This document shows, piece by piece, positions 1-64,000 of a stretch of DNA of 64,000 nucleotides (position 1 is its first letter; the number at the start of each line of letters is the position of its first letter). The stretch spans positions 35,585-99,584 of the forward strand of contig CAISGR010000318.1 of assembly GCA_903884945.1 (NCBI GenBank), given 5' to 3'. The DNA comes from an uncultured bacterium. Lineage in GTDB: Bacteria > Pseudomonadota > Alphaproteobacteria > Sphingomonadales > Sphingomonadaceae. The notes beneath the pieces were generated by a model that ran no database searches, had not been told where the DNA came from, and saw only the letters and a list, made by a program, of their open reading frames with translations. A program made the position numbers and the translations under genes.

Positions 1-2
1 GA

Positions 3-200
3 GGGGTATTCTACGCCTCCGGCTATCCCCGCCCGATCCCCGGTGTGGCGCAGCGCCACAACCTCTACGGCATCAGCTTTGCGACCGCCCAGGCGAGCGG
101 CTTCGCCGCGCGCACCGTCGGCAGGCTACGGGCGGAGGGCGGGGACGAGAGGGATCTGCTTTCCGCATTGCTGCAGCCCCCCACCGCCTTTCCTGCCTGA
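3..200 (+). CDS. C-terminal end of a subtilisin-like (S8) serine peptidase, truncated by the window edge
   Basis: Frame 3 reads GVFYASGYPRPIPGVAQRHNLYGISFATAQASGFAARTVGRL...FPA*; GISFATA resembles the catalytic-Ser G-T/I-S-x-A block of S8 peptidases. Confidence 0.5.
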   Translation, partial: GVFYASGYPRPIPGVAQRHNLYGISFATAQASGFAARTVGRLRAEGGDERDLLSALLQPPTAFPA

Positions 201-245
201 CGCCAGCCGCCAAGCAGGGTATGCCGGCTGGCGCCGGCGCTCACA

Positions 246-279
246 AAAAACACCCCCCGTGGCTTGAGCCACGGAGGGT
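246..279 (-). terminator. Rho-independent terminator of the minus-strand TonB receptor
   Basis: On the minus strand CCGTGGCT-CA-AGCCACGG hairpin followed by a T-rich run (TGTTTTTT), about 40 bp after the stop at 317. Confidence 0.75.
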
Positions 280-316
280 CGAAGGTCTCCTCAGGAAGGA
301 TCGTCGTTAGACGGCG

Positions 317-2788
317 CTAGTAGCGCCGGCTGAACTTCAGCCCGAAATATTGCGGTTTGATCGAAAAAGTCCGCGAGGAGCTTGCGCAATATTCGATCGA
401 GCAGAAGGTGTTCTTGCTCAGCTCGCCCCGTCGATCGAAAATGTTCTGAATGAAGAACGTTGCCGTCCAGTCATCCTTTTTCACGCCGGCCGAAAAGTCG
501 AAGCTGACAAAGCCCGCCGTGTTGCCCAGCAGCGAGTTCTTGTACACGTCCAGATCGGACGTGCTGTTCGTCTGGGCGTACATCGTGCCCTGGGCGAAGG
601 ATTTGAAGCTGCCCATCGGCATTTCATACCGCGCCGAGAACTGGCCCTTGAACCGGGGCTGGCGTGGCAGGCGGGTGCCCTTCGCCGCCGCGATTTGTGC
701 CGGCAGCGGGCAGCTCGCCAACTGCGCGACCCGCAAGACTGGATCGAGCTTGCAGAAGTCCTCCGAAAGCGCCGCGTCGTTATAGGCGCCGGATCCTGAG
801 AGGGTGAGACCGCCCAGCTTCCAGTCGAAGTCCATCTCCGTGCCATAGACCCGCGCCTTGCCGGCGTTCAGCGTGACGCCCGCGCCCTGGAACCCGAACG
901 GCACGACACCATATTGCACGCCGTCCCACACTTCGTAATAGAAGGCGCCGTTGAGACGGAAATTATTGCCCCATGTCGTCTTGAACCCGACCTCATAGTT
1001 GGTCAGCGTATCCGCCTGGTACGGATTGTTCGGCGCGATGCGATTGCCGCCCCCCGGGCGGAAGCCGGTGGAATAGGTTGCATAAACCATCTTGGAGGAG
1101 TCGATCTCCCAGGCGGCGCTGACCTTGTGGGTTTCACCACTGCCCTTGAACTTGATGTCCGTGTTGACACAACTGAAGCGCTGGTCGGGGAAGGGGATCG
1201 TGCAGGTCTTGGCCCGGCTGGCGGTGGCGACGCCGGAGAAGCCATAGACGGTGTTGTTGGCCTTGAAATAGCGAATGCCGCCCGTGATCTTGAGGCCGTT
1301 CAGGGGCTCGAAGGAGCCTTCGGCAAAGGCGGCGTAATCCTTGAACTTGGTATCGGTTTCGACAAGATAGAAGGCGTCGCGCTTGATCGCGGGATTGAAG
1401 CTGAAGCCCGGCAGCATGGTCACCCCGTCCGAGGCGAGATGCGGCCCGACGCCCGATTTGACCAGATCGATCTGGCTCAGGCCCGGGATATAATAGTCAC
1501 TGTCGCTCGACGATTTCTGGAACTGGTAGAACCCGCCGATCGTGAGGTCGAACGGCCAGCTCTTCGGCACCGAGACACGGACTTCCTGGGTGAACTTGGT
1601 CTGGCTGATCCGGCCGAGATATTGCTGCGTCGGATTGATCAGCGAGCCATTCTTGTCGTAGAATTTGAGATAGTTCTCATAGCCCGGCCCGAGCTTGTCA
1701 TAGGTTACCGAATAATAGGTATAGTCGTTGGCGTTCAGGATCTTGCGCTTGAAATAGCCGGTCGAGGAAACGACATCGAAGTCGGCGATCTTGCCCTGAA
1801 TGGTCAGCGCCGCCTGTGCCCATTTGTCGATATTGTAGGTCTTGCTGAAGTCGTGGACCGTAAGGTCGCCCAGGCGCGGGTCATAGTTGAACCCACCTTC
1901 AGCGTTCAGATACTGGGCCGTGATCGACGGCAGGATCGTCCAGTTATCGTCCAGCTTGATCGTCATGTTCAGCCGGCCCCCATAATCGGAAACCGGATTG
2001 TAATTGTCGCGCGCGACGTTGGTGCTGTCGATCGTGTAGTTGGTGGTGGGATCGTTGTCGCCCAGTGCGAAGGTGTATTTGGCCGGCTTGTTGTCGATAT
2101 AGCCGCCTTCATGGTCGTAATAGCCCATCAGGCGGATCGCGACGTCCTGGCTGATCGGCACGTTGATGAACCCTTCGATCATCGCGCCGGGATCGCCCTT
2201 GCCGTATTTGTCGACCGTGAGGTCGTAACCGGCCTTGAATCCCGAAGTGTCGGCCTTGTTCGTGATGATGCGCAGCGTACCGGCCAGCGAGCTCGCGCCG
2301 AACAGCGTGCCCTGCGGGCCCGAAAGCGCTTCGACGCGCTCGATGTCGTAGATGTGGAGGTCGGGCATGCGGCCGGCGGTAGAAATCGGCACGTCGTCAA
2401 GATACGTGCCGGTGGTCGGCAAACTGCCGCCGCCAACCGAAATGCCGCGGAAATAGACATTGCTGCGGCCTGGCCCGAGTGTCGAGAAACTGACCGAGGG
2501 CAGCATGTTGACATAGTCGGTGAAGCCGGTGACCTGGTGATCCTCCAGCTTCGCCGGGCTCAGCGCCTGGATGCTGATCGGAACCTTCTGGATGCTCTCG
2601 GACTTGCGCGTCGCCGTGACGACGATGTCCTTCAGCCCGTCCCCTTCATTGTCCTCAGCCGCCGAGGTGGCCGGTTTGGCGGCGTCCTCGGCCCAGGCCG
2701 TCGCCGGCATGACAAATGTCGAGAGAAATGTTGACGCGCCAAGGATACCGAAAATGCGCTTCGAGCGCGACCTGCGTGCAGCTTTCAT
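317..2788 (-). CDS. TonB-dependent receptor
   Basis: 823 aa; signal peptide; plug motif (DIVVTATRKSESIQKVPISIQAL), VEALSGPQGTLFGASSLAGTLRI, C-terminal beta-barrel ending in aromatic residue. Confidence 0.95.
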   Translation of the reverse strand: MKAARRSRSKRIFGILGASTFLSTFVMPATAWAEDAAKPATSAAEDNEGDGLKDIVVTATRKSESIQKVPISIQALSPAKLEDHQVTGFTDYVNMLPSVSFSTLGPGRSNVYFRGISVGGGSLPTTGTYLDDVPISTAGRMPDLHIYDIERVEALSGPQGTLFGASSLAGTLRIITNKADTSGFKAGYDLTVDKYGKGDPGAMIEGFINVPISQDVAIRLMGYYDHEGGYIDNKPAKYTFALGDNDPTTNYTIDSTNVARDNYNPVSDYGGRLNMTIKLDDNWTILPSITAQYLNAEGGFNYDPRLGDLTVHDFSKTYNIDKWAQAALTIQGKIADFDVVSSTGYFKRKILNANDYTYYSVTYDKLGPGYENYLKFYDKNGSLINPTQQYLGRISQTKFTQEVRVSVPKSWPFDLTIGGFYQFQKSSSDSDYYIPGLSQIDLVKSGVGPHLASDGVTMLPGFSFNPAIKRDAFYLVETDTKFKDYAAFAEGSFEPLNGLKITGGIRYFKANNTVYGFSGVATASRAKTCTIPFPDQRFSCVNTDIKFKGSGETHKVSAAWEIDSSKMVYATYSTGFRPGGGNRIAPNNPYQADTLTNYEVGFKTTWGNNFRLNGAFYYEVWDGVQYGVVPFGFQGAGVTLNAGKARVYGTEMDFDWKLGGLTLSGSGAYNDAALSEDFCKLDPVLRVAQLASCPLPAQIAAAKGTRLPRQPRFKGQFSARYEMPMGSFKSFAQGTMYAQTNSTSDLDVYKNSLLGNTAGFVSFDFSAGVKKDDWTATFFIQNIFDRRGELSKNTFCSIEYCASSSRTFSIKPQYFGLKFSRRY

Positions 2789-3148
2789 GTGTAGACCCCC
2801 GTTTTTGCCCGAACCTCCTTTCCTCTCCCGAACACTGGCGGCCCGCTTTCAGGTCTCGCCCTCACCCGCATCACACCGATCGACCACGGCCCGTTGTGCA
2901 ACTGCGAACTGCATTCGACCGCAGATGCACACGGAGTCTCAAACCGCGAAGCATGCGCCTCCCGGTTCTTCGTCACCCTGTGCCGAAGAAGGTATGGTTG
3001 CCGTAACTCTCGGACTTTCGCGTACAACTCAGATTTAGTACGCACGTCCAGAATTGGATACTGCCAGCGAATCGGCTGCTGTCAATAAAATTGTGCCAAA
3101 TCGGCGGGACCTGCACGGGCTCGACAATGACGCATTCGTGACGCAGAT

Positions 3149-5239
3149 TTGGTGCGCCGCAACAAAGGGATTATGGCCATGGCCGGGAAGCTCGACGCAA
3201 GTGGCACAGCTGCCATGGGCACGCTCGATACCGCGTTGGCCCATGCCGCCGGATTGCTCCGCACACAGCCGCATCTGGCGCTGCGCCAGGCCCGCGAGAT
3301 TCTCCGCGCGGTACCGGGCCACCCTCAGGCAGTGCTCATCGAAGGGCAGGCCCAGCGACTGGCCGGGGATCTGCCCGGCGCCCGCATCACCCTGTCTCGA
3401 CTCGCTGCAGCCCAGCCGCGTTCCGCCGCCACTGCCTATGAACTGGGATTGACGGCCGCCGCGCTCGGGGAGGTGAACGTCGCCACGTCGAGCTTTCGTC
3501 GCGCGATCGCGCTGAAACCCGATCTCTCCGCAGCGTGGCTCAGCCTCGCCGCGACGCTGCGCGAAGCGGGGCGCGAGCAGGAAGCATCGCAGGCGGACCT
3601 TAGCGCCATCCGCGCTTCGACCAGGGATCCGCTGCTGCTGGAGGCGGCGGTGGCAATGGGGGAGGGCCGCTTCGAGGCGGCCGAACCCCTGCTGCGCGAT
3701 CGCCTGCGCACCGACCCGAACGACGTCGCGGCGATTCGCATGTTGGGCGAACTGGCCTGGCGCATCGGCCGGATCGACGATGCGCTCGCGCTGCTTCGGC
3801 TGGCGGTGGAGCGGGCGCCGGGATTCGAGGCCGCGCGCGAATTGCTGCTGCGCATCCTGGCGCAGGGCAGCGATGTGACCGAAGCGCTGGTTCACGCCGA
3901 CCGACTGGTGGCGGACGATCCCGGCAATCCTGCCCATGCGATGCTCAAGGCGTCGCTGCTGGTCCGGGTCGGCGACCAGGAAGGCGCGCGCGCGATCTAC
4001 GCGACGCTGGCGCGGCACGATTCCAGTCGGTTGCGCGTCTGGCTCAATCTCGGACATGTCGAGAAGACCATGGGCAACCAGGCGGAAGCGATCGCGGCCT
4101 ATCGCCGGGCTATCGCCATCAATCCGGCGATCGGCGAGGCGTGGTGGAGCCTGGCCAATCTCAAGACGGTCGAACTCGGTGATGGCGACATCGCAGCGAT
4201 GCTGGCGGCGCTCGACGAGGTGTCCGACAATGAAGACGCGGTTCACCTGCACTTCGCGCTCGGCAAGGCCTATGAGGATGCCGGCAATGCCGCTGAATCC
4301 TTCGCGCATTATGATCGGGCAAATCGCCTTCGCCGCGGGGAACTCGACTATGATCCCCGACGGATCACCGCGGCCTCCCTCGAACATGCGGGGTTGTTCT
4401 CCGCGCCATTCCTGGCCGCGCGGGCGGGGCAGGGTTGACCCGCCCGCGACCCGGTATTCATCGTCGGGCTGCCCCGCGCCGGCTCGACCCTGGTGGAGCA
4501 GATCCTTGCCAGCCACAGCATGATCGAGGGCACGATGGAATTGCCCGACATGATGATGATCGCCCAGCGTCTCGAATCGCGGGTCGAGGAGGGAGAGTTC
4601 GCCGGTCTCGGTGCTGCGATCGCCACCCTGTCGTCCACCGACCTCGCACGGCTCGGCGAGGAATATCTCGACCGCACCCGGGTCCATCGCAAAACCGGCA
4701 AGCCCCGATTCATCGACAAGATGCCGAACAACTGGCAGCATGTCGGCCTGATCCGCCTCATCCTGCCCAACGCGGTGATCATCGACGCACGGCGCCACCC
4801 GATGGCGTGCTGCTTCTCGGGCTGGAAGCAGCATTTCGCGCGCGGGCAGGTGTTTTCGTACGATCTGGCCGAAATCGGCACCTATTACGGGGACTATGTC
4901 GCGCAGATGGCGGCCTTCGACCGCGCGGCGCCCGGTGCCGTCCACCGGGTCATCTACGAGCGCATGGTCGCGGACACCCCCGGCGAAGTACGCCGGCTGC
5001 TCGACCATGTCGGGGTGCCGTTCGAGGAAGCGTGTCTCGAATTCTGGCGTACGCGCCGCGCAGTGCGCACCGCCAGTTCCGAACAGGTGCGGCAGCCGAT
5101 CTTCACCGATGCGGTCGAGCACTGGAGAATGTTCACGCCGTGGCTTGGCCCGCTTGAAACTGCGCTTGGCCCGCTCGCGACATCCTATCCGGCGGTGCCC
5201 GAGGACCTTGGGCGAGACAAACCGGCGGAAGTCGGCTGA
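3149..5239 (+). pseudogene. TPR repeat-sulfotransferase fusion interrupted by an in-frame TGA (4436-4438)
   Basis: ORF 3149..4438 (TPR) and ORF 4493..5239 (sulfotransferase) are in the same frame; the joined reading is [36 protein letters not shown], with the PAPS-binding loop just after the stop. Confidence 0.8.
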
Positions 5240-5241
5240 AC

Positions 5242-5270
5242 GCCACGGGCGGGAGGATCCCGCCCGTGGC
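5242..5270. terminator. Bidirectional hairpin between convergent genes
   Basis: Perfect 13-bp inverted repeat GCCACGGGCGGGA-GGA-TCCCGCCCGTGGC between the sulfotransferase and adhP stops. Confidence 0.7.
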
Positions 5271-5290
5271 GTGTCACCGCTTCGTGCGAT

Positions 5291-6370
5291 TCAGCCCACG
5301 GGTGCGAGAGCCGCAATATTCGCCTGCGCGGGCGCGGAATTCTCATCCTCGAAATCAAGGACGATCCGCCCCTCGATTTCGCCCCGGTGCATGCGCCCGA
5401 ACACATCGTTGATGTTTTCCAGCCGGTCCGTCGTCACCGTCGCACGGACCTTGCCATGGGCCGCGAAGTCGAGCGATTCCTGAAGATCGAGCCGCGTGCC
5501 GACGATCGATCCCCGCACGGTGATGCCGTTCAGCACTGTATCGAAGATCGACAGAGGAAAGTCACCCGGTGGCAGCCCGTTGAGCGAGACGGTACCGCCC
5601 CGCGCGACCATGCCGATCGCCTGTTGGAACGCCTTGGGCGATACGGCGGTGACAAGCACGCCCTGCGCGCCACCGATCTCCTTCTGGATGAAGGCGGCGG
5701 GATCGGCATGAAGCGCGTTGACGGTGAGGGCGGCGCCGAGTTCTTCGGCCAGCCTCAATTTCGCATCGTCGATGTCGACTGCAACGACATTCAGGCCCAT
5801 CGCCTTGGCATATTGCACCGCCATATGGCCCAGCCCGCCGATACCCGAAATCGCCACCCAGTCGCCGGGCTTGGTATCGGTGACCTTCAGGCCCTTATAG
5901 ACCGTCACGCCGGCGCACAGGATCGGCGAGATCTCGGCAAAGCTGATATTGGCCGGCAGGTGCCCGACATAGTTGGGATCTGCAATCACATATTCAGCGA
6001 AGCTGCCATTGACCGAATAGCCGGTATTCTGCTGCTCGAGACACAGCGTCTCCCAGCCACCCAGGCAATGCGTGCAGTGCCCACACGCGGTATAAAGCCA
6101 GGGCACGCCGACCCGGTCGCCTTCCTTCACATGGGTCACGCCGGCACCAACCGCGACGACATGGCCCACGCCCTCATGTCCCGGGATGAAGGGCGGGTTG
6201 GGCTTGACCGGCCAGTCGCCCTCGGCGGCGTGGAGATCGGTGTGGCACACGCCGCAGGCGGCGATCTTGACGAGGATCTGGCCGGGGCCGGGCATCGGTA
6301 CCGCAACCTCCTCGATGACGAGCGGCTGACCGAATGCGCGGACGACGGCTGCCTTCATGGTCTTCTGCAT
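5291..6370 (-). CDS. adhP: Zinc-dependent alcohol dehydrogenase
   Basis: [49 protein letters not shown]; structural Zn cysteines [15 protein letters not shown]. Confidence 0.93.
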
Positions 6371-6395
6371 GGAATGTCTCCGTTGGTCGAAGGGA

Positions 6396-7916
6396 TCAGA
6401 ACAGGCCGAGCGCTGCGTCGTCGTAGCTGACGAGCAGGTTCTTGGTTTGCTGGTAATGGTCGAGCATCATCTTGTGATTTTCGCGCCCGAAGCCGGACTC
6501 CTTGTAGCCGCCAAAGGCCGCGTGTGCCGGATAGGCATGGTAGCAATTGGTCCAGACGCGGCCCGCCTGGATCGCGCGACCGAGCCGATAGGCGTCCGAT
6601 CCGTTGCGGGTCCATACGCCGCTGCCCAGGCCGTATACCGTGTCGTTGGCGATCTCGATCGCATCGTCGATCGTCTTGAACTTCGTCACCGACAGCACCG
6701 GCCCGAAGATCTCTTCCTGGAAGATGCGCATGCTGTTGTCGCCCACGAATACGGTGGGCTTGACGAAAAAGCCTTTGTCCAGCTCGCCGCCGGGCAGGGC
6801 GCGCTCGCCGCCGGTCAGGCACTTGGCACCTTCCTGCTTGCCGATCTCGATATAGCCCAGGATCTTGTGAAGCTGGTCCTCGGACGCCTGCGGCCCCATC
6901 TGAGTCTCGGGATCGAGCGGGTCGCCGACGCGGATGGCGGCGACCCGGGCGACCGCCCGCTCGACGAATTCGTCGAAGATCGATTCCTGCACCAGTGCGC
7001 GCGACGGGCAGGTGCAGACTTCGCCCTTGTTGAAAGCGAACAGCGCGAAGCCCTCGATCGCCTTGTTCAGGAAGGCATCATCTTCCCGCATGACATCGGC
7101 CATGAAGATGTTGGGGGATTTGCCACCCAGCTCCATCGTTTGCGGGATCAGATGCTCGGCGGCATATTGCATGATCTGCCGGCCCGTAGTCGTCTCGCCC
7201 GTGAAGGAGACCTTGGCGACGCGCGGATTGGCGGCGATCGCACGCCCCACCAGCGCGCCCGGACCGGTGACGATGTTGACGACGCCGGGTGGCAGGATGT
7301 CGGCGGTCAGTTCGGCGAACAGCAGCAGCGACAGTGGCGTTTGCGAGGCCGGCTTGATCACCGTGCAATTGCCTGCGGCGATGGCAGGGGCGATCTTCCA
7401 CGCCGCCATCAGCAGCGGGAAGTTCCAGGGAATGATCTGGCCAACGACGCCAAGCGGTTCCTTGAAGTGATAGGCGATCGTCTTCTCGTCGATCGTGGAG
7501 ATGGCGCCTTCCTCGGCGCGGATGCAGCCGGCGAAATAGCGAAAGTGATCGATCACGAGCGGAATGTCGGCGCCACGAGTCTCCCGGATCGGCTTGCCGT
7601 TGTCCATCGTCTCGGCCAGCGCGAGCAGTTCGAGATTTTCCTCGAGCCGGTCGGCGACCCGGTTGAGAATTTTCGCGCGCTCCATTGGCGAGAGGCGCGC
7701 CCATCCATCCTTCGCCTTGTGGGCGGCGTCGAAGGCGGTTTCGACATCCTCGGCGGTGGATTTCGCAATCTCCGCCAAAGGGCGGCCGTTGATCGGGCTG
7801 TGATCCGTGAAATATTCGCCATGGAGCGGTGCGACCCAGCGACCGCCGATGAAATTGCCGTAACGCGAGGGGGCGTGGCCCTTGGCCCGTACTGTGTCGA
7901 TCGCTTGCTGGAACAT
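6396..7916 (-). CDS. NAD-dependent aldehyde dehydrogenase (ExaC/AldB type)
   Basis: 506 aa ALDH with [11 protein letters not shown] and [13 protein letters not shown] active-site region; same strand as and just upstream of adhP. Confidence 0.93.
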
Positions 7917-8199
7917 GGGGTACTCCTGCTGTCGGCGTCCGTGACCTTCCGGGGGGGAGGGGAGGTCGTGGCCGAGGGCCGGGGAATTGCGCGTTCGGAC
8001 CGCGACTCTGTATGCGGATTGTTACGTAGGAACGGAGCGCAAGCCCGCACAATAGTGCGGATATCCACTCCGCGGTACGACACGGTCGGGCGGCACGCCG
8101 CGAATCATGGCGTTCGCGGTCGCAAGCCAATAGAGCAGCGCGAGCAGGGCGTGGGCCGCGTCGTTCGCGATGCCGGCCTTGCGGAGGGGCGCGGAAGGA

Positions 8200-8619
8200 A
8201 TGTCTGAACCGATTTGCGAGGCGCGTGCCGATGACGCGGCGGCGGTCATCGAGCTATGGGAGGCCTGTGGCCTGACGCGGCCGTGGAATGATCCGCGACG
8301 CGATTTCGCGCTCGCACTGGACGGCGCCACCTCGACCGTCCTGATCCTCCGTCAGGGGGATATCCTGGCTGGCTCGGTCATGGTCGGATTCGACGGCCAT
8401 CGTGGCTGGATCTATTATCTCGCGGTCGCGCCGGCGCGCCGTCTTCATGGGCATGGCCGTGAATTGATGGCAGCCGCCGAAGCATGGCTGCGCGGGCGGG
8501 GCGCGCCGAAGATGCAACTCATGGTCCGGGACGGCAATGCGGCTGCGCTTGGCTTCTATGCGGCGCTTGGGCTGGAGCGGCAGGACGTGGTGACGCTTGG
8601 GAAGTTTCTGAAGGATTAG
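8200..8619 (+). CDS. GNAT-family N-acetyltransferase (YpeA-like)
   Basis: MSEPICEARADDAAAVIELWEACGLTRPWNDP...YYLAVAPARRLHGHGRELM; ORF track start 8170, internal ATG at 8200 preferred. Confidence 0.88.
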   Translation: MSEPICEARADDAAAVIELWEACGLTRPWNDPRRDFALALDGATSTVLILRQGDILAGSVMVGFDGHRGWIYYLAVAPARRLHGHGRELMAAAEAWLRGRGAPKMQLMVRDGNAAALGFYAALGLERQDVVTLGKFLKD

Positions 8620-8622
8620 AGG

Positions 8623-8973
8623 ATGGCGACGACGCTTTACGGCATCAAGAATTGCGACACGATGAAGAAGGCGCGCACCTGGCTGGAAGCGCACGGGATT
8701 CCCTATGTCTTTCATGATTATAAGGCCGCCGGAATCGACGCGGAAACCCTCGCGCGCTGGGCGGCCATTGTCGGCTGGGAGGTTCTGCTGAACCGGTCCG
8801 GTACCACCTTTCGGGCGCTTGCCGATGCCGACAAGGCCGACATCGATCAGGGTAAGGCGATCAGGCTGATGATGGCCAATCCGTCGATGATCAAGCGGCC
8901 CGTGCTGGAGCAGGGCGGCAAATTGCTGGTGGGTTTCAAGCCCGATGCCTATCTTGCGGCAGGACTTGGATAA
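8623..8973 (+). CDS. ArsC/Spx family reductase
   Basis: MATTLYGIKNCDTMKKARTWLEAHGIPYVFHDYKAAGID. Confidence 0.9.
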   Translation: MATTLYGIKNCDTMKKARTWLEAHGIPYVFHDYKAAGIDAETLARWAAIVGWEVLLNRSGTTFRALADADKADIDQGKAIRLMMANPSMIKRPVLEQGGKLLVGFKPDAYLAAGLG

Positions 8974-8987
8974 TCGAGGAACCCATC

Positions 8988-9269
8988 ATGCCGACCGCCC
9001 GCTGGAATGGAGCTGTCATCGCTGAATCCGATGATACCGTCGTCGTCGAGGGCAATCACTATTTCCCCCCGGAGAGTGTCAACCAGGCCTTCTTCGAGGC
9101 AAGCGATTCCCATACCATCTGTCCCTGGAAGGGCGAGGCACGGTACAAGTCGATCGTTGTGGACAGAAAGCGGAACCCGGACGCGGCATGGTATTATCCC
9201 GATCCGCTGCCTGCGGCGGCACAGATCAAGGGCCGCTTCGCCTTCTGGAAGGGCGTTACGGTCGAATAG
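8988..9269 (+). CDS. DUF427 domain protein
   Basis: ARWNGAVIAESDDTVVVEGNHYFPPESV...CPWKGEARY...AAWYYPDP. Confidence 0.88.
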   Translation: MPTARWNGAVIAESDDTVVVEGNHYFPPESVNQAFFEASDSHTICPWKGEARYKSIVVDRKRNPDAAWYYPDPLPAAAQIKGRFAFWKGVTVE

Positions 9270-9349
9270 GACCGATCCTGTCCTGATTATTGCCTTTCCC
9301 AAGGAAAAATAGCAATTTCCTCCCCCTCACCAGATGGAGGGGAGACATC

Positions 9350-9787
9350 ATGACAGAGGACGGCGAAACGCCACCCGCATGGTATTATGTTGTCAGCGGC
9401 CTGCTTGCCCTGTGGAGCGCGATTGGCTGCTATTTCTGCTACATGCAGTTCATCCACGGCGCCGATGCCATGGGCGAGGCGACCGATTACGATCGTTCGC
9501 TCTACGCAAGTCTGCCGGACTGGTATAATTTCGTCTTTGCGCTGGCGGTGCTTGCTGGCCTGCTCGGGGCGATCGTGCTCCTGACGCGCTCGACCGGCGC
9601 GCGCCTCCTGCTGATCGTGTCGCTCGCCGCGTCTGTGATCCAGTTCGCCTATCTGTTCGCAACGACGGATATCATTGCCCGCAAGGGCGCCGTGATGGTC
9701 CTGCCGTTCCCGGCCATCATCATTGCGATCGGCATTTTCTCGGTCTGGTTTGCCGGTCTGGCAAAGCGCAACGAATGGCTGCGCTGA
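9350..9787 (+). CDS. Hypothetical membrane protein (about 4 TM)
   Basis: Multiple hydrophobic stretches; ATG at 9350 preferred over the ORF-track start at 9290. Confidence 0.75.
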   Translation: MTEDGETPPAWYYVVSGLLALWSAIGCYFCYMQFIHGADAMGEATDYDRSLYASLPDWYNFVFALAVLAGLLGAIVLLTRSTGARLLLIVSLAASVIQFAYLFATTDIIARKGAVMVLPFPAIIIAIGIFSVWFAGLAKRNEWLR

Positions 9788-9799
9788 AGCGGTGATAGC

Positions 9800-9827
9800 C
9801 CCGGCGGGAGGAGGCCCTTCCGCCGGG
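9800..9827. terminator. Hairpin between convergent genes
   Basis: CCCGGCGG ... CCGCCGGG inverted repeat; no strong U-tract. Confidence 0.45.
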
Positions 9828-9963
9828 CAGTTGTACCGTTGGATGACCGGGCAGGCCCGCGCGATGATGCGTGAACGCCCAACTCTTGCGACGCGGCACT
9901 ATGGTCACGCGCGATTGGATCGACGCGTATCGCTCTTTTGCCGCTGCTTCGCATGCCGGCGCA

Positions 9964-10176
9964 TCAGTCCTTCCACTGAAACACCTCGTCGAGTGGCTTG
10001 CCAAACACCCTGGCGATGCGGAACGCGGCTTCGAGCGAAGGCGAATATTTGCCCGCCTCGATCGCCGCGATCGTTTGCCGCGTCATGCCGATCCGCGCAC
10101 CCAGATCGGCCTGGGTCATCTCTCCGGCCATGAAGCGCAGCCTACGGATCTGGTTCGCGATAGGGGTGTCAGCCAT
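9964..10176 (-). CDS. Small XRE/Cro-family regulator
   Basis: MADTPIANQIRRLRFMAGEMTQADLGARIGMTRQTIAAIEAGKYSPSLEAAFRIARVFGKPLDEVFQWKD, a complete HTH_3. Confidence 0.93.
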   Translation of the reverse strand: MADTPIANQIRRLRFMAGEMTQADLGARIGMTRQTIAAIEAGKYSPSLEAAFRIARVFGKPLDEVFQWKD

Positions 10177-10375
10177 GCCGGCCGCGCCCGTCGTCGAAGG
10201 TGATCGAGCCATGCGGCGCGGATTCGGTGACGAGCGGTGCCGACGACGCGGCGTTGGTGATCGCCCGGCTGCGATTGCAGAACGAATTGATCATGCCGAC
10301 CATGTCCAGAGGGCTTTCTCGCAGAATGGCGTTGCCTGTGCGGGAAGGGCGGATACCGATGGTGATCGGTCCATT

Positions 10376-10858
10376 TCAGCTCCCCCGGCGATAAAGCAAC
10401 ACCAGCGTCCCCGAGCGGACCAGTTCGGCCAGCACCAGGGACAGTAGCAGCGCGTTGCTGATGACGATCGGCACGACGCTGGACGGCTTGCCACCGAGCC
10501 AGGCGGGGGCGGTCGCCATGGTCAGGGGGGCGACCACTGTCAGCATCGCGACCAGCACGCTGAGCGTGATGAAGGCCGGGCGATAGGCCCGCAGCGCGAA
10601 TTCCCGGTCGCGATCATCCGCGGGCGCGCGCGCTTCGGCGGGTGAGGAGATCGCGAGCACGATGGCCACGACGACTTGCACGACAGTGAGCGCGACCACC
10701 GCGAAGATGAAGCTGCCAACCTCGGTGCTCGTGTCGAAACGAGGTCCTGTGAGCGCCGCCAGGAACCCCAGGAAATACCAGCCCCAGATCGCGACCGTTG
10801 CCGCGAGCGAGCCCCACAGCATCTTTTCCCGAAACGCCATTCCTCCCTCCTGTGTCAA
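10376..10858 (-). CDS. Hypothetical membrane protein upstream of the XRE gene
   Basis: 160 aa, four hydrophobic segments. Confidence 0.8.
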   Translation of the reverse strand: MTQEGGMAFREKMLWGSLAATVAIWGWYFLGFLAALTGPRFDTSTEVGSFIFAVVALTVVQVVVAIVLAISSPAEARAPADDRDREFALRAYRPAFITLSVLVAMLTVVAPLTMATAPAWLGGKPSSVVPIVISNALLLSLVLAELVRSGTLVLLYRRGS

Positions 10859-10864
10859 CTCGAT

Positions 10865-10900
10865 ATTACGTAATGTAAATAATAGTTAACATAGAGTCAA
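10865..10900 (-). promoter_or_regulatory. Promoter with operator-like palindrome upstream of the membrane protein/XRE pair
   Basis: Minus strand TTGACT-N17-TACATT followed by ATTACGTAAT perfect palindrome (10865-10874) in an AT-rich pocket. Confidence 0.6.
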
Positions 10901-10975
10901 GGTTATAGGACATTGGAAGCGTGAATGAGGCGGGGCGGCTGGCATCCCCCCGGTTGGGGCGCTATCAGCCTCGCC

Positions 10976-11836
10976 ATGTCCACGACCTTCACGATCGACA
11001 CCTCGACCAGTCGCGCGAACCCGACGCCCGCGCCGATGAAACGCCTGACGATCCCGGCGCTCCGCCGGGCAAAGGGCGGCACGCCGCTCGTGATGCTTAC
11101 CGCCTATACCGTTCGCACCGCGCAGCTGCTGGATCCGCACTGCGATCTGTTGCTGGTCGGCGACAGCCTGGGTCAGGTGGTGTACGGGCTGCCGTCCACG
11201 GTTCCCGTGACGCTCGACATGATGGCCGCGCACGGCGCGGCCGTGGTGCGGGGCAGCTATCACAGCGTCGTCGTCATCGACATGCCGTTCGGCAGCTATG
11301 AGGCTTCCCCCGAAAAGGCGTTCGAAAGTGCCGCCTGGCTGCTCAAGCAGACCGGCGCCGCTGCGGTGAAGATGGAAGGGGGCGAGGCGATGGCGCCTGC
11401 CGTCCGCTTCCTCACCGAGCGCGGCATACCAGTGATGGGGCATGTCGGGCTGACGCCACAGGCGGTGAATATTCTCGGCGGCTATGGCGCGCGTGGCCGT
11501 ACCAGCGAGGAAGCCGCGAAGATCGTCGCCGATGCCGTTGCGGTGGCCGAAGCGGGGGCCTTCTCGATCGTGATCGAAGGCGTGGTCGAGCCGATCGCGA
11601 TCGAGATTACGCGGAAGGTGGCTTGTCCGACGATCGGCATCGGCGCTTCAGCGCAATGCGATGGGCAGGTGCTGGTGGCCGAGGACATGCTCGGCATGTT
11701 CGAGCGGACCGCACGCTTCGTGAAGCGATTCGATGACCTCGCCGGCCGCATTTCCGCCGCGGTTGAGACCTATGCCGCCGACGTGCGGTCGCGCAGCTTT
11801 CCAGGTCCAGAACAGACCTACGCACCCAAGGATTGA
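10976..11836 (+). CDS. panB: 3-methyl-2-oxobutanoate hydroxymethyltransferase
   Basis: [68 protein letters not shown]. Confidence 0.96.
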
Positions 11837-11893
11837 TCTCTTCCGTTTGCCTGCGGCCATCGCTAAGGTCCGCCCCTTTCCAGCCCAGTCCCG

Positions 11894-12607
11894 ATGGAGC
11901 ACCCCTTGGCCGTTACGCCAAATACCGACGAAGCTTTCCTGCGCGAGGTGGACGAGGAGCTCCGCCGCGATCAGCTGGCGAGCATGTGGACACGCTATGG
12001 GCGCTGGCTGATCGCTGCGATTGTGGCCGGCCTGGCTGCGTTCGGTGGCGTGCTGTACTGGCAATATCACGGCGAGCAGACGGCTAGCGAGCAAGGCGAG
12101 AAGCTGCAGGTCGTGTTCGACGATATCGGCGCGCAGAACCTGGCCGAGGCGAAGAAGCCGCTGGACGAGCTCGCCGCTTCGAAGGTCGCCGGCTACCGAG
12201 CATCCGCGCTCTTCACGCAGGGCGATCTCCTGCTGGAGAAGCAGGACCTGAAGGGCGCAGCCGCCAAATTTGCCGCCATTGCCGGCGACGCTTCGATTGG
12301 GCAGCCGCTGCGCGATCTTGCGCTGATCCGCCAGACCAGTGCTGAATTCGATGCGCTGAAGCCGGACGTCGTGGTGAACCGCTTGCGGCCGCTGGCGGTA
12401 AAGGGAAGCCCGTGGTTCGGCAGCGCAGGCGAACTTGTCGGCGTCGCTTACCTTCGTATGAACAAGCCGGAGCTCGCAGCGTCGCTGTTCGGTCAGATCG
12501 CCAGCGACGAGACGGTGCCCGAATCCATCCGTCAACGCGCGGTTCAGATCGCGGGCACCATGGGCGTCGACGCTGTCGGCCCAGCTGAGGAAAAGAAAGC
12601 GCAATGA
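11894..12607 (+). CDS. Membrane-anchored TPR-like protein (YfgM/DUF2133-type)
   Basis: N-terminal DEELRRDQLASMWTRYGRWLIAAIVAGL TM anchor; immediately upstream of bamB. Confidence 0.8.
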   Translation: MEHPLAVTPNTDEAFLREVDEELRRDQLASMWTRYGRWLIAAIVAGLAAFGGVLYWQYHGEQTASEQGEKLQVVFDDIGAQNLAEAKKPLDELAASKVAGYRASALFTQGDLLLEKQDLKGAAAKFAAIAGDASIGQPLRDLALIRQTSAEFDALKPDVVVNRLRPLAVKGSPWFGSAGELVGVAYLRMNKPELAASLFGQIASDETVPESIRQRAVQIAGTMGVDAVGPAEEKKAQ

Positions 12608-13929
12608 TATACAAGAATAGGGCGGCGCTGGCGCTTGCGGCGCTGTTGGCGCTGAGCGCCTGCGGCGTGTTCAAGGGCGGCAAGAAGAAGACCCCGACTC
12701 TGGGCGATCGAATTCCGATCCTTGTCTCGGAGAGTGAAGCCACGGCTGACAAGGCGCTGGCCGACGTGCAGGTATTGCTCCCGCCTCCCGAGGCGAATGA
12801 AAGCTGGGCGCAGCCGGGCGGCAATGCCTCCAAGTCGCTGGGGCAGTTGGCGCTGGGGAGTTCGATTTCGCGTATCTGGAGTGCTTCGATCAATGGCGGA
12901 TCGAACCGGCAGCGCCTCGCGGCTGCGCCGGTCGTGGCTGGCGGCAAGCTCTTTGCGATGGATGTCGACGGTGCAGTGCACGCGTTCGCGGCTGACACGG
13001 GCGCGCAGGCCTGGACGACCAATATCGCCAAAGGTGACAAGAAGACGCGGAGCGCCCGCTTCGGTGGCGGCGTGAGCTTCGATGACGGGAAGGTCTACGC
13101 GACCGACGGCCTTGGGGACGTTGCCGCGCTCGATGCGAACACCGGCACGGTCATCTGGCACGTGAAGCCGGGCGGCCCGCTGCGCGGTGCGCCGACCATT
13201 TCCAATGGCAACCTCTATGTGCTCAGCCAGGACAACCAGTTGTTCGCGCTTTCCGAGGCCGATGGCTCTGTTGTCTGGACCCAATCCGGATCGCTTGAGA
13301 CTCAGGGCGTCTTCGGCGTGGCAGCGCCTGCTGCGAGCCAGGGTACGGTCGTGGCCGGCTTCTCTTCGGGCGAGCTGAACGCCTATCGTTACGAGAATGG
13401 CCGCACGCTCTGGCAGGATGCCCTGTCGCGTTCGAGCATCTCGACCTCGGTTTCCTCGCTCGCCGACATCGATGCCGATCCGGTGATCGATCGCGGTCTG
13501 GTCTTTGCGGTCGGGCAGGGCGGCCGAACGGTCGCGCTCGAGATCGTGTCCGGGCAGCGGATCTGGGAGCAGAATTTCGCCGGCATCTCGACCCCCTGGG
13601 TCGCGGGCGAGTGGCTGTTCCTCGTAACCGATGATGCCCGGCTCGTCTGTCTTGCGCGCGCCACCGGCAAGGTCCGGTGGATTCGCCAGCTGCAGCACTA
13701 CAAGAAAGAGAAGTCCCACAAGAATCCGATCACCTGGTACGGTCCGGTGCTTGCAGGAAACCGGCTGATGCTGACCAATTCGCGCGGCGAGATCGCCGCG
13801 GTTGCGGCGGATACCGGTGAAGTCGGCACGGTGATCGACGGCGGCAATTCGTACAGCCTGCCTCCGATCGTGGCGAATTCGACGCTCTATACGCTGGACC
13901 AGAAGGGCCGGATTACAGCCTATCGTTGA
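12604..13929 (+). CDS. bamB: Outer-membrane assembly lipoprotein, PQQ-like beta-propeller
   Basis: Lipobox LLALSAC; repeated propeller blades; ATGA overlap with upstream gene; der downstream. Confidence 0.9.
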   Translation: MIYKNRAALALAALLALSACGVFKGGKKKTPTLGDRIPILVSESEATADKALADVQVLLPPPEANESWAQPGGNASKSLGQLALGSSISRIWSASINGGSNRQRLAAAPVVAGGKLFAMDVDGAVHAFAADTGAQAWTTNIAKGDKKTRSARFGGGVSFDDGKVYATDGLGDVAALDANTGTVIWHVKPGGPLRGAPTISNGNLYVLSQDNQLFALSEADGSVVWTQSGSLETQGVFGVAAPAASQGTVVAGFSSGELNAYRYENGRTLWQDALSRSSISTSVSSLADIDADPVIDRGLVFAVGQGGRTVALEIVSGQRIWEQNFAGISTPWVAGEWLFLVTDDARLVCLARATGKVRWIRQLQHYKKEKSHKNPITWYGPVLAGNRLMLTNSRGEIAAVAADTGEVGTVIDGGNSYSLPPIVANSTLYTLDQKGRITAYR

Positions 13930-14001
13930 GCCCCTGCGCGCGTTCGTTGCCCGATATCATGTCCGGGGTGACGAACGCGCCGTAGCAGGCTAAGGCGCGC
14001 C

Positions 14002-15363
14002 ATGCCCAAACTTCCCGTGGTCGCGATTATCGGCCGGCCCAATGTCGGCAAATCGACACTGTTCAACCGCCTTGTCGGCAAGAAGCTCGCGCTGGTCGAC
14101 GATCGGCCGGGTGTCACCCGCGATCGGCGGGAGGGCGACGCGACGCTGGTCGGCATGGAATTCCGCGTCATCGACACGGCTGGCTATGAGGATGAGGACG
14201 CTGCGTCCTTGCCCGGGCGGATGCGCGCGCAGACAGAGGCGGCCGTCGCTCAGGCCGATGTTGCCCTGTTCCTGATTGACGCCCGGGTTGGCCTGGTGCC
14301 GCTCGACGAAGAGATTGCGCGCTGGCTGCGGGGCTCGAAGACGCCGGTCATCCTGGTCGCCAACAAAGCCGAGGGCCGGGCCGGCGAGAGCGGCATCCTC
14401 GAATCGCTATCGCTCGGCTTCGGTGACCCCGTTGCGCTCTCTGCCGAGCATGGCGAGGGTATGGTCGAACTGTTCGAGGCTTTGCTGCCGCACATCGAGC
14501 CCGAGGGGGATGAGGGTGCGCCCGAAGAGGAAGACGACGAATCGGACAATCCCGACGCACCCTTGAAGCTGGCCATCATCGGTCGACCCAATGCGGGCAA
14601 GTCGACTTTGATCAACCGGATGCTCGGTGAAGAGCGGTTGATCACTGGCCCGGAGGCGGGGATCACGCGCGATTCGATCGCGATCGACTGGACCTGGGAG
14701 GGGCGGGCGGTTCGACTGATCGACACCGCGGGCATGCGCAAGCGCGCCAATGTGCAGGACAAGCTCGAGAAGCTTTCGGTTGCCGATGCCCTGCACGCGA
14801 TCGATTTCGCCGAGGTGGTCGTCCTGTTGCTCGACGCGACGCGCGGCCTCGAGTCGCAGGATCTGCGCATCGCCGATGCGGCGCTTCAGGAAGGGCGCGC
14901 GCTGGTCGTGGCCCTGAACAAATGGGATGTGGCGGAGAATGCGTCGAGCCTCTTCAACGGCGTCCGTGCGGCGCTTGAAGAGGGCTTGAGCCAGGTCAAG
15001 GGCATGCCGCTCCTCACCGTGTCCGCTGCGACCGGCAAGGGCATCGACACGCTGATGAAGGTCGCGTTCGAGACGCGCGAGGCCTGGTCGCGCCGTGTCG
15101 GTACCGGGGAGCTCAATCGCTGGTTCGAGAAGGCGATAGAAGCCAACCCGCCACCCGCCCCCGGCGGCAAGCGAATCAAGCTGCGCTATCTTACGCAGGC
15201 CAAGACCAGGCCCCCCGGTTTCGTGTTGTTCGGCACGCGGGTGGACCAGCTTCCGATGAGCTATCAGCGCTATCTCATCAACGGAATCCGGCGGGATCTG
15301 GGCTTTGGCGCAGTTCCGGTCCGACTGACATTGCGCGCGCCGAAAAACCCTTTCGACCGCTGA
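14002..15363 (+). CDS. der: Ribosome-biogenesis GTPase Der
   Basis: Two G domains (GRPNVGKSTLFNRL, GRPNAGKSTLINRM), DTAGY/DTAGM, NKWD. Confidence 0.97.
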   Translation: MPKLPVVAIIGRPNVGKSTLFNRLVGKKLALVDDRPGVTRDRREGDATLVGMEFRVIDTAGYEDEDAASLPGRMRAQTEAAVAQADVALFLIDARVGLVPLDEEIARWLRGSKTPVILVANKAEGRAGESGILESLSLGFGDPVALSAEHGEGMVELFEALLPHIEPEGDEGAPEEEDDESDNPDAPLKLAIIGRPNAGKSTLINRMLGEERLITGPEAGITRDSIAIDWTWEGRAVRLIDTAGMRKRANVQDKLEKLSVADALHAIDFAEVVVLLLDATRGLESQDLRIADAALQEGRALVVALNKWDVAENASSLFNGVRAALEEGLSQVKGMPLLTVSAATGKGIDTLMKVAFETREAWSRRVGTGELNRWFEKAIEANPPPAPGGKRIKLRYLTQAKTRPPGFVLFGTRVDQLPMSYQRYLINGIRRDLGFGAVPVRLTLRAPKNPFDR

Positions 15364-15523
15364 TCGGTCTTTGTTGACGGTGCCCGTGAATTTCGTGGTT
15401 AGCCCGATGATTTGCTGTCGTTTTTGAGACGAACTTCACGGCTGATCGTCAACGCATCATTTACTCCCGCGCCCTATGTAGGGGCAGCATCTTCGCGATC
15501 CATGCGCCGCGGAGGAGGAGACA

Positions 15524-15937
15524 ATGGTGCCATCTCAAGATCGCGGCCTGGTTGATTGGACGGCGTTTTCGCGGGCTCGCAGCGAGCTCGGCGCCGGCTT
15601 TGTGCGCATTCTCGGCTATTTCCGGGAGGATGGCGTCAAGTCCGTCGCCGCGATCGAAGCCGCCATGCGTGCGCGGAACGCCGCTGCGTTGGTGATTCCG
15701 GCGCACACGCTGAAAGGCGAGGCCCGCCAGTTCGGTGCGGAGCCGCTTGGCGCATTGGCGGAGAAGATCGAAACGATTGCCCGCGATTGCGTGGAGAATC
15801 GCGATACGCCCGACGAAGCGCTGGAGCTCGTCGTCGAACTGGGGCCCCTGTTCGAAAATACGCTGCAGATGCTGGAGCGCGAAGCGAACCCGCTGGTGGA
15901 GCGCCGTCCCACCTTCGGGCGTCGCGTCCTCGGCTAG
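15524..15937 (+). CDS. Hpt (histidine phosphotransfer) domain protein
   Basis: VIPAHTLKGEARQFGAEPLGALAEKIE, canonical HxLKG with His61. Confidence 0.85.
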   Translation: MVPSQDRGLVDWTAFSRARSELGAGFVRILGYFREDGVKSVAAIEAAMRARNAAALVIPAHTLKGEARQFGAEPLGALAEKIETIARDCVENRDTPDEALELVVELGPLFENTLQMLEREANPLVERRPTFGRRVLG

Positions 15938-18234
15938 CTGCGCAGCCGCTCGATCGCCTGGGCGAGGGCGACATAGAGCTTGCCCATATCCGATGACAGG
16001 AGGGTCACGCCAAGCGGCGACCCGTCACGCTGGGCGAGAATCGCGCGCAGCATCGCCTCGAAATCATGGATGTAGCGATTGACCTGCTCGCGGAACGCCG
16101 GGTCGTCGTCGTAGAGGCGGGCAATCTCGCGCGCTTCCCCGGTATCGAGCAGCCGAACCGCCCGGCGTGTGAAGACGCCGCGATCGCCCTTGAGATAGGC
16201 CGACCATGCACTGTCCGATACTTCGGCCGAGAAGGACTTGGTGATATCGATCGATGCCGAGTTGAGCGATTCGATCAACAGCGACACCCGGCGCGCAAAG
16301 GTATCCTTGTCGGCCTCTTCCCGCTCGGTGCGGGCGTCCTCGATCCGGCTTTCGACCATCGCAGTCGAATCGGCGATCGCGAGCATCTGGCGGGTGAGGC
16401 GTTCCGACGCTCGCGACGCGGCTTCGGCGGCGGCTTCACCGGCTTCGGCCAGCGCGGAAATCTGCTGTTCGACCGCGGCGGATGAGGCGCGTCGCATCGC
16501 CGCCGCGCTTGCCGCTTCCAGCGCTATCGCTGCCTCGGGGATGACGGTGGCGAGGGTCTCTCGCGCGCGATCAGCCGCGGCACTGGCGGTATCGCGGACG
16601 CGCAGCAGGGCCTCCACGAGGCGCGGTGCCGCTTCTTCCGCGAAGCGGTGCGTCCGGCCGATGGTTTCCTCGACCATCTCGCCCAGCGCATCCGCCTTGG
16701 TCCGCCCGCTGTTGAGCGTCTCGATGAGCTTCCCCGACAGCTTGTCGAGCGTATCGCGCTGGCCGGCGATGACATGAGCGATCGCCTCGATCGCGTCATG
16801 GGTGCTCTCGGCCGCGGTCACCAGCGCGAGCAATTCGGGCTTGGCGTTGCCGACCACGCGGCGGCTGTCGGAAATCCGGGCATCGAGGCGATTGAGCGCC
16901 TCGGGCAATGTCTCGTCGATCTCGCGCGCGGCGGCATCGAGTGCAACCATCAGCCGCTCCGTCGTGTCGATCGCTGACGTGGCCATGGCATCGCCGGTCT
17001 TCAACGCTTCCGTCATCGCATCGGCGGAGCCGCCCAGCGCGCTGATCGAAGCCGCCAGCATCTGGGTACGGTCGACCCCCTGAAGATGAAGCGTATCAAG
17101 CCGGCCAGACACCTTGGTGATGCCGCTATCGAGTTCGGCAATGATCGCCTCGCCGGCGCTGCGCTGCTCGCCAAGGCGTGCCGCGATGCGATCGATGATC
17201 TCCTCGATCGCCGAAATGCGCGACGCCAGCGCCTCGGCGCTGTCGCGACCGGCCCGATCGAGTGCCGCCTGGTTGGTCCCGAGCATTGCAAGCATCGCGT
17301 CGCCTTGCGCAGCGATACCCTTTCGCGCTTCGTCGACCGCCGAAGCGGTCCGATCGAGCAATCCGTCGACCGCGGCCGACATCTCGCCGGTGACCGCTTC
17401 GAGGCGGGCGCCCGCCGTCGCGCTGGTCGCTTCCATCCGGGTGATATGGGCGGCAAGCTTCTGCGCGGCCCCGCCAGCGACGGCGTCAGCTTCGCGCCCG
17501 CGCTCGGCGAGCGCCACCAACTGGGCATCGAGTGCGCTGGCATGGGCGCCCGCACTGATGCCGGTCTCGTCGAGCAGCTTCGCCAGCCCTTCGGTCTCGC
17601 CATGCGCCTTGGGCAAGGTCGCCAGCAAGACGCTCAGGCTGGTCTCTGCCGCGGCGGCGGCGGCGGCGACTTTCCGGGCATGCTCGTCGGCCAGATTGGT
17701 CTGGGCCGTCAGGCCGGTGCCAACGCCGGCGAGCTTGGCGATCGCGCCGTCGCCGATCGCCATCAGCATCGTGGTCTGCTCGGCAAGCCGCGTGCGGTTC
17801 GCATCGATCGTGCGCGACAGGGCAGCGACGGTCCGTTCAAGGCTTGCGGCCTCGGCGCGCATCGCCTCCGCCGTCCGGCCGAAACGCTTGGCTTCGGCAG
17901 TGCTCGAGCGCCGGGCAAGGACGAGGAGGATCCCGATCAGCGCGGGCGGCACGCATAGCGCGGCGATGAAGCCGGTCAGTTCGATCGGCGCGATCGCCCC
18001 CAGGCCCGGCGCAGCGAGCCACAGCATCGTGCCAATCCAGGCGAACGATAGCAGAATCGCCAGAACGGGGACGATCCAGCCGCCACGCGATCCGTCGTCA
18101 CTGTCGATCGTTTCGTGCAGCTCGAGCGGATCGGTCGCCATTTGACCAGGCGCCGGCACCGCTTCAGCGGGCTCGGCGGCGCCGTTCCCGGGTCTGAGGT
18201 CGATGATGCGCGAACCCCCGTTCATTTCCGCCAT
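15934..18234 (-). CDS. Large coiled-coil protein with two N-terminal TM segments
   Basis: 766 aa; WIVPVLAILLSFAWIGTMLWLAA and ELTGFIAALCVPPALIGILLVLA, then Ala/Glu-rich heptad-like region to the C-terminus. Confidence 0.75.
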   Translation of the reverse strand: MAEMNGGSRIIDLRPGNGAAEPAEAVPAPGQMATDPLELHETIDSDDGSRGGWIVPVLAILLSFAWIGTMLWLAAPGLGAIAPIELTGFIAALCVPPALIGILLVLARRSSTAEAKRFGRTAEAMRAEAASLERTVAALSRTIDANRTRLAEQTTMLMAIGDGAIAKLAGVGTGLTAQTNLADEHARKVAAAAAAAETSLSVLLATLPKAHGETEGLAKLLDETGISAGAHASALDAQLVALAERGREADAVAGGAAQKLAAHITRMEATSATAGARLEAVTGEMSAAVDGLLDRTASAVDEARKGIAAQGDAMLAMLGTNQAALDRAGRDSAEALASRISAIEEIIDRIAARLGEQRSAGEAIIAELDSGITKVSGRLDTLHLQGVDRTQMLAASISALGGSADAMTEALKTGDAMATSAIDTTERLMVALDAAAREIDETLPEALNRLDARISDSRRVVGNAKPELLALVTAAESTHDAIEAIAHVIAGQRDTLDKLSGKLIETLNSGRTKADALGEMVEETIGRTHRFAEEAAPRLVEALLRVRDTASAAADRARETLATVIPEAAIALEAASAAAMRRASSAAVEQQISALAEAGEAAAEAASRASERLTRQMLAIADSTAMVESRIEDARTEREEADKDTFARRVSLLIESLNSASIDITKSFSAEVSDSAWSAYLKGDRGVFTRRAVRLLDTGEAREIARLYDDDPAFREQVNRYIHDFEAMLRAILAQRDGSPLGVTLLSSDMGKLYVALAQAIERLRS

Positions 18235-18306
18235 TTACCATGAATTCCGTTCGCGGAAAGCGAATAGAGAAACCTTCCCTTAAGCGCTTCGCTGTAGGAA
18301 TGCGAT

Positions 18307-18600
18307 ATGGCGTATGATCCCGGTGCAATCGATGCGACGCTGGCGGCGGCAGTGGGCGACGAGCCTGCGCTGATCGCCGAGCTGCGCGAGGCTTTCCTCG
18401 ATGGCGTGCGGCGCGGGCTGGACGGCCTCGAGCGCGCCCGCAATGGCGACGAATGGCGCAGCGCGGCGGCTCGGCTGAAGGGCCTGGCGGCGAGCTTCGG
18501 CGCGATCCGCCTCATGGCGATCGCAAACGAGGCGGCAGATTGCGAGCCACAGGACATGAATATGCTCAGGCGCCTGCGTCGCGCGGTGGAGCGCCTCTAG
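18307..18600 (+). CDS. Degenerate Hpt-like protein lacking phospho-acceptor His
   Basis: EWRSAAARLKGLAASFGAIRLMAIANEAAD aligns to HxLKG with Ala at the His position. Confidence 0.7.
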   Translation: MAYDPGAIDATLAAAVGDEPALIAELREAFLDGVRRGLDGLERARNGDEWRSAAARLKGLAASFGAIRLMAIANEAADCEPQDMNMLRRLRRAVERL

Positions 18601-18712
18601 GCTGGGCCGTATTGGCTCGGGAGGGCGACCCCCGATCCTGCTGATTCGTGCTTTCGTGCCCGCGATGGCCGGCACCTTTGCCATTGGCGGCTCTTCCGCC
18701 TAACAGCCCAGC

Positions 18713-19876
18713 ATGCTGGCAGGCCTGATTTTCGCGACTGAAGATGCTGACGACCGACCGGGTGTGCTGGCGGCGACCCTGCCGTTCGGCGGGCTCACGC
18801 TGATCGAGTTCCAGGCCCGGCTGCTGGTGGCGGCGGGGGCGTCGCAGATCATCCTCGTTATTGCCCGACTGACTCCGGAGCTCCTGGGCGCCATCAATCG
18901 CATCGGCCGTCGCGGGGTATCGGTCGACGCGATCCGCACGGCGGCGGAAGCGATGGAGAAGCTGCATCCGCTGGCGCGAGTCCTGGTCGTCGCCGATGGG
19001 CTGATGACCACCGGAGAGGTGATGAACCTGATGGCGTCGGAGATCGCCGATGCCTTGCTGGTCACGAACGACCAGGGCGGGAATAGTCGCTTCGAGCGCG
19101 TGGGGGCGCTGACGGCCTGGGCGGGGCTGGCGTTGCTCGATCCGAAGCGGATCGCTGAAGTGGCGGCGATGCCGAAAGATTATGATTTTCAGTCGACCCT
19201 GTTGCGTGTCGCCGCCCAGGCAGGAGCCATGCAGGTGCGGTTGCCGGCTGGCGCCGCCGGGGACGCGCACGGCATCGAGCGCGATTCCCGTCACCTCGCC
19301 GAGCGCGGCAAGGCGATTTTGTCGGCCTTGATGCCGATGCCGGTGCCGTGGGCCGATCGCTACATCCTTGCACCGCTGGCGCGGCTTGCGCTGCCGCATC
19401 TGATCGGCCGCAGCGTGCCGACCTTCGCCGTTGCAATTGCCGCTGGAATGATCGCGCTGGGTGCCTTTGGCGCGCTCTATTTCGGCTGGGCAATCCCGGG
19501 TCTCCTCGTTGTGGTGCTCGCGATGATCGGCTTCTCGATCGGCATTACGGCTTCGGCGTTGCGCGACGAGACGGTGCAGCGCCGCATCCAGCAGGGCGCC
19601 TTGCTCGCGACGCCGGCCATTGCCGCAGTGCTGCTCGGGCGCGAGTCGGCGGCGGGGCTGGTCGCTGCGGGATCGGGCATCGTGGCGGCCGGTTTGGTCG
19701 AACGCGCCGGCGATTCCCGGATTCGCCGTCGCTGGTGGGCGAGCGCTGCAGCCTATCCCCTGCTGATGCTGCCCTTCGCGATTTTTGGACAGCCCCTGGC
19801 CGCCCTGATCGCCGCGGGATTTTATGCATCGGTCACGTTGAGCGGCGCCATTGAGGCATTTCGCGAAAAGCCTTAG
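18713..19876 (+). CDS. Hypothetical protein: N-terminal nucleotidyltransferase-like region, C-terminal TM segments
   Basis: LPFGGLTLIEFQARLLVAAGASQIILVI resembles NTP-transferase entry; about four TM segments after residue 235. Confidence 0.6.
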   Translation: MLAGLIFATEDADDRPGVLAATLPFGGLTLIEFQARLLVAAGASQIILVIARLTPELLGAINRIGRRGVSVDAIRTAAEAMEKLHPLARVLVVADGLMTTGEVMNLMASEIADALLVTNDQGGNSRFERVGALTAWAGLALLDPKRIAEVAAMPKDYDFQSTLLRVAAQAGAMQVRLPAGAAGDAHGIERDSRHLAERGKAILSALMPMPVPWADRYILAPLARLALPHLIGRSVPTFAVAIAAGMIALGAFGALYFGWAIPGLLVVVLAMIGFSIGITASALRDETVQRRIQQGALLATPAIAAVLLGRESAAGLVAAGSGIVAAGLVERAGDSRIRRRWWASAAAYPLLMLPFAIFGQPLAALIAAGFYASVTLSGAIEAFREKP

Positions 19877-19887
19877 GCTGGTCTTAA
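19873..19887 (+). promoter_or_regulatory. CtrA-like site TTAG-N7-TTAA upstream of the DUF2336 gene
   Basis: TTAGGCTGGTCTTAA, one mismatch to TTAA-N7-TTAA, 24 bp before the start codon. Confidence 0.4.
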
Positions 19888-19911
19888 CGACAAATCCCTA
19901 AGCCGAGGCGC

Positions 19912-21024
19912 ATGTCGATCAATGATGGCGACATGGATGATGGCACCCACTGGGGGGTCAGCCAGCTGCTCGCTCGCGCGGCGGCCGCAGACGTGTGCGC
20001 AGAAAACAACCTGTCTGTTGCCGTGGAAGATTTCTTCCTGCCCGAGGATTCGCGGCTCGATGAACGGCTGCGAGCGGCTCTGTCGACCGCGCTCTCCGCG
20101 CTCGTCTCGGCTGTCGAAAGCGCGGTGCGGCAGCATGCGGGGCGTCTGCTCGCGACCCGCGATGCGGCAAGTCTCGGCGGGCTGCTGGCGCGGCCGGACA
20201 AGCCGATCCTCGAGCGGCTCGTGTCGAGCGGCGTCGTCCGCGATGCCGATCTGATGCGCGAACTGGTTGGCCGTGTCCGCCAGGATGTGCTGGCGGCGGC
20301 GCTGCCCGTCGCGGCGCCGGAGGATCCGGATCGGGCATCGCTGCTGGCCAGGCTGGTCCAGAATTCGGATGGCGTGGTCGCTGCATCGGCCATGGCGCTG
20401 CTCGCGGCGGAAAGCCGGCGACACGGTGACCCCGAGGGCATGGCGGTGCGGACCGACCTGCCTGCCGAGCTGCATCACCGGCTCGTCTGGTGGGTCGCTG
20501 CCGCGCTGCGCGGCCGATTCGCCGCTGATGCCGGGGAGATGTTGCCCGTGTTGGATCGAGCCCTTTGCGACGCCGCCCTCCGCAGTATCGCGACGCATGA
20601 CGAGGGCGACAGGCTGGAGGCTGCCGCGATGCGCCTCGCGGCGGCGCTCGACTCGCGCGCCGACGAACTGGCGCCGTTGCTCGTCGAGGCCCTCGCGGAT
20701 CGCCGGCTCTCCCTGTTCGTGGCGCTGATCGCGCACGCGCTTGGCCTGGCATATGACGATGCGCGCGAGATCGTGCTCGATCCGGAGGCCGCGAGGCTCT
20801 GGCTCGTGCTGCGCGCGCTCGAGGTCGATCGCGAATCGATCGCCCGGATCGGGCTGGCGCTGAGCGACGCCGACCCGCGGCGCGACCTGGACAGCTTCGC
20901 CGAAGCGCTGGACAGCATCGTGGCGACGCCGACCGGCAGCGCTCGCGCCGCGCTCGCTCCATTGCTGCTGCATCCCGACTATCGGGCCGCCTTGCTGGCG
21001 GTGTCCCGGGGGCGGCGAGCATGA
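19912..21024 (+). CDS. DUF2336 domain protein
   Basis: HEAT-like helical repeats; SVAVEDFFLPEDSRLDERLRAAL; overlaps the downstream histidine kinase by 4 bp. Confidence 0.75.
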   Translation: MSINDGDMDDGTHWGVSQLLARAAAADVCAENNLSVAVEDFFLPEDSRLDERLRAALSTALSALVSAVESAVRQHAGRLLATRDAASLGGLLARPDKPILERLVSSGVVRDADLMRELVGRVRQDVLAAALPVAAPEDPDRASLLARLVQNSDGVVAASAMALLAAESRRHGDPEGMAVRTDLPAELHHRLVWWVAAALRGRFAADAGEMLPVLDRALCDAALRSIATHDEGDRLEAAAMRLAAALDSRADELAPLLVEALADRRLSLFVALIAHALGLAYDDAREIVLDPEAARLWLVLRALEVDRESIARIGLALSDADPRRDLDSFAEALDSIVATPTGSARAALAPLLLHPDYRAALLAVSRGRRA

Positions 21025-22403
21025 ACGTGACTGATCCGATGCTGCCACCGGTCCGCGGACGGATCGATCGCATGGGCCGTTTGCTTGAAGCGGACCAGCG
21101 ATTGCAGGATTTGAACGCCCGCGCCGGCGGGGGGGTGGGCCAACCGGTGGCCGTTCCGCAGATCGCCACGCTGGCGCGGCTGGCGCAGCGCCTGGGCATT
21201 CTGGTCTCGCGTGGGGTCGTGGCCGCCGACGGAGACGACGACGTCGAATTGTGGGTCCGCGCGGAACCCGACACGGACGGCGTGCGCCTGATGATCACTG
21301 GCTGGCGCACGCGCGCTGCGTGGCATCCGGAAGCGGCGCAGGGCGAACGCGACGGCGATTTCCTGCGTAGCTCCGGGGACTGGCTGTGGGAAACCGATTC
21401 GGCACTGCGCATCACCTTCGTGTCGATCAGCGCGGGTGCCAAATATGGCTTCGATTCCGCAGCGATGCTCGGCCAGCCGCTGACCAGGCTCTTCTCGCTT
21501 GGCGAGGATCGCGAAGGGGCCTTTCCGATTCTCGGTGGAATCGCGATGCATCAGCGCTTCGACGACCAGCGCGCGACGATTCGTGCGACCGGGCGCGCCG
21601 TGCAGCTGTCCGCGAGTCCACGAACCGACCCGAGCGGTGCCTTTGCGGGCTTTATCGGCGCCGCGCATATGATCGACGATGCGCCGGCGGCCTCGCCCGT
21701 GTTGCAGCCGCAGCCGGCGCTCGGGGACCTGACCGAGGCTTTCGCCGCACGGCTCGATCATGCCCTGCGCGCGCCGCTTGGCCGGATCATCGCCAATGCG
21801 GACAGTATCAACGCGCAGTCGGAAGGGCCGCTCCGCCAGGACTATGCGGATTATGCCGCGGATATCGCGAGCGCCGGCCGTCATCTCATGGGGTTGGTCG
21901 ACGATCTCGTGGACCTGCAGGCGATCGAACGCCCGGATTTCATCGTGGGGCGGGAGCCGCTCGATCTCGCGGATGTCGCCCGCCGCGCCGCCGGCCTGCT
22001 CGCGGTGCGGGCATCCGAGGCGCAGGTACGCATCGACAAGCCGGGGGCGCAGGACTCGCTGCCCGCCACCGGTGAATTTCGCCGCGCGCTCCAGGTGCTG
22101 GTCAATCTCATCGGTAACGCAGTGCGTTATTCGCCGGCCGAAGGCATGGTATGGATCCGCACCGAGCGCGAGAACGGCATGGCCGCGATCATCGTCGCTG
22201 ACCAGGGCAAGGGTATCGCACCGGAGGATCAGGCGCGCATCTTCGAGAAGTTCGAGCGCGTCGATCCGCGCGAGCCGGGTGGCAGCGGCCTCGGGCTGTA
22301 CATCGCGCGCCGGCTGGCGCGCGCGATGGGCGGCGATGTGACCGTGGATAGCGCGCCGGGGCAGGGCGCGCGCTTCGTATTCACCCTGCCCTATCGGGCG
22401 TAA
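21021..22403 (+). CDS. PAS-domain sensor histidine kinase
   Basis: PAS-like WLWETDSALRITFVSISAGAKYGF; H-box ARLDHALRAPLGRIIANADSI; N/G boxes LVNLIGNAVRYSP, DQGKGIAPEDQARIFEKFER, GGSGLGLYIARRLA. Confidence 0.9.
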   Translation: MNVTDPMLPPVRGRIDRMGRLLEADQRLQDLNARAGGGVGQPVAVPQIATLARLAQRLGILVSRGVVAADGDDDVELWVRAEPDTDGVRLMITGWRTRAAWHPEAAQGERDGDFLRSSGDWLWETDSALRITFVSISAGAKYGFDSAAMLGQPLTRLFSLGEDREGAFPILGGIAMHQRFDDQRATIRATGRAVQLSASPRTDPSGAFAGFIGAAHMIDDAPAASPVLQPQPALGDLTEAFAARLDHALRAPLGRIIANADSINAQSEGPLRQDYADYAADIASAGRHLMGLVDDLVDLQAIERPDFIVGREPLDLADVARRAAGLLAVRASEAQVRIDKPGAQDSLPATGEFRRALQVLVNLIGNAVRYSPAEGMVWIRTERENGMAAIIVADQGKGIAPEDQARIFEKFERVDPREPGGSGLGLYIARRLARAMGGDVTVDSAPGQGARFVFTLPYRA

Positions 22404-22430
22404 ACGCTCGGCGACCCGCGGAAGCGGGTG

Positions 22431-22616
22431 TCAGCGCCGTCCGATCCGGATCAGTACGATCCCCGCAACCGCAAGCAATGCGCCCCAGACTGCCCAGATC
22501 CGCTGATCGAGCATGAAGCTGGAGGCCGGCCAGTGGATATAGCCGGTGCCCTGGCCGATCCACAGCAGGCCCATCAGCAGGGCCAGCACGCCGAGGATCG
22601 CGACCAGGGTACGCAT
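22431..22616 (-). CDS. Small membrane protein, 61 aa
   Basis: [61 protein letters not shown]; start abuts the gltA stop. Confidence 0.8.
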   Translation of the reverse strand: MRTLVAILGVLALLMGLLWIGQGTGYIHWPASSFMLDQRIWAVWGALLAVAGIVLIRIGRR

Positions 22617-23899
22617 CAGCGTGCCGTAACCGGGGTGTAATCGCGCTGCGTCGGGCCGGTATAGAGCTGGCGAGGACGGCCGATCTTCTGCGCCGGGTCG
22701 GAGATCATCTCGTTCCACTGCGCCACCCACCCGACGGTGCGGGCGAGCGCGAAGAGCGCGGTGAACATCGTCGTCGGGAAGCCGATCGCCGACAGGATGA
22801 CGCCCGAATAGAAATCGACGTTCGGGAAGAGCTTCTTCTCGATGAAGTACGGATCGTTGAGCGCCATTTCCTCGAGGTGAAGCGCGACGTCGAACACGGG
22901 ATCGTTGACACCCAGCGCGCCGAGCACTTCACGCACCGTCTGCTGCATCACCGTCGCGCGCGGATCGTAGTTCTTGTAGACGCGATGGCCGAAGCCCATC
23001 AGGCGGAACGGGTCGTTCTTGTCCTTGGCGCGCTCGATATAGTGCGGGATGCGATCGACCGTGCCGATCTCGCGCAGCATGTTGAGCGCTGCTTCATTGG
23101 CGCCGCCATGGGCCGGGCCCCACAAGCAGGCGATGCCGGCCGCGATGCAGGCGAACGGGTTCGCGCCCGAGGAACCGGCGAGGCGCACGGTCGAGGTCGA
23201 GGCGTTCTGCTCGTGATCGGCGTGCAGGATGAAGATCCGGTCGAGCGCCTTTTCCACGATCGGGTTCACGACATAAGGCTCGGCCGGAACGCCGAAGGTC
23301 ATGCGCAGGAAGTTGCCGGTGTAGGAGAGGCTGTTGTCGGGATAGAGGAAGGGCTGGCCGACGGAATATTTATAGGCCATCGCCGCGATCGTCGGCATCT
23401 TCGCGATCAGGCGGTGGCTCGCGATCATCCGCTGGTGCGGATCGGTGATGTCGGCCGAATCGTGATAGAAGGCGGAAAGCGCGCCGACCACGCCGCACAT
23501 GATCGCCATCGGATGGGCGTCGCGACGGAAGCCGCGATAGAAGGTCGCCAACTGCTCATGGAGCATCGTGTGGCGGCTGATCGTATAGGTGAACTTGCTG
23601 AGTTCGTCGGCGGAGGGAAGCTCGCCGTTCAACAGCAGGTACGATACTTCCATGAAGCTCGACTGCTCGGCGAGTTGTCCGATCGGATAGCCCCGGTGCA
23701 GAAGGACACCCTCGTCGCCATCGATATAGGTCAGCGCGGATTCGCAGCTCGCGGTGGAGGTGAAACCCGGATCATAGGTGAACATGCCCGTATCGGCGTA
23801 GAGCCGCCGGATATCGATGACGTCGGGTCCGGTACTGCCGGACATCACCGCATAATCATGCGCGGTGCCTGCCACGTCCAGCTTCGCGGTGTTGCTCAT
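22616..23899 (-). CDS. gltA: Citrate synthase
   Basis: [60 protein letters not shown]. Confidence 0.97.
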
Positions 23900-23921
23900 C
23901 GATATGTCCTTTCTCGAACCT

Positions 23922-25427
23922 TCAGGCGGCCATGCGGTCGGCGATGCGGCCTAGGCTCTCCTCGCGCCCGAGCAGCTCGAGCACGTCGAAAATCCCGGGT
24001 GATGTCTTGCGCCCGGTCAGTGCCGCACGCAACGGTTGCGCGACCTGCCCGAGCTTAACACCCGCATCCTCCGCGACCCGGCGGACCGCTTCTTCGAGAG
24101 CCTCTGCATCCCAGTTGCCGACTGCGTCAAGGGCAGCATGCAGCTGTGCGAGCAATGCGGGTGCATCACCGGAGAGCAATGATGCTGCATCGCCGTCCAT
24201 TTCCAGTGGGCGCGTGCGAAACAGAAACGCCGCCCCGCTGGTGAGGTCGTTGAGATTCGCCGCTCGCGGCTTCAGCGACTCCATGCTGCGGCGAAGCATT
24301 TCCGCCTGCGATTCGCTCGGTTCGAACCCGAGTCGCGCCGTCACCAACTCGGCCAGGCGGGCATTGTCGGCGGTGCGGATATAATGGCCGTTCAGGTTCT
24401 CGAGCTTCTTCAAATCGAACCGGCTTGGTGACTTTCCGACATCGGCCAGGTCGAACCATTCCGTGGCCTGCTCGCGGCTGATGATCTCGTCGTCACCGTG
24501 CCCCCAGCCCAGGCGAAGAAGATAATTGCTCAGCGCCTCCGGCAGGATGCCGAGCTCGTCGCGATAATATTCTACGCCCACGGCGCCGTGGCGCTTGGAC
24601 ATCTTGCCGCCGTCGCTGCCATGGATCATCGGGATGTGCGCGTAGATCGGCTCTGGCCAACCCATTGCCCGGATGATCGGCAATTGGCGGAACGCGTTGT
24701 TAAGATGGTCGTCGCCGCGAATGACGTGCGTCACGCCCATGTCGTGATCGTCGACCACGACCGCGAGCATGTAGGTCGGCGTCCCGTCGGAGCGTAGCAG
24801 GACGAGATCGTCGATCTCTTCGTTCTGCACCGTGACAGAGCCCTGGACCCTGTCCTCGATCGTCGTCGCGCCTTCCTTGGGGGCCCTGAGCCTGACCACG
24901 AAAGGGGCGCCCTCGGGGGCCTCCGCCGGATCACGGTCGCGCCAGCGGCCGTCATAGCGCATCGGCTTGCCGGCAGCCTTCTGGCTCTCGCGCAGCGCCG
25001 TCAATTCCTCGGGCGTGGCATAGCATTTGTACGCATTGCCCTGCTCGATCATCTGATAGGCGACCTCTGCGTGTCGCTTCGCGCGCTCGAACTGGAAGAC
25101 GACATCACCGTCCCAGTCCAGACCGAGCCATTTCATCGAGCTCAGGATCGCGTCGATGGCGGGCTGGGTCGAACGCGCCCGATCGGTATCCTCGATGCGC
25201 AGCAGGAACTTGCCGCCGTAGTGACGGGCAAACAGCCAGTTGAACAGCGCAGTGCGTGCGCCGCCGATATGCAGATAGCCGGTCGGCGACGGCGCGAAGC
25301 GCGTCACCACGGCGGATGTTTCGGGCGTGCCGTTATCGGCCGCCGCGGTTTCAGACCTTGCGCCCAAACGCGCTTGCTCCCAGACTTGAAAATCGATGGC
25401 CAGTACAGCCGCCGAGGCCCCTAGCAT
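23922..25427 (-). CDS. gltX: Glutamate-tRNA ligase
   Basis: [45 protein letters not shown]; true start may be internal near 25308. Confidence 0.95.
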
Positions 25428-27735
25428 GCGACTGCGGCTGCTTCAAATCGCGGCCTGCGACAGGCTTCGCGTGGCCAAGGCGGCGATCGAGCGATGGCTT
25501 GAGGCGGAGCGTGATCAGCTGCCCCTCTGGGTGCCGGTGACGCTGGGGGCGGGGATCGCAGCCTGGTTCCTGTTGCCCGATCCCGCCTCGTGGTGGACAG
25601 CGCTGCTGACGCTTTCCGGCCTTGCACTCTTCGCATTCGCGATCGGGCGTGGAGGCCGTGCGGGCCGAATGGTGGCGCTAGGCGCGCTGCTGGGCGCCGC
25701 CGGAATCGCGCTGATCTGGTGGCGCGCCACCGGCGTCGCGATACGGGTGCTGGAACGACCGGTGATCGCCACGTTCGAGGCGCGCGTGGAACGGGTCGAG
25801 CCGCTGCCGGCGCGCGATCTCGTGCGACTGCGCCTGACGCCGCTCAAGGTCGTCGCCACGCCGCCGCGGCCGCCGCGAACGCGCGGCAGCGCTGGCCCTT
25901 TCGGGCAAAGCGCGCCGGAGGCCGTTGTCCTTCCCGCTCATGTCCGGGTCAATCTCGCGGCAGTGGACGTGCCGGCCGGCCTCGCGCGCGGCGCGACGAT
26001 CCGGCTCGGGGCGCGGCTGATGCCGCCACCACAACCGGCGGTGCCGGGCGCCTATGATTATGCCCGGGTCGCATGGTTCGACCGAATCGGGGCGACGGGG
26101 CGGGGCTTCGGACCGGTCAGGGTCCTCGCCTCCGGCACCGCGCCTGCCGGGGGGCTGCGCGAGCGGCTGTCGCGGCATATTCGCGAGAGCGTGCCCGGCG
26201 GCGGGGGTGCAATAGCCGCGGCACTGGCGACCGGCGACCAGGGCGCGATTCCCGCGGAGGACGCCGAGGCGATGCGGCGATCGGGGCTTGCCCATCTTCT
26301 GTCGGTGAGCGGCCTGCATATCACCGCGGTCGTGGGTGCCGTGATGTTGCTCGTCCTGCGCCTCCTCGCCTTGAGTCCGTGGCTCGCGCTTCGCTTCCGC
26401 CTGCCGCTGATCGCCGCCGGGGCAGGCGCGGTGGCGGCGATCGGCTACACCTTGCTGACCGGCGCCGAGGTGCCGACCATCCGGTCCTGCGTGGCGGCAC
26501 TCCTCGTCCTGATTGCCATGGCCATCGGGCGGGAGGCGATCACCTTGCGGCTCGTCGCGGCGGGGGCGTTCATCGTGCTGCTCCTCTACCCGGAAGCACT
26601 TGCGGGCCCGAGCTTCCAGCTCTCCTTTGCGGCGGTCGCTGCGATCGTCGCGCTCCATGAGCATCCGCGGGTGAAAGCGTGGTTCGCGCCGCGCGACGAA
26701 GGGAGATGGCGCAAGCTGGGACGCGGCCTTGCCTCGTTGTTGCTGACCGGGCTGGTCGTGGAACTGTCGCTGATGCCGATCGCGCTGTTTCATTTCCACA
26801 AGGCCGGCATCTATGGCGCGGTCGCCAATATCGTCGCGATCCCGCTGACCACCTTCGTGGTGATGCCGCTGGAAGCGCTGGCGTTGCTGTTCGACCTGAT
26901 CGGGCTGGGCGCGCCCTTCTGGTGGCTCGCGGGGCATGCGCTTGGCGTTCTCCTCTGGATCGCGCACGCTATCTCGACCATGCCCGGATCGGTGACGGCG
27001 CTGCCCGCGATGCCGGCTGGCGCCTATGGCCTGATGGCGTTCGGCGGTCTCTGGATCGCACTGTGGCGTACGCGCTGGCGCCGAAGCGGCGCCGTGCCCT
27101 TTGCAATCGGCGCGGGCTGGGCCCTGATGACGCCGGCGCCCGACCTGCTCGTGACGGGGGATGGCCGGCATGTCGGGCTTCGCACTGCCGGTGGTGGCCT
27201 TGCGCTGCTGCGCGATCGCGTCGGCGACTACACTGCCGATATGCTGACCGAGAATAGCGGCGTGGATGACGAGCCGCTGCTCCTCGCCGACCAGCCCGGC
27301 GCGCGCTGCAGCCGAGACATCTGCCTTGCCGAGCACGTGGCCGGCAGGCGAACCTGGCGCATTCTCGCCACCCGGAGCGCCTATCTCGTCCCTGCCAGCG
27401 AACTGATCGCAGCTTGTCGCACCGCCGACATCGTCGTCAGCGAACGTCGGCTTCCTGCGGCGTGCACGCCACGCTGGCTAAAGCTGGATCGCGCCCTGCT
27501 GGCCAGAACCGGCGGCGTCGCGATCACGCTCGCCACCGGCCATGTCACCAGCGTCCTGCACCCCGGCGACCGCCATCCCTGGCGTCAGACCCCGACGCCG
27601 ATCAGTCGTAGCGGCGCAGCAGGCCAGCGAGCTTACCCTGTACGCGCACCTGATCGGGGGCGTAGCGCTGGGGGTCATAGGCGCGGTTCGCCGGGTCGAG
27701 CCGGATCATCGCGCCTTCCCGACGGTAATATTTGA
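25396..27735 (+). CDS. comEC: ComEC/Rec2-family competence/DNA uptake protein
   Basis: [22 protein letters not shown]; multiple TMs; internal start at 25426 possible. Confidence 0.9.
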
Positions 27736-28276
27736 GTGTCGCCTCGCTGTCGTCGATCAATGCGACAATGATCTCGCCGTCGCGGGCCGTCTCGGCGCGA
27801 CGGATCAGCGCGTAATCGCCGTCCAGGATTCCGGCGTCGACCATCGAATCGCCCGAAACCTCCAGCGCATAATGCTCGCCGCTGCCGAGCAGCGCGGCGG
27901 GCACTGCCAACATCGAATGCCCTTCGAACGCCTCGATCGGCACGCCGGCGGCAATCCGGCCGTGCAGCGGGATCTCGATCACGTCATTGGCAGGCTCGGG
28001 CAGGTTCCGGACATTGCCGGGCGCGGGCGGGGCGGCTGGCGCCTTGCGCGCCGCCTCGGGCCGCTCGGGCATGCGCAGCACTTCGAGGGCACGGGCCCGA
28101 TTGGGCAGGCGCCGAATGAACTTGCGTTCCTCGAGTGCGCTGATCAGCCGGTGCACGCCCGACTTGGACTTGAGATCGAGCGCCTCCTTCATTTCCTCGA
28201 ACGAGGGCGACACGCCGCTCGCTTCGAGTCGGTCGTTGATGAAGCAGATCAGCTCATGCTGCTTGCGGGTAAGCAT
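27602..28276 (-). CDS. lexA: LexA repressor
   Basis: [84 protein letters not shown]. Confidence 0.97.
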
Positions 28277-28292
28277 CCCAGGTCCTCCGTCG

Positions 28293-28307
28293 GAACAGAC
28301 TGGGAAC
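28293..28307 (-). promoter_or_regulatory. Alphaproteobacterial SOS box of lexA
   Basis: Minus strand GTTC-CCAGTCT-GTTC, exact GTTC-N7-GTTC; a TTGACA -35 candidate at 28331-28336 overlaps the moeA stop codon. Confidence 0.85.
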
Positions 28308-28332
28308 GTTTATGCAATGTTCCGCACTGCTG

Positions 28333-29532
28333 TCAAGCAATGGTGACGATTTCCACCGGTTCGCCGGCGGCGATCGCCGGCGCGCCGGGCGTACGGACAA
28401 TCAGGCAGTTCGCCCGCGCAAGCGTGCGCAGCATCGAACTGTCCTGGATCGACGAAGCATAGACATGCCGGTCGCGCAGTTCGGCACGGAGATAGTCCTG
28501 GCGGTGATCATTCGCCGGCAGATCCTCGCCGAGGATGGCGGAGCTGGTCCGGGGCAGGGGATCGCGGGCGCCGGCCATCACGGCGATCAGCGGGCGGAGG
28601 AACAGCAGGGCGGTGACGAATGCCGAGACCGGGTTCCCCGGCAGACCCAGGACGATCGCCTCGCCCAGCCGACCGGCCATCATCGGCTTGCCGGGGCGTA
28701 GCGCGATGCGCCAGAAATCGAGCCTGCCGCCGGCTGCTTCCAGTGCCGGTCGCACCAGATCGTGATCGCCGACCGACGCGCCGCCGGTGGTCACCAGGAT
28801 ATCCGCCTGCACGGCTGCAAAGGCCGCCGTCATCACGTCGAGCCGGTCCGGCAGGATCCCGAGATCGGCGATCTCGACCGGCAGGTCGGCGAGCATTGCC
28901 GAGAGCATCGCACCGTTGGATTCGGGGAGCAGCGCACCGGTTAGGGCAGACCCGGGCGGAACGAGTTCGTCGCCGGTGGCGACGATCGCGACGCGGATCC
29001 GGCGATTGACGCAAAGTGCACCATGGCCGCCGGTTGCCGCGACGGCGATGCGGGCGGGCGTGAGCCGCTCCCCGCTGGCTACGAGCGGATCCCCCAGCGA
29101 GAAATCGAGCCCCTGGCGCCGGACATTGCGGCCCAGCGCGCGAGGTCCTTCGCCGGCCAGCAGGATGGAATCCCCGCTGCGCGCGGCCTCTTCCTGGACC
29201 AGTACCGTATCGGCGCCATCGGGCATCGCCGCGCCGGTGAAGATACGGACGGCTTCCTGCGGCCCCACGACGCTGCCCGGATAGGGGCGCCCCGCCGCGC
29301 TCTCGCCGATCAATCGGAACGGGCCGGGAAGATCGGCGAAGCGAATCGCATAGCCGTCCATCGCCGAGAGGTGCGTGGCGGGCTGGGTCCGCAGCGCTAG
29401 GATGTCGGAAGCTGCCCAACGTCCGCTTGCGTCGCGCACCGGGACGATTTCGGCCGGGACGGCCGGTGCCATCGCGAACAGGCGCGCCTGTGCTTCTTCG
29501 ACCGGCAGCAGGGAGGGAGGTTTTTTGTTCAT
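28333..29532 (-). CDS. moeA: Molybdopterin molybdotransferase
   Basis: MDGYAIR, TTGGASVGDHD, LGLPGNPVSAFV. Confidence 0.95.
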   Translation of the reverse strand: MNKKPPSLLPVEEAQARLFAMAPAVPAEIVPVRDASGRWAASDILALRTQPATHLSAMDGYAIRFADLPGPFRLIGESAAGRPYPGSVVGPQEAVRIFTGAAMPDGADTVLVQEEAARSGDSILLAGEGPRALGRNVRRQGLDFSLGDPLVASGERLTPARIAVAATGGHGALCVNRRIRVAIVATGDELVPPGSALTGALLPESNGAMLSAMLADLPVEIADLGILPDRLDVMTAAFAAVQADILVTTGGASVGDHDLVRPALEAAGGRLDFWRIALRPGKPMMAGRLGEAIVLGLPGNPVSAFVTALLFLRPLIAVMAGARDPLPRTSSAILGEDLPANDHRQDYLRAELRDRHVYASSIQDSSMLRTLARANCLIVRTPGAPAIAAGEPVEIVTIA

Positions 29533-29624
29533 CGCATCTCCCTAACGACCGGACAGGATGTACGTCGAGGGGCAGGGCGGATCCGGCGGGCGAAGCGTGT
29601 CGCCGCGGAGCAGCGCAGGCACGG

Positions 29625-30098
29625 CTATTCCGGTGCTTTCCAGTCGCCCGATTTGCCCCCCGTCTTGGTCAGCAGGCGCACGCCACTGATCGTCATGCCC
29701 TTATCGATCGCCTTGGCCATGTCGTAGACCGTCAGCAGCGCAACCGAAACGGCAGTGAGCGCTTCCATCTCCACCCCTGTCTTCGCGTCGGTCGCGGCGG
29801 TAGCGGTGGCGGTCACGCCGGTTTCGTCGACCACGAGATCGATCGCCGCGCGGGTGAGGGGGAGCGGATGGCAGAGCGGAATCAGGTCGCTCGTCCGCTT
29901 GGCGGCCATGATCCCCGCAATGCGCGCTGCCGCCAGAACGTCTCCCTTGAGTACCGTTCCGTCGCGGATCGCGCGGGCCGCCTTCGGGGTCATGTCGATG
30001 CGCCCGGTGGCGACTGCCTCGCGCATGGTGCTTGCCTTGCCGCCCACATCGACCATGTGCGCGGCACCGGCGGAATCGAGATGCGTCAGGTCGCTCAC
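29625..30098 (-). CDS. moaC: Cyclic pyranopterin monophosphate synthase
   Basis: [58 protein letters not shown]. Confidence 0.97.
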
Positions 30099-30880
30099 CC
30101 GACCAGGGCCCGGGTCGCGGCCTCGACGTCATGCTGGCGCATCAGGGCCTCCCCGATGAGGAAGCAGTGAATGCCGTGCTCGGCCATCTGGTCGAGATCG
30201 TCACGGATGGTCAGGCCGCTCTCCGCGACGAAAGTGCAGCCCGCGGGTGCCTTGCCGACCAGGCGGTAGCTGTTTTCGAAATCGACGCTGAAGTCGCGCA
30301 GGTTGCGGTTGTTGACGCCGATCAGGCGCGACTTGAGCTTCAGCGCGCGGTCCAGTTCCCGCGCGTCGTGCACCTCGACCAGCACGTCCATGCCGCATTC
30401 GATCGCGCTTGCCTCGATCTCGGCGAGCAGGCCGTCGTCAAGCGCCGCCACGATGAGCAGGATCGCATCGGCACCGATCGCGCGCGATTCCGGGACCTGC
30501 CAGGGATCGACCATGAAATCCTTGCGCAGCACCGGGAGGCTGCACGCATCGCGCGCGGCGGTGAGATAGCTGTCTGCCCCCTGAAACCAGGGCTCGTCAG
30601 TCAGCACCGAAAGGCAGGTCGCGCCGCCCGCTTCATAGGCGCGGGCATGGGCGGGTGGATCGAAGTCGGCCCGGATAAGGCCCTTGGAGGGGCTCGCCTT
30701 CTTGATCTCGGCGATCAGGGCATGGCCGGTCGCCGCCCTGGCGTCGAGCGCGGCGCGAAATCCGCGCGGCTTGCTCTGTCGGGCGATGCCGGCGTCGATC
30801 TCCGAGAGCGGCATGGTCGCCTTGCGAGCGGCGACCTCGGCGCGCTTGGTTTCGAGAATACGTTCGAGAATATCGGTCAT
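30095..30880 (-). CDS. trpC: Indole-3-glycerol phosphate synthase
   Basis: [41 protein letters not shown]. Confidence 0.97.
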
Positions 30881-31872
30881 GGGTATGCAATCCAGCGGTC
30901 GAGCAGGGCCTTCGCCCTGCCCGAATCGAGCGCGGCTGCCGCCTGCTCGGCGCCTTGCGGGAGGTCAATGGCGATGCCGGCGACCATCAGGGCCGCAGCG
31001 GCGTTGAGAAGCACGGCGTCGCGGTAGGCGCCGTGTTCACCCATCAGCAGGCGACGCAGCGCGGCGGCATTATAGGCAGGATCCCCGCCCCGGATCGCCG
31101 CGATGCCATGGCGCGCCAGATTGGCGTCCTCGGGCATGATTCGATCGGGCATGGCCAGCGTCCCGACGCTGACCGCCACGGTGGGGCCGGCCCCGGAGAC
31201 TTCGTCCAGTCCTTCCTCGCCGGAGACGACGAGCGCAGCTTCAGTGCCAAGCTGCTCGAGCGCCTGGGCATAGGGCGCGACATAGTCGGGGCGGGCGATG
31301 CCGATCAACTGGCGGGTAACGCGCGCCGGATTGGCGAGCGGCCCCATCAGGTTGAAGATCGTGCGGCGCCCGATACGGCGGCGGATCGGCGTGATGCGCT
31401 TCATCGCCGGATGATGGTTGGCCGCGAACAGAAAGGCGATCCCGATATCGCGCAGGCTGCCCTCCGCGTTGAGGCCGGCCCGTTCCATGTCCAGGCCGAG
31501 CGCCTCCAGCGTGTCGGCCGCACCGGCCTTGCTGGAAGCAGCGCGGTTGCCGTGCTTGGCGACGGGTACGCCACAGGCAGCAACGACGATGGAAACGGCG
31601 GTCGACACATTCAGCGTGTGGTGGCCGTCGCCGCCCGTGCCGCACACGTCGATCGCGCCATGGGGGGCCTCGATCGGGATGAGGCGCGCGCGCAGGGCCC
31701 GGGCCGCTTCGGCGATTTCGATACTGGTCTCGCCGCGGTCGCTGAGCGCGATCAGGAAGTCGGCGATTGCCTCCTCGGAAGTCTTCGCATCCAGGATATC
31801 GGCGAACGCCTGCGCCGCGCTCTCGTGCGAAAGCGGGGTGGAGGGATCCGGGAGAAGGGCCAGGGTGGTCAT
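30877..31872 (-). CDS. trpD: Anthranilate phosphoribosyltransferase
   Basis: [46 protein letters not shown]. Confidence 0.97.
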
Positions 31873-31957
31873 GCCGCCGCTGCCACGGCCATCCCGGCGG
31901 GAAGCCGGCCTTCGCCCGGGAAGCGAGAATAGCGTGGGTGGCAGAGGTGGTTGAGAA

Positions 31958-32542
31958 TCACGCCGGCACCGTCACGTCGATGCCGGCAAGGCGCACGAAA
32001 TTCGCCAGCAACGCATGGCCATGCTCGGTGGCGATGCTTTCCGGATGAAACTGCACACCGTGAATCGGGAGCGTGGCATGGCGGAAACCCATCACCGAGC
32101 CGTCGTCGGCGGTCGCGTTGACGATCAGGTCGGCGGGAATGTCCTCGACGATCAGCGAATGGTAGCGCGTCGCGATGAACGGCGAGGGGAGACCTTCGAA
32201 CAGGCCCGTGCCGTCGTGCGAGACCGGAGACGTCTTGCCGTGCATCAGGCCGCCGCGAACGACGTGCCCGCCGAAATACTGGCCGATCGCCTGGTGGCCG
32301 AGGCATACGCCGAGCAACGGCTTTTCGGCCGCCGCGCAGGCCGCCACCAGATCGAGGCTGATGCCGGCCTCGTTCGGGGTGCAGGGGCCTGGCGAGATCA
32401 GGAAGCCCTGCGCGTTCGATTCGATCGCGTCGCGCGCGGTCAGGGCGTCGTTGCGCACGACCTTCACCGCTGCGCCCAGTTCCATCAGATAATGGACCAG
32501 GTTCCAGGTGAAGCTGTCGTAATTGTCGATGACGAGGATCAT
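31958..32542 (-). CDS. trpG: Anthranilate synthase glutamine amidotransferase component
   Basis: MILVIDNYDSFTWNLVHYL..LLGVCLGHQAIGQYFGG..GVQFHPESIATEHG. Confidence 0.97.
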   Translation of the reverse strand: MILVIDNYDSFTWNLVHYLMELGAAVKVVRNDALTARDAIESNAQGFLISPGPCTPNEAGISLDLVAACAAAEKPLLGVCLGHQAIGQYFGGHVVRGGLMHGKTSPVSHDGTGLFEGLPSPFIATRYHSLIVEDIPADLIVNATADDGSVMGFRHATLPIHGVQFHPESIATEHGHALLANFVRLAGIDVTVPA

Positions 32543-32843
32543 GGGCGAGCGCGCTAACGCTTTTGCCGCACGACCACAATCGGCCCGATTCCGTGCGACG
32601 CCCCAATCGCGCGACGAGCGGGCCGGCAATGCGGATGCGCGCGGGGCGCCGGCAACAGCGAAACCGCATCTTATCGGTGCCGCCGGTTTGAATCGCGCGC
32701 GGCAATCGCCATATCCCGCAACGTCATAGCCGGTCGTCAGGGAAGCAACGCCCCGATTGGAACATGATTCGGGCGATGTCGCGCTTCATTCAGGGTGGAG
32801 CAATCGCTAGGGGCGGAGGTGAACGCCGCCAGGAGGTCGCAGA

Positions 32844-33251
32844 ATGTTTCGTATCGTCGCTATTGCCGCTTTGATGTCGCTTCCCGCAGTGGCGGTCGCG
32901 CAGGACAAACAAGCCGACGCAGGCAAGCCGCCAGAGCGGATTCGCAGCGTGACCGTGGCGAGTGGCCAGAAATGTCCCGAGGCGGTGGGAAACGAGGTCG
33001 TGGTCTGCAACACCCTCGAAGAGCCCTATCGCATTCCGAAGAAACTTCGCGAGACGAAGAAGAGCGCAGCGACCAATAGCTGGGTGAACCGCGCCGCGAC
33101 CATGGACGAGGTCGGCCGCGAGGCGGGCGGGCTGCCCGACACCTGTTCGCCGGTCGGCTCGGGTGGCCAGACCGGCTGTGCCCTGAAGCTGAACCAGCAA
33201 TATGCGGCCGAGAAGGCCGAGAAGAAGCGTCAGGAAAGCGTCATTCCCTGA
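32844..33251 (+). CDS. Small secreted hypothetical protein
   Basis: Signal peptide MFRIVAIAALMSLPAVAVAQ; CPEAVGNEVVVCNTLEEPYRIP; lies opposite in strand between trpE and trpG. Confidence 0.8.
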   Translation: MFRIVAIAALMSLPAVAVAQDKQADAGKPPERIRSVTVASGQKCPEAVGNEVVVCNTLEEPYRIPKKLRETKKSAATNSWVNRAATMDEVGREAGGLPDTCSPVGSGGQTGCALKLNQQYAAEKAEKKRQESVIP

Positions 33252-33261
33252 CGCTGGCGGC

Positions 33262-34713
33262 CTATTGGCCGAAACCGGTGTCGGCAGCGCGCGCGATGGC
33301 TTCGCGCGCGGCTGCCAGCAGCGCGCCCGCCTTCGCCTCGCATTCGCGCTGTTCATAGGCGGGGTCGCTGTCGGCGACGATGCCGGCCCCGGCCTGGACA
33401 TGCATCGTTCCGTCCTTGACCACCGCGGTGCGCAGCACGATGCAGCTGTCCATGGAACCGTCCGGCGAGAAATAGCCGACGCCGCCGGCATAGGCGCCGC
33501 GCACTTCCGACTCCAGTTCAGCGATCACGCCGCAGGCGCGGACCTTCGGCGCGCCGCTTACGGTTCCGGCCGGGAAGCCTGCGAACAGCGCGTCGAGCGC
33601 ATCATGATCCTTGCCCAGCCGTCCGACCACGTTCGAGACGATGTGCATGACATGGCTGTAGAGTTCGGTGGTGTAGCTCGCCGTGACCTTGACCGTGCCG
33701 GCCTCGGCGACCCGCCCGACATCGTTGCGGCCGAGATCGAGCAGCATGAGATGCTCGGCCCGTTCCTTGGGATCGCCCAGCAGGCTCAGCCGGTTCGCCT
33801 CGTCCTCCGCCGCGGTCCTGCCACGCGGGCGCGTGCCGGCGATCGGGCGGATGGTGACTTCCCCGTCGCGCACCCGCACCAGGATTTCCGGGCTCGAGCC
33901 GGTCAGGGCGAAGCCGGGCAGGTCGAGATGGTAGAGAAAGGGTGAGGGATTGATCCGGCGCAAGGCGCGGTAGAGCTCGAACGGTGGCAGGGCAAAAGGC
34001 GCCGTGAAGCGCTGGGCCAGCACGACCTGGAAGATGTCGCCGGCGACGATATATTCCTTCGCGCGGGCAACCATCTCGGCATAGCGCCCTGCGGGCAGGA
34101 CCGGCGTCAGCGCGATCTCGGCCGGATCGAGCGCCCGGATGGGCGGCGGCAGCGCCGCGCTTGCCAGTCGCGCGGCGGTCGCGTCGATCCGGTCCCATGC
34201 TTCGGCGACGATCGCGGCGGGATGGCGCGTGGCATCCGGCCACACCGGCGCGACCAGGAACAGGGCATCGGCAAGCCGATCGAAGATCAGCACCACCGTC
34301 GGGCGCACGAACATCATGTCGGGCAGGCCGAGCGGATCATGCGCAGGGCGATCGAGGCGTTCGACCAGGCCGACCGTCTCGTAACCGAAATAGCCGACGA
34401 GACAGGCGAGTGCCGGCGGCAGCGCGTCGGGTACGTCCATGCGGCAGGCGGCGACAAGCGCGCGAAGCGCTTCCAGCGTCGGTATGTCGCAGGGTGTGAA
34501 ATCGTCGCGGTCGGTCAACCAGTGGCGATTGATCTCGGCGCGGGCGCCCTGGGCGCGAAAGACGAGATCCGGGGCGAGCCCGATCAGGCTGTGTCGGCCG
34601 CGCGTCGCGCCACCCTCGACCGATTCGAGCAGGAAATCGCCGCGCCCCGGCTCGATCAGTTTGAGCGCTGCGGCGACCGGCGTCTCGGTGTCGGCGATCT
34701 GCCGACGCCACAA
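33262..34713 (-). CDS. trpE: Anthranilate synthase component I
   Basis: RPIAGTRPRGRTAAEDEANRLSLLGDPKERAEHLMLLDLGRNDVGRVA; FPAGTVSGAPKVRA. Confidence 0.96.
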   Translation of the reverse strand: MWRRQIADTETPVAAALKLIEPGRGDFLLESVEGGATRGRHSLIGLAPDLVFRAQGARAEINRHWLTDRDDFTPCDIPTLEALRALVAACRMDVPDALPPALACLVGYFGYETVGLVERLDRPAHDPLGLPDMMFVRPTVVLIFDRLADALFLVAPVWPDATRHPAAIVAEAWDRIDATAARLASAALPPPIRALDPAEIALTPVLPAGRYAEMVARAKEYIVAGDIFQVVLAQRFTAPFALPPFELYRALRRINPSPFLYHLDLPGFALTGSSPEILVRVRDGEVTIRPIAGTRPRGRTAAEDEANRLSLLGDPKERAEHLMLLDLGRNDVGRVAEAGTVKVTASYTTELYSHVMHIVSNVVGRLGKDHDALDALFAGFPAGTVSGAPKVRACGVIAELESEVRGAYAGGVGYFSPDGSMDSCIVLRTAVVKDGTMHVQAGAGIVADSDPAYEQRECEAKAGALLAAAREAIARAADTGFGQ

Positions 34714-34777
34714 CAGCGCCGGCCGCCCGGCTGAAAGCGCGGTGGCGGCGGCGTCGGACTGGTCGTGCGTTCCCGGC

Positions 34778-36724
34778 TTAATTGGAGTCGCCCTGACCGG
34801 TGAGCGTTGCCTTGACCTGGGCGATCGCCTTGTCGTTCTTCTTTACGCCGATCTGGCGGCGTACGGCTTCGCCGAGCTGGCGGACATATTCGCTGCCTAC
34901 CGTCGCGGCGAGTTCGGCGCGCTTGCTGTCGATCACCGCTTCCTGGCCGGCTGCGTTCCCGTGTTCGATATGATTGAGGTAGATGACGAACCAGCCGGCC
35001 TTGTTCGGCGCCTCGAGCATCTTCGCCCGCTTCTCGACCATGTTGAACAACAGGACCAGCGGCGCGGGCGCGCCGCGCGGGTCGGCGGAAAGCTGCTGGC
35101 GCGAAATATCGATCGGCCGCGGCGCGGGGAGCGACAATTTCGTTTCCGCAAGCGCCTGGGCCAGCGGCGTGCCCTTGTTCACCTTGGCGGCGACATCGAC
35201 GGCGACCTGGCGCGCGACGCGTTGCGCCCGTTCGATATAGAAATCGCGGGTGAGCACGTCGCGGATCGCCGCGGCCGGGCGTGGTGCGGCGGGCACGATG
35301 CGCGCGAGCGACACGATGCCGAAGCTGCCGTCCTGGCCAAATTGCACGAGTTGCGGATCGTCACCCTGCTCGGCGCCGAACCCGGCGGCGACCGCCTGGG
35401 CGAAGGCGGGATCGGGCTTGGACGCGGGGTCGTCCGGATTGACGCCGGCCGTAGTCAGCGGCGGCGTATCCTTGGCCTGGAGCTTCTGGTCGGCGACGAT
35501 CTCGTCGAACGTGGCGTTGTTGCTGATCGCGTCGTCCAGCGCGTCGTGGATCTTGCTCAGCGCGACGGTGGTCTTCTCGGTGGTCAGCGCCTTGGCCAGT
35601 TCGGGCTTCGCCTGGTCGAGCGTCTTGCCCGGCACCTTCTCCACCGCATCGACGCGCGCCACGATATAACCGAGCGCCGAGCGGAGCGGGCCGACCACTC
35701 CCCCCTTGGGCGCAGCAAACACCGCGTTGGCGATCTCGGGCGAACTCTGGCCGGCATAAGCCGCTTTCTCGACCCCGGCGATCTTGTTGGGTTCAAGCCC
35801 GATGGCGCGAATTGCGGCGTCGATCGGAGTCCCCGCCTTCACCTTGGCGGCGAGCGCGGTCGCGGCGGCCTGGTCGGCGACGACCACCTGGATGATGGTG
35901 CGCTTCTCCGTCGGCTGGAACTTTGCGCTCTGGGTCGCATAGGCCTTGGCGATTTCCGCCTCGGTCGGCGTCGCGCTCGCCTTCACCTGGTCGGGCGTGA
36001 CGATCGCGTAGCGGATCACGCGGCGCTCGGGCACCGTGTAGCGGGCGATGTTGCGCTTGTAGAAGGTGCCGAGCTCGGCGTCGGTCGGCGGGGCGCCCTT
36101 GCCCACCGCGGGCGTGGCGATGAAGCCGATGAGGCCGTTGCGCTTTTCGAGCTGGAGCGAGGCATAGGGCAGGGCGAGGCCCTTGGGCACCTGCTTCGCC
36201 CGGAGGGTCGGCAGGATGAGGTGTTGCGTCAGCGTATCCTGGGCAATGCCCTCGCGGACCTGCGCATCGGTCATGCGCACCTGCGCAAGCAGCCGGTCAT
36301 AATTGGCCTGGCTGAACTTGCCGTCGATTCCGTGAGTCTGGGGCAGGCTGGCGATGCGGCCGTCGACCAGCCGCTTCGACGCGATCATGCCCTGGTCGCC
36401 GGCATATTCGCTGAAGGCGAGCGCGCTGATGCTGCGCTCCAGCGTGCCTTCCACGCCGCCGCCGGCGACGAACTGCACCATGTCGAGCGTGGGCTGCTGC
36501 TGCCGGGCGCCATCGAGTTCGCCCTGCACGCGCTGGCGCAGATCGACCGACGTGATCTTTTCCTTGCCGACCGTCGCGACCGAATCGGCGCCGATGCCGC
36601 CACCGCCGTTGCGGATGCCCGTCACGTCGCCGAGGCCGAAGGCAAGGGCGATCACGCCGAGCACGACGAAGGTGACGATGACGCCCGCCTTGGAATTGAT
36701 GAGGCGGCGGATGAAACTGAGCAT
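34778..36724 (-). CDS. SurA/PpiD-type peptidylprolyl isomerase
   Basis: N-terminal TM anchor MLSFIRRLINSKAGVIVTFVVLGVIALAF; parvulin-like region; upstream of trpE. Confidence 0.88.
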   Translation of the reverse strand: MLSFIRRLINSKAGVIVTFVVLGVIALAFGLGDVTGIRNGGGGIGADSVATVGKEKITSVDLRQRVQGELDGARQQQPTLDMVQFVAGGGVEGTLERSISALAFSEYAGDQGMIASKRLVDGRIASLPQTHGIDGKFSQANYDRLLAQVRMTDAQVREGIAQDTLTQHLILPTLRAKQVPKGLALPYASLQLEKRNGLIGFIATPAVGKGAPPTDAELGTFYKRNIARYTVPERRVIRYAIVTPDQVKASATPTEAEIAKAYATQSAKFQPTEKRTIIQVVVADQAAATALAAKVKAGTPIDAAIRAIGLEPNKIAGVEKAAYAGQSSPEIANAVFAAPKGGVVGPLRSALGYIVARVDAVEKVPGKTLDQAKPELAKALTTEKTTVALSKIHDALDDAISNNATFDEIVADQKLQAKDTPPLTTAGVNPDDPASKPDPAFAQAVAAGFGAEQGDDPQLVQFGQDGSFGIVSLARIVPAAPRPAAAIRDVLTRDFYIERAQRVARQVAVDVAAKVNKGTPLAQALAETKLSLPAPRPIDISRQQLSADPRGAPAPLVLLFNMVEKRAKMLEAPNKAGWFVIYLNHIEHGNAAGQEAVIDSKRAELAATVGSEYVRQLGEAVRRQIGVKKNDKAIAQVKATLTGQGDSN

Positions 36725-36849
36725 GGGCGCGAAAAGCCGATCTGATGGAGGCGTAACCGTCTCGCTTTACGGGGAGCGCAGCGGTCCTTCAAGCTTGTGC
36801 GATTATCGGATCGCGCTATCGGCTTTCCGCGCAACAGGGGAGACGACGC

Positions 36850-37599
36850 TTGGAAAGACGCCGGCTGATAGCGGGAAACTGGAAGATGAACGGCAACCTG
36901 GCCGCGCTGGCGGAGCTGGACGGCATTGCCGCCGCCGCTGCCGGATCGCCCCGGGTGGACGTGGCGATCGCGGTGCCGGCCACGCTGATCGCTCCCGCGG
37001 CGGCGCGGGTGCCCGGGCTCGCGATCGGCGCGGAAGACGTTCATCCCGCCGACAAGGGCGCGCATACCGGCTGCATTTCCGTTGGCATGGTGAAGGAGGC
37101 GGGGGCCCGCTTTTCGATCGTGGGGCACAGCGAGCGCCGCGCCGATTGCCATGAGAGCGATGCCGACGTGAAGGCCAAGGCGGAAGCGCTGCACACAGGT
37201 GGGCTGGGCGCGATCCTGTGCGTAGGCGAGACGCTCGAGGAGCGGGACGCGGGACGTGCCGAGGCGGTGGTGACGGGCCAGCTCGCCGCGTCGCTGCCGG
37301 ATGGCGCGGCGGCGTCATGGCTCTCGATCGCCTATGAGCCGGTCTGGGCGATCGGGACAGGCCGGACGCCGACGGCGGGTGATGTCGCGGCGATGCACGG
37401 CGCGATCCGGCGGCAGCTCCGCTCCCTGATCGGCGCGGAGGCGGATGCGGTGCGGATCCTCTATGGCGGATCGGTCACCGGCGACAATGCGGGCGACCTG
37501 CTTGCGGCCGGAGACGTCGATGGCGCGCTGGTCGGCGGGGCGAGCCTGACCGCGACGAAATTCGTGCCGATCATCGCCGCAGGTGAGGCACTCGCCTGA
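36850..37599 (+). CDS. tpiA: Triosephosphate isomerase
   Basis: LIAGNWKMNGN, FSIVGHSERR, AYEPVWAIGTGRTPT, ILYGGSVTGDNAGDLL. Confidence 0.96.
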   Translation: MERRRLIAGNWKMNGNLAALAELDGIAAAAAGSPRVDVAIAVPATLIAPAAARVPGLAIGAEDVHPADKGAHTGCISVGMVKEAGARFSIVGHSERRADCHESDADVKAKAEALHTGGLGAILCVGETLEERDAGRAEAVVTGQLAASLPDGAAASWLSIAYEPVWAIGTGRTPTAGDVAAMHGAIRRQLRSLIGAEADAVRILYGGSVTGDNAGDLLAAGDVDGALVGGASLTATKFVPIIAAGEALA

Positions 37600-37746
37600 C
37601 GCCGCCGGTCGTCGGATCATTCCGAACTGTGTGGCGTTCCCGGTCACTGGCCGATCATTCTTCTATATGTCGCGGCGGGTGCTTTCGACCGCTGCGAACA
37701 GGGGGTATCGTCAGCGCCCGGGGGCTTTGATCCGGAGGATGACCCT

Positions 37747-38130
37747 ATGATTCGCCCCGTCCTGTTTGCGCTCGCGCTGTCCGTTGCCGCGAGCACCGCC
37801 GCGGCCCAGTCCCCCGACAGCGTCGAGATCGATCTGTCCAATTTCAGGTTCACCCCCGCGACGATCACGCTGCACCATGGCCAGCCCTATGTGCTGCATC
37901 TCGTCAACAAGGCCGGCGGCGGGCACGATTTCGTCTCGAAGGGATTTTTCGCCGCCGCGACCGTCGAGCCGCGCGACCGCGCTGCGCTCAGCAAGGGCGG
38001 CGTATCGCTCGATGGCGGCCAGAGCATCGATATCCACCTGACCGCGCCCGCGCCGGGCCGGTACGAGGCGCATTGTTCGCACTTTCTGCATTCGAGCTTC
38101 GGCATGACCGGTGCGATCGTGGTGGATTAG
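37747..38130 (+). CDS. Secreted cupredoxin-like protein
   Basis: Signal peptide; HLVNKAGGGHDFVSKGFF; YEAHCSHFLHSSFGMTGAIVVD copper-site-like pattern. Confidence 0.8.
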   Translation: MIRPVLFALALSVAASTAAAQSPDSVEIDLSNFRFTPATITLHHGQPYVLHLVNKAGGGHDFVSKGFFAAATVEPRDRAALSKGGVSLDGGQSIDIHLTAPAPGRYEAHCSHFLHSSFGMTGAIVVD

Positions 38131-38217
38131 GCGGGAAATCCCTACGATCGGCACGGGACGATGGGAGCCCGTCGTTTCGGCTTCCGGTGACCACGGAAGA
38201 CATCGTCCGCCGCGGGC

Positions 38218-38257
38218 AAAAAAATGGCGCCCCTTTCCCGAAGGGAAGGAGGCGCCA
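38218..38257 (-). terminator. Rho-independent terminator of TonB receptor
   Basis: Minus strand TGGCGCC...GGCGCCA hairpin with nested CCCTTCGGG, followed by seven Ts. Confidence 0.9.
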
Positions 38258-38271
38258 GTGGGGGCAGGGTT

Positions 38272-40686
38272 TCAGAATTTGTAGCTGGCGCTGAACCGGG
38301 CCGAACGGCCGAGGATCGGGCGGGCGAAGATCACGCCGGTGCCCTGGGAGCCGATGGTGCGCGGGTTGCCCTCGGTCAGGCCGATCGTGTCGGTGATGTT
38401 GTCGACCGTCGCCTGCAGTTGAATCCGCTGGTTAAGGTCGAAGGTCACGCCGGCGTCCCATTTGTAATAATGCGGCAGGAGCTGCTGGTTCTGCACGTCC
38501 GAGAAGCGATCGCCGATATAGCTCACGCTCGTGAAGACGGTCGCCTTGGTCTCCCCGCCGAAATTGACCTCATAGGAGGGCGCAACCCGCCACTGCCATT
38601 TCGGCTGGCGCTGCACGACATTGCCGCCGAGCGGCGTCGCGCCGTTGTTGGTGAAGAAGTCATGATATTTCGCGTCGAGATAGGCGCCCGAAAAGGCAAG
38701 TTGGAAGCCGGCCACCGGCCGCAGCGCGCCTTCGAGCTCGACGCCGGTCGCCCGCGCCCCGCCGATCGACGCGATCGGCGCGCCACTGGTGATGACGGTG
38801 GTCGCCAGCCCCTTGAAGTTGTTGTGGAACACGGTGGCGTACAGGTTCAGGAAATCGAGCGAAAGCTTGGCGCCGCCTTCATAGGTATCGACCTGCGGCG
38901 CCACGGTGATCCCGTCGCGCAGATTGTCGAAGAACGGGAAGCTGTTCCCGCGGCTGTAGCGGGCGAAGAAGCCGATCTGGCGCGTCAGGTCGTAATTGGC
39001 GCCGGCGGTCCATGACCATTTCCCGCCGCGATAGCGGATGGTCGAGAACGTGCCGTTCAGAACTGCAGTGCCATTGTTGTAGAGCGTGTTGGCGTTGCCG
39101 TCGGTATCGACGCCAAAGCTGTTGTTCTCGAGCGTGCCGTTGACCGAATGGTGCTGGTAGCGGATGCCGCCGTCGAGGCGGAGCTGGTCGGTCACCTGGA
39201 ACTCGTCGACCGCATAGAAGGCAGCGTCGCGGCCGTCATAATCGGCATTGACGTTGAAGCTGGAGCCGCTGCTGAAGCCGTTGCGGGTGACGACCTGCCC
39301 ATTGGCCAGGGTCAGGTTGAGCACGCGCGCATTGGGCTCGGCCGTCAGCAGCAGGTTGTTGCCGAGGTTCCACTTATCCTTCGAGGAATAGTCGGCATAA
39401 TAGCCGCCGATCGTCAGCTTGTTGCCGCCGGCCTTCCATTCCAGCGAGACGTCGTTGACGAAGGATTCGATGTCCTTCTGCACCTGCCACAGGCCGGCCG
39501 TGACGACCTGCTGGCTGCCCGAAACCGCGCCGCCGCCATTCGCGTAGGTCAGGCTGGCGACCGTGCTGCCGAGGCCGGCCGCATATTGTGCCGCCGTCTG
39601 CGGGGCGCCGCCGCCGGGAACCAGCCCGGTGGTGTCGGCGCTGCCCTTCAGCCAGCTGACGCGGTCGCGGATCTTCACATTGTCGGCGATCTCATAATCG
39701 AAATTGGTGCCGAGATTGACGATATTGGCGCCGCGGCCGTTCGACAGATCGACATGCGTGCCGTCGTTGAGCACGGCGAGTCGCGTCTCCGGCCCGGCAA
39801 GCGTGCCGGAGCTGGCGTCGAAGCCCTGCCACTGGCTGATCTTGCTGCCGTTCTGCACGACGGGGATCGGCAGCAGCCACTGGCCATGGTCGTTGAGGTA
39901 GCGGCCAAAAACCAGGATCGAGCCGCGGCCGAGATCGTGGCGGATATTGGCGGTGATCTGGCCGCCCTTTTCGGCGGTGAACTGCGGATCGCGGATGCCG
40001 TGGCCCGACGCATAATAGCCGCCGACCATGAAGGTCGTGTCCTTGCCGAGCGGGCCGGAGACATAGCCGTCCGCGCGCAACTCGCCGAAATCGGTGGCCG
40101 AGATCTTGCCCAGCCCTTCGAACGCGTTGCCGCCCTCGCGCTGCACGAAGTTGATGGTCAGGCCGGGCTGGCCCGACGAGAAGAGCGCGCCGGTGCCGCC
40201 GCGCACGGCCTCGACCCTCTTCAGCGTCTCGTCGACGCGGATCAGCTGCGTGTTCTCGAGGAAGGAGAGGGTGGACGGCGGGAAGAAGGGCACACCCTCG
40301 CTCTGGATCGTCACATATTCGGCGTCGCCGCCCGAAGGATAGCCGCGGACGAAGATGTTCGCACCGTTCTGGCCGCCCGAGGATTCGGTGCTGACGCCCG
40401 GCACGACGCGCAGCACCTCTGCGGTGCTGGCCGGTGCGAGCTGCTGCAGCGCCTTTTCGTTGATGGTGGTGACGGCGAATGCGGCATCCTGGCGGCGGGC
40501 GCCGGCGCCGGAGGTGCCGACGACGACGATGTCCGGACCGGTCTCACCGGCATCGGCCGCGGCGTCCGGGGTGGCGGGAGCCTGCTGAGCGGAAACCGGC
40601 GCAGCCGTGACGGCCAGCGCCATCCCGAGCGCCAGCGGCGCCAGGCGGGCAGAAAAAACCGACGAGCGGCAAAAAGAGCGAGTCAT
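38272..40686 (-). CDS. TonB-dependent receptor of a sugar-utilisation locus
   Basis: Signal peptide MTRSFCRSSVFSARLAPLALGMALAVTAAPVSAQ; plug domain; C-terminal barrel ending SASYKF; divergent from LacI regulator. Confidence 0.93.
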   Translation of the reverse strand: MTRSFCRSSVFSARLAPLALGMALAVTAAPVSAQQAPATPDAAADAGETGPDIVVVGTSGAGARRQDAAFAVTTINEKALQQLAPASTAEVLRVVPGVSTESSGGQNGANIFVRGYPSGGDAEYVTIQSEGVPFFPPSTLSFLENTQLIRVDETLKRVEAVRGGTGALFSSGQPGLTINFVQREGGNAFEGLGKISATDFGELRADGYVSGPLGKDTTFMVGGYYASGHGIRDPQFTAEKGGQITANIRHDLGRGSILVFGRYLNDHGQWLLPIPVVQNGSKISQWQGFDASSGTLAGPETRLAVLNDGTHVDLSNGRGANIVNLGTNFDYEIADNVKIRDRVSWLKGSADTTGLVPGGGAPQTAAQYAAGLGSTVASLTYANGGGAVSGSQQVVTAGLWQVQKDIESFVNDVSLEWKAGGNKLTIGGYYADYSSKDKWNLGNNLLLTAEPNARVLNLTLANGQVVTRNGFSSGSSFNVNADYDGRDAAFYAVDEFQVTDQLRLDGGIRYQHHSVNGTLENNSFGVDTDGNANTLYNNGTAVLNGTFSTIRYRGGKWSWTAGANYDLTRQIGFFARYSRGNSFPFFDNLRDGITVAPQVDTYEGGAKLSLDFLNLYATVFHNNFKGLATTVITSGAPIASIGGARATGVELEGALRPVAGFQLAFSGAYLDAKYHDFFTNNGATPLGGNVVQRQPKWQWRVAPSYEVNFGGETKATVFTSVSYIGDRFSDVQNQQLLPHYYKWDAGVTFDLNQRIQLQATVDNITDTIGLTEGNPRTIGSQGTGVIFARPILGRSARFSASYKF

Positions 40687-40751
40687 GCGTCCTCTCCTGA
40701 ATAGGCATGCGGCGGTTTGCGGTTCGCCGTCAGGACGCTTGCTAACACATC

Positions 40752-40765
40752 TGAAATGCATTTCA
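40752..40765. promoter_or_regulatory. LacI-family operator candidate
   Basis: Perfect 14-bp palindrome TGAAATGCATTTCA between divergent TonB receptor and LacI genes. Confidence 0.75.
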
Positions 40766-40835
40766 ATCATTTTTGAAACGGCGTCGCAACGGCAATGCCT
40801 TGCCAGTGACCGCGCGACGCCTAGAAAGGTTCGCC

Positions 40836-41915
40836 ATGGTGCAATCGCGCCGTCACAGCCGGAGAGGTGCCCAGTCGATGGCGGATACCGAACAGCCGCG
40901 CGAGTCGCGCACCCCGCTGTCGATGGCGGTGAGCATGGCCGATATCGCGCGTCTGGCGAAAGTGTCCAAGCCGACGGTATCGCGCGTTCTCAATGACAGC
41001 CCGCTGGTCAACAAGGAAACCCGCGAACGGGTGCTCGAGGTGGCGCGCGCGCATGGCTATGCCGTCAATCGCAATGCCCAGAAGCTGCGCCAGTTGCGCA
41101 CGGACATGGTAGCGGTCCTGCTTGACTTCGGCTCGCACCGCGGTGGCCGGATCGGCGATCCGTTCATCTTCGAGCTGCTTGCCGGCGTGTCCGAAGCGCT
41201 CTCGATCCGCAACCAGGACCTGCTGCTGTCGCCGCCGGGCATTTCGGAGGCGAAGCACTGCCTCGACATGCTCGCCGCGCGCGCGGCCGACGGCTTCATC
41301 TTCCTCGGCCAGGGCGGTCGCGAGGCCATGCTGAGCGAACTGGCGCGCAGCGATGCGCCTTTCGTGGTGTGGGGGGCGGTGGATCCGGCGAACAGCTATT
41401 GCGCGGTTGGCAGCGACAACCTGCTTGGCGGGGCGCTTGCGGGACGTCGCTTCCTTGACCGCGGGGCGAAGCGCTGGATGTTCGTGGGCGACATCAGCCA
41501 TGCCGAGATCGCATTGCGCTATCGGGGCATGTGCGAGGTCGCCGAAAAGTCGGGTGGCATCGTCGTCGACCTGATGCCGGTGCCCGACATGGCGTTCAAC
41601 GCAGTGCACGGCGCTGCGGCTGCCTGGGTGCGGACCCATGCCGCGCCCGATGCGGTGTTCACCTTTTCCGATACTGCCGCGATGGCGGTGATCAGCGCGT
41701 TCCGCGATGCCGGGCTGCAATCGCCGAAGGACTATGCGCTGGTCGGCTATAACGACATTCCGCCGGCCGCGCATTTCATGCCGGCGATCACCACCATCGC
41801 GCAGGAGACGCATCTCGCCGGCGCGATCCTGGTGGAGAAGCTGATGCAACGGATCGAAGGCGTGCGCGCTCGTTCCGCCACGCTGCCGACGCGGATCATC
41901 GTCCGCGATACCTGA
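40836..41915 (+). CDS. LacI-family transcriptional regulator
   Basis: MADIARLAKVSKPTVSRVLNDSPLVNKETRERVLEVARAHGYAVNRNAQKLR; exact start uncertain (ORF track 40773). Confidence 0.95.
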   Translation: MVQSRRHSRRGAQSMADTEQPRESRTPLSMAVSMADIARLAKVSKPTVSRVLNDSPLVNKETRERVLEVARAHGYAVNRNAQKLRQLRTDMVAVLLDFGSHRGGRIGDPFIFELLAGVSEALSIRNQDLLLSPPGISEAKHCLDMLAARAADGFIFLGQGGREAMLSELARSDAPFVVWGAVDPANSYCAVGSDNLLGGALAGRRFLDRGAKRWMFVGDISHAEIALRYRGMCEVAEKSGGIVVDLMPVPDMAFNAVHGAAAAWVRTHAAPDAVFTFSDTAAMAVISAFRDAGLQSPKDYALVGYNDIPPAAHFMPAITTIAQETHLAGAILVEKLMQRIEGVRARSATLPTRIIVRDT

Positions 41916-41920
41916 GCCGG

Positions 41921-42571
41921 CTAGGTCGCCAAGGCGGCGTCGAGATCGATCGCGGCCGTTGCCGGATAGACGATGTCGGCCTCGCCCAGCACCTCCGGGT
42001 CGCCGACGCCGATCGCATACATGCCCGCCGCCTTGATCGCCGTCACGCCGGCGGCTGCGTCCTCGACCCCGATGCAGCGTACGGGATCAATCTGCAGCGC
42101 CTGTGCGCACGCGAGGAAGATATCGGGCGCCGGCTTGGGCTGCGCCACCGCGCCGGCGTCAGCGACCACGTCGAACAGCCCCGCGATGCCGAGTCGATCG
42201 AGAACCAGTGGTGCATTGCGGCTGGCCGACGCGACGCCGCACGACAGGCCCCGGCGCTTTGCGAGATCGATCAGGGCGCGCGCGCCCGGGAGCAGGTCGG
42301 CCGGACTCATCCGGGCGACTGCCTCCAGATAATAGGCGTTCTTGCGCGTCGCCATCGCAGCCATGTCCGCGTCGCTTGCGGTTCTCCCGCCGAGCGCCAG
42401 GATGTGCCGCAGCGACCCCATCCGGTCGACGCCCTTCAGCGCTTCATTGTCCTGTTCCGTGAAGGGAATGCCGAGTTCGTCCGCCAGCCGCTTCCAGCCG
42501 GCAAAATGGGCGGTGGCACTGTCGGCGAGCACGCCATCGAGATCGAACAGGATCGCGGCGAACCGGCTCAT
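41921..42571 (-). CDS. pgmB: Beta-phosphoglucomutase
   Basis: HAD: MSRFAAILFDLDGVLADSATAHFAGWKRLADELG; GVEDAAAGVTAIKAAGM; ATGA overlap with GH65 gene. Confidence 0.92.
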   Translation of the reverse strand: MSRFAAILFDLDGVLADSATAHFAGWKRLADELGIPFTEQDNEALKGVDRMGSLRHILALGGRTASDADMAAMATRKNAYYLEAVARMSPADLLPGARALIDLAKRRGLSCGVASASRNAPLVLDRLGIAGLFDVVADAGAVAQPKPAPDIFLACAQALQIDPVRCIGVEDAAAGVTAIKAAGMYAIGVGDPEVLGEADIVYPATAAIDLDAALAT

Positions 42572-44775
42572 GCGGCGAGCTCGCGGGTTACCGGCTGGCC
42601 GGGCAGCAGGCGGAAGGGGATTCCGCGCTCGGAGAGGGTTAGGGCGTCACCCGAGACGAGGCTGTATTCAGCGGCTTCAAGGCTGACCGAGACGTCGATG
42701 CGGCGGCCATGAAAGTGCAGCCTGAAACGATAGGGGCCAAGCACGGGCACCGCGATCGGCGCGAAGCTGAGACCTCCGTCATCCGCGCGCATGCCGGCAA
42801 AGCCCATGGCCAGCGCGGTCCAGCTGCCGGCCAGTGCCGCCATGTGCAGGCCGTGATCGCTGTTGCCGAACAGGTCGCACAGATCGGTGAGGGCGCTGAC
42901 CTGCCAATAGGCTGCGGCGCGCGGCGCATCGCCGATCCCGGCGGCAGCGGTAGCGAAGGCGCTCGCCGACAATGTGGAATCATGCACCGTCACCGCCTCA
43001 TAGGCATCGAGCATCCGCGCCCGCATGTCCGGGTCGAAGCTGTCGCGCAGCACTGTCGTCGCCAGGATCGCATCGGCCTGCTTGGAGACCTGGTGGCGAT
43101 AGATCGTCAGCGGATGGAAATGCATCAGCAGCGGATATTGCTCGGCCGGCGTCGTCGCGAAGGGCCAGGCCTGCTTGCCGAAGAAGCCTTCGTCCTGCGC
43201 ATAGATGTCGCGGGCCGGATCACGGGGGAGGAGCATCGCCTCAGCGGCGCGTTCCATCGCCGCGACTTCCTCGGGGGTGAGCAACGCCTCGAAGCCTGGC
43301 TGTCGCGCCACGGCGGCCGCGAAGCGCAGATGCGCCGCCGCCATCATGTTGGTGTAGAGATTGTTGTCGACGATCGCGCTGTATTCGTCCGGCCCGGTCA
43401 CGCGGTTGATGACGAAGGCATTCCCCCGGGCGGGATCGTGATAGCCGATTTCCAGCCAGATCCGTGCGGTTTCGGCGAGCATCTCGGCACCGCCCTCGGT
43501 GAGGATCGTCCGGTCGCCGGTCGCATCGACATAGAGTTGCAGCGCATGGGCGATGTCGGCGTTGATGTGATACTGCGCCGACCCGGCCGGGAAGAAGGAC
43601 GAGCATTCCGCGCCGGCGATGGTGCGCCAGGGATAGAGCGCGCCCCGCTCATGCCCCATCGCCCGGGCATTGTGTCGCGCCGGCTCCAGCCGGGCGATCC
43701 GCCATCGCAGCATGGCCTGCGCGATCTCGGGGCGCAGGAAGACCAGCGCCGGCAGGACATAGCTGTCGGCATCCCAGAAGACATGGCCTTCATAGCCTTC
43801 GCCGGTCTGCCCCTTGGCGCCGATGGAGGTCGTGCCGTCGCGCCCTACCGCCTGGACGAGCTGGAACAGAGCATGGCGCAGCGCCTGGGTTGCGCGGGGG
43901 GCCGCATCGAAGTCGACCTGCGCGTCCTGCCAATAGCCGGCGAACCACTCGGCCTGTTCGGTGGCAAGCCGATCGAACCCGGCTTCGCGTGCCGCCTCCA
44001 GCGCGGCCTGCGCTGCCGAGAGCGCGGATCCGCTCGAATCGGGTCCCTGGCAGGCAGCATAAGCAGCGATGCACCCGGAACCGGAAGCGACGGCGTCCCC
44101 GCCGCCCGCCGCCAGCGCCGCAACGGCAAAGCCGCTGCGCCGCAGCCGGTCCACGCGCCCGATCGCCACGGGCGTATCGATGGTCGCGGTCTCCTCCCAC
44201 GGGGAGGCACCGAAACCGGGGCCGACACGGGGGTCATAGACGGCATCGCTCCCGGTATCGGTGGTGCTGGCCGGTGGCGGCGATACGACGGGACGCACCT
44301 CCAGGCGATGCGCGCCGTCCGCGGCGATCCGGACCCGGGTTGCAACCACACCAGGCCGTGTCATCGACACCAGCCGGTCGATCTCGACGATCGTTCCGGC
44401 GACTTCATGGCGGCTGGTCAGCATGCCCTGTGCCATGTCCAGCGAGAGGGCCGCGGGGGCGGGCAGGGCGTTTCCGTCCAGCGTGACGCGCACCTGAGTC
44501 GCATCGGCCACGGCCAGCCGGCTGTCGCTCTCGCGCGCATAGCCATGCGCCGCCTCGTGATAGGCGATCGGCATGATCTCGTAGACGCCGTTGAGGTAGA
44601 TCTTGGCATCTTCCGGTCCACCGCCCGGGCCGCGCATCCCGACAAAGCCGTTGCTGAGCGCGAATACCGAGGGAACATGGGGCAGCGTCACCGCCGCGCC
44701 ATCGGCTGTCAGCCGCCAGCCATCGCCTCCGAAGGGCACTGATGCCAATGCCGCGTCCGGAATTACTCGACCCAC
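42568..44775 (-). CDS. Glycoside hydrolase family 65 disaccharide phosphorylase
   Basis: GHVFWDADSYVLPALVFLRPEIAQAMLRWRIARLEPARHNA; catalytic region RVTGPDEYSAIVDNNLYTNMMA. Confidence 0.93.
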   Translation of the reverse strand: MGRVIPDAALASVPFGGDGWRLTADGAAVTLPHVPSVFALSNGFVGMRGPGGGPEDAKIYLNGVYEIMPIAYHEAAHGYARESDSRLAVADATQVRVTLDGNALPAPAALSLDMAQGMLTSRHEVAGTIVEIDRLVSMTRPGVVATRVRIAADGAHRLEVRPVVSPPPASTTDTGSDAVYDPRVGPGFGASPWEETATIDTPVAIGRVDRLRRSGFAVAALAAGGGDAVASGSGCIAAYAACQGPDSSGSALSAAQAALEAAREAGFDRLATEQAEWFAGYWQDAQVDFDAAPRATQALRHALFQLVQAVGRDGTTSIGAKGQTGEGYEGHVFWDADSYVLPALVFLRPEIAQAMLRWRIARLEPARHNARAMGHERGALYPWRTIAGAECSSFFPAGSAQYHINADIAHALQLYVDATGDRTILTEGGAEMLAETARIWLEIGYHDPARGNAFVINRVTGPDEYSAIVDNNLYTNMMAAAHLRFAAAVARQPGFEALLTPEEVAAMERAAEAMLLPRDPARDIYAQDEGFFGKQAWPFATTPAEQYPLLMHFHPLTIYRHQVSKQADAILATTVLRDSFDPDMRARMLDAYEAVTVHDSTLSASAFATAAAGIGDAPRAAAYWQVSALTDLCDLFGNSDHGLHMAALAGSWTALAMGFAGMRADDGGLSFAPIAVPVLGPYRFRLHFHGRRIDVSVSLEAAEYSLVSGDALTLSERGIPFRLLPGQPVTRELAA

Positions 44776-44818
44776 GTCTTACCCTCTCTAGAAACTGGTT
44801 GCGCGAACAGCGCGCTTG

Positions 44819-44838
44819 TTATGATATGCATTTCATAA
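44819..44838. promoter_or_regulatory. Second LacI-family operator candidate
   Basis: TTATGATATGCATTTCATAA, 20-bp palindrome with one mismatched pair, between divergent GH65 and MFS genes. Confidence 0.75.
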
Positions 44839-44899
44839 TAGATTTCCCGGACGTGACAAGCCCATCGGAGAACGGTGGCGCGCCCGGGGAGGGGCCAGA

Positions 44900-46171
44900 A
44901 TGACCCATTTGAGACTGAAGCTCGCCATCCTGCTGAGTTACGCGATCTTCGCGGTGCTGCTGAACAGCGTCGGCACGGTCATCCTGCAGTCGATCGAATA
45001 TTTCCGCGTGGGCAAGGTTTCGGCGAGCACGCTCGAGGGTTTCAAGGACCTGACCATCGCGGTCGTCAGCTTCGTGGTCGCCTCGGCCCTGCCGCGGATC
45101 GGCTATCGGCGCAGCATGATGATCGGCCTCGGCAGCGTGGGCGTCGCCTGCCTGATGATGCCGATCGCCAATGCGTTCTGGATGACGCGGCTGCTGTTCA
45201 TGGCAACCGGCTTCGGTTTTGCGCTGACCAAGGTGAGCGTCTACTCGTTCGTCGGGCTCCTCACGGACAGCCCGCGCAGCCACGCCAGCCTGCTCAACGT
45301 GATCGAGGGCGTGTTCATGCTGGGTGTGCTCGGCGGCTATTGGCTGTTCAGCGGGTTCATCGAAGCGGGCAACCCTGCCTCGGCATCCTGGCTGTCCGTC
45401 TACTGGTATCTCGCCGCGGCATGCGCGGTGGCGGTCGCGCTGCTGGCGATCACGCGATTCGACGAATCGGCGGCGCATGCGGATGGAACGGCGTCCTCGC
45501 TAAGGGGCGATTTCGCGGCGATGCTCGCGCTGGTCGTGCGGCCGCTTACCCTGGTCTTCATCCTTTCGGTCTTCCTCTATGTCCTGGTCGAGCAGGGCAT
45601 TGGCTCGTGGTTGCCGACCTTCAACCGCGAACTGCTCGGGCTGTCGGCGCCGATGAGCGTTCAGGCCGCGTCGATCTTCGCCTGCGGCCTTGCGGTGGGG
45701 CGGCTCGCGGCGGGGGCGATCGTGCGGCGTACGGGCTGGTATCGCCTGCTGCTCGGATGCTTTGTCGGCATGGGGGTGCTGATCCTGCTGGCGCTGCCGC
45801 TCGCCCCGGCCCATCCCGGCGTGGTCGACACCTGGGCACAGGCGCCGCTTGCCGCCCTGATCTTTCCGCTGATCGGAGTCATCATGGCGCCGATCTATCC
45901 GGCGCTCAATTCGGCCATCCTCAGTGCGATGCCCCGCAGCACGCATGCCGCCATGGTCGGGCTGATCGTCGTCTTTTCGGCGCTCGGCGGCACGACCGGC
46001 TCGCTGATCGTGGGGCGGACCTTTGCCGCCACGGGCGGTGCGACCGCTTTCTATCTGCTGCTCGTCCCGATCGCGGGCTCGATCGTCGCGATCGTCCTCC
46101 TGCGTCGCCGGATCGAGCAACAGGCGGAGGAGCGCCGGGTCGCCGATGCGGCGCAGCCGTCAATGACCTAG
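44900..46171 (+). CDS. MFS transporter (probable sugar permease)
   Basis: About 12 TM segments; divergent from GH65 and sharing the operator region. Confidence 0.88.
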   Translation: MTHLRLKLAILLSYAIFAVLLNSVGTVILQSIEYFRVGKVSASTLEGFKDLTIAVVSFVVASALPRIGYRRSMMIGLGSVGVACLMMPIANAFWMTRLLFMATGFGFALTKVSVYSFVGLLTDSPRSHASLLNVIEGVFMLGVLGGYWLFSGFIEAGNPASASWLSVYWYLAAACAVAVALLAITRFDESAAHADGTASSLRGDFAAMLALVVRPLTLVFILSVFLYVLVEQGIGSWLPTFNRELLGLSAPMSVQAASIFACGLAVGRLAAGAIVRRTGWYRLLLGCFVGMGVLILLALPLAPAHPGVVDTWAQAPLAALIFPLIGVIMAPIYPALNSAILSAMPRSTHAAMVGLIVVFSALGGTTGSLIVGRTFAATGGATAFYLLLVPIAGSIVAIVLLRRRIEQQAEERRVADAAQPSMT

Positions 46172-46196
46172 GCGCCGGGCGGACGGGGGCGGCGCG

Positions 46197-47576
46197 TCAG
46201 CCGTACCTTTCCTTGAGCATCGCCCAGGCCGCGCGCAGGCCAAGGGCGTCACCCCCCTTCGGGCGACCGGGCTTGCTCGCGGGGCGCCAGGCGAAGGTGT
46301 CGAAATGGGCCCAGGGCGTCCCCTCGGGTACGAACCGCCGCAGGAACAACGCTGCCGTCACCGCGCCGGCAAAGCCGCCGTCGGGTGCATTGACCATGTC
46401 GGCAATGTCGGACTTGAGCATTTCGTCATAGCCGTCCCACAGGGGAAGGCGCCACAGCGGGTCATCCACCGTCCGGGCGGCTGCGAACAGCGCCTCGGCG
46501 AGCGGTTCGTCATTGACGAAGGTCGCCGGCAGGTCCGGCCCGACCGCGACGCGGGCGGCGCCGGTGAGCGTGGCGAAATCGAGGATCAACTCCGGCTTTT
46601 CCTCGCCCGCGCGGGTGAGCGCGTCGCCGAGGACCAGTCGGCCCTCGGCGTCGGTATTGGTGTTCTCGACCGTCAGGCCCTTGCGCGTCCTGAGCACGTC
46701 GCCGGGCCGGAAGGCGTTGCCGGCGATCGCGTTCTCGACGGCCGGAATCAGCAGGTGGAGCCGCACCTTGAGGCGCGCCGCCATCACCAACCCGGCCAGC
46801 GCGAGCGCGTGCGCGGCACCGCCCATATCCTTCTTCATCAGCCGCATGCCCGAACTCGGCTTGATATCGAGCCCGCCCGAATCGAAGCAGACGCCCTTGC
46901 CGACGATTGCGATACGCGGGCTCTTCGGATCGCCCCATTCGAGTTCGATCAGTCGCGGCTCGCGACCCTTGGCAGCGGCCTGTCCGACCGCCTGGACCAT
47001 GGGATAGCCCTTCGCGAGCGCTTCGCCCTTCGTGACGTGGATCGCGCCCCCATATTTCTCGGTGAGCCCGCGGGCCTCTGCCTCGAGCTCGGCCGGACCG
47101 AGATCGGCGGCGCCGGTATTGACCAGATCGCGAACCTGCGTGGTCGCGGCGGCGATCCTGGTCACCTCCTCGAAGCGCGCGGGCTCCGCCGAGAGCAGGA
47201 CGCGGGGGCCGTCGCCCTCCGGCTTGCGATAGCGATCGAAGCGGTATTGCCCGAGCAGCCAGCCCAGCATCGCCGCGCCGGCCTCGCCCGACAGGCGATA
47301 GCTGCCCTCGGGCAGGGTTTCGGCCAGCTTGGCGATATCCCAGGCGCCGAGCGTGGCGGATGCGACTGCAAGCGCGACGGACCAGTCATCGGCGGCCTCG
47401 CCCGGGACGATCGCGCTGCTCCCTGCCTTCTCGCTCATCTTCTGCGCGGCGATCGCGGCCCGGGAGCGCGGCGGCTGGGCCTTGAGCCATGTGTCGAAGC
47501 CCGCAGCCTCGATGATTTCGATGGTTCGGGCCGGCTGGCCGCGATCGGGCTGGAGTAGATCGGTATAGGTGGTCAT
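46197..47576 (-). CDS. Leucyl aminopeptidase family (M17)
   Basis: GKGVCFDSGGLDIKPSSGMRLMKKDMGGAAHALALA; NTDAEGRLVLGDALTRA. Confidence 0.95.
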   Translation of the reverse strand: MTTYTDLLQPDRGQPARTIEIIEAAGFDTWLKAQPPRSRAAIAAQKMSEKAGSSAIVPGEAADDWSVALAVASATLGAWDIAKLAETLPEGSYRLSGEAGAAMLGWLLGQYRFDRYRKPEGDGPRVLLSAEPARFEEVTRIAAATTQVRDLVNTGAADLGPAELEAEARGLTEKYGGAIHVTKGEALAKGYPMVQAVGQAAAKGREPRLIELEWGDPKSPRIAIVGKGVCFDSGGLDIKPSSGMRLMKKDMGGAAHALALAGLVMAARLKVRLHLLIPAVENAIAGNAFRPGDVLRTRKGLTVENTNTDAEGRLVLGDALTRAGEEKPELILDFATLTGAARVAVGPDLPATFVNDEPLAEALFAAARTVDDPLWRLPLWDGYDEMLKSDIADMVNAPDGGFAGAVTAALFLRRFVPEGTPWAHFDTFAWRPASKPGRPKGGDALGLRAAWAMLKERYG

Positions 47577-48979
47577 CAGCGGTTCGTCGGCGCCAGGAGG
47601 AACTGTTCGAGCCGGCCATTCTCGCCCGGCTCCGCATAGGTGCTGACCGCCAGCACCTTGTCGCCATAAGTGACGCGGTAGTTGCGGTTGACGAAGCCGC
47701 CCCGAAGGCGCGCCTTGCCGCTCTGCTCGAACTTGGCCGGCTCGCCGAGCGGGGACAGGCTGTTGCGGTAATCGTCGAGCGTTACCGGGGTGAAATAATA
47801 ATTGGCGTCTTCCGTGAGCAACGCCCGGTCGAGCGTACCGCCCCGCAGCTGGTCGAATACCCGCCTGACGCGTACCAGCGCGGCGGTATCCGCTGCGTCG
47901 GCGGGCGGCGCGGGCAGCGCTGCCTTGGCGACGCCCTGCGCGATCGCCATGAAGGCATCGCCCGACCAGCTGTTGGTGAGGACGACGATGGCGGCCCGAT
48001 CGTCCGGGAAGACGATGTTCTCCGACAGGAAGCCCACCGCCTCACCGCTATGCTCGACATAGCGGCGGCCGTTGGCGCTGCCCGTGGCAACGCCCAGGCC
48101 ATAGCCGTTGCTTGATCCGTCGGCGAGCTTCACCGGCGTTTCCTGGAGCATCCAGTCCTCGGGTGCGAGGATGCGGCGGTCGAGCCGCGCAATATCCCAT
48201 TTGGCGAGATCGCGGGCGCTCATCGACAGTTCGCCGGCCGCATACAGCCAGCCATGCGCGGCGGGGGTCACCGCGCGGACCGGACCCATCGCGGCGCGGC
48301 CATAGCCCTGCGGGAAACCCTTGCCGATCGCGAGATCCTGGTCGAACGCGATGATGTCGAGCGGCTTGAAGATGCGCGCCTTGAGAAAGTCGAGCAACGG
48401 CACCCCGGCCACTTTCTCGACGATCATCCCGGCGACGACATAGCCGGTATTCGAATATTGCCACTGGGTGCCGGGGGCGAAATCGAGTTGCTTTTTGGCC
48501 CAGCGATCGACGATGCCTTGCGGCGACACGGGGGTCGCCATTGCCTTGAAGCTATAATCCTGCGGCCAATAGTCCTGCAGGCCGGAGGTGTGCGAGAGCA
48601 GCTGGCGGATCGTGATTGCATCGCTGCCCGTGATGTCCGGCACATATTTCGCGACCTTGTCGTCAAGGCTCAGCTTGCCGTCCCGCGCGAGCAGCAGGAC
48701 TGCGGCGGCGGTGAATTGCTTGGAGATGGATGCGATCTGATAGGGCGCATCGTCGCGCGCGACGGGCATTGCCTCGGACTGCTTGCCATAGGCCTTGGCG
48801 AAGACGACCTCGCCGCCGCGCACGATCGCGACGGAAGCCGATGGCGTGCCGCTCTTCGCCAGCGCGTCGGCGACGATCTGGTCGACCTGGGCGCGTTCGC
48901 CGGCGCTAAGCGTCTGGGCGAGGGCCGGCGTGGCGGCGAACAAGGCGAGGGCGGCAACGGCGGTACGGAAAATGGGCAT
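47576..48979 (-). CDS. Serine hydrolase, beta-lactamase class C-like
   Basis: Signal peptide MPIFRTAVAALALFAATPALAQ; SISKQFTAAAVLLL (SxxK); YSNTGYVVAG (YxN). Confidence 0.92.
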   Translation of the reverse strand: MPIFRTAVAALALFAATPALAQTLSAGERAQVDQIVADALAKSGTPSASVAIVRGGEVVFAKAYGKQSEAMPVARDDAPYQIASISKQFTAAAVLLLARDGKLSLDDKVAKYVPDITGSDAITIRQLLSHTSGLQDYWPQDYSFKAMATPVSPQGIVDRWAKKQLDFAPGTQWQYSNTGYVVAGMIVEKVAGVPLLDFLKARIFKPLDIIAFDQDLAIGKGFPQGYGRAAMGPVRAVTPAAHGWLYAAGELSMSARDLAKWDIARLDRRILAPEDWMLQETPVKLADGSSNGYGLGVATGSANGRRYVEHSGEAVGFLSENIVFPDDRAAIVVLTNSWSGDAFMAIAQGVAKAALPAPPADAADTAALVRVRRVFDQLRGGTLDRALLTEDANYYFTPVTLDDYRNSLSPLGEPAKFEQSGKARLRGGFVNRNYRVTYGDKVLAVSTYAEPGENGRLEQFLLAPTNR

Positions 48980-49148
48980 CTGTCTGGGGTTCCGGGAGCA
49001 GCTGAACGGCAGCGACCATAGGAGGCCGGAGCGCGCTCGTGAAGCCGGTGCCACCCGCATCGGCGGATCATGACGGCTTTGTCATCGGAACAATGGAAAC
49101 GCCCGCCTGTTGGGCCCTCGGGTGGGAGCGTCGGACAGGGAAGTCGTC

Positions 49149-51530
49149 ATGGGCAATCGCCACAGTTGGTCAGCCATCGTCCTCGGCGCAGTGATCGCGC
49201 TGATCGGGCTCGTACTGGCGGTAGGGGGCGTGTGGCTCGCGGCGCTGGGCGGCTCTCCCTATTATCTGGTCACCGGCACGGCGATGCTCGTAGCGGGCTG
49301 GATGCTCGCGCGGCAGCGATCGCTCGGGGGCTGGATCTATGGCGCCGTCGTGGTGCTGACCCTGGTTTGGGCGTTCTTCGAGACCGGCACGAATCCATGG
49401 GCGCTGGTACCGCGTATCATCGCGCCGATCGTGTTGCTGATTGCGGTGATCCTCGTGATGCCAACTCTCTCGAGGGCGCCGGGCCGCTGGCGGGTCGCGC
49501 TCGGATCGGCGGCGGGCGTGCTGGTGGCGACCGCGATCCTGTTCGTTGCGCTGGCGGGCGGGCGTGACAGCGCCGTTGCCGCATTGCCCGCGCAGCAGTC
49601 GCCGGGCATGGGCGATCCGTCCGGGCAGGCGACCGGCGCCGACTGGCCGGCCTATGGTGGCACCTACAGCGCGCGGCGCTTTTCGCCGCTGACCGAGATT
49701 ACCGCAGCGAATGTCGGCAAGCTGCAGCGTGCCTGGCTGACGCATACCGGCGACATGCCTTCCAGCCCGGCGATCGCCAAGACCTATGGCGCGGAGAACA
49801 CCCCGCTCAAGATCGGCGACAGCCTCTATGTCTGCACCCCCAAGAACCTCGTGATCGCGCTCGACGCCGCGACGGGCAGGCAGCGCTGGCGCTTCGACCC
49901 CAGGGTTTCCGACGAGGCCATTCCCTATACCGCGGCATGCCGCGGCGTGAGCTATTATGCGGTGCCGGGGGTTGCTGCCGGTTCGGCCTGCGCGACGCGC
50001 ATCATCGAAGGCACGCTCGACGGGCGGCTCTTCGCGCTCGATGCGGCAACGGGTAAGCCCTGTGCGGATTTCGGGGCCGGCGGCCAGGTCGATATCAAGG
50101 CCGGCATGGGTGTCGTGCCGCCGGGCTATGTGTCGATCAATTCCGCGCCGACGATCGTGCGCGGAGTGATCGTGACCGGCCACCAGGTGCTCGACGGGCA
50201 GGATCGCTGGGAGCCCTCGGGCGTGATCCAGGCCTATGATGCGGTGTCCGGCAACCTGCGCTGGGCGTGGGACATGATGCGGCCGGACATCACCGGCATG
50301 CCGCCGGCGGGGCAAACCTATACGCGCGGTACGCCGAACATGTGGACGACCGCTTCGGGAGACGAGCAGCTTGGCCTTGTCTACCTGCCGATGGGCAATT
50401 CGACGGCGGACTATTATTCGGGGCTGCGCCGCCCCGCGGAAAATGATTTCGCCACCTCACTCGTCGCGATCGACGTGATGACGGGCAAGCCGCGCTGGCG
50501 CTTCCAGGCCGTGAAAAAGGACGTATGGGATTACGACTTCGGCAGCCAGGCGACGCTGATCGACTATAAGGGCACGCCCGCGCTGGTGCTCCCGTCGAAG
50601 CAGGGCGACCTTTATGTGCTGGATCGCCGTACCGGACGCCCCCTGACGCCGGTCGGCACGATCAAGGCGCCCGGCGGTGGCGTGGAGCCCGGGCAGCGGG
50701 CGCCGACCCAGATCGTCTCGCTATGGCAGACGCTGCGCAAGCCGGCGCTCACTGAGCGCGACATGTGGGGCATGTCCCCGATCGATCAGATGGTCTGCCG
50801 CATCCAGTTCCGCCGGGCGAGCTACAAGGGCTTCTTCACGCCGCCCGAGGCGGACCGCCATTCGATCCAGTATCCCGGCTATAATGGCGGCAGCGACTGG
50901 GGCGGTATCGCAGTCGATCCGCAGCGGGGCGTGATCGTGGCGAATTACAACGACATGCCGAACTATGTGCAGCTGGTACCCCGTGCCGAGGCGAACAAGC
51001 GCGGCTGGACGCCCCGCGATCAGGCGCGTGGCAAGATCGGCGGGGTCGAAGGCGCGGGCGATCCCCAGGCGAACACGCCCTATGCCATCAACGTCAATGC
51101 CGGCTGGCGGATGCCGTTCACCGGGCTGCTGTGCAAGCAACCGCCTTATGGTGGGATCCGGGCGATCGACATTGCGACCGGCAAGACCCTGTGGGACCGC
51201 CCGCTCGGGACCGCGCGCACCAATGGGCCGTTCGGCATCCCCTCGCATCTGCCGGTCACGATCGGAACGCCCAACAATGGCGGCTCGGTGGTCACCGCGG
51301 GCGGGGTGATCTTCGTTGCCGCGGCAACCGACAACCTGATCCGTGCGATCGATCTGCGCACGGGCAAGACCCTGTGGTCCGACGTGTTGCCGGCGGGTGG
51401 CCAGGCGACGCCGATTGTCTACGAACAGGGTGGCCGCGAATATCTCGTGATCGTCGCGGGTGGTCATCACTTCATGGAGACGCCGATCGGCGATGCCGTC
51501 ATCGCCTATGCGCTGCCCAAACGCGCCTAG
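49149..51530 (+). CDS. gcd: Membrane-bound PQQ-dependent glucose dehydrogenase
   Basis: Five N-terminal TM segments; DWPAYGGTYSARRFSPLTEITAANVGKLQRAW; C-terminal GGVIFVAAATDNLIRAIDLRTGKTLW. Confidence 0.92.
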   Translation: MGNRHSWSAIVLGAVIALIGLVLAVGGVWLAALGGSPYYLVTGTAMLVAGWMLARQRSLGGWIYGAVVVLTLVWAFFETGTNPWALVPRIIAPIVLLIAVILVMPTLSRAPGRWRVALGSAAGVLVATAILFVALAGGRDSAVAALPAQQSPGMGDPSGQATGADWPAYGGTYSARRFSPLTEITAANVGKLQRAWLTHTGDMPSSPAIAKTYGAENTPLKIGDSLYVCTPKNLVIALDAATGRQRWRFDPRVSDEAIPYTAACRGVSYYAVPGVAAGSACATRIIEGTLDGRLFALDAATGKPCADFGAGGQVDIKAGMGVVPPGYVSINSAPTIVRGVIVTGHQVLDGQDRWEPSGVIQAYDAVSGNLRWAWDMMRPDITGMPPAGQTYTRGTPNMWTTASGDEQLGLVYLPMGNSTADYYSGLRRPAENDFATSLVAIDVMTGKPRWRFQAVKKDVWDYDFGSQATLIDYKGTPALVLPSKQGDLYVLDRRTGRPLTPVGTIKAPGGGVEPGQRAPTQIVSLWQTLRKPALTERDMWGMSPIDQMVCRIQFRRASYKGFFTPPEADRHSIQYPGYNGGSDWGGIAVDPQRGVIVANYNDMPNYVQLVPRAEANKRGWTPRDQARGKIGGVEGAGDPQANTPYAINVNAGWRMPFTGLLCKQPPYGGIRAIDIATGKTLWDRPLGTARTNGPFGIPSHLPVTIGTPNNGGSVVTAGGVIFVAAATDNLIRAIDLRTGKTLWSDVLPAGGQATPIVYEQGGREYLVIVAGGHHFMETPIGDAVIAYALPKRA

Positions 51531-51591
51531 GCGGCCGCGCTTGGCCGGGTGATCCGGGCGCGCTACACTCTCCCCGGGAAGGGGAGGATCG

Positions 51592-52380
51592 ATGGAGCGG
51601 ATCCAAGTGCGCCATGCGCTGATCGCCCTGGCGTTGACCGCCTTCGCTGCGCTGGGCACGGTTGCGCTGCTGCTGGTGCTTGGGCCGGACTGGTCGGTCT
51701 ATGCGCCGGCGACCTGCACCGCGACACGTTGCTTCTGCGAGATGCCGCGGATCGGGTCGCTGATCCTGCAGCCGGCCGATAGCTGGTCGTCGCTTGGCTT
51801 CGTGTTCGCGGGCTTCCTGATGATGGTGCTCGCCCGCGCTCCGGCGCGCGGCTCTGCGATGGCGCCGGTCGCGGCCATGGCGTTCGGGATCACGGCGGTC
51901 ATCGTCGGATTGGGATCGTTGCTCCTGCATGCGACGCTGACCCTGTGGGGCCAGTTCTTCGACGTGCTCGGCATGTATCTGGTCGGATGCTTCCTGTTGG
52001 TGAGCGCCCTTTCCCGCTGGAAAGGCATTCCGGACCGGCACGCGATCGCGTTGTATGTCCTGTTATGTGCTGCCTTGGTCGCGGTGCTGATCGCGGCCCC
52101 GGAGGCGCGACGCTGGCTGTTCGCGGTGGTGCTGATCGCGGCGATCGCGGTTGAGCTCGGCCTTGCGCGGCCGCGGCGGCCGGGCGCGCGCCTGCGCTTC
52201 TATGGGGCTGGCATCCTGGTCAATGCGATCGCCTTCGGCATCTGGAACCTTGACCAGCATGGGCTGGTCTGCACGCCGTCGAGCCTGGTCCAGGGACACG
52301 CTGTCTGGCACCTGCTCGGCGCGGTCGCGACGTGGCTGACCTTCGCTTATTATCGCAGCGAGCGGACCGTCACGCTCTGA
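51592..52380 (+). CDS. Ceramidase-like (CREST superfamily) membrane protein
   Basis: LGSLLLHATLTLWGQFFDVLGMYLVG and GHAVWHLLGAVATW conserved H/D/H motifs; about 7 TM segments. Confidence 0.8.
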   Translation: MERIQVRHALIALALTAFAALGTVALLLVLGPDWSVYAPATCTATRCFCEMPRIGSLILQPADSWSSLGFVFAGFLMMVLARAPARGSAMAPVAAMAFGITAVIVGLGSLLLHATLTLWGQFFDVLGMYLVGCFLLVSALSRWKGIPDRHAIALYVLLCAALVAVLIAAPEARRWLFAVVLIAAIAVELGLARPRRPGARLRFYGAGILVNAIAFGIWNLDQHGLVCTPSSLVQGHAVWHLLGAVATWLTFAYYRSERTVTL

Positions 52381-52419
52381 CCCGCGCGACATGGCGACGA
52401 AGCTTCGTGCCCTGGCTGC

Positions 52420-53748
52420 TTAGGCGACGGGCACGCCGAACAGGTCATGCTCGTCGGCGTCCTCGATCTCGACCGGGACGATATCGCCCTGCCGCAGATG
52501 CCCGGCGTCGCGCAGATGGACCTCGCCGTCGATCTCGGGCGCATCGGCCTTGGAACGGCCGGTTGCTCCGTCGCCTTCGACCGCGTCGATGATCACGTCG
52601 AGCGTCCGGCCGATCTTCGCCTGCAGCTTGTCCGCCGAGATCCGCGCGGTCAGCTCCATCAGGCGGGCGTAGCGTTCTTCCTTGATCTCTTCGGGCACCT
52701 GGTCGGGCAGGGCGTTGGCGGCCGCGCCCTCGACCGGTTCGAAGCGGAAGGCGCCGACTCGATCGAGCTGGGCTTCTTCGAGCCAGTCCATCAGATATTT
52801 GAAATCGTCCTCCGTCTCACCCGGGAAGCCGACCACGAAGGTGGAGCGGATCGCGATGTCGGGCGCGATGGCGCGCCAGTTCTTGATGCGCTCGAGTATC
52901 TTCGCCTCGTTGGCCGGTCGCTTCATTGCCTTGAGCACGGCGCGCGAGGCGTGCTGGAACGGAATGTCGAGATAGGGGAGCACCAGCCCCTCGGCCATCA
53001 GCGGGATGACCTGGTCGACATGGGGATATGGGTAGACATAGTGAAGCCGTACCCAGGCGCCGAGCTTGCCGAGTTCGCGCGACAGGTCGGTCATGTGCGC
53101 GCGGACTTCCGCCCCGTGCCACATCCGCGGCTGGTGGCGGATATCGACGCCATAGGCCGACGTGTCCTGGCTGATGACCAGCAGTTCCTTCGTGCCGGCC
53201 TCGATCAGCTTCTCCGCCTCGCGCAGGATCGCGTCGGGGCGCCGCGACACGAGATCGCCGCGCAGGCTGGGGATGATGCAGAAGGCGCAGCGATGGTTGC
53301 AGCCTTCCGAGATCTTCAGATAGCTGTAGTGGCGCGGGGTGAGCTTGAGCCCGCTTTCGGGGACGAGGTTGAGAAAGGCGCTGGGCGGCATCGGCGCCGC
53401 TTCGTGCACCGCGCCGACCACTTCCTCATATTGATGCGCGCCGGTGACCGCGAGCACATTGGGGAAGCGGGCGCGGATCGTTTCCGCTTCCTTGCCCATG
53501 CAGCCCGTGACGATGACCCGGCCATTTTCGGCGATCGCCTCGCCGATCGCCTCGAGGCTTTCCTCCTTGGCGGAATCGAGGAAGCCGCACGTGTTGACGA
53601 GCACCACGTCCGCCCCGGCATAGTCCGGCGACATGGCGTAGCCGTCCGAGCGGAGCTTGGTGAGGATGCGCTCGCTGTCGACGAGATTCTTCGGACAGCC
53701 GAGCGAAACCATGCCGATTTTCGGCGGGGTGGGAAGGATTGTTGCCAT
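52420..53748 (-). CDS. rimO: Ribosomal protein S12 methylthiotransferase
   Basis: [20 protein letters not shown]; radical [31 protein letters not shown] domain. Confidence 0.97.
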
Positions 53749-53873
53749 GGGAAGCCGCGCACATAGGCGTATTGCGCGGGATTTTCCAGTCGCCGTGGAT
53801 TCGGGTGGCGTCGCCGTTGGAATTCTGCCGGATTGAGCATAGCCAGGGGGATTGGAAAAGCCGGAGCGAATCC

Positions 53874-54116
53874 ATGAAATTGCATCAGACGCGGGAGAAG
53901 CTGGAGGTGCTGGATTGCGGGCTGGTGGGCTCTTCGTTCGAGGATGTCGACATGTCGTCCTCGTCGTTCCGGAACGTCACCCTCGCAGGGGCCAGGATCA
54001 GCGACGCCGATTTGGCGGGCGTGGCGATCACGGATTCGGCGGTCGAGGGGATGACGATCGACGGGATCAGCGTTGGCGATCTCTTCAGGGCCAATTGGGC
54101 TTCGAACGAGACGTGA
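53874..54116 (+). CDS. Small pentapeptide-repeat-like protein
   Basis: 80 aa; [33 protein letters not shown]. Confidence 0.8.
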
Positions 54117-54145
54117 TGGACTGAAAACCCATTCATTAACCGTCC

Positions 54146-54171
54146 TTCCCCAGCGAAGGCTGGGGTCCAGT
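54146..54171 (+). repeat. REP-like hairpin, left arm
   Basis: TTCCCCAGCGAAGGCTGGGGTCCAGT, internal hairpin CCCCAGC-GAAG-GCTGGGG; inverted copy at 54509-54534 with one mismatch in 26. Confidence 0.85.
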
Positions 54172-54187
54172 TGGGGGACATTTCTTG

Positions 54188-54342
54188 GATGAGCAGTTCT
54201 GCGTTTACATCATGGCGACCTTGAATCGGCAAGGGTACGGGAATTTCGAATGAAAGCCTGGAAGCGGGCATGGAAGGTGCGCGAGATCGAAGGATTCAAT
54301 CCGGATTGGGGAGACCTTTACGACCGGATCGCGCAACCATGA
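54188..54342 (+). pseudogene. Internally deleted GIY-YIG nuclease remnant
   Basis: DEQFCVYIMATLNRQGYGNFE* (N-terminus-like) then, out of frame, MKAWKRAWKVREIEGFNPDWGDLYDRIAQP* (C-terminus-like); central catalytic part absent. Confidence 0.65.
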
Positions 54343-54384
54343 ACTTCTCCTTTTTCCTTTCTGCCTTCCTCAGCGAAGGAGCAT

Positions 54385-54438
54385 CGGGTCGGATCGTCCC
54401 CTGGACGATCCTTGAATGTGCGGGGCACATTCGACCCG
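54385..54438. repeat. Nested palindrome capable of forming a three-way junction
   Basis: Outer stem CGGGTC/GACCCG enclosing GGATCGTCC-CCT-GGACGATCC and GAATGTGC-GGG-GCACATTC. Confidence 0.85.
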
Positions 54439-54493
54439 TTGCTGGCCCGGTAACGACACGCCCGACGCATCGTCACGAAGGCCGGCGTAGATC

Positions 54494-55084
54494 ATGACCG
54501 ATATCCCGACTGGGCCCCAGCCTTCGCTGGGGAAGAAGGAGTGGAGGTTGGAACCTCACCCTGATTTCCCGAGCCATGCCATCCAGTCGATCTCGGTTGA
54601 TGTCGATCGGGAAGCGGGCGGTGGCCTGTTTCTGAACTATTGTGTGACCGGCGCGATCGAGGATGTACTTTGGCCGGATGGCGAGCCGCCCCAAACCTCC
54701 GGCCCCACCGATCGGCTATGGGAACATAGCTGCTTCGAGGCTTTTGTGGGGCGCCCCGACAAACCGGACTATATCGAGCTCAATGCCACGACATCGTTGC
54801 GATGGGCTCTCTACGCGTTCGAAGATTATCGCACGGGCATGACTGCCGTCGATACAGCCTTCAGCGTAATGGTGAGGTTCCGTACGGACAGTCTTGAAGT
54901 GCGCGTTTCAGCCCTGCCTCCCGACTGGTCGCGTGCGGGTGAACTGCTCCTCGGCCTCTCGGCCATCATCGAGGCGAAGGACGGCAGCAAATCCTATTGG
55001 GCGCTAGCCCATGCGCCGGGCCCGCCGGATTTTCACAACCGGGATTGCTTTACCGCGCGCCTCGCGGCACCCACCGGGCCATGA
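54494..55084 (+). CDS. DOMON-like domain protein
   Basis: WRLEPHPDFPSHAIQSISVDVDREAGGGLFLNYCVTG...DRLWEHSCFEAFVG; first codons lie inside the right repeat arm. Confidence 0.75.
   Translation: MTDIPTGPQPSLGKKEWRLEPHPDFPSHAIQSISVDVDREAGGGLFLNYCVTGAIEDVLWPDGEPPQTSGPTDRLWEHSCFEAFVGRPDKPDYIELNATTSLRWALYAFEDYRTGMTAVDTAFSVMVRFRTDSLEVRVSALPPDWSRAGELLLGLSAIIEAKDGSKSYWALAHAPGPPDFHNRDCFTARLAAPTGP
54509..54534 (-). repeat. REP-like hairpin, right arm (inverted)
   Basis: Reverse complement TTCCCCAGCGAAGGCTGGGGCCCAGT, 25/26 identical to the left arm. Confidence 0.85.
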
Positions 55085-56280
55085 AATTCGGTATCGATCG
55101 CCTCCTCGCCGACCCTGTCTTGCGCCAGCCGCTGGAGGGGAAGCGGGTCGCATTGCTCGCCCATCCGGCCTCCGTAACCGCCGATCTGACCCATTCGCTC
55201 GACGCGCTGGTCGCGAGCGGGCTGAACGTCAGCGCGGTGTTCGGGCCGCAGCATGGCGTGCGCGGCGACCTGCAGGACAATATGATGGAGTCGCCCGACT
55301 TCACTGATCCGACCTATGGCATGCCGGTCTTCAGCCTGTACGGCGAGGTCCGCCGTCCCACGGGCCAGTCGATGGGCACGTTCGACGTGATGCTGGTCGA
55401 CATGCAGGATCTGGGCTGCCGCATCTACACCTTCATCACGACCCTTCGCTACGTGCTCGAGGCCGCGGCCGAGCATGGCAAATCGGTATGGGTGCTGGAC
55501 CGGCCTAACCCGGCGGGGCGCCCGGTCGAGGGTTTGACCCTGCTGCCAGGCTGGGAGAGCTTTGTCGGCGCCGGGCCAATGCCGATGCGACACGGCATGA
55601 CGCTGGGTGAACTGGGCCACTGGTTCATCGCCACGCTGGGACTCGATGTCGACTATCGGGTGATCGAGATGGAAGGGTGGGCGCCCGAGGCGGGCCCCGG
55701 CTATGGCTGGCCGCTGGGCGAGCGGATCTGGATCAACCCCAGCCCGAATGCGCCCAACCTGCCCATGGCGCGGGACTATGCCGGCACGGTGATGCTCGAG
55801 GGCACCACGCTGTCCGAGGGGCGGGGCACCACGCGACCGCTCGAACTGTTCGGCGCGCCCGATATCGACGCGCGCGCGATAATCGCGGCGATGCGTGGGC
55901 TTGCCCCGGATTGGCTGGCCGGGTGCCTCCTGCGCGATATCTGGTTCCAGCCGACCTTCCACAAGCATGTCGGGCAGCTTTGCAACGGCGTGCAGATCCA
56001 TGCCGAGGGGCCGGCCTATGATCATCACGCCTTCCGGCCGTGGCGCGTGCAGGCGCTCGCCTTCAAGGCGATCCGGCGCCTCTATCCCGACTATCCACTA
56101 TGGCGCGATTTCCCGTACGAATATGAGTTCGGCAAACTCGCCATCGACGTGATCAACGGCGGACCGGGGCTGCGCGAATGGGTCGACGACGCGACGGCGG
56201 GCCCGGCCGATCTGGACGCCGTGACCGAGCCGGACGAGGCTGCCTGGGCGGTCGCGCGTCGCCCGTATCTGCTCTATTGA
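55081..56280 (+). CDS. DUF1343 protein (NamZ-type exo-beta-N-acetylmuramidase family)
   Basis: VALLAHPASVT, VFGPQHGVRGDLQDNM, DVMLVDMQDLGCRIYTFITTLRYVLEAA, VLDRPNPAG; ATGA overlap with upstream CDS. Confidence 0.9.
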   Translation: MKFGIDRLLADPVLRQPLEGKRVALLAHPASVTADLTHSLDALVASGLNVSAVFGPQHGVRGDLQDNMMESPDFTDPTYGMPVFSLYGEVRRPTGQSMGTFDVMLVDMQDLGCRIYTFITTLRYVLEAAAEHGKSVWVLDRPNPAGRPVEGLTLLPGWESFVGAGPMPMRHGMTLGELGHWFIATLGLDVDYRVIEMEGWAPEAGPGYGWPLGERIWINPSPNAPNLPMARDYAGTVMLEGTTLSEGRGTTRPLELFGAPDIDARAIIAAMRGLAPDWLAGCLLRDIWFQPTFHKHVGQLCNGVQIHAEGPAYDHHAFRPWRVQALAFKAIRRLYPDYPLWRDFPYEYEFGKLAIDVINGGPGLREWVDDATAGPADLDAVTEPDEAAWAVARRPYLLY

Positions 56281-56293
56281 GTCGGGACCGGAA

Positions 56294-56401
56294 TCAGGCC
56301 GGATCGCGATCGGTGAGGCTGACGAAGCCGACCACCAGGATGAAGAACAGCATCGACGCGACTACCAGATACAGAAACCAGTCATCTCCCGAAAATGCCA
56401 T
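56294..56401 (-). CDS. 35-aa single-TM small protein (not in ORF track)
   Basis: MAFSGDDWFLYLVVASMLFFILVVGFVSLTDRDPA*; upstream AAGGGAGCGTCGAG-ATG gives a plausible Shine-Dalgarno. Confidence 0.55.
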   Translation of the reverse strand: MAFSGDDWFLYLVVASMLFFILVVGFVSLTDRDPA

Positions 56402-56534
56402 CTCGACGCTCCCTTGTGTGTTGGACGGACCATGGTGCGACGCGCACGCGCCCGTTCCTTTGATTCCGGTCAAAAGGCACGGCTTCGCCTAGCCGGACGA
56501 CAGGATGGATCAAACCGGGTCCAAACGCTGAACC

Positions 56535-56680
56535 GCGCCACGGCACGCGCTTTCGTCGGGACGGCAATGCTGGAGGGGACCAATCTGCCGGAAGGCCGGG
56601 CGCGACCTGACCGCTCGAGTCATTTGGCGCACCGGATATCGATGCACGCGCCGTGGTGGCGGGGATGCGCGGCTCGCGCC
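56535..56680 (+). pseudogene. Decayed partial duplicate of the DUF1343 gene
   Basis: NRATARAFVGTAMLEGTNLPEGRA -frameshift- FGAPDIDARAVVAGMRG matches MARDYAGTVMLEGTTLSEGRGTTRPLELFGAPDIDARAIIAAMRG of 55081..56280. Confidence 0.8.
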
Positions 56681-56797
56681 CGGTGGGCTGCGCGCGTGCG
56701 CCGGCTGAGGTCTCGGCCGGCGAGCGGGCCAGCTTGAATAGCCCCATCCTCCAATGGCATGACCGCGCGGGGTTGATCTGCGTTGGGGGGGATTCGG

Positions 56798-58426
56798 ATG
56801 CGGAAGATGATGGTGCGCGTGGTGGCGCTGGGGCTCGGCTGCGTCTCGTCAGGGGCTATTGCCCGGCAACAGGCCGCCCCGCCACTGCCGACGCCTGCGC
56901 CGGAACAGGCGCCGCCGGCGGTGGCGCCGCCAGTCGTCGCGCAGATGCCCGCGCCGGCGTCCAAGGGTAAGCCGCCATCGCATTATCTGCGCTGCGATGG
57001 CTTGCCTGACAATATGTCTGTTGGCGAAAGCGCGGCCCGGCTGATCTCGCTCAGTCTCGTCGTCGGGCTGCTGGCGCCGCCGCACGAATCAGCGGATATT
57101 TCCAAACGTTATGTCGGGGCCGAGGGCGTTGCGGCGTGCGATGCGGCGCTGGCCGGAGAATCGGACGAGGTTCGCCGTGCGCAGTTGATCCTGGCGCGGG
57201 CGATCCATCATATCGAGGCGAAGGAGTATGACGCGGCGATCGCGGATACCCGCGAGGTGCACGCGATGAACGGGCCAGTCGCCTCTTCGATCGGATTTCG
57301 CCAGAGCCTGGCGCTGTCCGCCCTCGAACTGGAAGCGGCTGCGCTGCTGCGCCAGCGCAAGCCGGACAAGGCGGAGCAGACAGCGATCGCCATGGCGGAG
57401 GAATCGCCCTGGGATCTGGATAATTTCGTTCACGCCTTGCGCTATGTCGGGGTGTCACCGGCGTTGCCGCCGGAAAAACGGGCCTTTGTCGATAAATATG
57501 CCCGATTGCGTCCGGACGGCATCACGGTCCGCGCCGCAGCGAGAAGATGGAACGGCGATTTCGCCGGGGCGGCGGATGATCTGCAGACGTTGCGGGCGCT
57601 GCTCGACTCCATCCGCTCCGAGGAGAAGGGACCCATCAAGCTTCCCGCGCTGACCTCCGGCATCGCCGTCGATTATGCGCTCGCGGGTCAGATGGACAAG
57701 GCGCGAGCGCTTGGCGCGGAAGCCCGCAAGGATGTCGAGGAACTCGCGGCCGGCCCCGAAGCGATGTCCCGCAATACGGAGATCAGTCAGGCGGCCGAGG
57801 CGCTCGATTTCCTCGGCGTGATCGAAAAGCTGGCCAATGGGCAGCTCGATGCGGCGCGTGCGGCATTCGCGGCACGCTCGCGCTGGCTTCAGCCCGGAGC
57901 GGCCGCCGTTGCGACACTGAGCGAGCGGCTGCGGGCCGGCGCGAAGCCGGACCAGCTGACTGGCGCGCTCGCGACGGAGCCGGAGGCGATCCGCAAGACT
58001 TTCTTCGACGTGCGCTATGCGGCGATGACGGAGGGCAAGAATGCGGCTGGTCTGTTGTGGGGGGCGATTCGCAATCCCATCTCCGGTGGTGCCTATAGCG
58101 GGCTTGCCCGCAACACGTGGCGGATCGAGAAATCCAAATATCTCACTGCGGCCAAGAGCGGCAATCTCCGGGGGTGGGAGGGGATCGTCGTCACCAACGG
58201 GGACGGCGTGCCTGCGGGGGAGGCCCTGTTGCTTCACGCGGCATTGATCGCGAAAGCCCGGGGCAAGACCGGATTCGTGATCGCGCCCGTCCGCCAAAGG
58301 ATCGACGTCGCCTTCGTGAAATTTGCCAATGCGGGTGATTCCGGATTCCCGGCGGACCTCCTCGTCGACGCGCAGGCGGTGACTGACGGCCTGGCACCCG
58401 TCATTCCACAGCCGGTGACGAAATAG
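56798..58426 (+). CDS. Secreted/periplasmic TPR-like hypothetical protein
   Basis: Signal peptide-like VRVVALGLGCVSSGAIA; helical repeat regions. Confidence 0.75.
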   Translation: MRKMMVRVVALGLGCVSSGAIARQQAAPPLPTPAPEQAPPAVAPPVVAQMPAPASKGKPPSHYLRCDGLPDNMSVGESAARLISLSLVVGLLAPPHESADISKRYVGAEGVAACDAALAGESDEVRRAQLILARAIHHIEAKEYDAAIADTREVHAMNGPVASSIGFRQSLALSALELEAAALLRQRKPDKAEQTAIAMAEESPWDLDNFVHALRYVGVSPALPPEKRAFVDKYARLRPDGITVRAAARRWNGDFAGAADDLQTLRALLDSIRSEEKGPIKLPALTSGIAVDYALAGQMDKARALGAEARKDVEELAAGPEAMSRNTEISQAAEALDFLGVIEKLANGQLDAARAAFAARSRWLQPGAAAVATLSERLRAGAKPDQLTGALATEPEAIRKTFFDVRYAAMTEGKNAAGLLWGAIRNPISGGAYSGLARNTWRIEKSKYLTAAKSGNLRGWEGIVVTNGDGVPAGEALLLHAALIAKARGKTGFVIAPVRQRIDVAFVKFANAGDSGFPADLLVDAQAVTDGLAPVIPQPVTK

Positions 58427-58432
58427 ACGGGC

Positions 58433-59617
58433 CTAACGCTTCCGGGTCAGCTCGCGCATCGCGTCGTCCAGCCCCGCTAGGGTCAGCGGGTACATGCGGT
58501 CGTTCATCAGTTCGCGGATGATGCGGACTGACTGCGAATAGCCCCATTGCTGTTCGGGCACCGGATTGAGCCAGACCGCCGCGGGATAGGTGGTGGTCAG
58601 GCGGTGCATCCACACCGCGCCCGCCTCCTCGTTGAAATGCTCGACCGAGCCGCCCGGATGGGTGATCTCGTACGGGCTCATCGAAGCGTCACCGACCAGC
58701 ACCAGCTTGTAGTCATGGCCATATTTGTGGAGCACGTCCCACAAGGGCGTGCGTTCGGTGAAGCGGCGGCGATTGTCCTTCCACACGCCTTCGTACGGGC
58801 AATTGTGGAAGTAGAAGAATTCGAGATTCTTGAACTCGGTGGTCGCCGCCGAGAACAGCTCCTCGCAGAGCTTCACCCAGGGATCCATCGAGCCGCCGAC
58901 GTCCAGGAACAGCAGCAGCTTGACGGCATTGTGCCGTTCCGGCCGCATCACCACGTCGAGCCAGCCCTGGCGGGCCGTGCCGTCGATCGTCGCGTCGATG
59001 TCCAGTTCGTCGGCGGCGCCTTCGCGCGCGAAGCGACGCAGGCGGCGCAGCGCGATCTTGATGTTGCGGGTGCCGAGTTCGCGGGTGTTGTCGAGATTCT
59101 TGAAGTCGCGCTGGTCCCACACTTTCAGCGCGCGCTTGTGCTTGCTCTCGCCGCCGATCCGCACGCCCTCCGGATTGTAGCCCGAATTGCCATAGGGGCT
59201 GGTGCCGCCGGTGCCGACCCATTTGTTGCCGCCCTGGTGACGGCCCTGCTGCTCCTCGATCCGCTTCTTGAGCGTCTCCATGATCTCGTCCCACGAGCCG
59301 AGCGACTTGATCGCCTCCATCTCCTCCGGGCTGAGATATTTTTCCGCGACGGCGCGCAGCCAGTCCTCGGGAATCTCGGCATTCTGCGTGCCGAAGGTCG
59401 TGGAAATGCCCTTGAACACCTTCGCGAACACCTGGTCGAAGCGGTCGAGCAGGCCCTCGTCCTTCACGTACACGGCGCGGGAGAGATAGTAGAAATCCTC
59501 CGGCGTGCGCTCGATCACGTCGCGATCGAGCGCCTCGAGCAGGAGGAGATGCTCCTTCATGCTCGCGGGAATGCCGGCGGCGCGGAGCTCGTCGAGGAAG
59601 TTCAGGAACATCGCCAC
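58433..59617 (-). CDS. VWA-domain protein (CoxE-like)
   Basis: VKLLLFLDVGGSMDPWVKLCEELFSAATTEFKNLEFFYFHNC; GDASMSPYE. Confidence 0.92.
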   Translation of the reverse strand: MAMFLNFLDELRAAGIPASMKEHLLLLEALDRDVIERTPEDFYYLSRAVYVKDEGLLDRFDQVFAKVFKGISTTFGTQNAEIPEDWLRAVAEKYLSPEEMEAIKSLGSWDEIMETLKKRIEEQQGRHQGGNKWVGTGGTSPYGNSGYNPEGVRIGGESKHKRALKVWDQRDFKNLDNTRELGTRNIKIALRRLRRFAREGAADELDIDATIDGTARQGWLDVVMRPERHNAVKLLLFLDVGGSMDPWVKLCEELFSAATTEFKNLEFFYFHNCPYEGVWKDNRRRFTERTPLWDVLHKYGHDYKLVLVGDASMSPYEITHPGGSVEHFNEEAGAVWMHRLTTTYPAAVWLNPVPEQQWGYSQSVRIIRELMNDRMYPLTLAGLDDAMRELTRKR

Positions 59618-59627
59618 GCCTTCGAGG

Positions 59628-60749
59628 TCATTTGAGGGTATTCGGATTGATGTTGATGGCCGAGTTTCCGTCGGGTGTGAAGGTCGTGCTTGAGCGGATC
59701 ATGCCGCCTTGCTTGTCGGCGCCGCTCAGGATGTCGCCGATCTGCGCCAGGGTCGGCATGGCGTCATAGCTGCCGAGAACATCGACGGTGCCGATGCCGT
59801 AACGCTTCACGACAAAACCCTTGCCCAGCAACAGGGCCGGCTCGACCGCGAAGGTGCCGCCCGCATCGTCGAGCAGGATCAGCGCGATCCGGCCGTCTTC
59901 CGGGCTGGCCGGCGACAGCACGTCGAGTTTGCGCCGCCCGGTGTCGACGACGCCGCTAAGGCACAGCGGCCTTGCACCATTCTGTGGAAAGGTGAGCGGC
60001 AACTTCGCCTCGGCGGCGGTTCCTGCCCCCTTGTCGATGACGATCGATCCGCCCAGCAGCGATGCGAGCAGCGCGTTGCCGGTGGAGGCCTTGTTCCTGA
60101 GCAGCCTGGCGCGCTTCCCTTCCGGAGCGGGGCAGGGCGCGGCAAGGTGGAGCGGAGTAGCCTCGATGGGCTTGTCCTTGCCGTCAAACCGCATGCCGGC
60201 CAGCAAGGCATCGAGCGCGCCCTCGACATCGGCGCTCCGTTCCGCGGGACCGCTCACGCGCAAGGCCACGATCCAGCTCCCGGCCCGGACGAAGCCCGCG
60301 GCCGTCGTCAGGGGCTTCCCCGCCGTCAGTTCACCCTTCTGGTAGATACGCCGTACCCCGGCATGCGGTACGCCCGCCACCGTGACCACGCTGTCGCTGC
60401 CGAGCGTTATGGCCGGGCCGAAGCGATCCCGAATCGCGCGGTCGGTCGCCCAGGTCGCGAGCGCCGTGTCGGCATAGCTTGGATAAAAGACGTAGATCGT
60501 CCCCTGGATCTCGTGATCGTCCGAATCATATTGCGCGACATTGTCGAGCCCCTTGCCCTTGAGCGATGCCTCGCCGGTCTGCGACAGGGACAGCACCCCC
60601 GCTTGCGCTGGCAGGCCGATGCCGCCCGCGGTGACCATGGCGAAGGGGCCCTCGAGCTTCCACGCGCCGGCGCCGGGATCGAGCTGGGCAACGGCCGGCC
60701 GGGCAAAAGCCACTGAAAGCATAAGCAGAAAAATGTGCCTGGCGGCCAT
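59628..60749 (-). CDS. Secreted hypothetical protein
   Basis: Signal peptide MAARHIFLLMLSVAFARPAVAQ; 10 bp upstream of the VWA gene. Confidence 0.8.
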   Translation of the reverse strand: MAARHIFLLMLSVAFARPAVAQLDPGAGAWKLEGPFAMVTAGGIGLPAQAGVLSLSQTGEASLKGKGLDNVAQYDSDDHEIQGTIYVFYPSYADTALATWATDRAIRDRFGPAITLGSDSVVTVAGVPHAGVRRIYQKGELTAGKPLTTAAGFVRAGSWIVALRVSGPAERSADVEGALDALLAGMRFDGKDKPIEATPLHLAAPCPAPEGKRARLLRNKASTGNALLASLLGGSIVIDKGAGTAAEAKLPLTFPQNGARPLCLSGVVDTGRRKLDVLSPASPEDGRIALILLDDAGGTFAVEPALLLGKGFVVKRYGIGTVDVLGSYDAMPTLAQIGDILSGADKQGGMIRSSTTFTPDGNSAININPNTLK

Positions 60750-60798
60750 GTGACCCCTCCCGGGTGGCATCATGCCATGCCGCGCGGCAGGAGCAAGC

Positions 60799-61362
60799 TC
60801 AGCGCGCGTAGACGTCGATCAGCGCGCCGACATAGTCGGGATCGTGCCCGGTGAGCTCCGCTGCCGGTCGGGCCCGCGGCGCCTTCCGCATTTCGGGTGT
60901 GCCATAGATGAAACCATAGACCGGGTAGACGGTCGTGCCGAGACCGTTCCGGTCGCGATACCAGACCTTTACCACGCTCCAGTCGTTGCCCTCGGACACA
61001 TCGGTGAGCGTCACGTCCTGTTCGGCGTGGCCGCGCTCCCCGTCGATGCGCGACCAGTTGGCATGGGTGACCATTGCCACGCGCGGCGTGACGACACGAC
61101 TGATCACGGCGACATGGCCGAGCGGGAGGCGGCTGGTTCTGGCGAAGACGATGACGGCGCCGACTTTGGGCGCATAGCCGCGCCGGTACCGGCCGTCCGC
61201 CTGGTCCCACCAGGTCCAGGCGTCGCCATAGATCTGGATGCCGGATGCGGCCCGCGCGAACGGGACGCACTCGCCCACATAGTCCAGCAGGGAGGTCGCC
61301 GCGGCGGGCGCAGCGGCAAAGGCCGCCGCGATCAACGCGATTTTCGACAGAAAGATACGCAT
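60799..61362 (-). CDS. Secreted CHAP-domain protein
   Basis: Signal peptide MRIFLSKIALIAAAFAAAPAAA; YVGECVPFARAASGIQIYGDAWTWWDQA; LGHVAVISRV (Cys/His catalytic pattern). Confidence 0.88.
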   Translation of the reverse strand: MRIFLSKIALIAAAFAAAPAAATSLLDYVGECVPFARAASGIQIYGDAWTWWDQADGRYRRGYAPKVGAVIVFARTSRLPLGHVAVISRVVTPRVAMVTHANWSRIDGERGHAEQDVTLTDVSEGNDWSVVKVWYRDRNGLGTTVYPVYGFIYGTPEMRKAPRARPAAELTGHDPDYVGALIDVYAR

Positions 61363-61468
61363 ACTCGGGCACCGTGACAGGTCGCCCCCCAAGCAACGGT
61401 ATCCGCTATTGGTTTACATCGCGTAAATCATGATCGGCCGCAGAGCGCCGTGGTGCGCAGGGCAGGGG

Positions 61469-62323
<855 letters not shown>

Positions 62324-62396
62324 GCCGCCGTCCAATCCCGTTTCGAATATCGGGTTTGGGGATAGAGGGATTTTGGGGCGCGGCGCAAGCGGGTGT

Positions 62397-63062
62397 TTAC
62401 TGGTGGTTCCGTGCGCTGGCCCGCGCCTCGAGCAGATCCCACAGGCCGCGATGCTGCGCCAGGATCTGCTGCGCGCCAAATGCCATGGCGCGCTCGATCG
62501 CCGGCGTCTCGGCCAGGGCGGAAACCAGCGATGCCGTCTCCATTTCGTCCGGGAGGGTGGAAACCCTTGGCTCCAGGCCGAACCGGCGGGCCGCGCCGTC
62601 GAGCATGGTACGCACGGCAGCCCAGTCCAGTACCAGCATGATCGCGGCACCGGTGGCGCAGCCCGTGCGGTCCGATTGAGCGAGCATGTCGAGCGCGTGG
62701 CGCTGGCCGGCGACGGCCGATTCCGACTCGGCTTGCCCCGGCGTGGAGGGCAATGGGCCGGCGACGGCGGTCAGGCGCGCGAGATAGGCGCGCTCCTCGG
62801 TGAAGCCGATGGCGGCATCCTGCAGCCATTCCTGCGCCGCGGATTGCCGGCTGTGCTCGGCTGCGTGATCGATCACGCCGGGATGGCGGCCGTGAAGCCA
62901 GCAAAGCGCATGAACGGCGTCTGCGAGATCGCGCACCGCGACGTTCGGGCCGGTGAGCGCACGCGGCATCGGATGAGTTGCGGTACCGTCGACTGACGCA
63001 AGCGTGGCGATGGTGCCCCAACTGCCGCCGATGTTCCGTCCTAGTGCCGAATCGAAAGCCAT
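62397..63062 (-). CDS. Conserved hypothetical protein
   Basis: MAFDSALGRNIGGSWGTIATLASVDGTATHPMPRALTGPNVAVRDLADAVHALCWLHGRHPGVID; 221 aa. Confidence 0.75.
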   Translation of the reverse strand: MAFDSALGRNIGGSWGTIATLASVDGTATHPMPRALTGPNVAVRDLADAVHALCWLHGRHPGVIDHAAEHSRQSAAQEWLQDAAIGFTEERAYLARLTAVAGPLPSTPGQAESESAVAGQRHALDMLAQSDRTGCATGAAIMLVLDWAAVRTMLDGAARRFGLEPRVSTLPDEMETASLVSALAETPAIERAMAFGAQQILAQHRGLWDLLEARASARNHQ

Positions 63063-63166
63063 GACCCCCCGGGGTTTCGTGTTGAGGCGTCCGTGAAAAA
63101 GGGCGCGCATGCCTATGTGAACGAGTGGATTATACCGAAGGACGTAAAGACCTGGTTTAGGGCGAG

Positions 63167-63181
63167 TTAAGTCTGTCCTAA
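63167..63181 (-). promoter_or_regulatory. CtrA-like site (TTAG-N7-TTAA in gene direction)
   Basis: TTAAGTCTGTCCTAA on the plus strand, about 105 bp upstream of the 62397..63062 gene. Confidence 0.35.
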
Positions 63182-63440
63182 CCTTGAGGTTTCCGCGAGC
63201 CATCCTCGCGGCAATACCCGCGCCGGATTCGGTGCCGTCGCACCGGGCGCTCATGCTGTCGGCCAAGGGTAACGCGCTGCGCCGACGACAGCGTCCCGCC
63301 CATGGCGGCGGCGCTACGTCTATGGATTTCCGTGGGGTGCTTGGAAGAACGGCAGGCTGCGGGACGGCTCGGGCCTGTTCCCGCCCGGTCACCGCTGGAG
63401 CCGGTGCCAGGCACCGAACTCATATTGCGCGAAGGATTTG

Positions 63441-63465
63441 GGCCCCGGAGGATCGCTCCGGGGCC
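63441..63465 (-). terminator. Hairpin after rpoD
   Basis: GGCCCCGGAG-GATCG-CTCCGGGGCC, 8 bp past the stop; no clear U-tract. Confidence 0.5.
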
Positions 63466-63472
63466 ACATATC

Positions 63473-64000
<528 letters not shown>

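Follow-up and report, generated by a model that had tools for sequence, protein, structure and literature searches.

A decayed GIY-YIG gene between inverted REPs

The window, i.e. the whole stretch of 64 kb of DNA analyzed here, originates from contig C318 (35585-99584) of a 6.48 Mb genome of the sphingomonad family and contains, at the rimO site, the remains of a small GIY-YIG nuclease gene bracketed by two inverted REP palindromes. The following features make up this locus, with L235 denoting the orthologous locus of a congener:

54146-54171, + strand: left REP TTCCCCAGCGAAGGCTGGGGTCCAGT with a 7-bp CCCCAGC/GCTGGGG stem, a GAAG loop and the tail TCCAGT, at the same place as L235 1804-1833
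54185-54218, + strand: 5′ fragment of the GIY-YIG gene, (TTG)DEQFCVYIMAT (orthologue MDGQAYVYIMAS in L235), ending at the deletion junction at ~54210-54218
54210-54342, + strand: 3′ fragment of the GIY-YIG gene with the C-terminus MKAWKRAWKVREIEGFNPDWGDLYDRIAQP and the stop codon at 54340-54342; 80% DNA identity to L235 2011-2143
54343-54497, no strand assigned: ~155 bp of extra sequence between the gene and the right REP, absent from the intact orthologue
54509-54534, - strand: right REP, inverted copy, reading TTCCCCAGCGAAGGCTGGGGCCCAGT on this strand
54494-55084, + strand: conserved downstream ORF without Pfam match, its N-terminus now encoded by the right REP (MTDIPTGPQPSLGKKEWRLEPHPD)

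The initial annotation had described two 26-bp inverted copies with one mismatch, and these lie exactly at 54146-54171 (+) and 54509-54534 (-); the 20-mer core of the repeat occurs at these two places only within the 64 kb, with none expected from 100 shuffles. The peptides between the repeats had been read as the start and the end of a GIY-YIG protein that had lost its core. These remnants are real: The tail has tblastn matches among intact relatives (E 1.5e-9) and the fragments align to the intact orthologue at the same site, but the 5′ reading had to be amended to a frame starting at TTG 54185 (LDEQFCVYIMAT in the window vs. MDGQAYVYIMAS in L235), and the Pfam GIY-YIG model scores no bare fragment. 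Against the same model (PF01541), the intact orthologue reaches 52 bits. The diagnosis of a dead copy was right as well: The core YIG...R...H (~140 bp) is missing, and because of this loss the gene is shifted in frame. In front of the left REP, CGTC is found at 54141-54144, 2-3 nt out of register, so that the canonical tag is degenerate, and the right REP is without CGTC. No known RNA family was found in the locus. A part of the extra segment (54367-54445) is a further dispersed repeat, also present at other places in a number of congeners (G245, G093, G236 and others).

An intact orthologue and empty sites at rimO

A search of the genus with the window DNA yielded L235 (contig C55 of genome G221), in which a REP, an intact 96-codon GIY-YIG gene and an inverted REP lie between rimO and the conserved downstream ORF. 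Window 54144-54218 aligns with L235 1804-1880, and window 54210-54342 with L235 2011-2143; relative to L235, the window copy has thus lost ~140 bp of the core and gained ~155 bp before the right REP. Five further congeners (L222, L221, L226, L236, L238) have rimO immediately in front of the downstream ORF, which retains its native start there, e.g. MSDFHLVPHPD. This N-terminus at the empty site corresponds to MTDIPTGPQPSLGKKEWRLEPHPD in the window and to MTDTATGPRPSPGKEYRLVAHPD in G221: In both occupied genomes the right REP is translated as a new N-terminus (MTDIPTGPQPSLGKK... and MTDTATGPRPSPGKE..., respectively), and in G221 the new ORF start overlaps the stop codon of the nuclease gene. 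This REP-encoded N-terminus belongs to the footprint of the insertion.

Small GIY-YIG genes are flanked by inverted REPs across phyla

The association of gene and repeat was analyzed in two sets of loci. The family set comprised sixty 16-kb loci of the sphingomonad family holding 61 small GIY-YIG genes, the public-genome set 80 loci from several phyla (alpha-, beta- and gammaproteobacteria, Thermodesulfobacteriota, Myxococcota, Omnitrophota, Moraniibacteriota and others). The score was the best inverted match between the 250 bp upstream and the 250 bp downstream of a gene, with a threshold of at least 16, and neighbouring genes shorter than 1.5 kb served as controls. In the family, inverted REPs were observed to flank 55/61 GIY-YIG genes compared with 1/472 control genes and 3/1200 random positions (Fisher p 7e-67), and the same test across phyla gave 60/81 vs. 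1/213 control genes. A lack of such enrichment would have refuted the initial annotation, which therefore passes this check in both sets. The intact homologue in the window's own genome (contig C88) is bracketed, too. Among 138 cassettes, the REP tags point outward in 94 vs. 20 cases upstream and in 90 vs. 26 cases downstream. The gene is patchily distributed (136/201 genomes, 0-10 copies), and the copies within genome G141 are alike inside the REP-bounded unit while their contexts differ.

Spread by plasmids or phages was considered and ruled out as rare: The cassette nuclease is carried by 33/72,556 plasmid records and by none of 50,697 phage records. As to the extent of individual copies, in Shinella WSC3-e whole REP dimers bracket the cassette on both sides, giving a terminal inverted repeat of ~139 bp. 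At six loci of G141 and G073 (L073-L077, L082), further TGTCAGGACACGCCGACATTGCGGACGTTC-like sequence lies in inverted orientation on both sides outside the REPs, and comparable stretches border the pNL2 copy; the outer repeat near the G141 copies did not hold up as a component of the element in general.

The cassette repeats are CGTC REPs and match the nuclease clade

The repeats of the cassettes consist of CGTC, an 8-bp stem, a 4-nt loop (GAAG, GAAA, GCAG and others) or a 5-nt CTTGA loop, and a CCA-like tail. They are thus CGTC REPs, of families 1 and 2 as defined by Di Nocera et al. 2013 (PMC3733652). The defining traits of this superfamily, namely an 8-bp stem, a 4- or 5-nt loop, an unpaired CGTC at one end and a short tail, are met by the cassette class overall; the window's own two REPs do not meet the requirement for the CGTC tag. 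Their close relatives have tag variants such as GTTCCCC and AGTACCCC, and the window REPs represent a sub-type with a degenerate tag that is common to the nuclease sub-clade resembled by the window copy. For the CGTC repeats no associated transposase genes have been found; they "apparently lack a dedicated transposase", and the missing enzyme was listed as an open question (PMC3733652). Neisseria dRS3 and Rickettsia RPE-4/RPE-6 also belong to this superfamily (Di Nocera, De Gregorio, Rocco 2013, PMC3733652). In a chromosome-sized record of Neisseria gonorrhoeae that is filed as a plasmid, a relative of the GIY-YIG gene lies between long inverted repeats with dRS3-type palindromes.

Mapped onto a tree of 142 nuclease sequences, the REP class (loop type plus the four inner stem bases) requires 22 changes, and none of 200 shuffles needed fewer than 52. 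Six genomes contain paralogues of different REP class, and when labels were shuffled within genomes, 22 changes were reached in 0/300 cases; consequently, a common genome background does not explain the observed match between REP class and nuclease clade. Intact enzymes with their REPs are found, for example, in Novosphingobium aromaticivorans DSM 12444 (SARO_RS19235, REPs of the CTTGA class) and in Azospirillum lipoferum 4B (AZOLI_RS22735, GAAG class).

The nuclease and its proposed mode of action

The intact nuclease is a stand-alone protein of 96 residues. Its structure model is confident (pLDDT 95.3), and the closest structures found by Foldseek, with modest E-values, are UPF0213 proteins and Slx1. 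The residues Y7, Y18, R28, H32, E65 and N84 are invariant in 31 diverse members across phyla and, by comparison with what is known of I-TevI, occupy the positions of the active-site residues of GIY-YIG enzymes. With PF01541 and the catalytic Y, Y, R, H, E and N, the cassette nuclease meets the criterion of the GIY-YIG superfamily; the window remnant itself is coreless and dead. Paralogues within genomes show dN/dS values of 0.07-0.25, by which measure they are under purifying selection.

We consider it probable that the window harbors a dead member of a widespread group of minimal mobile cassettes, each composed of an outward-tagged CGTC REP, a gene for a GIY-YIG protein of ~96 aa and an inverted REP, and that the nuclease is the dedicated partner of the CGTC REPs. 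The analysis demonstrates the architecture with its enrichment, the match of REP class and nuclease clade, the co-variation of REP number with the nuclease, gain/loss polymorphism and purifying selection; cleavage of the REP hairpin by the nuclease and a causal role of the enzyme in REP spread are inferred, as there is neither biochemistry nor an observed transposition. The suggestion of the initial annotation that a small GIY-YIG protein acts analogously to a REP mobilizer is supported by enrichment, polymorphism and the alignment to the orthologue, so that none of its three refuting conditions applies, but its enzymatic part remains an inference. Mechanistically, the enzyme would recognize its own class of REP hairpin at both ends, extruded or single-stranded during replication, and would nick or cut close to the base carrying the tag. 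Host repair would then copy the segment between the REPs, once released or broken, or join it elsewhere, and solo REPs and head-to-head REP dimers would be non-autonomous offspring. Since GIY-YIG enzymes hydrolyze DNA and strand transfer is impossible for them, movement would have to be of the cut-and-repair type, which is consistent with the absence of a target-site duplication of at least 3 nt (0/79 cassettes).

Occupied and empty sites favor joint gain of REPs and gene

Empty/occupied polymorphism, the lack of which would likewise have spoken against the initial annotation, was observed at four loci: the rimO site, a site in G186, Sphingobium fnrL-fixJ and Azospirillum sufB-sufC. At the cassette site of G186, both flanks stand 9 bp apart in two congeners (G285 and G283). 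Azospirillum lipoferum 4B carries a cassette between sufB and sufC that A. ramasamyi, A. oryzae and B510 are without (flanks 95-96% identical), and Shinella sp. PSBB067 has an independent cassette of a different REP class, also at sufB-sufC. At fnrL-fixJ, the cassette is present in four Sphingobium strains and nothing is found in S. herbicidovorans; TYG64 and TYG74 have a single palindrome with CGTC tags at both ends, TYG65 another REP-like palindrome. In the relatives that are empty at the rimO, G186 and Azospirillum sites, REPs are absent altogether, which indicates that the gene and its repeats arrived jointly or shortly after one another.

These sites bear directly on the alternative of a homing-type selfish gene, whose nuclease would land in REPs or REP dimers that were already there, by cutting the palindrome and being copied in through recombination, without spreading the REPs itself. 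GIY-YIG enzymes are classic homing nucleases, and target specificity would equally produce the match between REP class and nuclease clade. The empty sites share no common target, and the one with a solo palindrome (fnrL-fixJ) leaves homing into REPs possible: The doubly tagged palindrome of TYG64 and TYG74 could be a pre-insertion target, but it can also have arisen by deletion between the direct-repeat arms of two REPs, and host slippage alone could produce such a collapsed palindrome. Doubly tagged palindromes are rare (3 distinct ones among ~370 hairpins), and homing would have to account for empty relatives at three sites that lack any REP as well as for a REP abundance that tracks the nuclease: The 136 genomes with the nuclease have a median of 9 pattern-matched CGTC REPs, the 65 genomes without it a median of 0 (p 5e-12). 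While the REP-free empty sites favor a self-spreading cassette, homing remains possible in view of the solo palindrome with its two tags; we regard it as unlikely, though not so much as to set it aside.

A fixed target motif outside the tag was not found, only a G-poor, pyrimidine-leaning outer flank. In the 79 cassettes tagged on both sides, the 10 nt outside CGTC are G-poor at both ends on the strand reading into the tag, and on the right side G occupies the -1 position outside the tag in 1%. The gap between sufB and sufC (L391, L396) is a hot spot for insertions, in which Sphingomonas parapaucimobilis carries a DUF559 gene (NZ_CP155753.1, annotation only). For one further locus (L111), the flanks were too rearranged within its genus for an occupied/empty comparison. 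Decay of the gene is seen in 6/61 small GIY-YIG genes in the form of internal stops; in Sphingobium TomTYG73, a 1-nt deletion in a nuclease gene that is intact in the sister strains marks recent decay.

REP load and Y1 transposases

A further reading takes the protein for a domesticated hairpin-processing nuclease that trims REP cruciforms or regulates itself via the flanking REPs, the REPs being spread by RAYT or an unknown enzyme and the proximity being selected. It draws on the Slx1-like, structure-specific neighbors of the fold, on the purifying selection and on genomes that keep REPs without the gene: In seven genomes with at least 4 CGTC REPs, one of which (G136) has 107, the small GIY-YIG gene is absent and UvrC is the sole GIY-YIG protein. 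REPs can thus at least persist without the nuclease; these genomes suggest persistence after loss and weaken any claim of necessity. Conversely, of the 56 genomes in which the pattern matched no REP, 17 have the nuclease; REPs of the CTTGA class escape this pattern. Against domestication stand the mobile-like traits of the gene, i.e. its patchiness, its non-homologous sites and its decay, which are unlike those of a housekeeping gene, and the scarcity of the presumed mobilizer: Y1 (RAYT-family) genes occur in 34/201 genomes only, have no significant link to REP count (p 0.08), and no CGTC REP lies within 1.5 kb of 30 Y1 genes of the family. Their absence and distance rule out RAYT as mobilizer of the CGTC REPs, and we find domestication improbable on the whole. 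That a common intergenic repeat merely chanced to flank an old nuclease gene, the simple alternative of the initial annotation, is excluded for practical purposes, for even though some genomes hold numerous CGTC REPs, control genes are so flanked in only 1/472 and 1/213 cases vs. 55/61 and 60/81.

Some Y1 genes of the family (L254-L256, L259, L261, L263, L271) have terminal inverted repeats of their own, often AATTACGGTGACAGTTTACT-like and unrelated to the REPs. Head-to-head REP dimers (L345-L374 of G106; L285, L306 and L310 of G186) have spacers of constant length (~30, 33 or 43-44 bp) but of a sequence that differs per dimer and is mostly no recognizable cassette remnant. There is only weak support for the dimers having arisen from the cassette by simple internal deletion: A similar inner end exists in L235, but the spacers are mostly unrelated.

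A second subfamily with a palindrome of its own

At 22/31 loci, members of a second stand-alone GIY-YIG subfamily (...LRCADGSYYVGHSDNL...GWSRTKKEELI...) lie between copies of a palindrome of unrelated sequence (CCGTTCGTCCTGAGCTTGTCGAAGGACG and variants). In L315-L344 and L001, this palindrome takes the form CCGTTCG/CCGCTCA...CCTGAGCTTGTCGAAGG; the copy in the window's own genome (L001, contig C35) ends at a contig edge. Matches to the second subfamily occur in 80/151 genomes, an upper bound because weaker matches to the first subfamily are counted in. A general principle of a nuclease with its own palindrome is therefore likely. The more far-reaching idea, to which we incline only slightly, is that an entire class of bacterial mobile DNA is driven by stand-alone GIY-YIG nucleases: Each subfamily would recognize a palindrome specific to it (CGTC-1, CGTC-2 or the unrelated CCGTTCG...CTTGTCGAAGG) and spread itself along with non-autonomous REPs by hydrolytic cutting and host repair, without a transposase. 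A large share of the REP-like palindromes in alphaproteobacteria and in several further phyla would thereby be explained.

Comparison with known systems

RAYT transposases are the partners of GTAG REPs. Like the REPtrons formed by these enzymes (TnpA-REP), the cassette has a single small nuclease gene between inverted REPs, genomic REP offspring and enzyme-specific REP types, so that the REPtron criterion of an enzyme gene between inverted REPs plus dispersed REP offspring is met in terms of architecture only. The gene between the REPs encodes a hydrolytic GIY-YIG enzyme instead of the Y1 HUH transposase required for a RAYT REPtron, and the repeats belong to the CGTC rather than the GTAG superfamily. 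The cassette thus combines a REPtron-like architecture with a non-homologous enzyme; in the open-access papers searched, we found none linking GIY-YIG to REP or CGTC repeats (subscription papers and preprints were outside the search). If the proposed role is true, a hydrolase replaces the transposase in a REPtron-like element, and with RAYT chemistry impossible, this would amount to a novel way for minimal DNA elements to move.

Free-standing GIY-YIG homing endonucleases, e.g. T4 Seg, are likewise stand-alone selfish genes copied to new sites; the cassette differs from them in its inverted palindromic bounds, its many unrelated sites and the lack of a DNA-binding domain beyond the 96-aa module. 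A classical insertion sequence is ruled out, as there is no transposase and no target-site duplication of at least 3 nt in the 79 cassettes. The cassette is thus not a RAYT REPtron, for want of a Y1 gene, not an insertion sequence and not shown to be a homing gene. UPF0213/COG2827-type GIY-YIG proteins (PDB 1zg2, 1ywl) are relatives of the cassette nuclease in sequence and fold; the records examined give no function for them, and a subset is now linked to palindromic repeats. If our reading holds, it would provide a function for the large, widely annotated and unexplained group of 'GIY-YIG nuclease family proteins'.

The CGTC REPs are one of two large REP superfamilies, and the enzyme for them was missing in the defining study of 2013 (PMC3733652). 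The CGTC tag, the 8-bp stem, the 4-nt (family 1) or 5-nt (family 2) loop, the CCA-like tails and the predominance of head-to-head pairs are common to them and the cassette repeats; the cassettes add a dedicated GIY-YIG gene where no enzyme had been found, and the tag of the window copy is degenerate. The cassette nuclease is the best candidate for the missing partner that spreads the CGTC REPs: a single, specific and testable enzyme, present in cultured, tractable bacteria.
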